In this document: positions 1 to 53,394 of the stretch, piece by piece
Position numbering within the stretch: the stretch's first letter is position 1
How the letters are laid out: every line of letters starts with the position of its first letter
NCBI GenBank assembly: GCA_030609365.1
Contig: JAUWCJ010000005.1
Coordinates: 1-53,394 of the forward strand
DNA from: Candidatus Eiseniibacteriota bacterium
GTDB taxonomy: Bacteria; Joyebacterota; Joyebacteria; Joyebacterales; Joyebacteraceae
Reading direction: 5' to 3'
Length of the DNA stretch: 53,394 nucleotides
Notes under the pieces: model-generated
What the model was told of the DNA's origin: nothing
Seen by the model: the letters and a program-made list of their open reading frames with translations, nothing else
Databases searched by the model: none
Program-made: the position numbers and the translations under genes

Positions 1-309
1 GATGACCAGTCTGTCGTCCCAGCTGTTGCCGTAACCACCGTCGGTATCATAGTCGAAGTTACCGCACCACCAGGAGTACGTGCCTTCATAGGCCATGTAC
101 GTGTCCTGGTGGAAGTGCGGGGCCGCGCCGGCGCTGAAGTCCGTGCTGGACCAACCGCTGACGTCGCCTTCCATGTCATCAAACCAGAACAGCTCGTTCG
201 TGCGGCTTGGGCTCTGGAGCTCATGCGTCGGCGTAGCGACGGTGAGCTTCGCAGTGGCCATGCCCGCGAACAGCGCCATAATGGCCAGAACGATAAACAG
301 CTTCTTCAT
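1..309 (-). CDS. Secreted protein, N-terminal part (runs off the left edge)
   Basis: The frame stays open from an ATG at 309 to the window edge (103 codons seen). The start is supported by a GGGAGG Shine-Dalgarno 7-8 nt upstream and by a clear signal peptide, MKKLFIVLAIMALFAGMATA. The mature N-terminus contains ELFWFDDMEGDVSGW and later YSWWCGNFDYD, which parallels LWIFDANFED...GW...STWWCG in the complete 938-aa secreted protein at 1459-4275, so the two are probably paralogues with the same N-terminal beta-sandwich-like module. The C-terminal part, where a sorting tail would be expected, lies outside the window. A near-consensus promoter sits about 250 nt upstream (562-590) with a strong leader hairpin. 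Catalytic function is not recognisable. Export is well supported; the family assignment is inference. Confidence 0.8.
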   Translation of the reverse strand, partial: MKKLFIVLAIMALFAGMATAKLTVATPTHELQSPSRTNELFWFDDMEGDVSGWSSTDFSAGAAPHFHQDTYMAYEGTYSWWCGNFDYDTDGGYGNSWDDRLVI

Positions 310-527
310 TCCTGTCCTCCCTCTGAGAGGTCCACCACAATCACTTAACTACCTGCAGGTTGCCCGGGTTCCGCGTAGTCCGCGGTCCCGTTGCCGACGC
401 AGCCCTCGCTGGGCACTGAGACTACCCGTCCACGCTGGCCGCATCGCTTTGCCACATAGGCACCCCTCCCCTGGGTTGCTCGCAGATAGCCCGCGGCGAG
501 TCGTTCACCGCCTCCAATCACTCAACC

Positions 528-549
528 GGGAAGGCCACCCGGCCTTCCC
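528..549 (-). promoter_or_regulatory. 5'-proximal leader hairpin
   Basis: Perfect 9-bp inverted repeat GGGAAGGCC / GGCCTTCCC with a 4-nt loop, starting within about 10 nt of the predicted transcription start of the promoter at 562-590. There is no U-tract after it, so a 5' stabilising stem-loop is more likely than a terminator. The C25 protease leader at 52462-52495 also begins with GGGAAGGCC. Confidence 0.6.
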
Positions 550-561
550 AACCACAGAGCA

Positions 562-590
562 AGCATACTACTATCCCGGGTGTTTGTCAA
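562..590 (-). promoter_or_regulatory. Sigma70-like promoter for the left-edge secreted protein
   Basis: On the minus strand: -35 TTGACA at 590-585, a 17-bp spacer, and -10 TATGCT at 567-562. This matches 6/6 and 4/6 of the consensus with ideal spacing. The nearest downstream minus-strand gene starts at 309, so the leader would be about 245 nt. Confidence 0.7.
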
Positions 591-805
591 GATATAGCCC
601 GCCCCCTGTACTCCCTCGCAACTTCCCTGAACTCCGGCGGTTGCGACTCGCGGTGGCCCTCTGTGCACCGCCCGAGCACCATTCAGCGTAATCCCGTAAC
701 ACCTCTCTGGTCACGCAATTAGCCCGCCGCAATGAATTCTGGCCACCCGTCAACACTTGCTTAAACGAGGTGAGGAACGCTCGTCGCAGCTCCCCACAAA
801 CACAT

Positions 806-839
806 GGGGGTACCCCATGCTCCCGCACGGGGTACCCCC
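806..839. repeat. Inverted repeat of two GGGGTACCCC-type palindromes
   Basis: GGGGGTACCCC and GGGGTACCCCC are separated by about 13 nt. Each arm is nearly self-complementary, so the DNA can form either one long hairpin or two small ones. It lies about 30 nt downstream of the stop codon of the orphan sorting tail on the minus strand and could be its former terminator, although no U-tract follows. Confidence 0.5.
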
Positions 840-870
840 GACAACTGACCTGTCACCCAATCGTTCTTCG

Positions 871-1047
871 TCACTTAAGCATGATCATCTCGCGCGATGT
901 CGTGAAGCCGGGTGCGGCGATGCGGTAGAAGTAGACACCGCTCGCGCACTGCTCCCCGGATTCAGCTCTGCCGTCCCAGACAACGTACCCGGCGGCACCC
1001 GCCTCGACGTCCGTGTCGAGCAGCGTCATCAGAAGTCTTGATCTCAT
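871..1047 (-). pseudogene. Orphan C-terminal sorting-tail fragment
   Basis: An open frame of 58 codons encodes only the last part of a sorting/FlgD-like domain: LLDTDVEAGAAGYVVWDG, then CASGVYFYRI, ending SREMIMLK. The complete secreted protein at 1459-4275 ends almost identically (LLDTEVDAGAQGFVVWNG, CASGVYFYRI, SRKMIMLK), and DNA similarity is visible across 873-1033 and 1461-1620. The fragment has no signal peptide, and upstream sequence (1048-1458) holds no continuation in any frame, so it is best read as the remnant of a deleted or recombined paralogue. An ATG at 1047 has only a weak ribosome site. A translated 58-aa peptide cannot be excluded. Confidence 0.75.
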
Positions 1048-1458
1048 CACTAGTTCCCCCTGTGATGTGTTGAGTAATCCTACTCATGCATTGGTGCTTC
1101 AGGCTGTTGGTCTCTTCCTCGCCGGGGGGCCACTCATCTCTCTGGAGTGTTCGCGGCCCGGGGAAGTGACATGCGGCCTCAAGACGAGCGGCCAAGCACG
1201 GACTCCGGGGTTGTGCGCACGAAGGTACTCACGTTGTTTCCCGACTCATCTTAGTCAGACACGATTCGTGCGGAAAAGTTGAACGGCAGGGGGTTCCGGA
1301 CGCACTCGCGTGGAGCGCGCGGGCTCGACGCCAGCGACGGCGAGCTACGAGTGGGGTAGCGGCAACGTCCACGCGGCGCGGCGGAGAGGTACGAAGAGAG
1401 GGGGACCCTGGCGGGCCCCCCTCTCACACAACCTTACATACAACCGGACGATCAGGCT
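1048..1458. other. Intergenic region with decayed sequence and a terminator-like hairpin
   Basis: No gene is supported. Apart from the hairpin at 1396-1425 it shows no coding signature. It probably represents degraded upstream sequence of the orphan tail plus the 3' untranslated region of the gene ending at 1459. Confidence 0.5.
1396..1425 (-). terminator. Terminator-like hairpin after the 938-aa secreted protein
   Basis: GAGAGGGGG (1396-1404) pairs with CCCCCTCTC (1417-1425), extended by 3 inner pairs, about 34 nt past the stop codon at 1459. The stem is strong, but the following minus-strand sequence (TTCGTACC) has only a poor U-tract. Confidence 0.55.
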
Positions 1459-4275
1459 CTACTTCAGCATGATCATCTTACGGGACTCCGAGAAGCCCGC
1501 GGCGTTGATGCGGTAGAAGTAGACGCCACTCGCGCATCTCTCTCCACCGTCGTTCGCGCCGTTCCAGACAACGAAGCCCTGGGCACCGGCGTCAACCTCG
1601 GTGTCCAGAAGCGTGCGGACGACCTTACCAGCGACGTTGTAGACCTCTATCGTCACCGGACCGGCTTCCTTCACGCTGTAGGCGATCTTCGTGACCGGGT
1701 TGAACGGGTTCGGATACGCGTGCGACAGCTCGTTCTTCCTGCCGTCCTCGACACCCGTACCAGGACCGGACGGAGTCTGACTGAAGTAGGCCATGATGTT
1801 GCCCATCATGTCGACTCTGTCCTCAATGCCGGCGTGGAAGTACCCTTCGGGCGTGTAGTTGCCAGCACCAGCGCCTACGATGCCGTCAGCGACGTACTCC
1901 AGACCGAACCCGAGGCTGACCGTATTGTAGCCCAGAGTCTGGTGTGTGTACGCGGTGCCTGCACCGAACGTCGAGCCAACCATGTCCTCGTACTGCAGAG
2001 CCGCCTCGGCGCCCGGGATGCCGGCGTCGGGGTCGATGACATCGTAGTAATGAAGCTGCGGACACGCACCTCGCAGAATAGCCTGGCCATCGTCATGGCT
2101 CATGAACGTTGCGCCACCAGGAACATCCTTGATACCAGGCACGCTGTCCACCGTCACGATACCGACCGCATTCGCGATGTAGTCGGATGCGAGCCAGACG
2201 TCGAAGAAGCTCAGGGTCTCGATGCCCGTCTGCATCAGCTCCTTGCTCCAGTCATTACCGGTGATAAGAAGGTTCCTGTCCTTCCCCCCTCCGGCCTGGT
2301 TCAGCCACGCGATCAGGTTGGCCTGATCCGGCTTCTTGATCGTGTAGGAGTCGAACTCGTTCGTGAACCAGATCTGCGTATCGTAGTACTTGTAGCCGGA
2401 GCTGTCCGGACCGTTGGACTGGTCCGTGCTGCCCGACGGAACCTCCACGTCGAACGTCTCCCACTCGTACCCGAGGATGCCGAGCATCTCGCGGTAGTAG
2501 TACTCCGAGGTGTGGCGGTAGTTGCGCTCCGCGCCAGGCGTCCGACGACCGTGCTTGTCAACCAGGAGCAGGCCCTGATCGCCGATGCTCGCGCTGATCG
2601 GAAGAATGGAGAACTCGATGTAGCCCTCCGGCGCGCTGCCGGGATAGGTCGCCGTGTTACCGACGCCGTCCTCCGCCTCGTAGTAGTAGTGGATCTCGGA
2701 GCCCACGACCATCTCAACACTGGGCGGCGGAACGGTCCAGTCGTTGCCGATCGGATCCTGGCGTCGGCAGACATAGCTGGTCTGGGTGAGGCCGTTGTCG
2801 GCGATCAGTGTCAGTGCGACGATATCGTCGTCGTCCTTGACGTTGATCACTGCCGAATCGGGCTGCCCGGCCGCCAGTTCGTTCGGGAATACGTCGAAGA
2901 ACCTGGTCCAGACGCTGTAGTTCCATGTGGTTCCCGCGTCACCCGAAGGGACACCGACCCTCTGGCGGTTGACGAAGATGCCGGCCATGTGCGGCTCCTC
3001 CGCTGGATCGTCATTCTGGAGCTCCCACCGGATCGCCAGCCAGGCGTTGCCGGCGAAGGCATCCCAGTCATCGGTCCAGACGCCCCAGAACGGACCACCA
3101 TACCACCAGCCGGGGCTCTCATCAGCAAAGCCGGCGGGGTCGGTCACGCACGCATACAGGTCGTTCGAAGCCAGCGACAGGTTGAAGATGTCGTTCGTCG
3201 GCCTCGGCAGATCGACCCACTGGTCCCACTGACCGACGAGCTTGGCTGCACCACTGACATCGATTGGCGGGCTGACGAGCCATGCATACTCACCGTCCAG
3301 CATCTGACTCGTGAACGGGTCGACCGCGGCATACATCCAGCTGCCGACGGGTCTGTCGTCGCACGTGAAGTCGCGTCCCGTAACGAAGTCGATGCCGAAC
3401 TGACCGCGCCAGAACGTCAAGCCTGTCTGGCCGGCAGCTGCGACGTCATCGTGCACCCAACCGTTGTCGCCGCCCTCGGCGTCATCGGTGAAGATTGGCA
3501 CGCCGTCGTCGTAAAGCGTGATGTTGTCCAGCTGCCACGCACCGTCGAGAACGGGGTGGCCGTTCGGGTTGTCGTACTCGTCCTGAGATGAGTACGCGCC
3601 GTCAGACTCGAACCGGAACCTCAGGTCGAAGTTCACACCCATGGCCTCGGTCGTGATGTCCAGAACCACGTGCCCGCCGCCAGCCGGATGCCCGCTGTTC
3701 CAGTCCTGAGAGATGCCGGGCGTACCCGCAAAACCGGGGTTGGTAACAGAGTTCACCGTGTACCACGTGTCGGCGGTCGCGGAGGAACGGATATCGACGT
3801 AACCGTAGTCGTAGTCCTTCTCCATCGCGAAACGCTGGTCGTACTCGAATGTCAGAGTTCCCGTGAGACCGTTGGCCTCCGTGAAGTTCCGCTCGAGAAT
3901 CTGCATCCAGTCGTTCGCGTAGCCCCGAGCCTGCCGCCAGCACTCATTGGACGTGCCACACCACCAGGTGCTGGCGCCCAGATGCGTGTAACCGTTGATG
4001 CGGATCGTGTCGTGATGCCAGTAGTTTACACTGGCGAGCGTTCCGCTGCGGTCCCACGCTGTCCATCCGGCGTTGTCTCCCACCTCATCTTCGAAGTTAG
4101 CATCGAAGATCCACAGGGTCTCCAGTCTCGTGCCCTCGAGCTGCGTGCCGCTGGGCGACATGCCGGGCGAAGGAACTCGGCTGACGAGATCCGTCCCGAT
4201 GCCAACAGCAAGGGCACCGGTGGTAAGCGCCAACACCGTCCCGATTGCCACAGCAATCAGAAATGTGTTCTTCAT
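1459..4275 (-). CDS. Large secreted multidomain protein with C-terminal sorting/FlgD-like domain
   Basis: 938 aa with signal peptide MKNTFLIAVAIGTVLALTTGALA and a GGGGGG-type ribosome site. The N-terminal half contains Trp/Gly/Asp-rich beta-sandwich-like segments typical of exported adhesin or MAM-like modules (LWIFDANFED, WQLDNITLYDDG). A middle segment around residues 590-800 (LLLVDKHGRRTPGAERN, YYREMLGILGYEWETFDV, NLLITGNDW) resembles a Rossmann-like domain found in other FCB secreted proteins. Residues about 855-938 form the sorting/FlgD-like tail beginning YPNPFNP and ending SRKMIMLK, implying secretion and surface anchoring through a type IX-like route (inference; no Por genes in the window). 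No protease active site is evident. It has its own promoter at 4572-4600 and an attenuator-like leader. Paralogous fragments lie on its downstream (left) side at 871-1047 and 1-309. Confidence 0.85.
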   Translation of the reverse strand: MKNTFLIAVAIGTVLALTTGALAVGIGTDLVSRVPSPGMSPSGTQLEGTRLETLWIFDANFEDEVGDNAGWTAWDRSGTLASVNYWHHDTIRINGYTHLGASTWWCGTSNECWRQARGYANDWMQILERNFTEANGLTGTLTFEYDQRFAMEKDYDYGYVDIRSSATADTWYTVNSVTNPGFAGTPGISQDWNSGHPAGGGHVVLDITTEAMGVNFDLRFRFESDGAYSSQDEYDNPNGHPVLDGAWQLDNITLYDDGVPIFTDDAEGGDNGWVHDDVAAAGQTGLTFWRGQFGIDFVTGRDFTCDDRPVGSWMYAAVDPFTSQMLDGEYAWLVSPPIDVSGAAKLVGQWDQWVDLPRPTNDIFNLSLASNDLYACVTDPAGFADESPGWWYGGPFWGVWTDDWDAFAGNAWLAIRWELQNDDPAEEPHMAGIFVNRQRVGVPSGDAGTTWNYSVWTRFFDVFPNELAAGQPDSAVINVKDDDDIVALTLIADNGLTQTSYVCRRQDPIGNDWTVPPPSVEMVVGSEIHYYYEAEDGVGNTATYPGSAPEGYIEFSILPISASIGDQGLLLVDKHGRRTPGAERNYRHTSEYYYREMLGILGYEWETFDVEVPSGSTDQSNGPDSSGYKYYDTQIWFTNEFDSYTIKKPDQANLIAWLNQAGGGKDRNLLITGNDWSKELMQTGIETLSFFDVWLASDYIANAVGIVTVDSVPGIKDVPGGATFMSHDDGQAILRGACPQLHYYDVIDPDAGIPGAEAALQYEDMVGSTFGAGTAYTHQTLGYNTVSLGFGLEYVADGIVGAGAGNYTPEGYFHAGIEDRVDMMGNIMAYFSQTPSGPGTGVEDGRKNELSHAYPNPFNPVTKIAYSVKEAGPVTIEVYNVAGKVVRTLLDTEVDAGAQGFVVWNGANDGGERCASGVYFYRINAAGFSESRKMIMLK

Positions 4276-4481
4276 TCGCTCAATCCCCCCTCATAACAGA
4301 AGGCAATTCTATCGAACTTCCACCGTCTGTGCTTTTCACTCCCCGACCACGCGCGAAGCGTGCAGGCGACCCCGCCGGCGCGCTGGCCGGAGTGATCGTT
4401 TTTGAGTGATCAGCTTTATCGAAGCAACACGCAATCCCAAGTGCAGTGAACATCATCGAATCAGCAACGCGCAAACGGTAC

Positions 4482-4528
4482 AAAAACACCCGTTCACAAG
4501 ATCTTCAATCTTGCACGGGCACGTGAAC
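4482..4528 (-). promoter_or_regulatory. Leader terminator/attenuator-like structure
   Basis: In the minus-strand leader, CCCGT...ACGGG (4519-4515 with 4493-4489) encloses CAAGAT...ATCTTG (513-508 with 502-497 of the 4000s) and is followed by TG and TTTTTGT: an intrinsic-terminator layout placed before the gene, about 45 nt after the predicted transcription start. Upstream GTTCAC (4528-4523) can alternatively pair with GTGAAC (4497-4492), which would break the CCCGT/ACGGG stem. The two exclusive foldings suggest attenuation. No ligand motif is recognised. Confidence 0.5.
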
Positions 4529-4571
4529 TGAAGGCCCGCCAGCACCTTCGCTATTTCCCGACTCGTTGAAG

Positions 4572-4600
4572 AGTATACCAATTGGCAGGTCCCGTGTCAA
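4572..4600 (-). promoter_or_regulatory. Near-perfect sigma70-like promoter
   Basis: Minus strand: TTGACA at 4600-4595, a 17-bp spacer, TATACT at 4577-4572. This is 6/6 and 5/6 to consensus. It drives the secreted protein starting at 4275 with a leader of about 290 nt. Confidence 0.8.
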
Positions 4601-4631
4601 CGTCTATCACGGGGAGAGAGAAGTGCCCCTG

Positions 4632-7061
4632 CTAAGGGCCATTCGGTGACTCCAGGTCTCTCAGGAGCGCTTCCAGCGCCGCAACGCGCGCTCCGCCGAG
4701 AGCCAGATGGCGACGGTAGTGGAATGCTCCGAGATTCGGATTTCCACCATAGAAATAGTGTGTGAGAGCGAGATTTAGGTGCGCCGGTGCAAAGTCGGGA
4801 TGGATTCTGAGCTCGGCGTCGTACTCAAGAAGAGCTTCGTCGTGGCGGCCGGCCTCGTTCAGGAAGACTCCGTACATGTAGTGACCGCCGTCAAGAACCG
4901 GCTCAAGACGTAACGCCTCCGCCATGAGTTCCAACGCCTCTTCCAGGAGACCCATGTCGCGCTTGAGGAGCGCCTCCCGCCTGAAAGGCTCTCCCGAATA
5001 GGGAGCGAGCCGCGCCGCCTCCTCAAGAATATCGACGGCTTCGACGACGCGCCCGGCCTTCGCGAGCGTATCAGCCCGCGCGAAGGCAGTGATCACGTCA
5101 GGCGGGATCTCGCGGATCGGCGAGCCTGCCAGAAGCCCCAGATAGAACTCGATCTCGGCCCTCTCCTCGCCTGCCGTGTCCCATTTCAGAGCCTCTCTGA
5201 GCCATTCCCCCGCTTCATCCGAGCTCTCGCTCCTGTACAGGATGATCCCGCGCTCCTTAAGAGCGGTCGCGTTCCTTCCGTCTTCCACCAGGACCGTATC
5301 CACATGCGCCAGAGCGCGGTCGTAGTCCCCGGACCGTTCGAGCAGCATGGCAAGATTGATTCGCGCGGACGCATAGCCAGGATCCAGCCTGAGTGCCTTC
5401 CTGAACGCCGCCATCGCCTCATCCGTGCGTCCGGCTTCCGTCAGCACGGCACCCAGATTCAGGTAGTTCTTGGGATAGTCAGGATCCAGTCTGATTGCCG
5501 TCTCGTACTCGGCGACGGCCTCCTCCGTCATGCCGCGCTCGGCGTAGATGATCCCCAACCTGAAGTGCGGCTGCGCGTACCCGGACTCACGGTCGACATC
5601 GTAGTGGTTCGCATTGACGACGTAGAGGAGAACCCCGAGCACAACGAGCGGCACGGCGAGTGAGACGAACTCGCGCGCCCGAGCTCGGCGGGCGATCTCC
5701 ACCACGGCATAGGAAGCCAGCACGGCCAGGACGGGCACGACCGGCAGTCTGTACCTAGCCACCACGAAGAACCCCACGATAGACAGCAGATACACCGAGC
5801 AGTACAAGGCCAGCAGCCTGGGTCGCCTGCGGCGGAAGGTAAGGGCCAGCCCCACCAGTCCAAGAGGAGCGATGATGGCAAACCCCGGGAGAGGCAGCGC
5901 CAGGAGCGCCGAGTACCGCTTCTGGAAGTAGTAGTTCTCCAGCTGCGGCAGCTCGTAGGAACTCATGACGAACGCGAGCTTCCGGACCATAAGCTTCGCC
6001 CACTCTCCGGGGCGCGCCTTGATATCCGCCCAGCCGCGGTCGTACCAGTACCCAGAGACCTCCGATGGCTCAAGCTCGCGTCCGAGCGCGCGCTCGGCGA
6101 TCGCACTTCCGTCGGGGTCACTGACGATATCCAGCCCCTCCGGTCTCACGTAGCCGCCGGTCGCGCTCTCACTGTTGCCGATGAAGAAGTTCAGGCCACC
6201 GTTCGAGGTGATCAGGATGAAATCCCGCTCCACAACGTAGTTCCGGAGTGTCACCGGACCGACGACGAGAGCTATGCCGAGGACGACCAGCGCCGCCCTG
6301 CGAAGCGCCACGGAGCGCGCGGCCGACGGCACGTCGCCGCGGGGGCGCGCGCGTTCGGAGAGCCCTATCCAGAGGACGGCCGCGGCCGCAGGCAGAAGCG
6401 CGGCGGCCCTTCCGATGGTCGCGAGACCCAGGACGGCACCGGCGGCCAGGTAGTGAACGGGCTTCCCGGACGCGTCCGCCCGCAGTATCAGGTACAGGGC
6501 GAGAACGTTCAGGAAGACGAGAAGTGGTGTGAGCAGCACGGAACAGTCGTAGAAGATCAGCGCGCCGTAGCTGGCGGTGAGCAGGCCGGCGAGCAGGCCG
6601 ACTCTTCTGTTGAAGACGTCGCGTCCAAGGAGGTAGACGAGCGACGCGGTCGCGGCCCCGAGACCCGCCTGGATCATACGCACCAGGAAGAGGTCCCTGC
6701 CGAACAGCCTGTACACGGCCGCGAGGAAATACGAGTAGAGCGGGGTCATGAAGAACGCGCCTCGCTCGGCGGTTCCTCCGGCAATATCCCTCGCCCATTG
6801 GTCGTAGAACTTCGCATCCAGGCCCAGCGTCTGGAAGAAGGGTGTGTATCTCACCTGGAAGGTGTAGACGACCCTGAGAAGGAAGGCGACGGCGAATATC
6901 ACCGCCGGCCAGAACCACGGTCTGTCCGTCAGACCGCGTATACCCTTCCGGACCTCAGGCACGTTTGCTCCCGTGCCGGCCGGCCCGGATGCGCCGACGG
7001 CACGCGAACTTCCTCGTGTGCGCTGCGGGCGGCGGTTGGATTTCCTAGGCTTTCGAGTCAT
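4632..7061 (-). CDS. Membrane GT-C/ArnT-PMT-like glycosyltransferase with C-terminal TPRs
   Basis: 809 aa. A basic N-terminal 50 residues is followed by about a dozen hydrophobic segments up to residue ~480. After TM1 the extracytoplasmic loop carries LGLDAKFYDQW, the acidic-plus-Tyr pattern of GT-C (PMT/ArnT, glycosyltransferase 39-like) enzymes that transfer sugars from polyprenyl-phosphate donors. From residue ~492 there are TPR repeats (HFRLGIIYAERGMTEEAVAEY, NYLNLGAVLTEAGRTDEAM, ARINLAMLLERSGDYDRAL) continuing to the C-terminus. An ATG start with AGGA 8 nt upstream is accepted. It is the last gene of the row, 56 nt after the last phosphatase-like gene, so it probably acts with those enzymes on an envelope glycan or protein (inference). 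Donor and acceptor are unknown. Confidence 0.85.
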   Translation of the reverse strand: MTRKPRKSNRRPQRTRGSSRAVGASGPAGTGANVPEVRKGIRGLTDRPWFWPAVIFAVAFLLRVVYTFQVRYTPFFQTLGLDAKFYDQWARDIAGGTAERGAFFMTPLYSYFLAAVYRLFGRDLFLVRMIQAGLGAATASLVYLLGRDVFNRRVGLLAGLLTASYGALIFYDCSVLLTPLLVFLNVLALYLILRADASGKPVHYLAAGAVLGLATIGRAAALLPAAAAVLWIGLSERARPRGDVPSAARSVALRRAALVVLGIALVVGPVTLRNYVVERDFILITSNGGLNFFIGNSESATGGYVRPEGLDIVSDPDGSAIAERALGRELEPSEVSGYWYDRGWADIKARPGEWAKLMVRKLAFVMSSYELPQLENYYFQKRYSALLALPLPGFAIIAPLGLVGLALTFRRRRPRLLALYCSVYLLSIVGFFVVARYRLPVVPVLAVLASYAVVEIARRARAREFVSLAVPLVVLGVLLYVVNANHYDVDRESGYAQPHFRLGIIYAERGMTEEAVAEYETAIRLDPDYPKNYLNLGAVLTEAGRTDEAMAAFRKALRLDPGYASARINLAMLLERSGDYDRALAHVDTVLVEDGRNATALKERGIILYRSESSDEAGEWLREALKWDTAGEERAEIEFYLGLLAGSPIREIPPDVITAFARADTLAKAGRVVEAVDILEEAARLAPYSGEPFRREALLKRDMGLLEEALELMAEALRLEPVLDGGHYMYGVFLNEAGRHDEALLEYDAELRIHPDFAPAHLNLALTHYFYGGNPNLGAFHYRRHLALGGARVAALEALLRDLESPNGP

Positions 7062-7117
7062 GCACTGAGTCCTGGGAGCTTGTGGAATAACCGCGTGCGG
7101 CCCGGCTCGGGTGCGGG

Positions 7118-8473
7118 CTAGTCGATGTACCCGAGCGACCTGAGCATCTCCTTGATCTCCTCATCGACGGGTGACTCGATGGGAGTGAGATCTCCGTCAG
7201 GCCCATCCCCCACCTCGTAGGTGTCTATGTAGACGACCGGGTACCTCTCGAGGAAGGTGCTGCTCATGACCTCCGTCAGGGGTCTGCCATCCATGTCCCT
7301 GGCCACCGGCAGGCCGGCCAGTGCAAGCACCGTCGGAGTAACGTCGAGAACGCTCGCGCCGGCTATGCTCCCGCCGCGCTTGATGCCCGGACCGCTGACG
7401 AAGATGATCCCGTCCTCTCTGTGCATCTCGATGCCGACCGCTACGTCGCCCTCGAAGCCGCGGTAGCCCCTGTGGCCGGCGAACCCGTGGTCCGAGAGAA
7501 GAACCACGTACGTGTCGTCGCCGACCAGCTTGACCACCTCACCGAGAAGCGAATCCGCGAGCGCGTAGTAGCGCTCAACCACGGGAGAGAACGTCTCGAT
7601 GGCCTCCGCGGACAGCTCCTTCTTCCACGACTCCGGCTCCATGAATCGCCAGAAAAAGTGACTGGTTATGTCGCTGCCCCTGAAATAGACGGCACTGAAA
7701 TCCGCGGGTCTGGTCTCGAAGAAGTGCCGCGCGAGAGTCAGCGACGTCATGTCGGCCGCGTAGAACTTCGCCAGACTGGAGGTCCTGACCTTTTCCTCCT
7801 GCCTGGCACGATCCACCGATGTGTCGATGAACGATTCGATGATGGAGTCACCGACGTCCTCTTCATGGTAGACGTTGTCCGCGACCTCCGACCAGAGACT
7901 CCTTGGGTAGATGCCCTCGCTGAGCCAGTCGTCGGTTTGGTTCGGCGCCCGTGCCTCACGTTTCGCCGACAGAGCGAGTGTGACGTGTGACGAGATCAGA
8001 TATCCGTTCACGACGTCGGCAGGATATGTCACGAGCCAACCGATGACGGCAACGCAGCGCTCCGCGGCGGACAGGATCTGCCAGATGGCCTTGACCTTGC
8101 GCATGTTGCTGGTGGTCGGCGAGGCATCGGCCGGATCGGGCATATTCACAACGAACCCGCTGATGCCGTGCTTCTCCTCGGTCTTGCCCGTGGCGATACA
8201 GGTCCAGATCGTGGGCGACACGAACGGTCTTATCGAGTGAAGGATACCCGATGATCCCTCGCTTCTCATGCGCGCCACGTTCGGCATGCGCCCCTCGTCA
8301 GCGAGCCGGTTGACTCGGGACCAGTCGAGGCCGTCTATCCCGACGATCAGGATCCTGGAGGGGGCCGCAGGGATCGGAACGTCGTCAGCCGGAGCGGGCC
8401 TTCGCACGTAGAACACGACGGCCACGGCGACGACACCCAGGACAACTGCCAGTATCGCGATGGTTCTTCGCAC
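7118..8473 (-). CDS. Alkaline-phosphatase-superfamily phosphodiesterase/hydrolase, paralogue 5
   Basis: 451 aa, type I phosphodiesterase/nucleotide pyrophosphatase-like. The GTG at 8473 is preferred over upstream GTGs because GGAGG lies 9 nt before it and the product then begins directly with a membrane anchor (VRRTIAILAVVLGVVAVAVV), placing the catalytic domain outside the membrane. Metal and nucleophile motifs are complete: GIDGLDW, SPTIWTCIATG followed by KHGI, RGSDITSHFFW, LSDHGFAG, MHREDG. The C-terminus ends in ESPVDEEIKEMLRSLGYID, shared with two other paralogues. It is 41 nt behind the pseudoenzyme paralogue. The substrate is unknown; families of this type cleave phosphodiesters, sulfate or phosphonate esters or transfer phospho-groups. 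Confidence 0.88.
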   Translation of the reverse strand: MRRTIAILAVVLGVVAVAVVFYVRRPAPADDVPIPAAPSRILIVGIDGLDWSRVNRLADEGRMPNVARMRSEGSSGILHSIRPFVSPTIWTCIATGKTEEKHGISGFVVNMPDPADASPTTSNMRKVKAIWQILSAAERCVAVIGWLVTYPADVVNGYLISSHVTLALSAKREARAPNQTDDWLSEGIYPRSLWSEVADNVYHEEDVGDSIIESFIDTSVDRARQEEKVRTSSLAKFYAADMTSLTLARHFFETRPADFSAVYFRGSDITSHFFWRFMEPESWKKELSAEAIETFSPVVERYYALADSLLGEVVKLVGDDTYVVLLSDHGFAGHRGYRGFEGDVAVGIEMHREDGIIFVSGPGIKRGGSIAGASVLDVTPTVLALAGLPVARDMDGRPLTEVMSSTFLERYPVVYIDTYEVGDGPDGDLTPIESPVDEEIKEMLRSLGYID

Positions 8474-8514
8474 GTGTACTTTCCTCCAGTGAGTCGCGGG
8501 CGGGTCCACCACCC

Positions 8515-9747
8515 CTAGCGGGCGATGACCTCCATGTGCGCCTTTCCATCAAGCTCTCCGGGAATCTCTACGCCGGCCGCGGCCAGGATGGTCGGCGCGA
8601 CATCTATGAGACGACCGTGCTGAGCGGTCGCGCCCGCCGCCACCCTCGGGCCCGAGACGATCCACATTCCCTCTTCGCTGTGCATGTTGGTGCCTATCCT
8701 GGGTTTTCCGGCGGCGTCCAGGGATATGCCAGCGTAGCCGTGGTCAGTGATGACGACCACCGTGCCGGCATCGCCGGTGAGCTTGACCAGCTCGCCAACC
8801 AGCTCATCGACGTGGTCGTAGTAGCGCTCCACCGTCCCTCCGAGGGCCTCTATCTGACGCTGGAGCAGGCGGCGCTCATTCTCGCCTACCTCCAGATGTT
8901 CGATGGCCTCCGTCTCCATGTAGTGCCAGAAGCGTTGGCTGGCTACGTCCGTGCCGGAGAGACACACGAAGAGATCCCGCACGTCCCCATGGGCCGCCAG
9001 CGCGTTTGCCAGATCTACCACAGACCTGTCGGCCGCGTATGCGGTGGCCAGCGCGACGTAGTTCTGGCCGACCAGGGACTCGAGGCCCATCGTCGAGTCT
9101 ATATCGACGAACCTCGAGAGATCGCGACGGGCGAAGTCCGTCGGGTCGAGCACCAGGGGGTTGAGCCGCTCGTACCACGAGACGGGATGAACGGCATCCG
9201 TGTGTGCTCCCCCGTGCTTCCGCTCGAGAATGTAGGTCGAGTACGGCCCCACCATGAAGCCGTCGATCTCCTCGACCGGCCATGTTCCGGGCCAGCCGAG
9301 AACGCCGCTCTTCTCACCGGCGTCAGCGAGGAAGGTCCAGAGGGTACCCACCGTGCGCGATCGAGGCACGAGCGGAGCGTCCACCATCTCGCCCCTGCGC
9401 GACAACTTCTGGGCGCCGACGCCCTGATTCTCCGGGAGCATTCCTGTCACCAGAGAGGTCCAGACGATTCTCGCGTCCACGTTTCGGCCAAGCGTCGCGT
9501 AGCTGCCGGTCGCACCGCCGGCAATGAGCCGCGCCAGATTCGGCAGTCGTCCATCGGCCGTCAGCCTCTCGACCATCGAGGCTTCGAGACCCTGGATCCC
9601 GATCACCACGAGAGACAGCTCACCCGCCTCCGGAGGGATGATGGCGACGGGCTCCTCCTCGCCTCCCGTCATCTTGAGCACGGCGATGATGGCCGTGGCA
9701 ACGAGAACAACAACGACAAGCGCGATCAGGATCTTCTCGACTCTCAT
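8515..9747 (-). CDS. Alkaline-phosphatase-superfamily protein, paralogue 4, predicted pseudoenzyme
   Basis: 410 aa with an N-terminal membrane anchor (KILIALVVVVLVATAIIAVL). The fold is recognisable by alignment with its four neighbours, but key positions differ. The first metal-binding Asp of GIDG is Gln (VIGIQGLEA). The nucleophile segment SPTIW is replaced by ARIVW, so the Ser is Ala. The HGI His is Gln (ENQGV), and the D..H metal pair reads TDVASQRFW with His to Gln. Only TDHGYAG and NMHSEEG are kept. Such a pattern fits a non-catalytic binding or scaffold role rather than decay, because the frame, anchor and length are intact. It lacks the LGYI(D/E) tail of three paralogues. The ATG is preceded by three copies of a 23-nt repeat, each with an AAGGA-type ribosome site. 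Confidence 0.85.
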   Translation of the reverse strand: MRVEKILIALVVVVLVATAIIAVLKMTGGEEEPVAIIPPEAGELSLVVIGIQGLEASMVERLTADGRLPNLARLIAGGATGSYATLGRNVDARIVWTSLVTGMLPENQGVGAQKLSRRGEMVDAPLVPRSRTVGTLWTFLADAGEKSGVLGWPGTWPVEEIDGFMVGPYSTYILERKHGGAHTDAVHPVSWYERLNPLVLDPTDFARRDLSRFVDIDSTMGLESLVGQNYVALATAYAADRSVVDLANALAAHGDVRDLFVCLSGTDVASQRFWHYMETEAIEHLEVGENERRLLQRQIEALGGTVERYYDHVDELVGELVKLTGDAGTVVVITDHGYAGISLDAAGKPRIGTNMHSEEGMWIVSGPRVAAGATAQHGRLIDVAPTILAAAGVEIPGELDGKAHMEVIAR

Positions 9748-9816
9748 GCGTTCTCCTTCACAAACCTCTTGCGTTTTCCTTCACAAACCTCTTGCGTTCT
9801 CCTTCACGAACCTCTC
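9748..9816 (-). repeat. Three tandem 23-nt repeats, each carrying a ribosome binding site
   Basis: Units at 9748-9770, 9771-9793 and 9794-9816 differ by only one to three bases. Read on the coding strand each contains GTGAAGGAGAACGC or GTGAAGGAAAACGC, and the last one leads directly into the ATG at 9747. Thus the Shine-Dalgarno of the pseudoenzyme gene is present three times in the 88-nt gap. Confidence 0.85.
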
Positions 9817-9835
9817 TGGGGAGCTCGGGACGACG

Positions 9836-11131
9836 CTACTCAATGTAGCCCAGAGCCCGCAGGCGCTCACGCACTTCATCGTCTATTGGAGACTCGATGG
9901 GCTCACGGTCGGCTGCGTCCGTGGCCTCCCGCTCCGGCTCGTAGGTCTCGATGGTCCGGACAGGGTGAGCCCTCAGAAAATTCGGATCGATCGCCTCCGT
10001 CAACACGCTTCCGTCCATGTCTTCCGCCACGGGAAATCCACAGAGAGCGAGGATCGTCGGCGTGATGTCGAGCACGCTCGCGTCCACCAGCTCCTGCCCC
10101 TCGGCGATGTCCTTGCCCCAGAACGCGACGACGCCCGTGGGATCGTGCATGGCTATTCCCCAACGGTAGTAGTCGCCGGTGGGCTTGGGTCCGGAGTGCC
10201 CGTGGTCGGACGTCAGGATCACGGTGGTGTTCTCGTCGGTCATCTCGATGAAGCCGGCGAGAACCACGTCCATCTCCTCGTAGTAGCGGGCGATCACGTC
10301 TCCGAACATCGCCTCCTCCTGACGGGAGATGGGAGGACCGGACTCCGGCATCATGTCTACCCAGTAGAGATGGCACACGCCGTCAATCCCCTTGAGGTAG
10401 ACGGCGTAGAAGTCGACCGGCATCTGGTCCGCCATGTGGAGCGCCACGGAACGGCTGGTCTCATCCGTCGCGATACAGGTCTTGAGCGAATCGAACCTCT
10501 TTCGAAGGACCTCGTCCTCCGGCACGGCTCCGTTGATGAGCGCGGATGCCCGCTCGTCGGGGACCTCCTTATCGAGAACCCTGAGGCCCTCTATGTCCGC
10601 GGCGAGCGCGGGCGGGAAGGTCAGTCGCCCTTCCTCACCGCCCTGCTCGGGCGACCATCCGTAGTTGAAGTAGTCCGTCACGAGGTAGCCGTTCACAGGC
10701 TCGGCCGGCCAGGTCGCGAGCCAACCTACTATCCCGACGCTCCAGCCCGCGTCCCCGAGAATGTCCCAGACGGCCTCGACCAATCGCACGTTGGACGTCA
10801 CCGGCACGGGCTGCCCGCCCGCCGCCGGCTTCTTCGCGAAGCCCATGATGCCGTGCTTCTCCGGGAGCTTCCCGGTGGCGATACTGGTCCAGATGACAGG
10901 CGACTCCAGGATGTCGAGGGAACGAAGCTCACCCCACGTGCCCTCGGACATGACCCTGGCGAAGGTCGGCAGCCGGCCCTGTTCCAGCAGCGGGCCCATG
11001 ATGTCCCACTCCATGCCGTCGATGCCGATGAGCATTATCTTCCTCTCGACGGGCTCGACCGATGGCGGCGCGCATGAGGTCGCGACCAGAGCCGCGGCAC
11101 AAAAGAGGGCAGTGACAAGGGACCTTTTCAT
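9836..11131 (-). CDS. Alkaline-phosphatase-superfamily lipoprotein, paralogue 3
   Basis: 431 aa. The start MKRSLVTALFCAAALVATSC is a lipoprotein signal peptide with a lipobox-like ATSC, so the enzyme is probably membrane-anchored on the periplasmic side. Catalytic and metal motifs: LIGIDGMEW, SPVIWTSIATG with KHGI, KGIDGVCHLYW, TSDHGHSGP and AMHDPTG. GGAGGAAG lies upstream of the ATG. The C-terminus ends PIESPIDDEVRERLRALGYIE. It lies 69 nt after the preceding phosphatase gene in the same array. The family is secure by motif pattern; substrate is not known. Confidence 0.88.
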   Translation of the reverse strand: MKRSLVTALFCAAALVATSCAPPSVEPVERKIMLIGIDGMEWDIMGPLLEQGRLPTFARVMSEGTWGELRSLDILESPVIWTSIATGKLPEKHGIMGFAKKPAAGGQPVPVTSNVRLVEAVWDILGDAGWSVGIVGWLATWPAEPVNGYLVTDYFNYGWSPEQGGEEGRLTFPPALAADIEGLRVLDKEVPDERASALINGAVPEDEVLRKRFDSLKTCIATDETSRSVALHMADQMPVDFYAVYLKGIDGVCHLYWVDMMPESGPPISRQEEAMFGDVIARYYEEMDVVLAGFIEMTDENTTVILTSDHGHSGPKPTGDYYRWGIAMHDPTGVVAFWGKDIAEGQELVDASVLDITPTILALCGFPVAEDMDGSVLTEAIDPNFLRAHPVRTIETYEPEREATDAADREPIESPIDDEVRERLRALGYIE

Positions 11132-11200
11132 CGTCCGTTCTTCCTCCTCGCGGGCCAGAAGGCTCCTCGCCCGCCGCTGTGACGCTCCGTCGTCGCGACG

Positions 11201-12463
11201 CTACTCGGTGTGCTCGTAGGTTGCCACGCGTCTCACGGAATGGCTCCGCAGGAAGGCGGGCTCGAAGGCGTTCTCGATGACGGAGCCGTCCATGTCGTCG
11301 CCGACAGGCAGTCCACAGAGTGCGAGGATCGTGGGCGTTACGTCACGGACACTCCGCTCCTCGATCCGGACGCCGTCCCTGAACGCGTCGCCCGACATGA
11401 CGAGGATACCTATGGGGCCATGATCATTGATCCCTCCGGGCAGCTGCCCGGGCTTCGGCCCCTCGAACCCGTGGTCGGAGCACACGATCACCGTGCCGTC
11501 GCCGAACTCGTCTACGAGGACGCCGAGCATCTCGTCCGCGTACTCGTAGTAGCGCGCTACCGTGCCGCCGAACACGCGGGACTCAGTCTGCGATACCGGG
11601 AAGCCCACTTCACCGGGGTGCGCGGCGGCCCAGAACTTGTGGCTCGCCGTGTCGACGCCCCGAAGGTACACGATGGACACGTCGGTCGGCCGGTTCCGCA
11701 TCAGGTGGCGCATGACCGAGAGAAACGTCCGGTCACCGGCCAGGATACCGCTCAGGGCGTTCGCGCGCTGTTCGAGCTCGCTTATCCCCCGCATCTCCAG
11801 GAACATCTGCTCGACCGGAAGCTGCTGAGTCTCGGCCGTGGTCATGGCCGCATCAAGGTCTATGAACCAGTCCAGGTCTTCATCGGTGATGCCCTCGCTG
11901 ACGACGCGCAGCGGCTCGACCTCGTCCCGGAGATCATCGGGATACGTCAGATGCTCGGGCAACGGACGGTCGGGCCGGGGAGGGTATCGGAAGTAGTCAG
12001 TGATCATGTACCCGTTCACGGGTTCCGCCGGCCAGCTGACCAGCCACCCGACGACGGTCACAGTCATGCCGCGTTCACCGATGATGTCCCAGAAGGTACG
12101 GGCCGTCCGAACGTTACTTGTCAGGATCTTCTTGGTCTGCGGGTCCATGAAATCGGTGATGCCGTGCTTCTCCGGAAGCTTCCCGGTCGCTATCGTCGCC
12201 CAGATGGTCGGGGACTTCTGCTTCGGCTCGAGCGAGTGGAGGTCACACGACACACCGGACTCAACGAGGACGGTCAGGTTCGGGAGCTTCCCCTCCTCCA
12301 TGAGCGGCTCGATGACGTCCCAGTCGGCCGAGTCGATCCCGACCATGAGGATTCGTCCGCCGGCAGCCGGTCCGCGCTCGCTGCAGCCGGCAACGACTCC
12401 GGCGATGAGAGCGGTCGCGAGCACGGCCGTGAACAATCGAACGTGTCTTCGATGCAGATTCAT
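11201..12463 (-). CDS. Alkaline-phosphatase-superfamily lipoprotein, paralogue 2
   Basis: 420 aa. The signal sequence ends in VAGC, a lipobox. Motifs are MVGIDSADW, SPTIWATIATG with KHGI, RGVDTASHKFW, CSDHGFEGP and INDHGPIG, so all catalytic and metal positions are kept. The central segment between motifs is longer than in the pseudoenzyme and includes VEPLRVVSEGITDEDLDWFID. It ends at VATYEHTE and lacks the LGYI tail, so it is shorter at the C-terminus than three paralogues. AGGAACGACAC precedes the ATG. It starts 9 nt after paralogue 1, which suggests translational coupling. Confidence 0.88.
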   Translation of the reverse strand: MNLHRRHVRLFTAVLATALIAGVVAGCSERGPAAGGRILMVGIDSADWDVIEPLMEEGKLPNLTVLVESGVSCDLHSLEPKQKSPTIWATIATGKLPEKHGITDFMDPQTKKILTSNVRTARTFWDIIGERGMTVTVVGWLVSWPAEPVNGYMITDYFRYPPRPDRPLPEHLTYPDDLRDEVEPLRVVSEGITDEDLDWFIDLDAAMTTAETQQLPVEQMFLEMRGISELEQRANALSGILAGDRTFLSVMRHLMRNRPTDVSIVYLRGVDTASHKFWAAAHPGEVGFPVSQTESRVFGGTVARYYEYADEMLGVLVDEFGDGTVIVCSDHGFEGPKPGQLPGGINDHGPIGILVMSGDAFRDGVRIEERSVRDVTPTILALCGLPVGDDMDGSVIENAFEPAFLRSHSVRRVATYEHTE

Positions 12464-12472
12464 GTGTCGTTC

Positions 12473-13828
12473 CTATTCAATGTAGCCCAGCGAACGCAAC
12501 TCTTCCCTGATCGCGTCATCAAGAGCCGATTCGATGGGCTCCTCGGACTGCTCGGGCGGCTCGTCCCTCTCGTACGTGTCGACGTATGTGACGGGATGGT
12601 CGGCCAGATGGTCCTCGTCGATCATACCGGTCAGCACGAAACCGTCCATGTCGCGCCCAACGGGCTCACCTAAGAGTGTCAGGATCGTCGGCGTCAGGTC
12701 GAGGACGTTCGCATTCGCAAGCGTGGCTCCCCGCCGGATCCCGGGCCCCATCGCCGCGAGGATTCCCAGCTCCCGGTGCATGGAGATGCCGAGCTGCAAA
12801 CCTTCCTTGGTTCGCCGTGGTCCGTAGAAGCCGTGGTCCGAGCACACGATCACGATGGAGTTCGGCTCGATCGAGTCGAGCACGTCACCGATGAGCAAAT
12901 CGACGCGCTCGTAGTACCGTGGGATCACGTTCTCGAAAGCCTCGTTGATTTTCTCGTCCACCTTGATGTCAACGGTGTAGGGCCTCATGGGTCCCCAGAA
13001 TCTGTGACAACAGCGGTCCAGCCCGAGGAAGTAGACGGCGTAGAAATCGGGCTGCTCGCGGGACTCCAGCAGGTACTCCGACATTGCCAGAATGCTCTGA
13101 TCGCTTGCGTAGATGCCGCGCAAGCCCTGCACTCCGATCCACGTAATGGCCTCTTCGCCGTCCTGCCAGACGTCGCCGCTCATCAGGTCGGCGACGTCGT
13201 CCATGGTGGTCGATGCGAGGGACACGCGGAGAGGAGCGAGTTCCTCCTCCAGTTCCGTCGGGTAGGTCAAATGTGGGATGCTGCTGTAGCCGTCCTCCGG
13301 CGCGTACACGATGCGGTCGGTCACGCAGTAGCCGTCAACCTCCTGGGCGGGCCAGGTCACCAACCAGCCCAGGATGCCGACCGTGCGCCCGCTCTCTCCG
13401 AGGATGTCCCATATGCTCCTGGTTCGCCAACCGTTTGAGTTGAGGAGCGGCTGCTCGTCGCTTCCGGCGACGAAATCGCCGATGCCGTGCTTCCGTGGTC
13501 CCTTCCCCGTGGCTATCGTGGTCCAGATGGTCGGTGACTTCTGCAGCGGCATGAGGGAGCGCAACTCGGCGCGGGTGCCCTCGCTGAGAACGCGGGCCAG
13601 GTTCGGCATCTTCCCTTGCTCGATGAGCGGGTCGGCGAGCGACCAGTCCATGCCGTCGATCCCGATGACGACCACCTTGGTGTCGGGCGCGGTGCCGCAG
13701 CCCCCAAAGAAGAGCGCCGCAAGCGCCACGGAGAGCACGAACACTGTCGCTCCCGCACGGAACGCGCTGCTCGTCATCCGCCCTGGCATGCCCGCCACCC
13801 GAGCCGCGTATCGATTCGCTGGTGTCAA
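12473..13828 (-). CDS. Alkaline-phosphatase-superfamily lipoprotein, paralogue 1
   Basis: 451 aa from a TTG at 13828, chosen because GGAGGAG lies 8 nt upstream at the end of glyS. A start at the internal ATG coding for MTSSAFRAGATVFVLSVAL (codon 18) would give a more usual lipoprotein signal ending FFGGC, so the start is uncertain. Motifs are complete: VIGIDGMDW, SPTIWTTIATG with KHGI, LGLDRCCHRFW, CSDHGFYGP, SMHRELG. It ends PIESALDDAIREELRSLGYIE. It follows glyS by 5 nt and opens the phosphatase array. Function is probably hydrolysis or transfer on an extracytoplasmic phospho-ester; substrate unknown. Confidence 0.87.
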   Translation of the reverse strand: MTPANRYAARVAGMPGRMTSSAFRAGATVFVLSVALAALFFGGCGTAPDTKVVVIGIDGMDWSLADPLIEQGKMPNLARVLSEGTRAELRSLMPLQKSPTIWTTIATGKGPRKHGIGDFVAGSDEQPLLNSNGWRTRSIWDILGESGRTVGILGWLVTWPAQEVDGYCVTDRIVYAPEDGYSSIPHLTYPTELEEELAPLRVSLASTTMDDVADLMSGDVWQDGEEAITWIGVQGLRGIYASDQSILAMSEYLLESREQPDFYAVYFLGLDRCCHRFWGPMRPYTVDIKVDEKINEAFENVIPRYYERVDLLIGDVLDSIEPNSIVIVCSDHGFYGPRRTKEGLQLGISMHRELGILAAMGPGIRRGATLANANVLDLTPTILTLLGEPVGRDMDGFVLTGMIDEDHLADHPVTYVDTYERDEPPEQSEEPIESALDDAIREELRSLGYIE

Positions 13829-13833
13829 CGCTA

Positions 13834-15912
13834 CTACTCCTCCCGCTCCTCTCCCTCGAGCACGACCCTGGAGAAATCGGCCACGCGCATGAAGAGTCGC
13901 TTCACTTCCCCAAGAAGACCCAGCCTGGCCGCCCTGAGCTTCGGGTCGTCCACCATGACCATCACGTCATCGAAGAACGAGTCGATCGGCTTCCTCAGTT
14001 TCAGCAGCTCGCGGACCGCGGAATCGAAATCCCCTCCGGCCATCGCCGCATCGACACCCGCCGCGGTCGTCTCTCTCATCTCGTTCAGGGCCCGCGAGGC
14101 CGGCTCGACCAGGGCCCCGGTATCGAAGTCGCCCGGCGCCTGCCCCTTCAGGATGTTCATGGCGCGCCTGGCGCCTATGACCAGACCCGCGAAGTCATCC
14201 GCCGCCCTGAAGTGAGTGAGCGCCGTCAGTCGCGGCCTGACGCCCACGAGCGAGTCGAACGACGACTCCAGGACCGCATCGACGAGATCATACGCGTGCC
14301 CGGCGTCGATGAAGAGCGTCCTCGCCCTGAGCCTCATGAACGAAAGCACGCTCTCGACCAGTTCGTCGAGGGCTTCTCCTTTAGCATCGTAACCGGCTCC
14401 GGCGTTCCGGACCAGCTCGCCGAGTGAGAGCGGCAGTTCGCCCTCGTCTACTATTCTGACGAGTCCGATGGCCTGACGTCGCAGGGCATATGGGTCCTGA
14501 GAGCCAGTCGGTATCAAACCGACCGAAAAGCACCCGACTATCGAGTCGATCTTGTCCGCAATGCTCAAAATGGTCCCCGCGGGCGTCTTTGGCAAGGCGT
14601 CCCCGGCGAACCTGGGCAGGTAGTGCTCGTAGATGGCGGTGGCGACCGTCTGGGGCTCGCCGGACTCCAGGGCGTACTCCCGCCCCATGATGCCCTGCAG
14701 CTCCGTGAACTCCTTCCCATCCCTGACCATCTCGGTCACGAGGTCCGCCTTCGCCAGCCGGGCGGCGCGGACCGCCGTGTCGAGCGCGTCCGGCGCAATG
14801 ACCCGGGCGACACACTCCGCGAGCGCTTCCAGCCGCTCGGTCTTCTCGTAGAGCGACCCGACGCCTTCGAGCCACACGACATCCTTGAGTCGCTCGACCT
14901 TGCTCTCGAGCGAGCTTCCGGTGTCTTCCTGCCAGTAGAACTCGGCGTCATCCAGCCTGGACTCGAGCACACGCTCGTTGCCCTTGCGGATGATGTCGTG
15001 GTGGTCTTGGGGAGCGTTGACCACACACAGGAAATGAGGCAGGAGCTTCCCGTCGTCCGACTCAACTGCGAAGTACCTCTGATGACCCTTCATCGCCGCG
15101 ACGACTACGTCTCTCGGGAGCTTCAGGAAGCGCTTGTCGAAGCTGCCTGCGTAGACGGTCGGGTACTCGGTGAGGAACGTCACCTCGTCCAGCAGTTCGA
15201 GGTCCTCCACGAGTCTGCCCCCGCACTCGCCGGCGACACGCAGGGCTTCGTTCGCGATCGTGTCTTTTCTCTTCTCGTGATCGGCAATGACGTAGCTGTC
15301 TCTCAGAAGGTCTTCGTACGCGTCCGCACCCTCGACCTCGTGCGGGCCAGGTGACCACACGCGCAGCCCGTGCGTGAGGGCACCCGCCTGGACGCCGGCG
15401 TACGTGAGATCGAGAACCTCGTTACCAAGCATCGCTACCAGCCACCTGATCGGTCGCGCGAAGCGTCGGTCCGGGCCCCACTTCATGGTCTTCGGGAAGG
15501 TCAGTGTGTCCGCCGCCGCGGCCAGAAGCCGGGGCAGTACGTCCGCCGCCGGTCCTCCCCCGTCGGTGACCTCAACCTGGACGTAGTCGTCTACAACAGT
15601 GAGAGCGGCGACATCAACATTCTGGGATCTCGCGAATCCTGTCGCTGCCTTCGTGGGAGCGCCGTCATCTCCGAAGGCGATACGAGCGGGCGGACCGGTG
15701 ACGGTCTTAGTCTCGCTCGTCTGGGCGTCCGCGACGCCCTTGACGATCACGGTCATCCGGCGCGGGGTAGCGAACGTGCGCGTGGACTCGAACGAGAGCC
15801 GCGCTGATGTGAGTTCGCGCTCGAGCGCGCAGGAGAGCTGCGAGAGCGCCGGGAGTATGTAGGACGCGGGGATCTCCTCCACGCCTATCTCAAAGAGAAG
15901 GTCACGTGCCAT
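13834..15912 (-). CDS. glyS: Glycyl-tRNA synthetase beta subunit
   Basis: 692 aa, the normal length of bacterial GlyS. It begins [19 protein letters not shown], the characteristic N-terminus, and includes the HD-like segment and the C-terminal anticodon-recognition/DALR region (residues ~580-690). With GlyQ it forms the heterotetramer that charges tRNA-Gly in the cytoplasm. Its ATG at 15912 overlaps the glyQ stop as TGATG, so the two subunits are translationally coupled and made in equal amounts. Confidence 0.96.
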   Translation of the reverse strand: MARDLLFEIGVEEIPASYILPALSQLSCALERELTSARLSFESTRTFATPRRMTVIVKGVADAQTSETKTVTGPPARIAFGDDGAPTKAATGFARSQNVDVAALTVVDDYVQVEVTDGGGPAADVLPRLLAAAADTLTFPKTMKWGPDRRFARPIRWLVAMLGNEVLDLTYAGVQAGALTHGLRVWSPGPHEVEGADAYEDLLRDSYVIADHEKRKDTIANEALRVAGECGGRLVEDLELLDEVTFLTEYPTVYAGSFDKRFLKLPRDVVVAAMKGHQRYFAVESDDGKLLPHFLCVVNAPQDHHDIIRKGNERVLESRLDDAEFYWQEDTGSSLESKVERLKDVVWLEGVGSLYEKTERLEALAECVARVIAPDALDTAVRAARLAKADLVTEMVRDGKEFTELQGIMGREYALESGEPQTVATAIYEHYLPRFAGDALPKTPAGTILSIADKIDSIVGCFSVGLIPTGSQDPYALRRQAIGLVRIVDEGELPLSLGELVRNAGAGYDAKGEALDELVESVLSFMRLRARTLFIDAGHAYDLVDAVLESSFDSLVGVRPRLTALTHFRAADDFAGLVIGARRAMNILKGQAPGDFDTGALVEPASRALNEMRETTAAGVDAAMAGGDFDSAVRELLKLRKPIDSFFDDVMVMVDDPKLRAARLGLLGEVKRLFMRVADFSRVVLEGEEREE

Positions 15913-16874
15913 CAGCGACCACCTCCCTTCGAGCTATCGGGAGCGCCAAGTTCGGGGGAAGAACCCCCGCTCTCGGGACGCTCGCCTCCGTGGAGAAGGG
16001 GGTGTCCAAGCTCCTCGCGCTGTGTCGTGTAGAGGAGCGCGGTCTTCCTCGCGAGCTTCCTGACGCGCGTTATGTATCCTGTGCGCTCCGTGACACTGAT
16101 GGCGCCGCGCGCGTCCAGCACATTGAACGCGTGAGAGCACTTGAGCACGTAATCGTACCCCGGCGCGAGGAGACCGAGGGTGAGCAGGCGCACTGCCTCG
16201 GACTCGTACTTGTCGAAGAACTCCCTGTGCAGCGGAATGTCGGCCTCGTCGAAGTTGAACCTGGAGAACTCGACCTCGAATCCCTTCTGCAGCTCGCCGA
16301 AACTCACGCCGGGCGCCCACTCGAGTTCGAAGAAGCTGTCGACGCCCTGCAGGAATGTCGCGAGCCTGCCCAGCCCGTAGGTTATCTCGGACGAAGTCAC
16401 CGGAAGCTCGATGCCGCCCGCCTGCTGGAAGTAGGTGAACTGCGTTATCTCCATCCCGTCGATCCAGACCTCCCACCCCAGCCCCGCCGCCCCGAGCGTC
16501 GGAGACTCCCAATCGTCTTCCACGAGACGGACATCGTGCTTCTTGAGGTCAATGCCGAGCGCGTCGAGACTTCCGAAGTAGATGTCGAGGACGTCGGATG
16601 GCGCCGGCTTCAGCAGGACCTGATACTGCAGGAACTGCTGCATTCGTATCGGGTTCTCGCCGTAGCGCCCGTCTTTCGGCCGCCGCGAGGGCTCGACATA
16701 TGCGGCCTTCCACGGCTCCGGCCCCAGGCATCTCAGAAACGTGGCCGGATTGAAGGTGCCGGCCCCGACCTCGGAGTTGTAGGGCTGCAGTATCACGCAT
16801 CCGTACTCCGCCCAGAAGGCCTGAAGCCCGAGGATGATGTCCTGAAAGAGATGTCGCTTGCTGTTATCCTTCAT
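15912..16874 (-). CDS. glyQ: Glycyl-tRNA synthetase alpha subunit
   Basis: 320 aa. It contains the class II catalytic core of the alpha2beta2 enzyme: [58 protein letters not shown] and [17 protein letters not shown]. The C-terminus carries a Gly/Ser/Pro-rich extension of about 30 residues after the usual end. The start ATG overlaps the recO stop by 11 nt. The neighbouring glyS encodes the partner subunit. Confidence 0.96.
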
Positions 16875-17745
16875 ATCGCTGCTCCGATTGTGCGGAAGGT
16901 TGTCCTGTCCTTCTTATCTGAGCGAGGAACCTGAGCGACTTGAGCCTGAGTTCTCGCCCCGCGTGTTCTTCCAGAAAGCCCATCAGTGTCTCGCTTACCT
17001 CGTCGCGAACGGCCGCCGGGATATCCACCACCTGTGGCGCGGGCGTCACGGTCGAGGGCGCTGCAGGCGTCCCGCTCGCGGGCGACGCCGCCCCCGCGTT
17101 TCCGGGTTCGGGCGGAGTCTCACCGCCCGACGGGGACATGGAAGCCAGGAGCTTCGCGGCGGAGTCGGAGAGTGGTCGCGCCCCGGGCTCCTCCCCCTGA
17201 CAGTCGCCGCAGACAATGCCGCCCCGCCTGGCCGCGAAGGACACTCGTCCGTCCGGCAGGCCCTTGCAGACGATACAGCGCGCAAGCTCCGGCGCATAAC
17301 CGAGCGCCGACGCCAGTGATAGCTCGAAGCTCCAGAGCACCGCGTCAAGCGAAGACGGGGGCGCTACCGCGGCCCTGTCCAGCGTGCTCTCGAGGAAATC
17401 GAAGAGCCCGGGGTCGGGCTCCCGCTCTGAGACCAGGGCGTCCGTGAGTTCGAGCGCGGCTCCCGCGTAGGCCATGCGGACCACGTCACGCCGCAGCTCG
17501 GGCCACTGGCGCTCGACTTCGGCCTGCGACACGAACAGCAGGTCCCGCCCCTCCCGCAGGTAGAAAACCACCCCGGAGACCAGCATCGGTTCCAGGGCAG
17601 CTCCAAGTCGTCCGCCTCCCTTGCGCGCACCCTTCGCGACAAATCTCACCTTGCCGTAGTCGCGAGTATAGCACACGACGACCTTGCTCGTCTCACCCAG
17701 CCGGTAGCTCTTGAGCGAGATCGCTCTCGACTTGACGAGCGCCAT
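16864..17745 (-). CDS. recO: DNA repair protein RecO
   Basis: 293 aa. The N-terminal OB fold starts [20 protein letters not shown] with [17 protein letters not shown], and a C-terminal zinc-binding part has CIVCKG...CGDC (C-x2-C twice). RecO loads RecA on SSB-covered DNA with RecF and RecR. A Pro/Ala/Ser/Gly-rich insert of about 40 residues (around 215-255) lies between the zinc region and the last helix; it is unusual and probably a disordered loop. The gene is in the row with glyQ, an arrangement seen in many bacteria. Confidence 0.92.
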
Positions 17746-17784
17746 CCCTCGTTCTCCATCTGTGTCGGCCTGTGACCAGTGTCG

Positions 17785-17873
17785 GGGCCGACGGCGGCAT
17801 CCCCGTCCGGCGAGTTTGGGCGTGGCGCAGCCGCGCCCTTGTCTGAGCCCGGCGGGGATGCCGCCGCCGGCCC
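17785..17873. repeat. Long GC-rich inverted repeat between mgtE and recO
   Basis: A perfect 14-bp arm pair (17792-17805 with 17853-17866), extended outward by about 6 bp after one mismatch, surrounds a 47-nt loop that itself holds a smaller hairpin GGGCGTGGC / GCCGCGCCC. It fills the only sizeable gap in this part of the operon, directly behind the mgtE stop on the minus strand, with no U-tract. It could be a transcript-processing or stabilising element. Confidence 0.65.
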
Positions 17874-17880
17874 GCGCCCC

Positions 17881-19224
17881 CTAGCTCAGCATATCGAGAA
17901 ACAGCGTCGCCAGTCCGAGGTATATGAGAATGCCGATGACGTCGTTCAGTGTCGTGACGAACGGACCCTGCGCCACTGCCGGATCGACCCCCAGCCGCCG
18001 CAGGGTGAACGGCATGATAGTCCCGAGGGTCGCCGCAACGAGTATCACCGTGCCCAGCGCGCCGCCGACGATGGCGGCCAGCTTCCAGTCCTTGAGCCAC
18101 AGGCCGACGATCAGGTAGACCGCGATGCTCAGCAGGACCGCATTCGTGATGGCGATCCTCCACTCGCGCCGCAGCCGCGATCCCATCTCGCTCTCGAATC
18201 CCCCGTCCGCGTGCATTCCGCGCACGATGATGGTCGAGGTCTGAAGTCCAACGTTACCGCCCATCGCGGTGATGACGGGAATGAAGAACGCCAGCGCGAG
18301 GACCTTCTCAAGCGAGAAACTGTAGAGACTCATGACCGAGGCCGAAGCCAATCCTCCGAGCGCCCCGATAATGAGCCACGGAAGACGGATCCACGAGACC
18401 CTGAGTGTGGAGTCCTCGTGGATCTCCTCGTCCCTGGTTCCCGCCATGAGGGTGATGTCTTCTTCCGCCTCGTCACGGATGACGTCCATAATGTCGTCGA
18501 CCGTGATTCGTCCGACCAGCATCCCTTCGACATCGACGACGGGAATCGCCACCAGGTCGTACTTCATGAAGACGTTGGCGACGTCCTCCTGGTCCATCTC
18601 GGCTGAAACGGAGACGACGTCGGGATCCATGATCTCGGCGACGCGCGTCCCCTTGCGGGCGAGAAGCAGAGTTCCGAGAGGGAGCACGCCCGTGAGCCTT
18701 CGTTCCCTGTCGGTGATGTAGACGTTGTGGATCTCCTCGACCTCGTCCGCGGCGACCCTGATCAGCGCGATGGCGTCGTCGACTGACGCGTCGCTGTTGA
18801 CGTAGACGAGCTCGGACGCCATGATGCCGCCCGCGGACTCGTCGGTGTACTGGAGAAGGTCCATGACGGCCTTGCGGTCGTCCGAGTCGAGCTGCGAGAG
18901 GACGTGGGCCTTCTTGTCCTCGTCCAGAAGTCCCACGACGTCGGTTGCGTCGTCCGACTCGAGTTCGCTCGCTATCTCGGCAATCTCCGGAGGGTCGAGG
19001 ACATCGAGGATATCCCCGAGAGTGTGCTCGTCGAGGCTGATGATGACTTCGGCCGCGACATCCGTATCGAGCTCGCCCAGTATCTTCGTCAGGAGCTCGC
19101 CGTCGATGCCGGCGCGGCCCAGTGCGTCTGCCACATCCGCCGGGTGAAGTCCGGACAGCTCGGCGGCGACCGACTCGGGAGAACCCAGGGGATCTATGGA
19201 GATTCTGCTTTCGTCGCGTTCCAA
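17881..19224 (-). CDS. mgtE: Magnesium transporter MgtE
   Basis: About 447 aa from a TTG at 19224 that has AAGGA 10 nt upstream; this gives the usual MgtE length and avoids overlap with the preceding gene. A GTG at 19338 would add 38 unconserved residues and has no ribosome site, so the start is uncertain. Domains: N-terminal helical superhelix (LHPADVADALGRA, LDPPEIAEIASEL), two CBS domains (IMDPDVVSVSAEM, VGRITVDDIMDVIRDEAEED) and a five-helix membrane domain with FFIPVITAMGGNVGLQTST and a terminal NDVIGILIYLGLAT. MgtE is a Mg2+-gated channel in the inner membrane. Two CorC-like proteins are just upstream in the operon. Confidence 0.93.
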   Translation of the reverse strand: MERDESRISIDPLGSPESVAAELSGLHPADVADALGRAGIDGELLTKILGELDTDVAAEVIISLDEHTLGDILDVLDPPEIAEIASELESDDATDVVGLLDEDKKAHVLSQLDSDDRKAVMDLLQYTDESAGGIMASELVYVNSDASVDDAIALIRVAADEVEEIHNVYITDRERRLTGVLPLGTLLLARKGTRVAEIMDPDVVSVSAEMDQEDVANVFMKYDLVAIPVVDVEGMLVGRITVDDIMDVIRDEAEEDITLMAGTRDEEIHEDSTLRVSWIRLPWLIIGALGGLASASVMSLYSFSLEKVLALAFFIPVITAMGGNVGLQTSTIIVRGMHADGGFESEMGSRLRREWRIAITNAVLLSIAVYLIVGLWLKDWKLAAIVGGALGTVILVAATLGTIMPFTLRRLGVDPAVAQGPFVTTLNDVIGILIYLGLATLFLDMLS

Positions 19225-19309
19225 AGGCGTGGAGTCCTTGCTCTTTCTCGTCCGGAGCGCTTCGGTGTCCCGCGCTCGATACGGCAACCGGTGACGCTGT
19301 GCCGCCCTG

Positions 19310-19984
19310 CTAGCTGTCGCTGCTCTCGGACAACGCACCAGCCGAGATCACCAGTCTGAGACCCTCGTCGACCGACAGATTCATGGGAATCACGTCTTCC
19401 ACGGGCACGACGAGAAGAAAACCGGAAGTCGGGTTGGGTGTCGTAGGAAGGAACACCGTGACGAAACCCTTGCCCAGTGAACCCTCAACCGATGTCGGCG
19501 ACTCCGACGTTACGAAGGCAACGCTGTAGGTGCCCTTATGGGGGTAGCTGACGAGCACTACTTTGCGAAAGCTCTGGCCCCGCTCCTCGAGGATCGTCGA
19601 GAAGATCTGCTTGGTCGTCCTGTGGATCCACCCCATGAGTGGCACACGAGCCACGATCCGTTCTCCGATCCGTATCACCCGCTTGCCGAGGAAGTTGCTC
19701 GCGGCGGCGCCGATGCCCAGGATAAGTGCGACAAGCGCCACGAGACCAACACCGGGCAGCGACCTGCCGAGATACGTCTCGACGAACCGCCCGAGAATGT
19801 CGTCGAGCGCGAAGAAGAGCCTCCACAACACGGACACCGTCACGACGACCGGCAGAAGCACGAGGAGTCCGGTGAAGAGGTAGCGCCTGAGCACCCTCCC
19901 CGCGCTGGCGCGCAGAGCAGGAGCGGGGTCCGGCGTGACCTCTATCGTCTTGGGGCTGTCGGTGCCTGTCTTGGTTTCGTCCAT
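19310..19984 (-). CDS. DUF502 family membrane protein
   Basis: 224 aa. It has two hydrophobic helices (YLFTGLLVLLPVVVTVSVLW; LPGVGLVALVALILGIGAAA) and a soluble part with RVPLMGWIHRTTKQIFSTI, TPNPTSGFLLVVPVEDV, the hallmark of the DUF502 family. Function is not established. The ATG at 19984 has AGGA 4 nt upstream and overlaps the preceding CorC-like gene by 43 nt. Context in a magnesium-transport neighbourhood suggests a membrane/ion-related role, but this is inference. Confidence 0.88.
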   Translation of the reverse strand: MDETKTGTDSPKTIEVTPDPAPALRASAGRVLRRYLFTGLLVLLPVVVTVSVLWRLFFALDDILGRFVETYLGRSLPGVGLVALVALILGIGAAASNFLGKRVIRIGERIVARVPLMGWIHRTTKQIFSTILEERGQSFRKVVLVSYPHKGTYSVAFVTSESPTSVEGSLGKGFVTVFLPTTPNPTSGFLLVVPVEDVIPMNLSVDEGLRLVISAGALSESSDS

Positions 19985-21219
19985 CTGTTCCTCACACGTA
20001 TCTTCCCGACCCTGGTCGGAGTTGCCGATATGACCCGGAACTCCAGACCACCCACTACGGCCTCATCGCCCTGCTCCGGTATCTTCCCCAGCATTTTGAT
20101 GACGAATCCCGCGGCCGTGTTGTAATCGCCCTCCGGCAGGTCGACGCCGAGCGCGTCCTCGAGCGCGTCGATCTCCGTCCTGCCGTCCACCATGAACACG
20201 TCGTCGTCTATCCTCTGAATGAGCGACTGGCGGACGTCGTATTCGTCCTCGATCTCCCCGACCAGCTCCTCGAGCAGGTCCTCTAGCGTGACGATACCGG
20301 CGAGACTACCGTGTTCGTCCGCGACCGCGACCATGTGCTGTCGCCTGGCCTGAAGCTCCCGGAACAGATCGTCACACGTCTTGGTCTCGGGCATGTACGG
20401 CACGGCACGCACGAGGTCCGCTATCCCTGTGTCCCTCGGCATGCCCAGGAGGTCTCGTGAGTGAACCATACCCTCGATGTGGTCCCGGTCGGGGGACAGC
20501 ACCGGGAGTCGCGAGTAGCCGTGGGCCCGCACCAGCTCGACGGCCTCCCCCACGGTCGAGTCTGCTGAGACCCCGACGATGTCGGTCCTCGGGACCATCA
20601 CCTCTCCGATCGTCGTCAGGCCGAACTCGAAGATCCCGGATATCAGCCTGGTCTCCTGTTCGTCGACGACGCCCGCGCGCTCCCCTTCGCTCGTGAGCAG
20701 CAGGCGAAGCTGGTCTTTGGTCAGCCGGCTGCGCCACTCTTGCGTCCTGACACCAAACGGCCTGAGCAGGACACCGGCCATCCCCGTCGTCACAAGGATG
20801 AGGGGTGAGAGCAGATAGTAGAACATACGTAGCGGGTGGACGACCTTGAGTGTGATCGCGTCGCTGTGCCGCCGCCCGATGACCTTGGGAATTACCTCAC
20901 CGAAGACGAGAAGCACGGGCGTGACGATGAGTATCGAGACCAGCCCGACGAGGCCCCTCGACCAGTTCGGGAAGACGCCGACGAGCTTCCACAAGACGAG
21001 CGAGGACGTCATGACGACCGCGATGTTGGTCCCCACTAGCGTCGTCCCCAGCATTCTGTGAGGATCGGCGACGAAGCGCTCGAGCACCTTCGCGCTCCCG
21101 CGCCCCTTCTCGAGCCAGTGGTCCAGCCTGATCCAGTTGATGGAGACCAGCGCGGTCTCCGCCCCCGAGAAAAAGGCAGACATGATGAACCCGAGAGCTA
21201 TGAGCAGGATGACTGGCAC
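19942..21219 (-). CDS. CNNM/CorC-HlyC family protein (second copy)
   Basis: 425 aa starting at a GTG with GGGAGGT upstream. Order: DUF21 membrane domain (residues ~1-180, SAFFSGAETALVSIN), CBS pair (~200-330, MVPRTDIVGVSADSTVGEA, SLAGIVTLEDLLEELVGEI) and C-terminal CorC_HlyC domain (~345-420, GRTEIDALEDALGVDLPEG). The family contains Mg2+/Co2+ exporters and was formerly called hemolysin-like. It follows a paralogue of identical length by only 3 nt, so this is a tandem duplication or a heteromeric pair. Confidence 0.92.
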   Translation of the reverse strand: MPVILLIALGFIMSAFFSGAETALVSINWIRLDHWLEKGRGSAKVLERFVADPHRMLGTTLVGTNIAVVMTSSLVLWKLVGVFPNWSRGLVGLVSILIVTPVLLVFGEVIPKVIGRRHSDAITLKVVHPLRMFYYLLSPLILVTTGMAGVLLRPFGVRTQEWRSRLTKDQLRLLLTSEGERAGVVDEQETRLISGIFEFGLTTIGEVMVPRTDIVGVSADSTVGEAVELVRAHGYSRLPVLSPDRDHIEGMVHSRDLLGMPRDTGIADLVRAVPYMPETKTCDDLFRELQARRQHMVAVADEHGSLAGIVTLEDLLEELVGEIEDEYDVRQSLIQRIDDDVFMVDGRTEIDALEDALGVDLPEGDYNTAAGFVIKMLGKIPEQGDEAVVGGLEFRVISATPTRVGKIRVRNRWTKPRQAPTAPRR

Positions 21220-21222
21220 GGT

Positions 21223-22500
21223 CTACTGACCTCCCGACTCTTCGGATTCCCGGTGGTCGACTCTCACAACGCGCACGCTCGTGATTCGCTGCTCGACCAC
21301 GGACTCGATCGTGAACTCGGCGCCGTCGCGCTCCATCTGCTCTCCCTCGGACGGAATGCGCCCGAAGGCCTCCATCAGGTAGCCGCCCAGCGTCTCGACA
21401 CCCTCTCCTTCGAACGTGAGCTCCATGCTCTCGGCGAGCTCGTCCAGCCGGACGATGCCGTCCGCGATGAGCGTGCGGCTGTCGACGATCGTCAGAAGCG
21501 GCTTCTCTTCCTGGTCGTGCTCGTCCTGTATCTCCCCGACTATCTCCTCGATCAGATCCTCGAGCGTTACCAGCCCCGCCGTCCCACCGTACTCGTCGAC
21601 AACGATCGCAATGTGCGTGCGCCTGCGCTGCAGCTCCCGCAGGAGATCCCCGGCGTTCTTACTCTCGGGTGTGAAGAGAGGCGGGCGCAGAATGTCGCTG
21701 ATGGACCGGCCACGGTCGGTCTCCGTGTCAAACTTCAGGAGGTCTTTTGCGTAGAGGATCCCGACGATGTGGTCGATATCTCCTTCGTAGACCGGCACGC
21801 GGGCGAAGCCCAGCTCCTTCACACCGTCGGTGGCCGCACCAACCGTCACCGCGCTATCGAAGCACTCCATATCCACGCGCGGGACCATCAGCTCCCTGAC
21901 GACGGTGTCGCCAAACTCCATGACACTGTCGATCATGTCGCGCTCGTCTTCCTCCAGCGTTCCGCGTTCCTCACTCAGGGCAACGATGGTGCGGAGCTCC
22001 TCGGCAGTGACAAACGGGCGCTCCTCGCCCGCCGACGCTCCGCTGAGCTTCCCGGCCAGCACGTCCAGAGCGCTGACTACGGGCCGCAGCACGTTCATGA
22101 CGATGGACAGAAGACCTGCGTTCCTCCGGGCGACGGCGACGTTCCGCTGCATTGCGTACATCTTGGGAGCGACCTCGCCGATCACCAGGAGCACGAACGT
22201 GACCACACCCACCTCAAGGGCGATGGTCAGTCCCTCCGGATAGTCATAGGCGCGGCTCAGCGCCAGTGCCGCCAGCGCTCCCAGTGAGGCAGTGGCTACG
22301 TTGACGAGCGTGTTCCCGACCAGGATGGCTATGAGCAGCCTCTCCGGTTTGTCCATCAGCCGCCGGGCGCGGCTTCCGGGCGGCATCTCACCGAGGTCGA
22401 GTTTTGAAAGGGAAAAGAACGCCGTCTCGGAGCCCGAGAAGAAACCCGAGAAATAGAGGAGTGCTGCGAATCCGATGCCCGCCGGGAGCAGATAGCTCAT
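21223..22500 (-). CDS. CNNM/CorC-HlyC family protein (first copy)
   Basis: 425 aa. DUF21 domain ([18 protein letters not shown] at residues ~17-35, four hydrophobic helices), CBS pair ([36 protein letters not shown]) and CorC_HlyC domain ([31 protein letters not shown]). Its ATG overlaps the ybeY stop as ATGA. The order phoH-pgpH-ybeY-corC recurs widely in bacteria and supports the call. Transported ion is inferred to be Mg2+ from the family and the nearby mgtE. Confidence 0.92.
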
Positions 22501-22958
22501 TGTCTGTTCTTCGAGAGGGTACGGAGGTACCTGTTCTCCAGGTTCCTCATCTTCGTGCGTTCACCCGAGGTCGCGTGGTCGTGCCCCATAAGATGCAGCA
22601 CACCGTGAGCCACGAGTTTAAGAATCTCGCGCTCCGGCGTTCGCCTGTAACGTCTCGCCTGCGCAATCGCTCTGTCCGTTGAGATGACGACGTCACCAAG
22701 GACCTGCTCGAGATTGTCGGGGTCTCCATCGACACCGGGAGATTCGCCGTCGCACGTGGCGAAGGCCAAGACGTCGGTCGCGCGGTCAACATCCCGGTAT
22801 GCCGCGTTGAGTTCCTTGACGAAGCCGTCGCGTGCGAACACGATGGTAAGATGACCGTCGCCGCTTCCGTGGTCCTCCAGAATGAGGCCGACCAGACGCC
22901 TGATATCGGGGGTGTCCAGTTTGAGCACCCGTTGCCTGTTCTGTACTCTAAGCGGCAT
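22497..22958 (-). CDS. ybeY: Endoribonuclease YbeY
   Basis: 153 aa from the ATG at 22958, the standard family length. The zinc site is HGVLHLMGHDH (H-x3-H-x5-H) at residues ~117-127. YbeY acts in 16S rRNA 3' maturation and ribosome quality control. A frame extending upstream would add 55 Arg/Val-rich residues, but these are only the antiphase reading of the 18-nt repeats in the end of the pgpH gene and are rejected. The start overlaps the pgpH stop by 11 nt; the stop overlaps the next gene as ATGA. Confidence 0.94.
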   Translation of the reverse strand: MPLRVQNRQRVLKLDTPDIRRLVGLILEDHGSGDGHLTIVFARDGFVKELNAAYRDVDRATDVLAFATCDGESPGVDGDPDNLEQVLGDVVISTDRAIAQARRYRRTPEREILKLVAHGVLHLMGHDHATSGERTKMRNLENRYLRTLSKNRQ

Positions 22959-25368
22959 CTTTGCCCCCGGCGGATTCCTTCCCAGGCTCGTCGACGCCGC
23001 CACCTGCCGTCGCGCCGCCCTTTCCGCCCGAGCCGTTCTCACGACCCGAGCCGTTCTCACGACCCGAGCCATTCTCACGACCCGAGCCGTTCTCACGACT
23101 CGAGCCGTTCTCCGGAGATCCACCGTTGTCCTGATCGGGGTAGCGAATACGCTGATGGTACATCCCCGCGAGCACGCGGAAGAAGGCCTCTCGTATCTTG
23201 CGCAGATCGGAGAGTGTCAGCTCAGCGTCGTCCAGCTGATGATCGTGCCACCGCTTCTCGATAACCTCATCGATCTCCGCCTCTATCCGCTTGGGGGTGA
23301 CCGAGTCACCGATCGACCGGATACGCGCCTCGACCGTATCGGCCAGTGCGATGATTGCCGATTCCTTGCTGCGCGGTCTGGGACCGGGGTAGCTGTAGTC
23401 GGCCCTGTTGATCTCGTCCGGGTTCTCCGCGTCTTCGACGGCCCTGTTGTAGAAGTACTCCATCGCGCTGGTCCCGTGATGCTCACGAATGACGTCGACC
23501 AGCGGCTCCGGCAGTCCTTCCTTAATCGCGAGCTCCACGCCGTCCTTGACGTGTGCGCGGATGACCAGACTCGAGACCTTGGGCTTGAGACCGGTGTGCT
23601 TGCTGTCGTCCGGCTCGAGGCCCTGCTGGTTCTCAACGAAGTAGCCCGGGGCGACCAGCTTGCCGATATCGTGGTAGTAGGACGCGACGCGGGCCAGGAG
23701 CCCGTTGGCGCCGATGGCCTTCGCCGCCGCCTCCGACAGATTACCGACCACGATGCTGTGATGGTAGGTGCCCGGAGATGACATCGCCATCTTCCGCAGA
23801 AGCGGCTTGTTCATGTCGCCAAGCTCGAGCAGCGTTATGTCTGTGGTGACCTTGAACCCGCGCTCGAAGAGAGGCAGCACCACTATGACAATACCCATAC
23901 TGACGATCGCGTTGAGCCCGCCCCAACCACAGCGTGTCAGCGTCGCCATGCCGACGTCGGCGTTCCAAACGTCGGCGACGAAGATCGCCACGGCGTAAGC
24001 GATGACCACCCTGATCCCGGAAAGATAGAAGTCCTCACGGTGTCTCACGCGCCTGACGGAATGCGCCGCGACTACGCCGGCGACGAGCGACACAAGCACG
24101 AACGGAAACCCGAACCCCGTGTATGTACCAGTCAGAAGTACGACAACGATGGTGGAGATCACTGCCACTTCAAAGCCGAACAGCATAGACGCGAGCATCG
24201 CAAGAACGGCGATAGGAACGAGGTACTCCGACACGTCGGTCACGCCGCGCACGGCGGCGGCCCCCGCCATCACGAGCACAACCAACACCATGAAGAGCAG
24301 CAGGAAGCGATTGTTGAGCAGCACACCGGGGCGCCTGACGCTCAGGTAGAGCGCCAGCACGCCTATCAGAAGGAGCGCCTCCAGAATCCTGCCGAGAGAC
24401 GGGAAGAAGCGCGTCGGACCGGCCTCCAACTGGAGAAGCTCATTCCGCTTGATACCCATCGATCTGATGATGTTCACGTGCTCGTGCGTGATTCTCTCGC
24501 CGCGCTGGAGAATGACCTCGTCCTTCTTGAAATCGCGTTCGGCGTCCTCGCTTACGGCCTCCCTGGCCTCCTGTCTTCTCTGCTCCGTTTCCTGCGAGTC
24601 GAAGATGATGTTGCCCCGGAGGAACGGCGAGACGATCTCTCGCACGGCTTCCGCCATAAGGCGATCCTCAAGCGCGCGAACGGCTTCACGTCGCACGACG
24701 TCCTCAATGCCATCCAGTGAGAGGAAGTCGCGCACCCGCACCATGCTCTCGTCGGCGCCCCTCACCAGCATTACGGTCTGTTCGGAAGACTGGGGGGCGC
24801 CCCTGCGTCTGAGGATCCCTCTCTTATAGAGGGCGTTCAGAACGTCGCGCGCGCTGTCTTCCACCCTGACAGCCCGTGCGGGATCAGCGAGTATCTGTCG
24901 CGTCGTCTCAGACAGAGCCACGCCAAGCTGCCCCAGCATGTCCTGTTTCTGGCTCGTCGATTCCGGACCGCCGCGAATGCCGTAGGCTCGAGACAGGAAT
25001 TCCCCGAGGCGCCGGCGCTGTTCAGCCTGGACGCTCTCGTCGAACTCGTACACCGGGACGACGGCGCTCGCGGCGGCCGCTCGCTCCTGTTCGAGCTCAT
25101 CGGCCGGTCGCAGCACGTCAAAATCGAAGGGTGCTGTGATCTCCCCTCGCGCGATCTGCCCGGCAGACAGCTCGACCCCGCTGCCAGGAACGGCCGCAGG
25201 GAACATGACTTCAAGCAGCACTAGGAACACGGCGACCATGGCCACCCAGAGGAGGATCTTCGACCGGAACGCCGCGTCCACGACGCGCTCCTCCTGCCCA
25301 TCGCCCGCCAGAGATACGCGGTCCGCCCTGATCCCTGCGTCTTTCTTTCGGCTAAAGATCGCTGCCAT
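22948..25368 (-). CDS. pgpH: 7TM receptor with HD hydrolase domain, PgpH-like c-di-AMP phosphodiesterase
   Basis: 806 aa from the ATG at 25368 (AGGAGG 7 nt upstream; overlaps the phoH stop as TGATG). Order: N-terminal TM, extracytoplasmic 7TMR-HDED domain (~60-330), seven TM helices (~335-520) and a cytoplasmic HD domain with TYHHSIVVGNLSEAA, YYHDIGKL (~565) and IREHHGTSAMEYFY. This architecture is the PgpH/YqfF family, which hydrolyses cyclic di-AMP; whether this organism uses c-di-AMP is not shown here. The C-terminal tail is a disordered hydrophilic repeat (five RENGSG-type units) followed by a Gly-rich end. Confidence 0.92.
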   Translation of the reverse strand: MAAIFSRKKDAGIRADRVSLAGDGQEERVVDAAFRSKILLWVAMVAVFLVLLEVMFPAAVPGSGVELSAGQIARGEITAPFDFDVLRPADELEQERAAAASAVVPVYEFDESVQAEQRRRLGEFLSRAYGIRGGPESTSQKQDMLGQLGVALSETTRQILADPARAVRVEDSARDVLNALYKRGILRRRGAPQSSEQTVMLVRGADESMVRVRDFLSLDGIEDVVRREAVRALEDRLMAEAVREIVSPFLRGNIIFDSQETEQRRQEAREAVSEDAERDFKKDEVILQRGERITHEHVNIIRSMGIKRNELLQLEAGPTRFFPSLGRILEALLLIGVLALYLSVRRPGVLLNNRFLLLFMVLVVLVMAGAAAVRGVTDVSEYLVPIAVLAMLASMLFGFEVAVISTIVVVLLTGTYTGFGFPFVLVSLVAGVVAAHSVRRVRHREDFYLSGIRVVIAYAVAIFVADVWNADVGMATLTRCGWGGLNAIVSMGIVIVVLPLFERGFKVTTDITLLELGDMNKPLLRKMAMSSPGTYHHSIVVGNLSEAAAKAIGANGLLARVASYYHDIGKLVAPGYFVENQQGLEPDDSKHTGLKPKVSSLVIRAHVKDGVELAIKEGLPEPLVDVIREHHGTSAMEYFYNRAVEDAENPDEINRADYSYPGPRPRSKESAIIALADTVEARIRSIGDSVTPKRIEAEIDEVIEKRWHDHQLDDAELTLSDLRKIREAFFRVLAGMYHQRIRYPDQDNGGSPENGSSRENGSGRENGSGRENGSGRENGSGGKGGATAGGGVDEPGKESAGGKDAA
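23027..23116 (-). repeat. Five tandem 18-nt repeats in the pgpH tail
   Basis: Units start at 23027, 23045, 23063, 23081 and 23099. Four are identical or differ by one base; the fifth is diverged. They encode an RENGSG-like hexapeptide repeat at the end of the HD phosphodiesterase. The near identity points to recent slippage expansion. Confidence 0.9.
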
Positions 25369-26342
25369 CAACCGTCCTCCTGCGCCTGCTCTTCTCTGGT
25401 CCTGGCGTAGCGCTCGAACGCCTTGATGACTTCTCGCACGAGTCTGTGCCTCACTACGTCACTCTCGTTCAGGTAGACGAACTCGATCCCCTTGATGTCC
25501 GTCAGTATCTCCTGGATCCTGACCAGACCTGACATCTTCTTACTGGTCAGGTCTATCTGCGTGATGTCCCCGGTAACGACGGCCCGTGAGTTGAACCCGA
25601 GCCTCGTCAGGAACATCTTCATCTGAGGCAGCGTGCTGTTCTGTGCCTCGTCAAGGATGACGAACGCGTCGTTCAGGGTGCGCCCCCTCATATACGCCAG
25701 GGGAATGACTTCGATCGTGCCGATCTCGGTCAGCTTCTTGACGCGCTCAGGGTCCATCATGTCCCGAAGAGCATCGTAGAGCGGCCGGAGATACGGCGCG
25801 ATCTTTTCCTGGTAGTCGCCCGGAAGATACCCGAGGCTCTCTCCGGCCTCGACGGCCGGCCGCACCAGCACGATCCGCTCGACGTCCTTCTGCCTGAGAG
25901 CCGCCACAGCCATCGCAACGGCGAGGTACGTCTTACCGGTCCCGGCCGGGCCGATGGAGACGACTATATCGTGCTTCATCATCGTGTCGACGTACTTCTT
26001 CTGGCCGACCGTTTTCGGCTCGACGAGCTTCTTCAGCCCCTTTAGCCGAGCCCCGTCGGCGTAGAACTGCGCCAGTTCCTCCGCGTGGTCCGACTGGACC
26101 ATGCGAATCGCGTACGACACGTCCTCGCGTCTCACGGTGCGCCCCTTGCGCACGAGGTTCGCCATCTCGGTCAGGACCTTCTCGACCTTCTCGACCTCAT
26201 CGTCGTCACCGACGATGCTTATCTCCCCATCGCGCGCGGTCACCTTCACGTCGAACGAGTCGTGTATCAGGCGAAGATTGACGTCGTTCCGTCCATACAG
26301 ATGGACCGAGTCTATGTCCTCGACGGAGACCTTGCGCTTCAC
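25368..26342 (-). CDS. phoH: PhoH-like ATPase
   Basis: 324 aa, GTG start at 26342 with GGGGGAG about 10 nt upstream. An N-terminal KH-like region precedes the ATPase. Walker A GPAGTGKT (residues ~131-138), Walker B AFVILDEAQN, and PhoH motifs RPAVEAGESLGYLPGD and GDITQIDL are present. PhoH-like proteins are RNA-associated P-loop ATPases that work with YbeY. It is the first gene of the long minus-strand row; no clear promoter is seen in the 55 nt between its start and the upstream terminator. Confidence 0.93.
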   Translation of the reverse strand: MKRKVSVEDIDSVHLYGRNDVNLRLIHDSFDVKVTARDGEISIVGDDDEVEKVEKVLTEMANLVRKGRTVRREDVSYAIRMVQSDHAEELAQFYADGARLKGLKKLVEPKTVGQKKYVDTMMKHDIVVSIGPAGTGKTYLAVAMAVAALRQKDVERIVLVRPAVEAGESLGYLPGDYQEKIAPYLRPLYDALRDMMDPERVKKLTEIGTIEVIPLAYMRGRTLNDAFVILDEAQNSTLPQMKMFLTRLGFNSRAVVTGDITQIDLTSKKMSGLVRIQEILTDIKGIEFVYLNESDVVRHRLVREVIKAFERYARTREEQAQEDG

Positions 26343-26397
26343 GTGTTATCACTCCCCCGGGCGGCGGGTGTCGCTACTTGAGTGCCGCGCCGCGCCC

Positions 26398-26445
26398 AAA
26401 AAACGGGCTCCTGGTTCGTCTGGGAACCCAGGAACCAAGAGCCCG
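26398..26445 (-). terminator. Intrinsic terminator after the LysM lipoprotein unit
   Basis: CGGGCTCttGGTTC-type 14-bp arms (26432-26445 with 26404-26417, one mismatch) enclose an additional short stem, and TTTTTT follows at 26403-26398 on the minus strand. This is the clearest rho-independent terminator in the window. It closes the 27582-26555 transcription unit. Confidence 0.88.
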
Positions 26446-26554
26446 ATGTCTTATGCAAGCACCTAATCGCTGAGAGACTCTCCCCGTCGGTTCTCCACAC
26501 CCCCCTGCGCCTACCACCTGAACGAGCTCGAGCCAAGCAGCGTCACCACGCTCG
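26446..26554 (-). other. Structured 3' untranslated region, possible small RNA
   Basis: Roughly 110 nt between the LysM gene stop and the strong terminator. On the minus strand it contains GAGAGTCTCTC and other self-complementary segments. I do not recognise a tRNA, 6S, 4.5S or tmRNA consensus and see no separate promoter. Confidence 0.3.
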
Positions 26555-27250
26555 CTAGCGCGGGATAGTCAAAGTCTGGCCAGGCCTGACCATGTCCGGG
26601 TCACTGAGAACGTCGCCGTTGGCCTCGAATATCTGCGTCCACAGCCGCCCGTCACCGTAGATCTCCCAGCGCTTCGCGATCATCCAGAGGTTCTCGCCCT
26701 CCTTGACCGTGTAGCTGTGGGGCCAATCGCGCGGAATCGTCAGCTCCCAGTCCGGATAGATCAGGTTCGGATCGGAGAACCCTTCCAGGACGCCCTTGTT
26801 CGCGCGCCAGATCCTCTTCCACTTGAGCGGGTCTGCGTAGACCTCCTCCATACCTGCTATCTTGTAGAGGAAATCGCCCTTCTCGATGATGTACATCCGC
26901 GGAAGCCCCTCAAAGTAGGCTATCTGCCCCTGGAGACCCTCGACCTCGCCCCGGAGGCTCATGAGCTGCGGCGTGAGACCAGCGAGCACGTCTTCGAGAT
27001 CGCCGATGGCCTCTGACTCTCTCGCCAGGCCGGCCTTCGCGGTGTCGACGCAGTCCTGTCCCCCACCATATGCGTCGAGCAGATCCGCGCAGTACGCCTC
27101 ACGCTGGTCCTTCTTGAGCTTCTGGTACTCCTCTTCGGTGTAGAAATCTCCCCCGCTCGGATCGGCCGTCCTCGTGATCTTCGGCGCGCAGCCGGTCACG
27201 AGCGCGACGGCGACGAGGAGGACCAGTGCGACTGCCAGTTTGTGCAACAT
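26555..27250 (-). CDS. LysM-domain lipoprotein
   Basis: 231 aa. The signal peptide ends in lipobox VTGC (MLHKLAVALVLLVAVALVTGC). A short coiled-coil region (residues ~75-110) is followed by two LysM-like domains: MYIIEKGDFLYKIAGMEEVY...NLIYPDWELTIPR and HSYTVKEGENLWMIAKRWEIYG...MVRPGQTLTIPR. It is probably a peptidoglycan-binding lipoprotein of the outer or inner membrane facing the periplasm. AAAGGAGAG precedes the ATG. It is cotranscribed with the small coiled-coil lipoprotein 38 nt upstream and ends at a strong terminator. Confidence 0.9.
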   Translation of the reverse strand: MLHKLAVALVLLVAVALVTGCAPKITRTADPSGGDFYTEEEYQKLKKDQREAYCADLLDAYGGGQDCVDTAKAGLARESEAIGDLEDVLAGLTPQLMSLRGEVEGLQGQIAYFEGLPRMYIIEKGDFLYKIAGMEEVYADPLKWKRIWRANKGVLEGFSDPNLIYPDWELTIPRDWPHSYTVKEGENLWMIAKRWEIYGDGRLWTQIFEANGDVLSDPDMVRPGQTLTIPR

Positions 27251-27288
27251 TCTTGGTCTCTCTCCTTTCTTCGTCGTAGCGCGGCCGA

Positions 27289-27582
27289 CTAGCGTCCGCT
27301 GCCCTTCTTGAGTTCATGAAGACGCGCAGCGAGGGCGTTCGGCTGATCCTCGAGCGCAGTGATCTCTGCCTTTGTGGAGGTAACGTCCGCCTCCAGAGCA
27401 GCTCTTGCGTCACGGGCTTCGTCCAGTTCGTCGTTGGCAGCGGCGCACTCATCCTGCAGTGACTGGACAGCCGTCACGTCAGCACCCTCACATGGAGGCT
27501 TGGGACCGCACCCTGTCAGGGCGGCGCCCAGGACGAGGAGTAACGCTGCGAGAGCGATGTACCTCTTGGTCGTGCGTGCCAT
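27289..27582 (-). CDS. Small coiled-coil lipoprotein (Lpp-like)
   Basis: 97 aa. The signal peptide ends LTGC. After a short linker the rest is a predicted coiled coil rich in Ala, Glu and Asp (NDELDEARDARAALEADV, STKAEITALEDQ). AAGGAGGTG precedes the ATG, the strongest ribosome site in the window, which suggests high expression. Size and layout resemble envelope-spacer lipoproteins; homology to Lpp itself is not claimed. Confidence 0.85.
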   Translation of the reverse strand: MARTTKRYIALAALLLVLGAALTGCGPKPPCEGADVTAVQSLQDECAAANDELDEARDARAALEADVTSTKAEITALEDQPNALAARLHELKKGSGR

Positions 27583-27882
27583 CAGTTGACACCTCCTTCC
27601 GGCATACCAATATCAGCATCGCCCCTCTGCGGGGGCGAGACCGAGACAGACCCCTTACTTCCACCCCGATGCTATCAGAGGCTGCCGAGCCCTGTCAAGC
27701 CCCATTTGCTTGACTGGTGCGGGGTTAGGGCCCCCCAGCAGGGTCTTCGCCACTCCAACCATGCACGATCCAGGCCAGTTCGCCCGACATTACGGCGCAC
27801 CAGAGCCGTTATTGTGAACCGGGGTCAGCAAGTGGTCAGGAACAATGCCCCGATCGTACGGCTCCTCGCCCGGTCGCCGCCG
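27583..27882. other. Intergenic region between aspS and the lipoprotein unit
   Basis: It holds the promoter at 27669-27698 and a leader hairpin TCGCCCC/GGGGCGA at 27619-27638. The remaining part up to the aspS stop (27883) shows no gene and no convincing terminator for aspS. Confidence 0.6.
27669..27698 (-). promoter_or_regulatory. Sigma70-like promoter of the lipoprotein unit
   Basis: Minus strand: TTGACA at 27698-27693, an 18-bp spacer, and TAGCAT at 27674-27669. The leader to the ATG at 27582 is about 80 nt and contains one hairpin. Confidence 0.68.
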
Positions 27883-29697
27883 CTACTCACCGCTCTCCCC
27901 CGGGGCGGCCCCACGTTTCTCCGCCAGAGCTATCCCGAGTTCGTCGAGCACTTCCTGCTCGACGTCCGATGGTGAACCGTCCATCAGTGACAGTCCGCGG
28001 TACGTCTTGGGGAAGGCGATGGTGTCGCGGATGCCGTCCTCGCCAGTCAGGAGCATGATGATCCTGTCCAGGCCCGGGGCGAGTCCGCCGTGCGGCGGCG
28101 CTCCGTACTCGAACGCCTTCAGAAGGAAGCCGAAACGCCTATCGGCGTCCGCAGCCGATATCCCGACGACCTTCATCACGCGCTCCTGGATGTCGCGCCT
28201 GTGGATCCGGATGGAGCCCGACGCCAGCTCGAAGCCGTTGCATACGAGATCGTAGAGCCGACCGAACACTCTGCCCGGGTCTGTCTCGAGAAACTTGAGG
28301 TCCTGCTCCCTGGGCATCGAGAACATGTGGTGCTCCGCCTCCCAGGCGCCGGTCTCCTCGTTTCTTGCGAAGAGCGGGAACTCCGTGACCCACGTGAATG
28401 CGAAGTCGTCAGGGGACACGAGCGAGAGCTCGTCCCTGAGAACAACCCTGAGGTTCCCCAAGACCCGGGCGACGGTGGTCTCCTTGTCCGCAACAAACAG
28501 GATGATGTCGCCGTCGGTGGCGGCGGCCCTCTCTATGATCGCCGCGACCTCGACCTCAGACAGGAACTTACTGATCCCGCCGGCCAGCCCCGCGCCTTCG
28601 ACCTTCGACCAGGCCAGCCCCTTCGCCCCCCACTTTTTCGCCAGCTCCTCTTTCGTATCGATGTCCTTGCGTGACCACACGGCACAGCCCGACGCGTTCA
28701 GACAACGGACCACGCCGCCGCCCTCGATGGTCGACCGGAAGACCCTGAACTCGGACTCGCGAACCGCGTCGGTCAGGTCGACTATCTCCATCCCGAACCG
28801 GACGTCCGGCTTGTCACTTCCGTAGCGGAGCATCGCATCCCGGTACGGGAGCCTCGGAAAAGGAACCGTCAGCTCGTCTCCGCGCACGGCGCGCCATATC
28901 GACTGCATCAGCCCCTCCGCGACAGCGAAGACGTCGTCCTCGGTCACGAAGCTCATCTCGAAATCGATCTGCGTGTGCTCGGGCTGGCGGTCGGAGCGCA
29001 GGTCCTCGTCCCGCAGGCACCGCGCTATCTGGAAGTAGCGATCGCATCCGCCCACCATCAGTATCTGCTTGTAGAGCTGTGGCGACTGCGGCAGCGCGTA
29101 GACCTTGCCGGGCTGGACGCGCGACGGTACGACGAAGTCGCGGGCGCCCTCCGGTGTCTTCTTGGCGAGAAGAGGCGTCTCTATCTCGGTGAAGCCCTGC
29201 TCCGTGAGGTAGGCGCGCGTCGTCTGAGCCGCCACGTGGCGCGCTTCGATCAGCCGCTGCATGTGGGGACGGCGGAGGTCCAGATAGCGGTACTCCAGAC
29301 GTAGCTCGTCGCTCGCCTTCACCGGCTCCTTGAGGACGAAGGGTGGTGTCAGAGACGCGTTCAGAACGATGAGTTCCCGGGCGATGAGCTCGACGTCGCC
29401 CGTGGGCAGATCAGGATTGACCATACCATCCGGACGTTCGGACACCTCGCCGCGAACGGCAACGACGTACTCCGCTCCGAGCTCCCCGGCCTTCGCGTGC
29501 AGCTCCTGATCGTCGTCGGGGCGGAAGACCACCTGTGTCGTGCCGTACTTGTCTCTGAGGTCGATGAAGAAGAGACCGCCCAGGTCACGGCGGTGGTGGA
29601 CCCATCCCATCAACACGGCCTCGTGTCCCGCGTCTTTTTTCCGAAGCGCTCCGCAGGTGTGCGTTCGTCTGAGTGACCCCATCTGTTCCAGTTTCAT
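27883..29697 (-). CDS. aspS: Aspartyl-tRNA synthetase
   Basis: 604 aa, the bacterial type with an inserted GAD domain. N-terminal anticodon OB fold contains GWVHHRRDLGGLFFIDLRDK. Class II motifs: FVVPSRVQPGKVYALPQSPQ, RYFQIARCLRDEDLRSDRQP with QIDFEMSF, and GLAPGLDRIIMLLTGED near the C-terminus. It charges tRNA-Asp in the cytoplasm. The neighbour hisS lies 52 nt upstream in the same direction, and the pair hisS-aspS is a frequent bacterial arrangement. Confidence 0.96.
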   Translation of the reverse strand: MKLEQMGSLRRTHTCGALRKKDAGHEAVLMGWVHHRRDLGGLFFIDLRDKYGTTQVVFRPDDDQELHAKAGELGAEYVVAVRGEVSERPDGMVNPDLPTGDVELIARELIVLNASLTPPFVLKEPVKASDELRLEYRYLDLRRPHMQRLIEARHVAAQTTRAYLTEQGFTEIETPLLAKKTPEGARDFVVPSRVQPGKVYALPQSPQLYKQILMVGGCDRYFQIARCLRDEDLRSDRQPEHTQIDFEMSFVTEDDVFAVAEGLMQSIWRAVRGDELTVPFPRLPYRDAMLRYGSDKPDVRFGMEIVDLTDAVRESEFRVFRSTIEGGGVVRCLNASGCAVWSRKDIDTKEELAKKWGAKGLAWSKVEGAGLAGGISKFLSEVEVAAIIERAAATDGDIILFVADKETTVARVLGNLRVVLRDELSLVSPDDFAFTWVTEFPLFARNEETGAWEAEHHMFSMPREQDLKFLETDPGRVFGRLYDLVCNGFELASGSIRIHRRDIQERVMKVVGISAADADRRFGFLLKAFEYGAPPHGGLAPGLDRIIMLLTGEDGIRDTIAFPKTYRGLSLMDGSPSDVEQEVLDELGIALAEKRGAAPGESGE

Positions 29698-29749
29698 CGT
29701 ATTGTCTGTCTCCAGTGGTATCGGGTGTTCGAATCAAGCGGTGCTCGAA

Positions 29750-31027
29750 CTACGTGCCCCCGCCCGCTGAGGCGAGGCGCTCGGCCAAGAGCGCGGCGAC
29801 CTTGTCCGCCGCCACCTCGTCCTGCTCACCGGTCACCATGTTCTTGACCACGACGACACCGCGAGCGACTTCGTTCTCACCGATGATCACGACGTAGCCG
29901 GCGCCCAGCTTGCCGGCCTCCTTCATCTGCGCCTTGAGACTTCGCTCCTGATAGTCGGTCTCGACGGAGACTGACTGACGCAGCTCCGCGATCACCGTCG
30001 CCGCAGCGAGGGCGGCGTCGCTCCCGAGGGAAGCGACGTAGACGGCAGGCCCTGGCTCCGAGCCTGCCATTACGCCCGTGTCCGTGAGCGCGGTCAGGAG
30101 CCTCTCCACCCCTGACGACACGCCGCAGGCCGGTGTCGCCGCACCGCCCAGCTCCTCGACGAGAGCGTCGTACCGACCTCCCCCGCAGAGCGCGCTCTGC
30201 GCTCCCAGTCCCGCGTAGTGCACCTCGAATACCGTCTTCGTGTAGTAGTCGAGCCCTCGCGCCATTGACGGGTCGACCACGAATCGAACGGACGTCCGCG
30301 AGAGAAGGTCTTGGACGCTCGCGAAATGCTCGGCACACTCACTGCACAGCGATTCCAGGATCGAAGGCGCGTCCGCCAGAAGCTCGAGACAGTGCTCGTT
30401 CTTGCAATCGAACATACGACGCGGGTTGCGCTCATATCTCACCTTGCAGTCGTCGCAGAACTGGTCGAGCGACCCTGCCAGTCTCTCTCTGAGAAGCTCG
30501 TTGTATGACGGCGTGCAGGTCGGACAACCGGCGCTGCTCACGCGCGCCTCAGCTCCCGCCAGCCCCAGGCCCTCGAACAGGCTAACCGAGAAGTGAATGA
30601 TCTCCGCGTCGACGGCGGGGGTCATCGATCCGATCGCTTCGAGCCCCCACTGCCAGAACTGGCGGTAGCGACCCGCCTGCGGGCGCTCGTAGCGGAACAT
30701 CGGGCAGAAGTAGTAAAGTTTCGTCAGTCGAGAACCGCGCCCCATGTTGTGCTCGATGAACGACCGCACGACCCCGGCGGTGCCTTCCGGACGCAGGGTC
30801 AGGCTGCGCCCCTTCCGGTCCGTGAAGGTGTACATCTCCTTCCGGACGATGTCCGTCGCGTCGCCGATGCCGCGGGCGAAGAGTTCCGTCTCCTCGAAGA
30901 CCGGCAGCCGGATCTCACGGTACGCGAACCGATCGGCGGTCTCCCTGAAGACACGTTCCACGCGTTGCCACTTCCAGGATTCTTCGGGGAGTACGTCGCG
31001 CGTTCCGCGCGGAGCCTTGTATGTCAT
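29750..31027 (-). CDS. hisS: Histidyl-tRNA synthetase
   Basis: 425 aa from the ATG at 31027, where the conserved YKAPRGTRDVLPEE begins; a longer upstream frame is Trp/Arg-rich overlap with vanZ and is rejected. Motifs: RPEGTAGVVRSFIEHN, PMFRYERPQAGRYRQFWQ, GLDYYTKTVFEV, CGGGRYDALVEELGG and the C-terminal anticodon domain (VYVASLGSDAALAAAT). The cysteine-containing middle (CPTCTPSYNELL, FCDDCKVRYERN, CKNEHC, CSECAEHF) is a Cys-rich zinc-ribbon-like insertion, seen in a subset of HisRS. Confidence 0.95.
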   Translation of the reverse strand: MTYKAPRGTRDVLPEESWKWQRVERVFRETADRFAYREIRLPVFEETELFARGIGDATDIVRKEMYTFTDRKGRSLTLRPEGTAGVVRSFIEHNMGRGSRLTKLYYFCPMFRYERPQAGRYRQFWQWGLEAIGSMTPAVDAEIIHFSVSLFEGLGLAGAEARVSSAGCPTCTPSYNELLRERLAGSLDQFCDDCKVRYERNPRRMFDCKNEHCLELLADAPSILESLCSECAEHFASVQDLLSRTSVRFVVDPSMARGLDYYTKTVFEVHYAGLGAQSALCGGGRYDALVEELGGAATPACGVSSGVERLLTALTDTGVMAGSEPGPAVYVASLGSDAALAAATVIAELRQSVSVETDYQERSLKAQMKEAGKLGAGYVVIIGENEVARGVVVVKNMVTGEQDEVAADKVAALLAERLASAGGGT

Positions 31028-31034
31028 GTGTCCA

Positions 31035-31493
31035 TTACCTGCCGTCCTGTCTGGGTTCGCCCACATCGGGCCGCCGCCTTCCGGCGGTCTCGCCGGTCGC
31101 AGCGGCGCGCCGCGCCATCCAGCTGCTGAGCGCCATGGCCACACAAGAACCGACCAGAACGCCCGTGACGTCGGCGACCCAGTCGAGGAGTTCGCGCTCC
31201 CGCCCGGGCACCGTCGCCTGATAAGCCTCATCCAGCGCACCCACCGCCGCACCGATGAGCACCACGACCACCAGCAGTACCCACCGCCGGACACGGCGGA
31301 ACGTGCTCCGGAACGCAACGCTGAGCAGCAGGCCGAAGCCCGCGTATTCGGCCAGATGCGCCAGCTTGTCCGACACCTTGAAACAGGTGTGGCTCAGCGG
31401 GTTCTGCGGGATCGAGGAGACCCCGAATATCAGCGCCAGGTATGCGCCGACCAGTACCCACGTCCTCAGTGTCCGTTCAGTGCCTATCTTCAA
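31035..31493 (-). CDS. VanZ-like family membrane protein
   Basis: 152 aa with four hydrophobic helices. It shows the VanZ-like pattern SDKLAHLAEYAGFGLLL and DEAYQATVPGRERELLDWVAD. Proteins of this family contribute to envelope traits such as glycopeptide resistance in some bacteria, but the molecular function is unknown. It lies 7 nt before hisS and 16 nt after ccsA. The C-terminal 25 residues are Arg-rich and cytoplasmic. Confidence 0.85.
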   Translation of the reverse strand: MKIGTERTLRTWVLVGAYLALIFGVSSIPQNPLSHTCFKVSDKLAHLAEYAGFGLLLSVAFRSTFRRVRRWVLLVVVVLIGAAVGALDEAYQATVPGRERELLDWVADVTGVLVGSCVAMALSSWMARRAAATGETAGRRRPDVGEPRQDGR

Positions 31494-31509
31494 CCCGTCT
31501 CCTCGGCGG

Positions 31510-32316
31510 CTAGCCGTAGGAATGAAGACCCCCGAGGAACTTGCTCCCGAGTATCGTCAGAATGGCCAGCGTGAACCCCAGAACCGACAGGCCCGAGGTC
31601 AGCGCAATGCTCCCCTTCCTCGTCCTTCGGACGTGAAGGTAGATGGCGTAGACGAGCCAGACGATGAGCGAGCTTGTCTCCTTCGGATCCCAGGACCACG
31701 GTGTGCCCCAGGCTCTCTGGGCCCACACGGCGCCCGCGAACAGGGCCCCGACCGTGAAGAGCGGAAAGCCGATACCTATCGCTCGGTACGTGATCGAATC
31801 CAGCAGGTTGCGGTCCGGCAGCCGCCTGTGACCGCGCTTGTCCCCCATGAGACACATCAGGGACGCGACGAACGCGACCGCGAACGCCGCCTCTGCCAGG
31901 ATCGCCATCGAGACGTGTATCCACAGCCAGTAGCTCTGGAGCGCCGGAATGAGCTGCCTGGAGATGTCTGACGGGAACATCGAGGCCATGACCATCATGG
32001 CGAAGGCGATGGTCGCCGCGAAGGCGGTCAGGATCTCGAGGCCCTTCCTGCGCCAGATCAGCAGGAACCCGAGAACGATGGCCCACGCGAAGAAGGACAG
32101 GTACTCGAAGAGGTTCGTCACCGGCGGGTGCCCCGACAGCACCGAACGCATGATGAGCGCGCCCGTGTTGGAGGCGAACCCCAGGAGCGTGACGTAGAAA
32201 ACGGCCGCCCTCACGCCGTCCTTCCGCGTGCCCGCGTAGACCGACGCACCCAGCGTTGCCGCCAGATAGCACCAGAACGCCACCCAGAAGAGAAGCATGT
32301 CGGTTCCACCCTGCAT
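31510..32316 (-). CDS. ccsA: Cytochrome c biogenesis protein CcsA/ResC
   Basis: 268 aa from the ATG at 32316 (GGAGGTG 6 nt upstream; the GTG at 32331 is rejected). About eight TM helices and the heme-handling WWD motif AWGTPWSWDPKETSSLIVW at ~205, with histidines in WIHVSMAILAEAAF. Together with ResB it forms the system II heme lyase that exports heme and attaches it to apocytochromes c at the outer face of the inner membrane. resB is the next gene upstream. Confidence 0.93.
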   Translation of the reverse strand: MQGGTDMLLFWVAFWCYLAATLGASVYAGTRKDGVRAAVFYVTLLGFASNTGALIMRSVLSGHPPVTNLFEYLSFFAWAIVLGFLLIWRRKGLEILTAFAATIAFAMMVMASMFPSDISRQLIPALQSYWLWIHVSMAILAEAAFAVAFVASLMCLMGDKRGHRRLPDRNLLDSITYRAIGIGFPLFTVGALFAGAVWAQRAWGTPWSWDPKETSSLIVWLVYAIYLHVRRTRKGSIALTSGLSVLGFTLAILTILGSKFLGGLHSYG

Positions 32317-32374
32317 GTCGTTCACCTCCACGGAGTGTGGAGCGCCACGTTCCGGCGCTCACGAAGTCACTCGG

Positions 32375-33547
32375 TTACGCTGGGTCTGAGCCGGTCTTCG
32401 AGCGCGCCCTCGGGGCACCCGCCCCCTTGCGTCCCGTCCTCGTCCAGAATGTGAGGCAGAGTCCCAGGGACATCGCGGCGAACCCAATGAAGAGAAGTGG
32501 CGTCCCGGGCTGACGGGAGAGCTCGAATCTCGTGAGTCCTCTCTCGTAGTCCGGCAGGTAGCTGAAGAGGAAGATCCGGCACGGGAGGCCCGCGTCGCTG
32601 CGGTGGGTCTGAACATCCGCAAAGATCCACCTGTCGTCAATGACGCTGCCGGCCTCAGATATCCGAACCAGAACCGCCGGGTTCCGGTGGCTGAGGGAGA
32701 CCAGCGAGGCGGTTCCACTTTCGATATCGTAGGTGAAGTCCGCCAGGAATTCCAGCACTTTGAGGGAGATGTCGGTGCCCGGCACCTCGAACTCCTCGTT
32801 AAACGGAACATCGATCGTTCTGAGAGGTAGCTCGCCGTCCTCCGTCAGGATAACGATTCCGAACAGCACCTCTCTGACCGAGGTCGCGGACGGGAGCATC
32901 TCGTTCTGGTAGAGGCCGACTCCGTTGTAGATGAGGGGCCTGTTGACCTCGATCCGCCAGGACAGGACCTCCTCCCCATCCTCGATGACGACGACGTCGG
33001 AGAAGTACTCGGAGACCACGCCTTCGTCGGTGAACTCGGTGCTCGCCGCGTTCACGCGAACCGTGAAACCGCCCTCCGGAACCTCCATCTCCTCTCCCGC
33101 GGAGAGGTACACTGGCGCCGCATACCGAAATCCAAAGACCGCCGTCACCACACCCCCGGCCAGTATCACGACCATGGACACGTGCAGAAGGAGCGACCCG
33201 ACCCTGGACGCCCGGCCGCGGCCGCGCTCGTTCGCCAGCCTCCTCAGCCTGCCGAACGAGCACGCAACCAGAGACGCGGCAAGCACAGCGGCAGAGAGAA
33301 GGAAGTACCACGAGGTGAAGATCTCGGACAGACCCGAGCGGTAGATGAACGATCCAAGCACCTGTCCGTAGCGGCTCGTGTACGCGTCCGGAGGCAGGCT
33401 CTGACCGATCGCCACGCCAAGGAGCGACATGACGGCCAGAACCACGAGGATCCACACCGCGCCTGTCATCGAGGAAAGCCACCGGCGGAATCTCTTCAGG
33501 AAGACGGCCGGTACCAAGACGGCCGCCACCACCAACCAGAGCGTCAA
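32375..33547 (-). CDS. resB: Cytochrome c biogenesis protein ResB
   Basis: 390 aa. A TTG start at 33547 follows GGGGGAC and lies just behind the hypB stop. Three N-terminal TM helices (WLSSMTGAVWILVVLAVMSL; SWYFLLSAAVLAASLVACSF; GSLLLHVSMVVILAGGVVTA), a large periplasmic beta domain and a final TM helix (LLFIGFAAMSLGLCLTFW) match the ResB/Ccs1 family. It is the heme-chaperone partner of CcsA. The thioredoxin-like ResA and CcdA are not in this window. Confidence 0.9.
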   Translation of the reverse strand: MTLWLVVAAVLVPAVFLKRFRRWLSSMTGAVWILVVLAVMSLLGVAIGQSLPPDAYTSRYGQVLGSFIYRSGLSEIFTSWYFLLSAAVLAASLVACSFGRLRRLANERGRGRASRVGSLLLHVSMVVILAGGVVTAVFGFRYAAPVYLSAGEEMEVPEGGFTVRVNAASTEFTDEGVVSEYFSDVVVIEDGEEVLSWRIEVNRPLIYNGVGLYQNEMLPSATSVREVLFGIVILTEDGELPLRTIDVPFNEEFEVPGTDISLKVLEFLADFTYDIESGTASLVSLSHRNPAVLVRISEAGSVIDDRWIFADVQTHRSDAGLPCRIFLFSYLPDYERGLTRFELSRQPGTPLLFIGFAAMSLGLCLTFWTRTGRKGAGAPRARSKTGSDPA

Positions 33548-33556
33548 GGAGTCCCC

Positions 33557-34225
33557 CTAGGTCTGCGTGTCCTTCTTCTCACGAAGCTTCGCCATGATCC
33601 ACTCGATCCATGCGTCCATCCCCTCACCGGTCACGGCGGACAACTTGAGTATCTCACTGTCGGGGTTGAGTACGCGTATCTCTTTCTCGACTTTCTCAAC
33701 GTCGTAGGTCAGGTGCGGCAGGAGATCTGTCTTGTTGAGAACGGCAAGGCTGGCCTCGTGGAAGATCGACGGGTACTTCATCGGCTTGTCGTCACCCTCG
33801 GTCGTCGAGAGGAGCACCATGCGGACGTCCTCGCCCAGATCGTACGTGGACGGACAGATGAGGTTGCCCACGTTCTCGATGAACACAAGCTCGGCGGAGT
33901 CGAGATCGAGCTGCCCCAGAACCGCGCCTATCATCTTGGCCGAGAGATGGCAACCACCGCCGGTGTTTATCTGAATGCCCGACGCTCCGTGCGCACGCAC
34001 GCGGTCCATGTCCCGCTCGGTGCTCACGTCCCCCTCGATCACGACGACGTTCATCTTGTCCGCGAGCCGGTCCAGCGTCGCCTCCAGAAGCGTCGTCTTG
34101 CCGGAGCCTGGCGAACTGATGATGTTGAGCACGAGCACGCCGGCTTCAGAGAACACCTTCCGGTTCTCCTGTGCCAGTCTGTCGTTCTCGCTCTGTATCT
34201 TCTTCTCGATCTCTACTCGGCTCAT
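33557..34225 (-). CDS. hypB: Hydrogenase nickel-incorporation GTPase HypB
   Basis: 222 aa from the ATG at 34225 (AGAGGA 6 nt upstream). P-loop SSPGSGKTT, GDVSTERD, metal site NTGGGCHLSAKM, ENVGNLICPSTYDLGE, and NKTDLLPHL. It is a SIMIBI GTPase that inserts Ni into [NiFe]-hydrogenase with HypA. The His-rich or CxxCGC N-terminal nickel-storage segments found in some homologues are absent. Confidence 0.95.
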   Translation of the reverse strand: MSRVEIEKKIQSENDRLAQENRKVFSEAGVLVLNIISSPGSGKTTLLEATLDRLADKMNVVVIEGDVSTERDMDRVRAHGASGIQINTGGGCHLSAKMIGAVLGQLDLDSAELVFIENVGNLICPSTYDLGEDVRMVLLSTTEGDDKPMKYPSIFHEASLAVLNKTDLLPHLTYDVEKVEKEIRVLNPDSEILKLSAVTGEGMDAWIEWIMAKLREKKDTQT

Positions 34226-34330
34226 TACGTTTCCTCTCCGCTCGTTCCTATGCTCAGCACTGTGGCCTGCCGCGCCCGTGGGCCGCCGTGCGCATCCGTG
34301 GCGCACCTGCCGCGCCCGACAGCGCGTGAA

Positions 34331-34675
34331 TCAATCATCGACCTCGAGGGCCTTGATGTCCAGCTCGAGCCCGGCCGTTATCTCAATGTTGGTCGAGCCG
34401 CAGTTGGGACACCCTACCGCTAGCTCCTCGTACGTGAAGTCCCTTCCGCAGTCGCGGCACCGCCCCGATATGGGGATGTCGTTGATCACGAGCTCCGTGC
34501 CCGCGTAGGGACCGCCTGCCGTGATCACCTCGAACGCCTCGCTAAGAAGAACAGGCTCTATGGTCGAGCCGCGCCCGATGTCCAGAAATATCTTCCGGAG
34601 CTTCGCGCCCTCGTGCTGCTCCATCGTCGAGTCGACGATCTTGAGCATGCTCTGACAGATGGACAGTTCGTGCAA
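34331..34675 (-). CDS. hypA: Hydrogenase nickel chaperone HypA
   Basis: 114 aa. The start is a TTG at 34675, chosen because AAGGAG lies 6 nt upstream and because the nickel ligand His2 in MHELSICQS must directly follow the initiator. A structural zinc site is formed by CRDCGR and CPNCGS. HypA hands nickel to HypB and the hydrogenase large subunit. The gene begins 10 nt after hypE. Confidence 0.95.
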   Translation of the reverse strand: MHELSICQSMLKIVDSTMEQHEGAKLRKIFLDIGRGSTIEPVLLSEAFEVITAGGPYAGTELVINDIPISGRCRDCGRDFTYEELAVGCPNCGSTNIEITAGLELDIKALEVDD

Positions 34676-34685
34676 TCATTGCTCC

Positions 34686-35711
34686 TTAGCAGATCCTGGG
34701 CAGCTGGACTCCCTCGAGCATGACGACGGGGCGCTCTCCCCCGATCACTGTCCGCAGCCTGACACCTCCGCCCTCCGACACGGCGCCGATGACGGCGGCG
34801 TTGCGGCCCAGAGGGTCGCTCTTCATGGCATCGAGGACGGCGTCCGACGAGGATGCGGGAGCGACCACGATCATCTTCCCCTCGTTGGCCATGTAGATGG
34901 GATCGAACCCCAGGATGTCACAGACCGAACGGACTCTCTGGTCCAGCGGCAGCGCGGACTCATCGATCGTGATCCTGACGCCCGAGCGGGATGCTATCTC
35001 GTTCAGCGTCGTCCCCAGGCCCCCGCGGGTCGGGTCGCGCATCACGTGGACGTCCGGACACGCGGACAGCACGGCGGCGGTGATTCCGCCCAGCGGCGCG
35101 CAGTCGCTCTCGATGATCTGCTCGAGTCTAAGCCCCTCGCGAGCCACGAGTATGGCGGTTTCGTGGTCTCCTATCGTACCGGAGATAATTACCGTGTCTC
35201 CCGGCCGCGCGCGATCACCGGACACGTTGGTTCCAGCCGCGATCAGACCTATGCCCGCTGTGTTGATGATGACGCCGCCGATCCCGCCGCGCTCGACAAC
35301 CTTGGTGTCACCGGCCGCCACGGACACGCCGGCCGCATCACAGGTCCGGGCGATCGAGTCCAGTATGCGAACGAGGTCGTCGACGGGGAGACCTTCCTCC
35401 AGCACCAGCCCCAGCGTCAGATAGGCCGGACGCGCCCCCTTCATCGCGAGGTCGTTCACGGTTCCGCAGACGGAGAGCTTGCCGATGTCGCCGCCGGGGA
35501 AGAAGAGCGGCTGGACCACGTAGGAATCCGTGGTGAAGGCCAGCCGGTCACCCTCGCCGGCGGAGGCGATGATGTCACTGATGTCCGCGGCATCGTCCAG
35601 CCGGGACAGGATGGGATTCGACAGCCGCGCAACGATCAGCTCGCTGATGAGCTCGTGCATCAGCGCGCCGCCGCTCCCGTGTGCCAGCTTGATCTTGCCG
35701 CTCTCGTCCAT
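34686..35711 (-). CDS. hypE: Hydrogenase maturation carbamoyl dehydratase HypE
   Basis: 341 aa, PurM-like. It begins with KLAHGSGGALMHELISELI and contains DDAADI, TDSYVVQPLFFPGGDIG, DPTRGGLGTTLNEIA, and ends LPRIC, where the terminal Cys receives the carbamoyl group from HypF and is converted to thiocyanate. It produces the CN ligands of the [NiFe] active site. It is separated from hypD by 134 nt holding a large inverted repeat. Confidence 0.96.
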   Translation of the reverse strand: MDESGKIKLAHGSGGALMHELISELIVARLSNPILSRLDDAADISDIIASAGEGDRLAFTTDSYVVQPLFFPGGDIGKLSVCGTVNDLAMKGARPAYLTLGLVLEEGLPVDDLVRILDSIARTCDAAGVSVAAGDTKVVERGGIGGVIINTAGIGLIAAGTNVSGDRARPGDTVIISGTIGDHETAILVAREGLRLEQIIESDCAPLGGITAAVLSACPDVHVMRDPTRGGLGTTLNEIASRSGVRITIDESALPLDQRVRSVCDILGFDPIYMANEGKMIVVAPASSSDAVLDAMKSDPLGRNAAVIGAVSEGGGVRLRTVIGGERPVVMLEGVQLPRIC

Positions 35712-35764
35712 CCGACACCTCGCTCCAGTCCGTCCCGTGCCTTGCGTTCGTGTTGGTTCGTCGC

Positions 35765-35831
35765 GGGGCCCTTACCCCGGCGCTCAGACACGCGGCGCGC
35801 AGCACCCGAACTCGCGGCGGGGTAAGGCCCC
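35765..35831. repeat. Long inverted repeat between hypD and hypE
   Basis: GGGGCCCTTACCCCG (35765-35779) pairs with CGGGGTAAGGCCCC (35818-35831) with one bulged base; the 38-nt loop is GC-rich. It lies behind the hypD stop in the direction of transcription and resembles in layout the repeat at 17785-17873, though the arm sequences differ. No U-tract follows. Confidence 0.65.
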
Positions 35832-35845
35832 TGCCCCGCCAGACG

Positions 35846-36961
35846 TCATGAGCCGCAACTGTCGTTACGATCGTACTTGTAGAACGCCGCGCATGAGCCC
35901 TCGGTCGAGACCATGCAGGGACCGACGGGATCGCGGGGCGTGCACCGTCCCGCGAAGAGCGGGCAGTCGGTCGGCAGTTTCAGGCCCAGCATTATCTCGC
36001 CGCAGATGCACCCGGTCGGACCGGCCGGCGGAGGGACGTTGACGGCAAGCCTCTGCCGCGTGTCGAACGACCTGTAGCGCTCGCTGAACCCGTAGCCGCT
36101 TCCCGGGATCATCCCTATCTCTCTCCACTCCGCGTCGCACTCCTCGAACACATCGGCCAGGAGCGCCTGCGCCGCGGTGTTCCCCTCGGGCGTGACGGCC
36201 CGCGAATACTGGTTCTCGACGCGAGCATGCGCGCCTTCGTCCTTGATGGCCCTGACCTGCTCGAGCAGCATCACGAGCCCTCCGAGAATGTCCAGGGGTT
36301 CGAAGCCGATGACGACGCACGGCATGTTGCGGTCGCGCGCCACCGGCTCGTACGCGTCGGCGCCGATGATGGCACTCACGTGCCCCGGGCAGATGAACCC
36401 GTCGAGCGCGCGGCCCGGCAGGGCCGCCAGCATGTCCAGCGCCGCAGGGACAGTCTTGAAGAACGGCAAGACCGAGAAGTTCGTTATCCCGCGCTTGTCG
36501 GCCGCGACAACTGACGCGGCTATGGTCGGCGATGTCGTCTCGAAGCCGACGCCCAGGAACACGACCTCGCTGGCGGGCTCGGACTCCGCGATCCCCAGAG
36601 CCTCGAGCGGGCTGTACAGGATACGCACGTCCGCGCCCTCGGCCCGCTCGGCCTCAAGGGACGATCCGGACCCCGGCACCCTCATCATGTCACCGAACGT
36701 CGTCACGATGACGCCCGGTGTCCTGGCCACGGCTATCGCCCTGTCTATCTCAACGAGGGGCGTGACGCAGACCGGACATCCCGGTCCCGACAGGAGCCTG
36801 AGGTCAGGGGGCAGCATCGAGCGCAGCCCGAAACGCGAGATGGCGACGGTGTGCGTCCCGCACACTTCCATCAGCGCGACCGGCTCCGTCACAAGAGCCT
36901 CTATCCGCTCGACGAGAGCGTGAGCCGCAGCCTCGGAACTCAGGGTTTCCCGGTCGATCAT
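35846..36961 (-). CDS. hypD: Hydrogenase maturation iron-sulfur protein HypD
   Basis: 371 aa. Conserved features: VCGTHTVAISRFGLR, LLSGPGCPVCVTP, FGDMMRVPGS, GVGFETTSPT, FICPGHVSAIIG, and a C-terminal [4Fe-4S] cysteine set (CICGEIMLG, CPLF, CTPRDPVGPCMVSTEGSCAA, split over residues ~320-360). With HypC it assembles the Fe(CN)2CO unit. Its ATG overlaps the hypC stop as ATGA. Confidence 0.96.
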   Translation of the reverse strand: MIDRETLSSEAAAHALVERIEALVTEPVALMEVCGTHTVAISRFGLRSMLPPDLRLLSGPGCPVCVTPLVEIDRAIAVARTPGVIVTTFGDMMRVPGSGSSLEAERAEGADVRILYSPLEALGIAESEPASEVVFLGVGFETTSPTIAASVVAADKRGITNFSVLPFFKTVPAALDMLAALPGRALDGFICPGHVSAIIGADAYEPVARDRNMPCVVIGFEPLDILGGLVMLLEQVRAIKDEGAHARVENQYSRAVTPEGNTAAQALLADVFEECDAEWREIGMIPGSGYGFSERYRSFDTRQRLAVNVPPPAGPTGCICGEIMLGLKLPTDCPLFAGRCTPRDPVGPCMVSTEGSCAAFYKYDRNDSCGS

Positions 36962-37203
36962 CCGGTTCCTCGCTTGGCCTCATCGTCGAGCGACTCGGCC
37001 AGCTCACGGAAGAGGCTCAACGTTTCTTCGGCCTCCGCCTCGTTCAGAACCTGTATGGCGAAGCCGGCGTGCACCAGCACGTAGTTGTCCACGACCGCCT
37101 CCGGAACGAGTACGACGTTGGCCTCACGCGTTATCCCGCCGAAATCGACGCGCGCGGTGTCGCCATCGATCTCTAGTACTTTCCCTGGAACTGCCAGACA
37201 CAT
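36958..37203 (-). CDS. hypC: Hydrogenase maturation chaperone HypC
   Basis: 81 aa. Begins MCLAVPGKVLEIDG, with the essential Cys2, and contains the OB-like core ARVDFGGITREANVVLV and YVLVHAGFAIQVL. It binds iron with HypD and delivers it to the hydrogenase precursor. It lies 16 nt behind hypF. Confidence 0.95.
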   Translation of the reverse strand: MCLAVPGKVLEIDGDTARVDFGGITREANVVLVPEAVVDNYVLVHAGFAIQVLNEAEAEETLSLFRELAESLDDEAKRGTG

Positions 37204-37219
37204 GTCGATTCACCTTCCG

Positions 37220-39610
37220 CTACAGCATCCCCGCACGTACCCGCTCGCTCGCGACGATTGCCTGACCCAGCGACACGCCGCCGTCGTTCGTGGGCACTTC
37301 CCTATTGACGAGCACGGTGAGTCCGTCGCTCGCCAGGACTTCACTCAGACGTCTGAGCAGATACCTGTTCTGAAACACGCCGCCCGAGAGAGCGACGGTG
37401 CCGATACCTCGCGCGGCGGCCATTCTTCCGCCCACCTCGCGGCAGAACGCCACCACGGTCTCATGGAACTGAGATGCCGAGCGGGCCCGAGGGTCGCCCC
37501 TCATAGCCGACTCAGCCAGTGCGCGAACCGTACGAGACGGGTCGACAATCAGCGTCTCATCTTCCTCGACGATGTCGTACGGGTATGCGCCCGCGTCCCT
37601 CGCGTGATTCGCGCTAACCAGCAGCGACTCCAACTCTATCGCGGCCTGAGCCTCGTAGGTGATCTCGTGACAGACCCCGAGAATCGCGGAGGCGGCGTCG
37701 AAGAGACGACCCGCGCTCGATGTGTCTATGGAGTTTACGCCCTTTTCGATCTGCTGCACAACGAGATCCATCTCGTCCGCCGGGACATCGCCAAACATGC
37801 GGGTCGCTTTGTCCCGCAGATCCCTCACTCCCGCCGCATGGAGGTGCGAGAGCGCCACACGATAAGGGTGCCGGATGGCGGCGTCGCCGCCCGGAAGAGG
37901 GATGTACCTAATGTGACCCACTCGCTCAAAGCCTGTCAGGTCCGCGACGAGGAACTCGCCACCCCATATCCTGCCATCGGTACCGTAGCCCGTGCCGTCG
38001 AGCGCCAGTCCGATGACCGGGTCTGTCACCCGGTTCTCGACCATCACCGACGCGATGTGCGCGTGATGATGCTGAACTCCCACGAGCTGGATGCTTCGTC
38101 GATCAGCGGCGAAGTCCCGCGCGAACCTCGTGGCCAGGTAATCGGGATGAAGATCGTGTGCGACAACGGACGGCTCGAAGCGGAACCACTCCATGAACTT
38201 CCCGACCATTTCCTCGTAGAGATCCAGCGTCGCCTGGTTCTCCATGTCGCCGATGTGCGGGCTGACGAAGGCGCGTCCGTCCTTCAGTAGAGTGAAGGTG
38301 TTCTTGAGCTCGGTCCCGCAGGCGAGCACGTCCGCCGTGTCCGTGCCGAGGTTGATCGGATACGGCGCGTAGCCGCGCGACCGCCGCGACATCATCGCGC
38401 GTCCGGCCTCGACGAAAACGACCGAGTCGTCGTTCCGGTTCACTATCTCGCGGTTGTGCGTAAGGAACGTCCGCGTGATTCCCGGCAGGCGCTCCGTTGC
38501 GGCCGCAAGCGTCTCGACTATCGGCTCTCCCGACCGGTTCGCGCTCGTCATAACAAGCACGTCGAGGCCCTCTTCGAAGAGCAGATGGTGAAGCGGTGCG
38601 TACGGCAGCATGATCCCAAGGTACGCGTTGGCCGGAGCGACGAGTCCTGAGATGCGCGCGGCTTCACCTGTGACGTTCCCGGTGCCGCCCTCACGCTTCC
38701 TCAGAAGAACGACCGGGCTCCAGGGGCTGGCCAGCAACTTCTCCTCATCCGGGTCCACGTGCGCCAGCTCCCGCGCGACTGCCAGCGAACAGCACATCAC
38801 CGCGAACGGTTTCGCCGGCCGGTTCTTCTTCTCGCGCAGCGCCCGGACGGTCGCGTCCAGGGTGGCGTCCGCCACGATGTGGAAGCCGCCCAAGCCCCTG
38901 ACGCCGACGATGGCGCCGTGCCTCAGAAGCCAGCGTGCGGCCGCCGCGGGGTCGGACTCCGCGAGCGCCGCGACCTCATCCGGCATCCTGACGTAGCTCC
39001 GACCGAGGACCGTCTCCGCGAGGTCCTCGCCGAGCCTGCCCGGCGTGACCAGCTCGAGCGTGGGACCGCAGTCAGGACACGCGTTCGGCTGCGCGTGGAA
39101 GCGGCGGTCAAGCGGATCGTCGTACTCCGCCTGGCAGCGCTCGCACATGCGGAAGACGCGCATCGACGTCGCGGGCCTGTCGTAGGGTATCCCCTCTATG
39201 ATAGAGAAGCGCGGCCCGCAGTTCGTGCAGTTAGTAAACGGATAGCGATACCTGCGGTCGGAAGGGTCTAAGAACTCCGCGAGGCAGTCCGGACAGATCG
39301 CGACGTCCGGACAGATGAGGGTGCTCTCGCTCGGGTCGTGCTCGCTCGTGCGTATCTCGAAGCCGGCGGTTGACGTGGCCTCCGCCTCCTCCGACTCGAT
39401 GGATTCTATTCTTGCCAAGACCGGCGCCTCATCTGCGAGCGCACGCTCGAAAGCATCGACCGCCCCATCCGACCCGTCGACCTCGATGACGACGCCCCTG
39501 CTGGAATTGGCCACCCACCCATTGAGGGCGTGCCGATGCGCAAGCCGGTACACGAACGGCCTGAAACCGACGCCCTGCACAACTCCTCTGACAATCAGCC
39601 GCCTGCCCAT
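37220..39610 (-). CDS. hypF: Carbamoyltransferase HypF
   Basis: 796 aa from the ATG at 39610 (GGAGG 4 nt upstream; an upstream extension is rejected). Order: acylphosphatase domain (~1-90, VRGVVQGVGFRPFVYRLA), two zinc fingers (CPDC...CTNCGPRF; CERC...CPDCGP, ~105-185), YrdC-like domain (~195-390, KNRPAKPFAVMC) and Kae1-like C-terminal domain (~400-796, VGVQHHHAHIASVM, LALDGTGYG, LSGGVFQN). It makes carbamoyl-adenylate and transfers the carbamoyl group to the HypE cysteine. It is the first gene of the hyp row; the promoter is at 39714-39742. Confidence 0.96.
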   Translation of the reverse strand: MGRRLIVRGVVQGVGFRPFVYRLAHRHALNGWVANSSRGVVIEVDGSDGAVDAFERALADEAPVLARIESIESEEAEATSTAGFEIRTSEHDPSESTLICPDVAICPDCLAEFLDPSDRRYRYPFTNCTNCGPRFSIIEGIPYDRPATSMRVFRMCERCQAEYDDPLDRRFHAQPNACPDCGPTLELVTPGRLGEDLAETVLGRSYVRMPDEVAALAESDPAAAARWLLRHGAIVGVRGLGGFHIVADATLDATVRALREKKNRPAKPFAVMCCSLAVARELAHVDPDEEKLLASPWSPVVLLRKREGGTGNVTGEAARISGLVAPANAYLGIMLPYAPLHHLLFEEGLDVLVMTSANRSGEPIVETLAAATERLPGITRTFLTHNREIVNRNDDSVVFVEAGRAMMSRRSRGYAPYPINLGTDTADVLACGTELKNTFTLLKDGRAFVSPHIGDMENQATLDLYEEMVGKFMEWFRFEPSVVAHDLHPDYLATRFARDFAADRRSIQLVGVQHHHAHIASVMVENRVTDPVIGLALDGTGYGTDGRIWGGEFLVADLTGFERVGHIRYIPLPGGDAAIRHPYRVALSHLHAAGVRDLRDKATRMFGDVPADEMDLVVQQIEKGVNSIDTSSAGRLFDAASAILGVCHEITYEAQAAIELESLLVSANHARDAGAYPYDIVEEDETLIVDPSRTVRALAESAMRGDPRARSASQFHETVVAFCREVGGRMAAARGIGTVALSGGVFQNRYLLRRLSEVLASDGLTVLVNREVPTNDGGVSLGQAIVASERVRAGML

Positions 39611-39713
39611 CCAGCCTCCAGGGCGCCTACCTCTCGCGAGCAGCAACCTGCATGCGCGGGAACTCGCGGGACCAAGCACCCCTCAGGGGAACGGAAGAAC
39701 CGCAAAATTACTT

Positions 39714-39742
39714 ATTGTACGCGCCCGCGGGCGCGTTCGCAA
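39714..39742 (-). promoter_or_regulatory. hyp operon promoter with a 16-bp palindrome in its spacer
   Basis: Minus strand: TTGCGA at 39742-39737, a 17-bp spacer, TACAAT at 39719-39714. Positions 39720-39735 of the spacer are CGCGCCCGCGGGCGCG, a perfect palindrome. This position is typical for a repressor operator or a spacer-binding activator site. Further small inverted repeats flank it (39741-39754, AAGGAtgtgTCCTT; 39679-39689, CCCCtcaGGGG). Confidence 0.6.
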
Positions 39743-39880
39743 GGATGTGTCCTTACGGACCCCGTGGGGCACGAATTCGCCGTGCGTGGCGGGAGTAGCT
39801 TGATGCTGTCGGGTACAGGATTTCGAGGGATGGCATTGCGAGGAGCACCGTCGGCGCGGAGAACGGGCAGACGGCAATGT

Positions 39881-39901
39881 GCGGCCCTGCGGGGGAGCCG
39901 C
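39881..39901 (-). terminator. Hairpin after the beta-barrel gene
   Basis: GCGGC...GCCGC with an 11-nt loop lies 5 nt past the stop codon at 39906 on the minus strand. No U-tract follows, so efficient intrinsic termination is doubtful. Confidence 0.35.
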
Positions 39902-39905
39902 CGCT

Positions 39906-41195
39906 CTAGTAGTACAAGCTGATCTGCACGAGGCCGCTCGTCGGGGTCCCGCCGTATTCGCTCAAGATCATCAAGTCCTCAGGAGGCGCACCGTACGAGA
40001 CGTAGCCGCTGGCCGTGAGGGTCACGTTGTCGGAGAAGACCCACACGACGGACGGGACGACGACCCCGGACCCGTCGACCGGGCTCACCAGCCAGGTCGC
40101 GGACAGCGGCACGACACCCGCGAACCCGTAGGATACCTGGACGGCACAGGCGTGGCGTCCGAGCACCTGACTGTCCCCTCGTTCGTATCGCTCGAGGAAG
40201 GCCGAGTCATAGAAGTAGTCGGACACTTCCTCGATATCAGGGAACCCGAACCCGGAGTAGTGGTACTCGGCTACGAGCATGAGCCCGCCGGCGAGATCGA
40301 ACGTGCGCGAGCCCCCGACGACCGTCTTGACCGCCACGTCGTCGCTGCCGAAGGAGCCCCCCGCGGGCAGAGGCTCGGGAGACAGGAAGACGGCGGCCTC
40401 TCCGTGGAACTCCGCGTCGAGCAGCGAAAACGACAACGAGGCGCCGTAGAATCCGTCCTCGCACCGCGAGCCCGCGAAGAGCTCGCCATCCACGTCCCCG
40501 ACGTAGCCGTGTACGCGCCCGACGAAGGCCGACTCTTCCATCGACTCGCCGAAGGCCGCCACGGCGTCCACGGATATCAGGTCGGTCACGGGCACTCTAA
40601 GGCGGACCGCGTCGATCCCCCTCCGCCATTCCCTGTCACTCTCAAGAGGAGAGAACGGCGCAAATATGTCGACGGCCCCGAACACCAATCCCCTGCCCCA
40701 GCCCACGGCCTGCCTGCCGACCGTCACCTCGGCCCGCGAGAGCGAGAGTGAGGCCGCCGCTCTGTCCAGCTCGTGGCGATATGAGAACGTCGAGCCCACT
40801 TCGACCAGCGAATCGTCCAGCTGTCGAACGCGGTAGGGAGCGGGAAACTGGGCAGGGAGCACACCCAGATCTCCGGCCACACCGGCCCCCTCCGACACGG
40901 TCCTCGCTCTCTGCTCGTAGGCGGCCTGCGCTACGAGCCACGTGGTCAGCCTTGCATCCGCAACGGCGCGGAACCGCCACAGCGAAGTGGCGCTCCATTC
41001 CTCTGGGAAGAAGATCGTGTTGTCGGACGCATGCGACAGGGCCGACGTCCACTTGAGCGATGTGTTGAGAGACACGGAACGCTCCCCGGATGTGTCGGAC
41101 CAGAACTCGGCCGCGTCCGTGGGGAGCGCACACGTGAGCAGACACATGCAGACGAGGAAGACCGCCGGCACGCACCGCACCTTCTCACCTCGCAT
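39906..41195 (-). CDS. Outer-membrane beta-barrel protein of the ABC envelope operon
   Basis: 429 aa from an ATG at 41195, giving signal peptide MRGEKVRCVPAVFLVCMCLL ending near TDAAEF. The rest alternates polar and hydrophobic residues in short strands (RHELDRAAASLSLSRAEVTV, NVTLTASGYVSYG) and ends with Tyr (LVQISLYY), as outer-membrane barrels usually do. It contains RQAVGWGRGLVFGAVDIFAP, a pattern common to DUF1302/alginate-export-like barrels. It follows the ATPase gene by 24 nt and is the last gene of the operon, so it probably supplies the outer-membrane step or receives the cargo. The start could also be a GTG at 41219; neither has an excellent ribosome site. Confidence 0.72.
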   Translation of the reverse strand: MRGEKVRCVPAVFLVCMCLLTCALPTDAAEFWSDTSGERSVSLNTSLKWTSALSHASDNTIFFPEEWSATSLWRFRAVADARLTTWLVAQAAYEQRARTVSEGAGVAGDLGVLPAQFPAPYRVRQLDDSLVEVGSTFSYRHELDRAAASLSLSRAEVTVGRQAVGWGRGLVFGAVDIFAPFSPLESDREWRRGIDAVRLRVPVTDLISVDAVAAFGESMEESAFVGRVHGYVGDVDGELFAGSRCEDGFYGASLSFSLLDAEFHGEAAVFLSPEPLPAGGSFGSDDVAVKTVVGGSRTFDLAGGLMLVAEYHYSGFGFPDIEEVSDYFYDSAFLERYERGDSQVLGRHACAVQVSYGFAGVVPLSATWLVSPVDGSGVVVPSVVWVFSDNVTLTASGYVSYGAPPEDLMILSEYGGTPTSGLVQISLYY

Positions 41196-41219
41196 GTGAT
41201 GCCGCGTCTCGATGCCCAC

Positions 41220-41990
41220 CTAGTTCACCTCCGTCCCATCGCCGGGCGGCTCCGTTCCCTTACGCCGCACCTCCACGCCTTCACCTGGCGCCTCCTCACC
41301 GGAGTTCTTCCTGATGTCGCTGACGATCTTCCCGTCGCGGATCGTTACGACCCTGGACGCGTACGCGACCACCAGCGGATCGTGCGTGGAGAATACGAAC
41401 GTCATGTCGTGCTCGTCTCTCAACTGCCTCATCATCTTAAGGAGCGATTCGCCGTTCTCGCTGTCGAGGTTCGCGGTGGGCTCGTCGGCCAGAACCAGAC
41501 GGGGCTTCGCCGCTACCGCCCTCGCGACCGCGACTCTCTGCTGCTGTCCGCCCGACATCTCGTTCGGCCTCCTGTCGGCAAGCTCGCCCAAGCCAAGGTC
41601 CTCGAGCACGGACATTGCCGTGGCGCGCCGCCCGCCGTCCTCACCCCGGAGCTCCAGCACAAACTCGACGTTCTCGAGCGCCGTGAGCACCGGGACCAGG
41701 TTGTACGCCTGAAACACGAACCCGAGCGACCGAAGTCGCAACTCCGCGCGTTCCCTGCGGCTCATGCCCGAAAGGTCCTGCCCGAACACCTCCACCTTCC
41801 CACCCGTCGCCGTGTCGAGCGCACCTATCAGATTCAGGAGCGTCGTCTTGCCGCTGCCGCTCGGACCCACTATCGCCAAGAAGTCTCCCTTGTGGATATC
41901 GAGATCGAGCCCTCGCAGAGCGTTGACGGTGATCTTCCCAACATGGAAGTCTTTCGTCACTGCACTCGCGCCAACAAGAACGTCTTGCAT
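41220..41990 (-). CDS. LolD/MacB-type ABC transporter ATPase
   Basis: 256 aa. Walker A GPSGSGKTT (residues ~42-50), Q-loop FQAYNLVPVLTALENVEF, signature MSGGQQQRVAVARAV, Walker B LVLADEPTANLDS and H-loop STHDP. The family energises lipoprotein release or mechanotransmission systems with FtsX-like permeases. The ATG directly follows the permease stop (TAGATG). The last ~35 residues are a charged hydrophilic tail. Confidence 0.94.
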   Translation of the reverse strand: MQDVLVGASAVTKDFHVGKITVNALRGLDLDIHKGDFLAIVGPSGSGKTTLLNLIGALDTATGGKVEVFGQDLSGMSRRERAELRLRSLGFVFQAYNLVPVLTALENVEFVLELRGEDGGRRATAMSVLEDLGLGELADRRPNEMSGGQQQRVAVARAVAAKPRLVLADEPTANLDSENGESLLKMMRQLRDEHDMTFVFSTHDPLVVAYASRVVTIRDGKIVSDIRKNSGEEAPGEGVEVRRKGTEPPGDGTEVN

Positions 41991-43232
41991 CTATGCCTCC
42001 CTCAAACTCAGAGCGGACGTGGGGTCGGTCCGCAGCGCGAACACCGCCGGATAGATGGCCGCAATCAGGGTCGAAACGAACGCGATGATGAACGCGTAGG
42101 GCAACACCCAGAGCCCTGGAACCGAGTACATAATCGGGTCGAAGAGCACGCCGGACATCGCGAGGTCCCCTCCCATCATCGTGCTGAAATCGATGCCTTT
42201 CGTGGCGGTCTGGTGCAGGGGAAACCACACAAACAGCAGCCCGACCCCGGCGCCCATGACGGCCATCACCACCGCCTCGAGCAGTATCAAGCGCACCACC
42301 TGAGATGCCTTCATGCCCAGAGCGATCAGCACCGCGAACTCCCGCCTGCGCTCGAGTACCGCGGTCAGCTGCGCGCCCGCGATCCCGAGGATCACGACGA
42401 CCAGGACCGTACCTGCCAGGATGTTCATGAACCCCTTGTCGCTCTTGTAGTCGCCGCCCTGGGCGGGCACCACGACCATCCACGTCAGAACGTCGTCTTC
42501 CGGGGACACCACTGCTCGAAGACGTGAGACGGCGGTGTCCATCCGGAGGGGATCGTCGAGCGTGATGCTGATGTCCCCCGCACCCGCTCGCCCCGTGAGC
42601 CGCTCGACGTCCTCCAGCATCACGTGACATATCGACGCGTCCATGTCGCGACTGCCGGTCTCGATGATGCCGACGATGCGGAGCATCGCGTACTCCATCT
42701 CTCCGCCCTTGCTCACCACCGTCAGAAGAAGGTCGTCATCAAGTTCCACTTCCAGCCTGTCCGTGACAGTCCGGCCCACGACGGCGACGTCTCTGTCACC
42801 GTCTTTCAGGTATCTTCCCTCGACGACCGCCCTCACCAGCCGGCTCGTCTCGGCTTCTGCGACCGGGTCGACTCCGAGCACCTCAACACCCGCCACGCGG
42901 GTCCCGAACCCGAGAAGCGCGGTCGAGCGAGCGTGGGGCGCCGCCGCCTTCACGCCTCGGGTGGCCCTCACCACGGCGAGTTCCGCCTCCCAATCCACAA
43001 GGCGGAGGTCGTTGTCCCGGCTCCGCTCCCACTCCGCCGGCACGACCTTCACGTGACCGAAGCCGGATTCGGCGATCGCGCGCACACGCATCTGCGTACT
43101 GCCTCGCATGAACGCCGTCATGAAGACCGCTATCGCAACTCCGATACCAATACCGACGACGGACAAGAGCGTTCTTCGTACGTTTCTGCCCAGCGTTCGG
43201 ACGGCGAATTTCGCAATGATCGGAGTACTCAT
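41991..43232 (-). CDS. FtsX/MacB-type ABC permease (second)
   Basis: 413 aa from the ATG at 43232, which overlaps the upstream permease stop as ATGA. N-terminal TM (RRTLLSVVGIGIGVAIAVFM), a large periplasmic MacB-like domain (~45-270), then three TM helices of the FtsX domain (MNILAGTVLVVVILGIAGAQ, VVMAVMGAGVGLLFVWFPL, LPYAFIIAFVSTLIAAIYPA) with RRREFAVLIALGMKASQVVRL, the coupling-helix region. It ends LRTDPTSALSLREA as in LolC/E-like proteins. It has the same length as its partner, suggesting a heterodimer. Confidence 0.92.
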   Translation of the reverse strand: MSTPIIAKFAVRTLGRNVRRTLLSVVGIGIGVAIAVFMTAFMRGSTQMRVRAIAESGFGHVKVVPAEWERSRDNDLRLVDWEAELAVVRATRGVKAAAPHARSTALLGFGTRVAGVEVLGVDPVAEAETSRLVRAVVEGRYLKDGDRDVAVVGRTVTDRLEVELDDDLLLTVVSKGGEMEYAMLRIVGIIETGSRDMDASICHVMLEDVERLTGRAGAGDISITLDDPLRMDTAVSRLRAVVSPEDDVLTWMVVVPAQGGDYKSDKGFMNILAGTVLVVVILGIAGAQLTAVLERRREFAVLIALGMKASQVVRLILLEAVVMAVMGAGVGLLFVWFPLHQTATKGIDFSTMMGGDLAMSGVLFDPIMYSVPGLWVLPYAFIIAFVSTLIAAIYPAVFALRTDPTSALSLREA

Positions 43233-44470
43233 AGCCGCATCGCCTCCATGGGCTCCATCCGCGCGATGCGCATGATCGGCCACACAACCGACAGGAGCGC
43301 GGTCAGGAACACCGCGATCATCCCCGCCAGGACGTCGCTCGCGTACAGCCTGGGGTACACGAGCGACGACAGATGAAGGCCCTTGTAGCTCGCCTCGTAC
43401 GAGTCGGACGCGCCACCGAGTGCGGCGTAGTCGAGCCCCGTCTGCTGTGTGATGAGCAGGAGGCCTAAGCCCAATGCCGTCCCGATGACCACTCCAACGA
43501 GGCCCAGAATGACGGCTTCAACGGTTATCATTCTCGCGAGCCTGCTGGGTCCACACCCGAGCGAAAGCAACATCCCGAACTCGTGCTTCCTCTCGAACGT
43601 CGCCATGAGCATCGTGTTGGCAATGCCGGCGGCGGCCGCCACGAATACGATCCCGAGGACCACAAGCAGCATGACGTCTACCATCTCGAACATCCCCACC
43701 ATCTCCGGCACGATCTCACGCCACGTCAGGACCTCCAGGTCAACCAGCGCCGGCACTGCGGAGAGCCGCGCCACGGTCTCGCCCACGGTATCGAGATCCC
43801 GCGTGTGGATCACCATCTCGTGCGCCTGGTCGTACATCGCGAGAAGCTCGCCCGCGTCGTCGAGCGTCATCACTATCCCGAGATTGTTCACTATGTCCAC
43901 CGGAGAGGAAATGACCTGCGTCACCGTGAAGAGCCCGCTGGCGATGGACCCGTCGACGTCCTGCCCGACCAGGGCGAGCTCGGCACCCGGTTCGATGTCG
44001 TACCTGCGTGCGAAACCGCTGCCTGCCAGCACGCGGCCCTCCCCCATGAGCGACGCAGCATCGAGCCCCGGTAGAAGACCGTCGTCGTGCGATTCGGAGG
44101 CGGGGTCGACGCCCACCACGAAGCTCATGAATCCCTCTTCCGTGAGCGCCGTGAGGACGGGAGCGTAGATGCGCGCCGACACATGTTCGACGGAGGGATC
44201 CGCGCGAACCGCATCGAGCGCGGACGTAACATTGTCTATGGTGATATCGATGGAGCGGTCGTCCAGCCACACCGGCGCGTGTACCTGGGCGTGTCCAATC
44301 ATCGGGCCTGTAATGGACCCGTGAAACTCGTCCATGTAGCCATGCATCAGCGCGGCGACGGCCAGGAAGATGAACTGACCGAGCGCGATCGCGGCAAGGG
44401 CAAGGACCGACCTTTTCCTGTTTCGACCCAGGTTCCGCCAAGCGATGCGGAGCGTGCTCGTGCCGGTCAT
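43229..44470 (-). CDS. FtsX/MacB-type ABC permease (first)
   Basis: 413 aa. First TM helix after RIAWRNLGRNRKRSVLALAA, periplasmic domain with YAPVLTALTEEGFMSFVVGV and DIVNNLGIVMTLDDAGELL, then FtsX domain with FERKHEFGMLLSLGCGPSRL and a final TM near VLAGMIAVFLTALLSVVWPI. Ends MRIARMEPMEAMRL. It starts 53 nt behind the LolA-like carrier gene. In LolCDE systems the heterodimer extracts lipoproteins from the inner membrane; here substrate is unknown. Confidence 0.92.
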   Translation of the reverse strand: MTGTSTLRIAWRNLGRNRKRSVLALAAIALGQFIFLAVAALMHGYMDEFHGSITGPMIGHAQVHAPVWLDDRSIDITIDNVTSALDAVRADPSVEHVSARIYAPVLTALTEEGFMSFVVGVDPASESHDDGLLPGLDAASLMGEGRVLAGSGFARRYDIEPGAELALVGQDVDGSIASGLFTVTQVISSPVDIVNNLGIVMTLDDAGELLAMYDQAHEMVIHTRDLDTVGETVARLSAVPALVDLEVLTWREIVPEMVGMFEMVDVMLLVVLGIVFVAAAAGIANTMLMATFERKHEFGMLLSLGCGPSRLARMITVEAVILGLVGVVIGTALGLGLLLITQQTGLDYAALGGASDSYEASYKGLHLSSLVYPRLYASDVLAGMIAVFLTALLSVVWPIMRIARMEPMEAMRL

Positions 44471-44523
44471 GTGGCGATTACCTCTTGGTGTGCGAAATCG
44501 CCCCGGGTGACAACCCAGGGCCC

Positions 44524-45420
44524 CTAGTGTGTCCGCTCGAGACGAGAGAGACTGAACATGTCGTCGGACAGCTCGACGTCGAACTCTACGTCAAGGTAGC
44601 GGAACTCGGTCCTTCGACCTTCCTCTCGCTCGGGCACAATGGAGATGAGCGTCGGTATGCGCCTACCACCCAGCACCTTCACGTCCTCGAACCGCATTGT
44701 TCGCGACAGGCGGTCCTTCCTGTCAAAGAACTGCGCCATGACGGGAAGCCAGTCGTCGTACGCGAACACCATCTCGACGCTGTTCCAGAGCCCCACCGCG
44801 TCCGGACGCGCGTTCATGCGCACCTTCCACCCCGGCGGGTCCTCCGAGCGCCCGACCACTTCCGACTCGTAGTCGTCCTCGTACGAGGAATCACGGACGA
44901 TATCGTCGTTCGTGAGATCACTGCCCATCCACGAACCCATCATCATAGACGGTGGAACACGGATGGTTCGCGAGATCTTCGGGAGATAGTTCCATAGGTT
45001 CTTGTCGACCTTGAGCGTCGCCGTTCCGGCGTCGCGAGGTGGCGCGTCGATGACGATGAGCGCCTTGTCTTCGCCCTTGCCCCAGAGCCTAAGCCGGAGG
45101 GTCCTTGTCTTCTTGGGTGTGACTATGGAGATCTCGACCCGGGCGATGGTTCCCGTCGAGTCGTAGAGGTCGTCGTAGCTCCGGAGGAGGAGATCAACAT
45201 CCGGCGCGTCTGTGATTGGCGCGTCGACATCGGGCGCGTCGGCATCGGGCGCGTCGGCATCCGGCGTCCTAGCATCAGTCGTCGGATGAATCGCCGTGGC
45301 GACCTGCCTGTCCACATCTTCGCGCGCGGCAGCCCCGACAGCGCAGAGCGCCAGCGCAACCGCAACACCCAATGTGACATAGGGCGCTCGCGTGCGACGT
45401 TTCCCCTTCAGTCTGATCAT
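44524..45420 (-). CDS. LolA-like outer-membrane lipoprotein-sorting protein
   Basis: 298 aa from the ATG at 45420, which overlaps the regulator's stop as ATGA; a longer upstream frame is the regulator read in another frame and is rejected. Signal peptide APYVTLGVAVALALCAVGAAA. A linker rich in Asp, Ala and Pro repeats (residues ~45-75) precedes the carrier domain, which has DAPPRDAGTATLKVDKNLWNY, PKISRTIRVPPSMMMGSWMG, YDDWLPVMAQFFDRKDRLSR and EFRYLDVEFDVELSDDMFSL. This fits the PF17131-type LolA-like periplasmic carriers. It would shuttle lipid or lipoprotein between the ABC transporter and the outer membrane. Confidence 0.85.
   Translation of the reverse strand: MIRLKGKRRTRAPYVTLGVAVALALCAVGAAAREDVDRQVATAIHPTTDARTPDADAPDADAPDVDAPITDAPDVDLLLRSYDDLYDSTGTIARVEISIVTPKKTRTLRLRLWGKGEDKALIVIDAPPRDAGTATLKVDKNLWNYLPKISRTIRVPPSMMMGSWMGSDLTNDDIVRDSSYEDDYESEVVGRSEDPPGWKVRMNARPDAVGLWNSVEMVFAYDDWLPVMAQFFDRKDRLSRTMRFEDVKVLGGRRIPTLISIVPEREEGRRTEFRYLDVEFDVELSDDMFSLSRLERTH
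45198..45266 (-). repeat. Degenerate 15-nt tandem repeat in the LolA-like gene
   Basis: GC-rich units with GGCGCGTCGGCATCG-like sequence on the plus strand encode the acidic DADAP/DVDAP linker between signal peptide and carrier domain. At least four units are visible with substitutions. Confidence 0.75.
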
Positions 45421-45902
45421 CTCTCGCGTTCCTCTTTCCAGTCCCTCTCCCAACGTGCGATGAACCCGGGCAGCTCCCTCTCGATGAAGGTGCAGTAGCT
45501 CCCCAACTCTCTCAACCGGAGTGTGCTGTCTTCCTTCTCCCCGGCGCTGAGCTCGAGACCCTCTTCCACCAGGTCGCGCATGGAGACGATGTACGACATC
45601 CGCTTCCTGAGGAGCTGACCCCACACGCCGGACCTCACGCGGAAGTGAGCGCTGCGCTCGCCGGGGATCCCCAGGCGCTCGACCATCCCGGACTGTGTGA
45701 GAGCTCGTGTGGTCGTACTCACCGACCCCGCGCTTGCCCCCACCGCCTGCGCGATATCGCCAGCCGACTGCTCCGGCGGATCGGAGATGAGCAGCCAGGC
45801 AAGGATCCTGCCCATCATGCGCGTGGCCCCAAGCAGCTCGAAGAGCATCCCCCACCGCTCGAGGTAGCCCTGGAGATCTCCGCGTGTCGTGTCGCCGTTC
45901 AT
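45417..45902 (-). CDS. GbsR/MarR-family winged-helix regulator
   Basis: 161 aa from the ATG at 45902, with GGAGGG 5 nt upstream. A longer frame from a TTG at 45959 is rejected because that TTG is the first triplet of the -35 element. The wHTH core is MMGRILAWLLISDPPEQSAG, DIAQAVGASAGSVSTTTRAL, SGMVERLGIPGERSAHFRVR, as in GbsR-like repressors; the C-terminal helices (SMRDLVEEGLELSAGE) likely form the dimer. It heads the operon of carrier, permeases, ATPase and barrel and overlaps the carrier gene, so it probably regulates this operon, perhaps by autoregulation. Confidence 0.88.
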   Translation of the reverse strand: MNGDTTRGDLQGYLERWGMLFELLGATRMMGRILAWLLISDPPEQSAGDIAQAVGASAGSVSTTTRALTQSGMVERLGIPGERSAHFRVRSGVWGQLLRKRMSYIVSMRDLVEEGLELSAGEKEDSTLRLRELGSYCTFIERELPGFIARWERDWKEERER

Positions 45903-45930
45903 GCTTCCCTCCGTTGACATCACAATGGAC

Positions 45931-45959
45931 ATTCTAACTGGTTCACTTGATGTTGTCAA
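45931..45959 (-). promoter_or_regulatory. Near-consensus promoter of the envelope ABC operon
   Basis: Minus strand: TTGACA at 45959-45954, a 17-bp spacer, TAGAAT at 45936-45931 (6/6 and 5/6). Predicted transcription starts near 45924, about 22 nt before the regulator ATG at 45902. A strong promoter next to a repressor gene fits autoregulation; no clear operator palindrome is seen. Confidence 0.75.
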
Positions 45960-46066
45960 TTCAAAACCTTCAATAAATACTGAAATATGGAAAAGAGCCC
46001 AGCCACGCGCGCTTTGCCCCGCGTGAGCGCAGGGTCACTCCTGTGGCGGTGCCGATGGACCTCCTG

Positions 46067-46072
46067 TATAAT
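46067..46072 (+). promoter_or_regulatory. Candidate -10 element for the ECF gene
   Basis: TATAAT is a perfect -10 match on the plus strand, but the expected -35 region (around 46044-46049, TGGCGG) is poor. About 100 nt of leader separate it from the GTG at 46181. Strength and use are uncertain. Confidence 0.4.
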
Positions 46073-46180
46073 ACCCGGCACGATTGACAGTCACGCAGTT
46101 GAGGTGGAGCACCGAACAAGCTTGGCCATGCTGGCGCGAGGACGAGCTTATCACTGCCCCTCCCCCAGGAAGGACGTGGA

Positions 46181-46795
46181 GTGAAGACGACGAACTCCAG
46201 TGGACGGGTCCCCACAGGAACACTCACGGGAACCGCCCTCCTGCTCGCGCTCGGGGTCGTACTGCCCATCGTCTTTCACGCGTTTCCCCTGGGAGGACGG
46301 ATCTTCCTGCCGATGCATCTGCCGACCTTCGTGGCGGGGCTCGTCCTCGGGCCGGTGGCGGGGCTCGTCGTGGGCGCCGGGTCCCCAATCGTGTCGGGAC
46401 TGCTCACGGGACGTCCCACGGTCTTCTATATGATACCCATGGTCTTCGAGCTGGCAACGTACGGCCTAGTGGCGGGCCTTCTGCGCCCGCGGTTTGCGGC
46501 GCTGCTCGGGCGGCGTGCCCGCGCAAGCGGTCCCGGCAAGACCGGTCACGCTGAGCGGCCGGTCCCGGCGGCATCTCCGCTGGCGGCCGTCTCACTGGCC
46601 CTTGTCTGCTCGATGCTCGCCGGCAGGGTCGTCTGGATAGCGGCCGTCGTCTGGCTGGCCCCGGTCATCGGGCTGACGGCCCGCACGATCGCGATGGCGC
46701 TGGGCGCAATCGGCGCTGGGTGGATCGGCATGGCCATCCAACTCGCTCTCATTCCCGCGATCGTCCGGGCGATTGAGCGCACCAGAAAGACGTGA
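46181..46795 (+). CDS. ECF transporter S component
   Basis: 204 aa starting at GTG, with AGGAAGGA upstream. Five to six hydrophobic helices: GTALLLALGVVLPIVFHAFP, LPMHLPTFVAGLVLGPVAGL, MIPMVFELATYGLVAGLL and others, matching the S (substrate-binding) component of energy-coupling-factor vitamin transporters (FMLPMHLP-type loop and GLLTGRPTVFYMIP). Substrate, probably a vitamin, cannot be told. No A, A' or T component is in the window, so it likely shares a common ECF module. It begins the only plus-strand gene run. Confidence 0.82.
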   Translation: MKTTNSSGRVPTGTLTGTALLLALGVVLPIVFHAFPLGGRIFLPMHLPTFVAGLVLGPVAGLVVGAGSPIVSGLLTGRPTVFYMIPMVFELATYGLVAGLLRPRFAALLGRRARASGPGKTGHAERPVPAASPLAAVSLALVCSMLAGRVVWIAAVVWLAPVIGLTARTIAMALGAIGAGWIGMAIQLALIPAIVRAIERTRKT

Positions 46796-46801
46796 TACAA
46801 T
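46773..46801 (+). promoter_or_regulatory. Candidate promoter for thrS
   Basis: Plus strand: TTGAGC at 46773-46778, a 17-bp spacer, TACAAT at 46796-46801, at the very end of the ECF gene. This gives a leader of about 105 nt before the thrS ATG at 46913. Confidence 0.5.
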
Positions 46802-46912
46802 GACTGGACTCCACGGGAGTTGAATTGAACGCGGGCTCATAACATGGGGCCGGTAATCCACAGACCAGGCAGTCCACGGCTGCCGGAAACGAACTCAAGG
46901 ACAGCGACGCGC

Positions 46913-48799
46913 ATGCGAATACTGCTGATACACGCGAGCAAGTTCAGCTACCACGTCACCGAGAAGACCTCGGCGGTCTCCTCTCTGGCGGAGCTGAGCG
47001 AAGAGCACCTCAAGGGATCGACGGGCGACACGCTGGTGGCGTTCCTCGCTTCCGAGAAGACGGACGAGAAGGGCATCGACTCGGTCGCGGAACAGGCGGC
47101 CACGGTCATCACCGACCAGGCGAAGCAGGTCAAGACGGCCGACGTCATGCTCTACCCCTACGCTCATCTCTCCAGCAACCTGTCGTCTCCGCGTGTCGCG
47201 ACGAAGGTGCTGACCGCGATCGGCAAGAGGATGCGCGAGGACTCGGGGCTCACCATCCACGAGGCGCCCTTCGGCTACTACAAGGGCTTCGAGATCGAGT
47301 GCAAGGGCCACCCTCTGTCAGAGCTCGCCAAGACGATCATGCCGGGGGGCGAGACCGGTGACGGTGCCCGCGCCGCCGGCGAAGATGACACCTCCGCGGC
47401 GCTCCAGGCCGAGAAGACCATGAAGTCCGACTGGCGCGTGTTCTACCCGGACGGGAAGGAACTGCCGGCGCACGAGTGCAGCTTCGACGGCCACGATTGT
47501 TTCAAGCAGATGTACGACTACGAGATATCGGGCACGCGCACCTCGAGCGAGCCGCCGGCTCACATCGAGCTCATGAGGAGGCTCGAGCTCGTGGACTACG
47601 AGCCCGCGTCCGATCCGGGCAACTTCCGATGGTACCCCAACGGTGCCCTCATCAAACTGCTGGCCGAGGAGCACGTGTCCTCGCTTCTGAACGCCGCCGG
47701 AGCCATGCAGGTCGAGACTCCGATAATGTACGACTACCAGCACCCGAATCTGATGAGTTACCTCAACCGCTTCCCAGCCCGTCAGTACGTGCTTCTGTCC
47801 GACACGAAGGAGTACTTCCTGCGATTCGCCGCGTGCTTCGGGCAGTACCTGATGCAGCACGACATGCAGATCTCGCACAGGATGCTCCCCGTACGACTGT
47901 TCGAGATCAGCCACTACTCCTTCCGCCGCGAGCAGTCCGGCGAATTGGCGGGGCTGCGCCGTCTGCGCACGTTCACCATGCCCGACCTGCACACGTTGAC
48001 TAAGGACACCGCCTCGGCCCGGGAGGAGTTCCTGAGCCAGATGGATGTCTCGATGCAGTGCATGAGCGACTTCGGTCTGGACTACGAGGTAGCGGTCCGC
48101 TTCGTCCGCGGCTTCCTGGACGAGGACCCGGAGTTCGCGCGTGAGATCGCGCGCCGGGCGGGCCGTCCGGTTCTGGTGGAAACCTGGGAAGAGCGCTTCT
48201 TCTACTTCGTCGCCAAACTCGAGTTCAATTTCCTGGACGCTCAGGAGAAGTCATCGTGTCTCTCGACCGTCCAGATCGACGTGGAGAACACGGAACGGTT
48301 CGAGATCGACTACGTCGACGAAGACGGGACGAAGAAGCATCCGATCCTGATGCACACCTCTGTCTCCGGATCTATTGAGAGAGTCATCTGTTCGATACTC
48401 GAGCAGCAGGCGATTCGCATACGGAACAAGGAAGTGCCCAACTTCCCGCTGTGGCTGGCGCCGACCCAGGTTCGCGTCATCCCGGTGTCCGACAAGCACC
48501 ACGAGTTCTGCGAATCACTCCTCGAGAAGATTCCGTTCCGCGTCGACTTCGACGACAGGGACATGAGCGTAGGGAAGAAGATCCGTGAGTCAGGACGACA
48601 CTGGGTCCCCTACACGATCGTCATCGGAGACCGCGAGGTCGGTGGCGACGAGCTGGCCGTGCGCATCCACGGGGGCGAACAGCGGCAGTTCTCGATCGAC
48701 CAGCTCAACGAGACCATCAGGCAGGAACTCGTCGACAGACCCTACCGGCCCCTCAACGTGCCGGCCCGTCTGTCAGAGCGTCCTATCTTCGTCGGCTGA
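46913..48799 (+). CDS. thrS: Threonyl-tRNA synthetase, archaeal type
   Basis: 628 aa from ATG at 46913, where the archaeal signature MRILLIHASKFSYHVTEKTS begins; upstream extension is rejected. Residues 1-~140 form the archaeal ThrRS editing domain (D-aminoacyl-tRNA deacylase-like: DTLVAFLASEKTDEKGIDSV, MLYPYAHLSSNLSSP, IHEAPFGYYKGFEIECKGHP) in place of the bacterial TGS and HxxxH editing domains. The class II core has the zinc ligands in RFAACFGQY, MPDLHTL and LMHTSVSGSIERVI, followed by an anticodon domain. It charges tRNA-Thr. Presence in a bacterium implies transfer from archaea or a lineage trait; no second thrS is in the window. Confidence 0.93.
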   Translation: MRILLIHASKFSYHVTEKTSAVSSLAELSEEHLKGSTGDTLVAFLASEKTDEKGIDSVAEQAATVITDQAKQVKTADVMLYPYAHLSSNLSSPRVATKVLTAIGKRMREDSGLTIHEAPFGYYKGFEIECKGHPLSELAKTIMPGGETGDGARAAGEDDTSAALQAEKTMKSDWRVFYPDGKELPAHECSFDGHDCFKQMYDYEISGTRTSSEPPAHIELMRRLELVDYEPASDPGNFRWYPNGALIKLLAEEHVSSLLNAAGAMQVETPIMYDYQHPNLMSYLNRFPARQYVLLSDTKEYFLRFAACFGQYLMQHDMQISHRMLPVRLFEISHYSFRREQSGELAGLRRLRTFTMPDLHTLTKDTASAREEFLSQMDVSMQCMSDFGLDYEVAVRFVRGFLDEDPEFAREIARRAGRPVLVETWEERFFYFVAKLEFNFLDAQEKSSCLSTVQIDVENTERFEIDYVDEDGTKKHPILMHTSVSGSIERVICSILEQQAIRIRNKEVPNFPLWLAPTQVRVIPVSDKHHEFCESLLEKIPFRVDFDDRDMSVGKKIRESGRHWVPYTIVIGDREVGGDELAVRIHGGEQRQFSIDQLNETIRQELVDRPYRPLNVPARLSERPIFVG

Positions 48800-48859
48800 G
48801 CGGCGGCCGACGCTCTGGACTAAGACCCATCAATAACGGGAACCTTCGGGGGTGAGGGA

Positions 48860-49627
48860 ATGGAACTTCCAGGTCTCGGAACTCCTCGCACGCATGACTT
48901 CGGCAACGGCGTTCACGCGATACTCGACATGGAAACCATCGTCGACGTGCATGCGGCGAACGTGGGCATCATCACGACCGCGAGAGCGCAGGTCTTCATC
49001 AACTCGGGGCAGACGGAGGCCCAGGCCCAGTTTGTCTGGGACTACACGCAGTCCAAAGCGCCGAGAAGAGAGATGACCTACGTCGTTCTGACGCACCACC
49101 ATCTGGATCACTGCTTCGCCGCGAGCTTCTTCGATGACAGGGACGCGCTCATCTACGGACACAGGTCGTTCGGGTCCTGCATGGCCGAGATGAGGAAGCA
49201 CCTCGAGGCGAACGACTACCGCGAGATGGTGGAGGCGTTCCTTAAGATAGACAGTGAGACGTGCCGGAAGCACATTGGCTCGGTGCACCCGATATCACCC
49301 CACCGGCACGTCGGCGAGGAGACCTCGATCGCCATCAACGGCGAAGAGGTGACCATCATACACCTGCCGGGCCACACCGAATGCGAGCTTGTCGCCTACC
49401 ATCCCAGGAGTCGAATCCTTTTCGCCGGCGATGCCATCAATGAGCGCGCCGGTCCCGTCACGATGTTCGGCAACGCGCGCGACTGGCGGAAATGGGTCGT
49501 GGGTCTGGAGAGACTGAAGAAGCTCGAGATCGAGACCATCGTCCCCGGCCACGGGGAAATATGCGGCCCGGACATCATCGACGACCACATCGCTAAGCTG
49601 GAAACGAAGATCGCCGAGGCGGTCTGA
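48860..49627 (+). CDS. Metallo-beta-lactamase-fold hydrolase
   Basis: 255 aa. ATG at 48860 with GGGGGTGAGGGA upstream. Metal motifs: THHHLDH (residues ~75-82), LPGHTECE, FAGDAINE and VPGHGEI, the pattern of binuclear MBL-fold hydrolases. Between the second and third motifs is a helical insert (KHLEANDYREMVEAFLKIDS). The substrate is not predictable; families include thioesterases, quorum-quenching lactonases and glyoxalase II-like enzymes. It follows thrS by 60 nt and may be cotranscribed. Confidence 0.9.
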   Translation: MELPGLGTPRTHDFGNGVHAILDMETIVDVHAANVGIITTARAQVFINSGQTEAQAQFVWDYTQSKAPRREMTYVVLTHHHLDHCFAASFFDDRDALIYGHRSFGSCMAEMRKHLEANDYREMVEAFLKIDSETCRKHIGSVHPISPHRHVGEETSIAINGEEVTIIHLPGHTECELVAYHPRSRILFAGDAINERAGPVTMFGNARDWRKWVVGLERLKKLEIETIVPGHGEICGPDIIDDHIAKLETKIAEAV

Positions 49628-49985
49628 CGACCACCCCGGCGGCTTCGGCGCGCATCTCGTGCTCTCCCCAACTTCGGCTGTCCCCAACTTGTTGCCGGCC
49701 GGCCCCTAGCGGCGGTCACGCGCTCACGCAGGGTAGTATGATGACTTCGTCGAGGGGACCGGCCAGCGTTTCTCGCTCACTGACGGCGGTCCCGGGGGCG
49801 CGGGCTGATCCCCACCCCGCTCCCCGGTCCCGCCCTTGAGTCGTCGTCGACCTCGGCCGCCTTGGCGCGCCCCGCTGTCCAGGCCAAAGAGAGAGTGTTC
49901 TTCGCGGGAACACGGAATGTGCTGCGGCTTCTTACTCGGCTACCGACGGCGCGGACTCTCCCGGCGAGAAGAGTCCTGCGGCGAC
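49628..49985. other. Convergent intergenic region
   Basis: No gene is supported. It contains a short direct repeat (CCCCAACTT twice around 49667-49690), a hairpin GTGTTC/GAACAC at 49895-49913 and GGACTCT/AGAGTCC at 49953-49976, the latter close behind the C25 protease stop on the minus strand. Neither has a clear U-tract. Confidence 0.5.
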
Positions 49986-52430
49986 TCACCTTACGAGCGT
50001 CATTTTCCTCTCAAAGAGCTCACCACCGATGGTCATCCGGACGAAGTAGGTGCCCGATGACACGTCCATACCCGATCCGTCCCTGCCGTCCCACCGGACG
50101 GACGAGACGCCGGGATCTACTTCAGAATCGATAAGTACCGCCACGCGACGACCGGAGACGCTGTAGACCGCGAGTGTCACGTGCTCGCGGGAGCTGAGGC
50201 TGAAAGCCACGCTCGTCGCGGGGTTGAACGGATTCGGGTAGTTCTGGTGCAGCGTGGTCAGGCGCGCGGGCTCGGACCCGTCGGCGACGCCTGTCCCGTC
50301 GCTCTCGATGTCGACCGAAGAACCACGGGGAACACAGTTCTTACCCGTGACGGTGACGGTGACGTTCGACGCATTGCCCGGTTCGAACGTGACGACCGCC
50401 TCTCCTCCGGCGCCCGTCTCCGTAACCTCGTAGACAGATCCGTCGGCGCTGGCCACGCACACTGTCGCGCCCTCGACCGGCGAACCCGCCGCCGCTACTT
50501 TCACGGTCATTGTGACGACACCATCGGTCGCCTCAACGCCCTCGGGATGCACCACCTTCAGCTCGGTCGGAGTGTCCGTCCAAACGGGCATCTCGGGGTC
50601 GCCGAGCAGGTTCAGTTCGTACATCGCATAGCGCATGTAGTCATCGGTAGTCGCGGCTCCGACGAACTGGTGCTTGGCGTCCGCATGGACCACGCCGGCA
50701 TGAACCAGGTCTCTCGTGAACAGTGACGCGAAGAACTCCCTGCCATAGAGGTCCGACACGCACTGTCCCGGATAGCCGGGGCAGCCCCACCCGTACCGAG
50801 AGTTGCCTACGTACGCGACGCCTCCGCCGTCCGGGTTCACCAACCAGTGCTCGCCGAAGGTGTCGTGATCGACGGCGGCGGACCAGCAACCGACCGAGTA
50901 CCAGAGACCACCGCGCTGTCCGTTGTCCAGGTTATCCAGGTGCAGGGTGGTCAGGTTGTCGATCCCGACGCTGGCCTTCGTGATGTTCGAGTGTCCCTCG
51001 TGCATCACAAGTCCGTAGCCTTCGTTGAGAGCGTTAAGGGCGGTCGACTCGTACAGGTTGCCGTCGCGCTGATACAGCTTCGTGATGGGCGAGAACCGCG
51101 GCGGAACGGATTCATCGTCGATCATGTCGAGAGCGATGCCGCCGTCCGTGTAGGGGTCGGGTGAATCCCACATGATCTCACCAAAGAAGAGCATCTTGAG
51201 TTGGAAGTCGTCCCAGACCTGGAAGGGAGCGCCCTCGTAGGCGAGCACCTTCTCCACGAACGTCGCGGCCGCAGCCGGGCTGCCTACCGGAGCGCGACCC
51301 ACGAAGACGTCCGAATACATGTCGATGCCGTCTTCCTCTATCTCGCCCCACCTGTCGTCGCCGTCGTCGTTCCACGTTCCATCCAGGTCGGCGTAGTAGA
51401 GGTCGGACGGGATGCCCTGATCGTAGAAGAAGTCGTAGGCGTGGCGGGCGGGGACGATGTCCGTGTCTCCACCGAGAAGGACCCACGCGATCCCGTGAAC
51501 GTCGCGATAGGTTCTGATGCAGGACCTGATCCGCTCGGCCTCGTCGACCCCGTCGTAGAGCGGGTTCGACACGATGTCCTCGAGCGTCACGATCTCGGCC
51601 CTGACGCCCTTCAAGGTCTTCCAGTCCGCCAGGAGCTGGAACTCGTCCGCGAAGTCGGACGGAGTAATCACGAGGTAGTCGATGTTGTCGGCTCTCGTGG
51701 CCGTCCTGATACGGCCCGCGTAGCGGAACATCTCCTCGCCGTTCTCTACCATCTGCGCGACCGTCGAGGTCACGACGAGGCCGGGCGGGACTCCGTCCAG
51801 GAGCCGCGCCCTCTCCTCGTCTGCCGACTCGGTCGCGACGGCAATGTCTATGTTGGTGTGAAGGATGAGCCGTCCCGTAGCGGCGACGTACTGAAGCGGC
51901 GTGACGCGGACCGTAGCAATCCGGTATCCGCCCATTGTGCCTTCCCCGGCCAGTCGAGCTACCTCGAGGGGATAAGGGAGCTTTGGATCATATGTGCTTC
52001 GGCTCGGCTGGGGGAGCTCCACTTCCCTTTGTGAGGAGAACCTGACTGGCCGGGGTGCAGGCAGCAGATCGTAGCTGCCGGGGATATCGACCGTCCCGCT
52101 GAGGGAGGTCTCTATATCGCTGCAACTGGAACCGGGCGGAAGGAGGAGCCGGACGTAGAAGGCAGGAAGCATCGGCTCGGCGGGTTCGGTCGTGTGGACG
52201 GCGCCCTCGATCGATACAAGATCGTACCCCTGATGCTCCACGAATTCTAGCTGCGCAGAGTCCAGAACCAGGGTAGCCACCACCTCGGCGGTTGAGGCAG
52301 CGGCGGCAAGAGCAGGAATAGCAACGAGCAGCACCAGAGTTCCGATCAGGAATCTGAGGTGCGCCGTCCGGGAGTCCCCACCGTTGGCGAGAGCTTTCGT
52401 GCAACCTGTCTGCGTCCAGCTTCCTCGCAT
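49986..52430 (-). CDS. Gingipain-like C25 family cysteine protease with sorting/FlgD-like domain
   Basis: 814 aa from the ATG at 52430; an upstream TTG at 52457 lies in the U-tract of the leader hairpin and is rejected. The signal sequence HLRFLIGTLVLLVAIPALAA is preceded by about 25 basic residues. A propeptide-like region (~60-240) is followed by the C25 domain with NIDYLVITPSDFADEFQLLA, WVLLGGDTDIVPAR, the catalytic His in VMHEGHSN (~478) and Cys in SVGCWSAAVD (~513). An Ig-like domain follows (~625-700), then the tail starting NYPNPFNP (~725) and ending FERKMTLVR. It probably is an exported surface or secreted protease using a type IX-like route (inference). Confidence 0.92.
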   Translation of the reverse strand: MRGSWTQTGCTKALANGGDSRTAHLRFLIGTLVLLVAIPALAAAASTAEVVATLVLDSAQLEFVEHQGYDLVSIEGAVHTTEPAEPMLPAFYVRLLLPPGSSCSDIETSLSGTVDIPGSYDLLPAPRPVRFSSQREVELPQPSRSTYDPKLPYPLEVARLAGEGTMGGYRIATVRVTPLQYVAATGRLILHTNIDIAVATESADEERARLLDGVPPGLVVTSTVAQMVENGEEMFRYAGRIRTATRADNIDYLVITPSDFADEFQLLADWKTLKGVRAEIVTLEDIVSNPLYDGVDEAERIRSCIRTYRDVHGIAWVLLGGDTDIVPARHAYDFFYDQGIPSDLYYADLDGTWNDDGDDRWGEIEEDGIDMYSDVFVGRAPVGSPAAAATFVEKVLAYEGAPFQVWDDFQLKMLFFGEIMWDSPDPYTDGGIALDMIDDESVPPRFSPITKLYQRDGNLYESTALNALNEGYGLVMHEGHSNITKASVGIDNLTTLHLDNLDNGQRGGLWYSVGCWSAAVDHDTFGEHWLVNPDGGGVAYVGNSRYGWGCPGYPGQCVSDLYGREFFASLFTRDLVHAGVVHADAKHQFVGAATTDDYMRYAMYELNLLGDPEMPVWTDTPTELKVVHPEGVEATDGVVTMTVKVAAAGSPVEGATVCVASADGSVYEVTETGAGGEAVVTFEPGNASNVTVTVTGKNCVPRGSSVDIESDGTGVADGSEPARLTTLHQNYPNPFNPATSVAFSLSSREHVTLAVYSVSGRRVAVLIDSEVDPGVSSVRWDGRDGSGMDVSSGTYFVRMTIGGELFERKMTLVR

Positions 52431-52454
52431 CTTCCGGTTCCCAGTTGAGATGGA

Positions 52455-52495
52455 CAAAAATAGGCCTTCGACAACCTTGTTAAGGTCGAAGGCCT
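52455..52495 (-). promoter_or_regulatory. Leader terminator/attenuator-like hairpin of the C25 protease
   Basis: AGGCCTTCGAC (52495-52485) pairs perfectly with GTCGAAGGCCT (52472-52462) and is followed on the minus strand by ATTTTTGT (52461-52454). It sits between the promoter (52518-52546) and the ATG (52430), starting about 15 nt after the predicted transcription start, so most transcripts may stop unless termination is relieved. An inner CCTT/AAGG stem competes with the end of the main stem. Confidence 0.6.
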
Positions 52496-52517
52496 TCCCA
52501 TCCCCAGCACACTTATT

Positions 52518-52546
52518 ATGATATCACAGGGTGTGCAGGTTGTCAA
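52518..52546 (-). promoter_or_regulatory. Near-consensus promoter of the C25 protease
   Basis: Minus strand: TTGACA at 52546-52541, a 17-bp spacer, TATCAT at 52523-52518 (6/6 and 4/6 with ideal spacing). The leader to the ATG is about 80 nt. Confidence 0.75.
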
Positions 52547-52704
52547 CAGTTATTCGTGGCCGTGTCTCCCTTTTGCGCATAGGCCCTATCGCTGGGCGGT
52601 TCCTCGTCGTCTCTCGCTGTGCAATACGTGAACACCGCTCTGGGACGCCCCTAGGCGCTCCCCAGCACTGGCCGCCACGATACCGGAGCGAAGGCCGGTA
52701 AATC

Positions 52705-52733
52705 TTGACCAGCAGCCACCGAGAGGGTAGAGT
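52705..52733 (+). promoter_or_regulatory. Candidate promoter of the right-edge secreted protein
   Basis: Plus strand: TTGACC at 52705-52710, a 17-bp spacer, TAGAGT at 52728-52733. The match is moderate (5/6 and 4/6), with spacing as in the other secreted-protein promoters here. Confidence 0.5.
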
Positions 52734-52850
52734 CTCGGATAGACTCGCGTGTTCTTGCGATGAGAGTGGCTGAGTTGCCGGGCAACACGTGGCGCGGCGG
52801 CGTCAGCCGGGTGCGGCGTTGCCTTTACGCGGCCGAAATCGTGGCGGGAC

Positions 52851-52899
52851 TATCCTGCCTACAGGACGTGATACGCGCACTTCGCGTTTCGGCAGGATA
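52851..52899 (+). promoter_or_regulatory. Nested inverted repeat in the leader of the right-edge gene
   Basis: TATCCTGCC (52851-52859) pairs with GGCAGGATA (52891-52899) and encloses a second hairpin ACGCG/CGCGT (52873-52877 with 52883-52887). It lies 55 nt before the start codon, outside the ribosome site. No known riboswitch consensus was recognised. Confidence 0.5.
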
Positions 52900-52954
52900 T
52901 CTGTAGTTAGGCGACGGCATCCCGGCGGCCAGGGACCAGTGTTGGAGGATTGCC

Positions 52955-53394
52955 ATGAGACGATTGATACTGACGCTTGTGTGCATCGTGGCGGGGGCGG
53001 CAGTAGCGACGTCGACACCGCCCGACTTCCTCGAGACTTTCACGTACCCCGATGGTTCGTCTCCCCCGGATTGGGTGTGGACTGGGGATCCTCAAGGAGG
53101 AGGTCAGTTCGCGGTTCTGGACAATCAGTTCGTCCACCTTGACGGGGGCTACGTGTACTACGTGAGACTCGTTCCGGAGCACCCATGCTATCAGGGGTGG
53201 TACGACTTCGATGTCAAGGACTCGAACTGGGAGTTCGCGTGGGGCATATGCGGGACTGCCGATTCGGGCTGGTGTTGCCGCCTGTATCACAATGACGCTT
53301 GGGGGCAACCAGGCTACACGCTGACCTACAGCGAATGGTCAACGTTGCCGGGATTCCCGGACGGGCAGTACATGTTCCACAACTGCACGGACCA
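52955..53394 (+). CDS. Secreted protein, N-terminal part (runs off the right edge)
   Basis: Open from ATG at 52955 to the edge (146 codons). GGAGG lies 6 nt upstream. The signal peptide is MRRLILTLVCIVAGAAVATS. The mature part starts PDFLETFTYPDGSSPPDWVW and contains GQFAVLDNQFVHLDGGYVYY, which resembles the lectin/concanavalin-like beta-sandwich modules common in exported FCB proteins. Cysteines (ICGTADSGWCCRLY) suggest disulfides. Function is unknown; the rest of the protein is outside the window. The track-sized reading frames on the opposite strand here are shadows. Confidence 0.8.
   Translation, partial: MRRLILTLVCIVAGAAVATSTPPDFLETFTYPDGSSPPDWVWTGDPQGGGQFAVLDNQFVHLDGGYVYYVRLVPEHPCYQGWYDFDVKDSNWEFAWGICGTADSGWCCRLYHNDAWGQPGYTLTYSEWSTLPGFPDGQYMFHNCTD

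Follow-up and report, generated by a model that had tools for sequence, protein, structure and literature searches.

Operon layout and control region

The window, that is, the whole stretch of 53,394 nucleotides analysed from a Candidatus Eiseniibacteriota bacterium, carries on its minus strand (39906-45902) a real six-gene unit. Its products are, in order, a regulator resembling MarR/GbsR, a LolA-like carrier, a pair of FtsX permeases, an ABC ATPase and a predicted barrel. From regulator to barrel, the junctions are a 4-nt overlap, a gap of 53 bp, a further 4-nt overlap, 0 and 0. An earlier note on this DNA had listed six overlapping or near-touching genes in this order, which is borne out, all being on the minus strand with overlaps or gaps of at most 53 bp; its description of the operon was retained with regard to gene order and the barrel as a prediction, while gene starts needed correction. 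The operon is flanked by hypF, an ECF transporter component and threonyl-tRNA synthetase, which look unrelated to an export module. The ECF gene (46181-46795, plus strand), divergent from the operon, encodes a substrate-specific component with a weak folate-family likeness. The threonyl-tRNA synthetase (46844-48799, plus strand) harbours an archaea-type editing domain (PF08915, E 1e-43), here in a bacterial genome.

The regulator (45417-45902, minus strand) is a winged-helix protein of 161 aa matching MarR_2 with an E-value of 7e-6, slightly below the gathering score. Its start is probably the ATG at 45902, preceded by GGAGGG, rather than the TTG at 45959, the start taken in the earlier note. 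With this TTG the -35 box TTGACA begins, and positions 45931-45959 (minus strand) are therefore read as the core promoter, a sigma-70-type TTGACA-17-TAGAAT with 11 of 12 matches and a spacing of 17, the -35 box of which is conserved in relatives. This interval had been named as the one on which to test binding of the regulator. The promoter does lie there, but the operator is probably the palindrome TTCAGTA-NN-TANTGAA located immediately upstream (45969-45984), 9 bp from the -35 box. The genome has a single copy of the palindrome, and three relatives (G004, G011 and G015) have it at one place each; in all four cases it lies directly upstream of the gene for this regulator, and a search of 20 family genomes returned no match beyond the sites upstream of the regulator. 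Such a single site fits a dedicated operator to which the MarR/GbsR-like regulator would bind.

The module proteins and their conservation

The carrier (44524-45420, minus strand; 298 aa) starts at 45420, where its gene overlaps that of the regulator by 4 nt. It is predicted to be periplasmic, with a signal peptide devoid of a lipobox, followed by an Asp/Pro/Ala-rich linker and a LolA_like domain (PF17131, E 5e-43), and contains a nearly invariant PPSMMxGSWMGSDxTNDDxV motif. Homologues with solved structures include 4z48, 3buu, 9tp6 and 3bk5. The linker, at about residues 45-75, consists of low-complexity Asp, Pro and Ala repeats, and is shorter in a close relative (L040).

Permeases A (43229-44470) and B (41991-43232), both on the minus strand, match MacB_PCD and FtsX. 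The two 413-aa permeases of the earlier note are recovered when permease B is started at the ATG at 43232, which produces the 4-nt overlap with permease A; a GTG start would give 430 aa, and the shorter form is favoured by relatives. The AlphaFold2 model of permease A (pLDDT 88.3) has LolE in LolCDE as its nearest fold (TM 0.75), and LolF and LolE are the best solved relatives of the module permeases, including permease B. Both lack the Hook, in the window and in aligned relatives. In a comparison of the permease A model with periplasmic domains of LolC, intact LolC matched no better than 6f49, a construct lacking the Hook. The ATPase (41220-41990, minus strand; 256 aa) is of the LolD/MacB type (ABC_tran, E 4e-33).

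The last gene (39906-41219, minus strand) codes for a protein of 437 aa, counted from a GTG, with a signal peptide and a C-terminal YY. Its reading as an outer-membrane beta-barrel holds as a prediction because the AlphaFold2 model, built from 51 sequences, is a confident beta-barrel (pLDDT 88.6, pTM 0.84) whose nearest solved folds are porins. Sixteen columns are invariant among the 51 relatives. The protein has no Pfam or NCBIfam match, and its profile found no relative among PDB sequences. With regard to the DUF1302 family (PF06980), weak matches were seen in 3 of the 51 sequences and none for the window barrel.

For the conservation analysis, species genomes were searched with the carrier alone and the best 80 loci taken, so that the resulting figures describe close carrier relatives. 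Carrier, two FtsX permeases, ATPase and barrel were found on one strand in 64 of these loci, and L053 proved complete on inspection (65/80). Fourteen others run off their contig, leaving L093 as the one true exception; the complete five-gene set is thus present in 65 of the 66 assessable carrier-selected loci. The module occurs, inter alia, in Eisenbacteria, Planctomycetes, Poribacteria, Zixibacteria, Elusimicrobia and, among Pseudomonadota, Colwellia, where a comparison of the barrel with plasmids gave no match. Once near-duplicates had been removed, 39 complete loci remained, with median gaps of 12, 6, 10 and -4 nt. Between the distance matrices of the module's five proteins, r is 0.86-0.95, a co-variation reached in none of 999 permutations. 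Chance neighbourhood is ruled out by the full sets across many phyla together with this co-variation, and the gene order is far beyond chance. The barrel is co-conserved with carrier, FtsX pair and ATPase across phyla.

A further sample comprised 386 genomes. Of its 54 strong carrier matches, defined by at least 200 bits, 39 had a barrel no more than 8 kb away and on the same strand. Module order is reversed in L196 and L225, with the set retained, and in G082 the module is split between two loci, carrier and permeases at one and ATPase and barrel at the other (L194/L195). L219 has a single permease and a convergent barrel, and L215, L216 and L218 are modules without a neighbouring barrel. Conversely, L193 (G009, 5323-6396) is a barrel alone, without a carrier or ABC genes around it, and the G009 genome as a whole gave no carrier match. 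This solitary barrel adjoins an apparent AcrB-type RND operon. At L199 (G059, 3732-7441), both permeases measure about 615 aa instead of the usual 410, and no module-type ATPase lies beside them.

The regulator is less constant. Its homologues precede the module in Eisenbacteria, Planctomycetes, Nitrospirae and Zixibacteria, MarR/GbsR-like proteins being found in the Eisenbacteria-type clade; in other clades, the gene upstream of the module codes for a TetR protein or for no recognised regulator, and in Colwellia a ParB gene lies directly upstream of the operon. The regulator is a clade-specific add-on outside the module core, and the view that it is integral to the set had to be abandoned.

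Comparison with Lol, RND and other envelope systems

Like LolCDE-LolA-LolB, the module combines a type VII ABC extractor having FtsX subunits with a carrier of the LolA fold, and its permease fold is nearest to LolE. It resembles Lol in extraction and carriage, yet departs from it in three tested LolCDE features. The permeases lack the Hook and score far below the family cut-off of LolCE (TIGR02212; 90 and 103 bits, cut-off 362), the carrier belongs to PF17131 and not to PF03548, the set includes a barrel, and LolB was found nowhere in the genome. The ATPase likewise remains under the LolD cut-off (TIGR02211; 215 bits against 307.75), but this is a weak test, since the housekeeping LolD, with 273 bits, falls below it too. 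A separate housekeeping LolCE (TIGR02212, 381 bits), which shows a Hook-like TPMGLMP where the module permeases have no insertion, is encoded with this LolD next to lysS. The module is therefore not the only LolCDE of the genome and, the barrel being conserved with it across phyla, the description of a self-contained trans-envelope module distinct from housekeeping Lol stands, the finding that was to overturn it being a sole LolCDE with an unconserved barrel and regulator. The suggested substitution of LolB by the barrel is unsupported, since a genome in which no LolB was found gives no basis for it.

A closer model than Lol with an exchanged receiver, as first suggested, is provided by the RND-LolA-like-DUF1302 pathways. 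These also comprise an inner-membrane pump, a soluble LolA-fold carrier and an outer-membrane barrel, and their carriers, like that of the module, are of the PF17131/DUF1329 type. The genome of the window itself contains MMPL/RND clusters with LolA_like carriers, one of which (C10) also has a DUF1302-type barrel, while another (C140) runs off its contig; in the relative G007, MMPL, DUF1302 barrel and LolA_like genes are clustered. When the module barrel profile was aligned with the C10 barrel, hhalign returned a probability of 97.2% (E 3.5e-11), and the same profile finds RND-type barrels in several genomes with weaker E-values. Judged from these profiles, the module barrel appears remotely homologous to the DUF1302-type barrels that accompany LolA-like carriers and RND pumps, and for this reason the module looks like the ABC-driven counterpart of these pathways. 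It differs from them in its pump, an ABC FtsX pair with an ATPase in place of a proton-driven RND/MMPL protein, and in its barrel, a separate sequence clade without a Pfam family. In the barrel tree, ABC and RND barrels separate at 97/96, which, with just two RND rows on long branches, documents separation and not the direction of an exchange.

Several RND-type systems of this kind have been linked to hydrophobic compounds. The Ame system of Castellaniella (AmeA/AmeB), tied to monoterpenes, was described as efflux (PMC6394551), and PP_0765/PP_0766 of Pseudomonas putida, with PP_2018/PP_2019, was tied to Tween 20, carrier-barrel and carrier-pump contacts being predicted for PP_0765/PP_0766 (PMC10866462). 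In Thalassolituus, the MMPL-LolA protein TOL_3187 and the porin TOL_3188 were tied to a C28 alkane (PMC6304351). The general idea of such a module is already in print: in Borrelia, BBJ23-BBJ29 encode together a LolA-like carrier, a MacB/LolE-like ABC transporter and a beta-barrel, as the module does, and non-polar ligand export was proposed (PMC13078400). That spirochaete set differs by its Omp85-family barrel, single homodimeric permease and TPR proteins (PMC13078400). Our literature search, with thin coverage of subscription journals and preprints, found no description of the ABC-LolA-like-barrel version. The FtsX/MacB_PCD permease fold is also shared with MacAB-TolC, but in the module ATPase and permease are separate genes and the carrier is soluble; a MacAB-type pump is ruled out, the operon containing neither an HlyD-type adaptor nor TolC. 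Another ABC set of the genome, on C80, includes an HlyD protein.

Proposed function and its alternatives

We consider it somewhat probable that the module serves the dedicated, regulated export of a hydrophobic, lipid-like molecule across the envelope. In the scheme that we infer, which extends to physical contacts, transport direction, cargo and regulator binding, the ATPase would assemble with the pair of LolE-like FtsX permeases into an ABC extractor of type VII (mechanotransmission), lifting an amphiphile from the outer leaflet of the inner membrane. The soluble PF17131 carrier would take it into its LolA-type pocket without a LolC Hook, cross the periplasm and dock on the DUF1302-related barrel, which would hand the molecule on, either to the outer membrane or to the cell surface. 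The regulator would control the operon through the single dedicated palindrome beside the promoter; export under stress, as envisaged in the earlier note, is unsupported. A lipid or small hydrophobe is proposed as cargo because of the RND kinship, the porin-like barrel and the ligand-type regulators; the Eisenbacteria loci offer no hint of cargo, their flanking genes looking unrelated. Also counting against this reading are the remoteness of the link between barrel and DUF1302, the likeness of the permeases to a lipoprotein extractor, the few modules with no barrel beside them and the solitary barrel of G009.

The alternative that deserves most attention, although we hold it to be rather unlikely, is dedicated lipoprotein export, in which ABC complex and carrier would move a few lipoproteins and the barrel would place them in the outer membrane or pass them across it to the surface. 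The LolE-like permease fold and the solved relatives LolF and LolE speak for it, LolE belonging to a lipoprotein extractor, as do the LolA type of the carrier and the proposal for Borrelia, in which a LolCDE/LolA-like set is joined by a barrel (PMC13078400). To these can be added the loci of one Poribacteria lineage with an inserted lipobox-bearing FG-GAP protein and a small outer-membrane-like protein, which point to a lipoprotein cargo there. However, a crude lipobox was detected in just 5 of 157 genes adjoining modules, which gives no general cargo signal, the Hook is missing from the permeases, the barrel resembles porins and DUF1302 barrels and not LptD or Omp85, and the related RND systems have been linked to small hydrophobic compounds. 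The Poribacteria pair, made of proteins of about 188 aa (outer-membrane-like) and about 540 aa (FG-GAP lipoprotein), is conserved in L071, L073, L093, L099, L111 and L112, inserted between carrier and first permease; in L093, it follows the carrier and the ABC genes are absent.

If the module were simply another Lol pathway of the usual kind, taking lipoproteins to the outer membrane and with its barrel merely co-transcribed, the FtsX pair, the ATPase and the LolA-like carrier, all of which are there, would be accounted for. This is nevertheless very improbable in view of the co-conserved barrel, which in many phyla has stayed in the set even where the operon was reversed, split or rebuilt, and it is further opposed by the low LolCE scores of the permeases and by the housekeeping LolCE already present. 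Similarly slight, or slighter, is the likelihood that the operon serves resistance to hydrophobic toxins or drugs, or their efflux, with induction by way of a MarR/TetR-type regulator: ligand-type regulators of varying family do precede some modules and the RND relative Ame was described as monoterpene efflux (PMC6394551), but no resistance gene lies nearby, nothing points to a drug, and the module is found mostly in uncultured environmental lineages.

Export of a lipid-like molecule thus remains the reading that we retain, and a wider proposal, to which we give not quite an even chance, follows the same lines. The module may represent a widespread class of outer-membrane delivery systems that run on an ABC pump. 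In these, lipid would be moved to the surface by a LolE-like extractor devoid of the Hook, together with a PF17131 carrier and a barrel from an unnamed family; carrier and barrel would share their ancestry with those of RND systems, the pump having been exchanged in evolution. In many bacterial phyla, how lipids and other hydrophobes pass across the periplasm to the surface is unsettled, and a compact five-gene module encoding every step, present in many uncultured phyla and in cultured Colwellia, offers a testable pathway. It would connect the ABC and RND pump families with a single route of delivery by carrier and barrel, and supplies a set of partners for a barrel family that lies outside Pfam.
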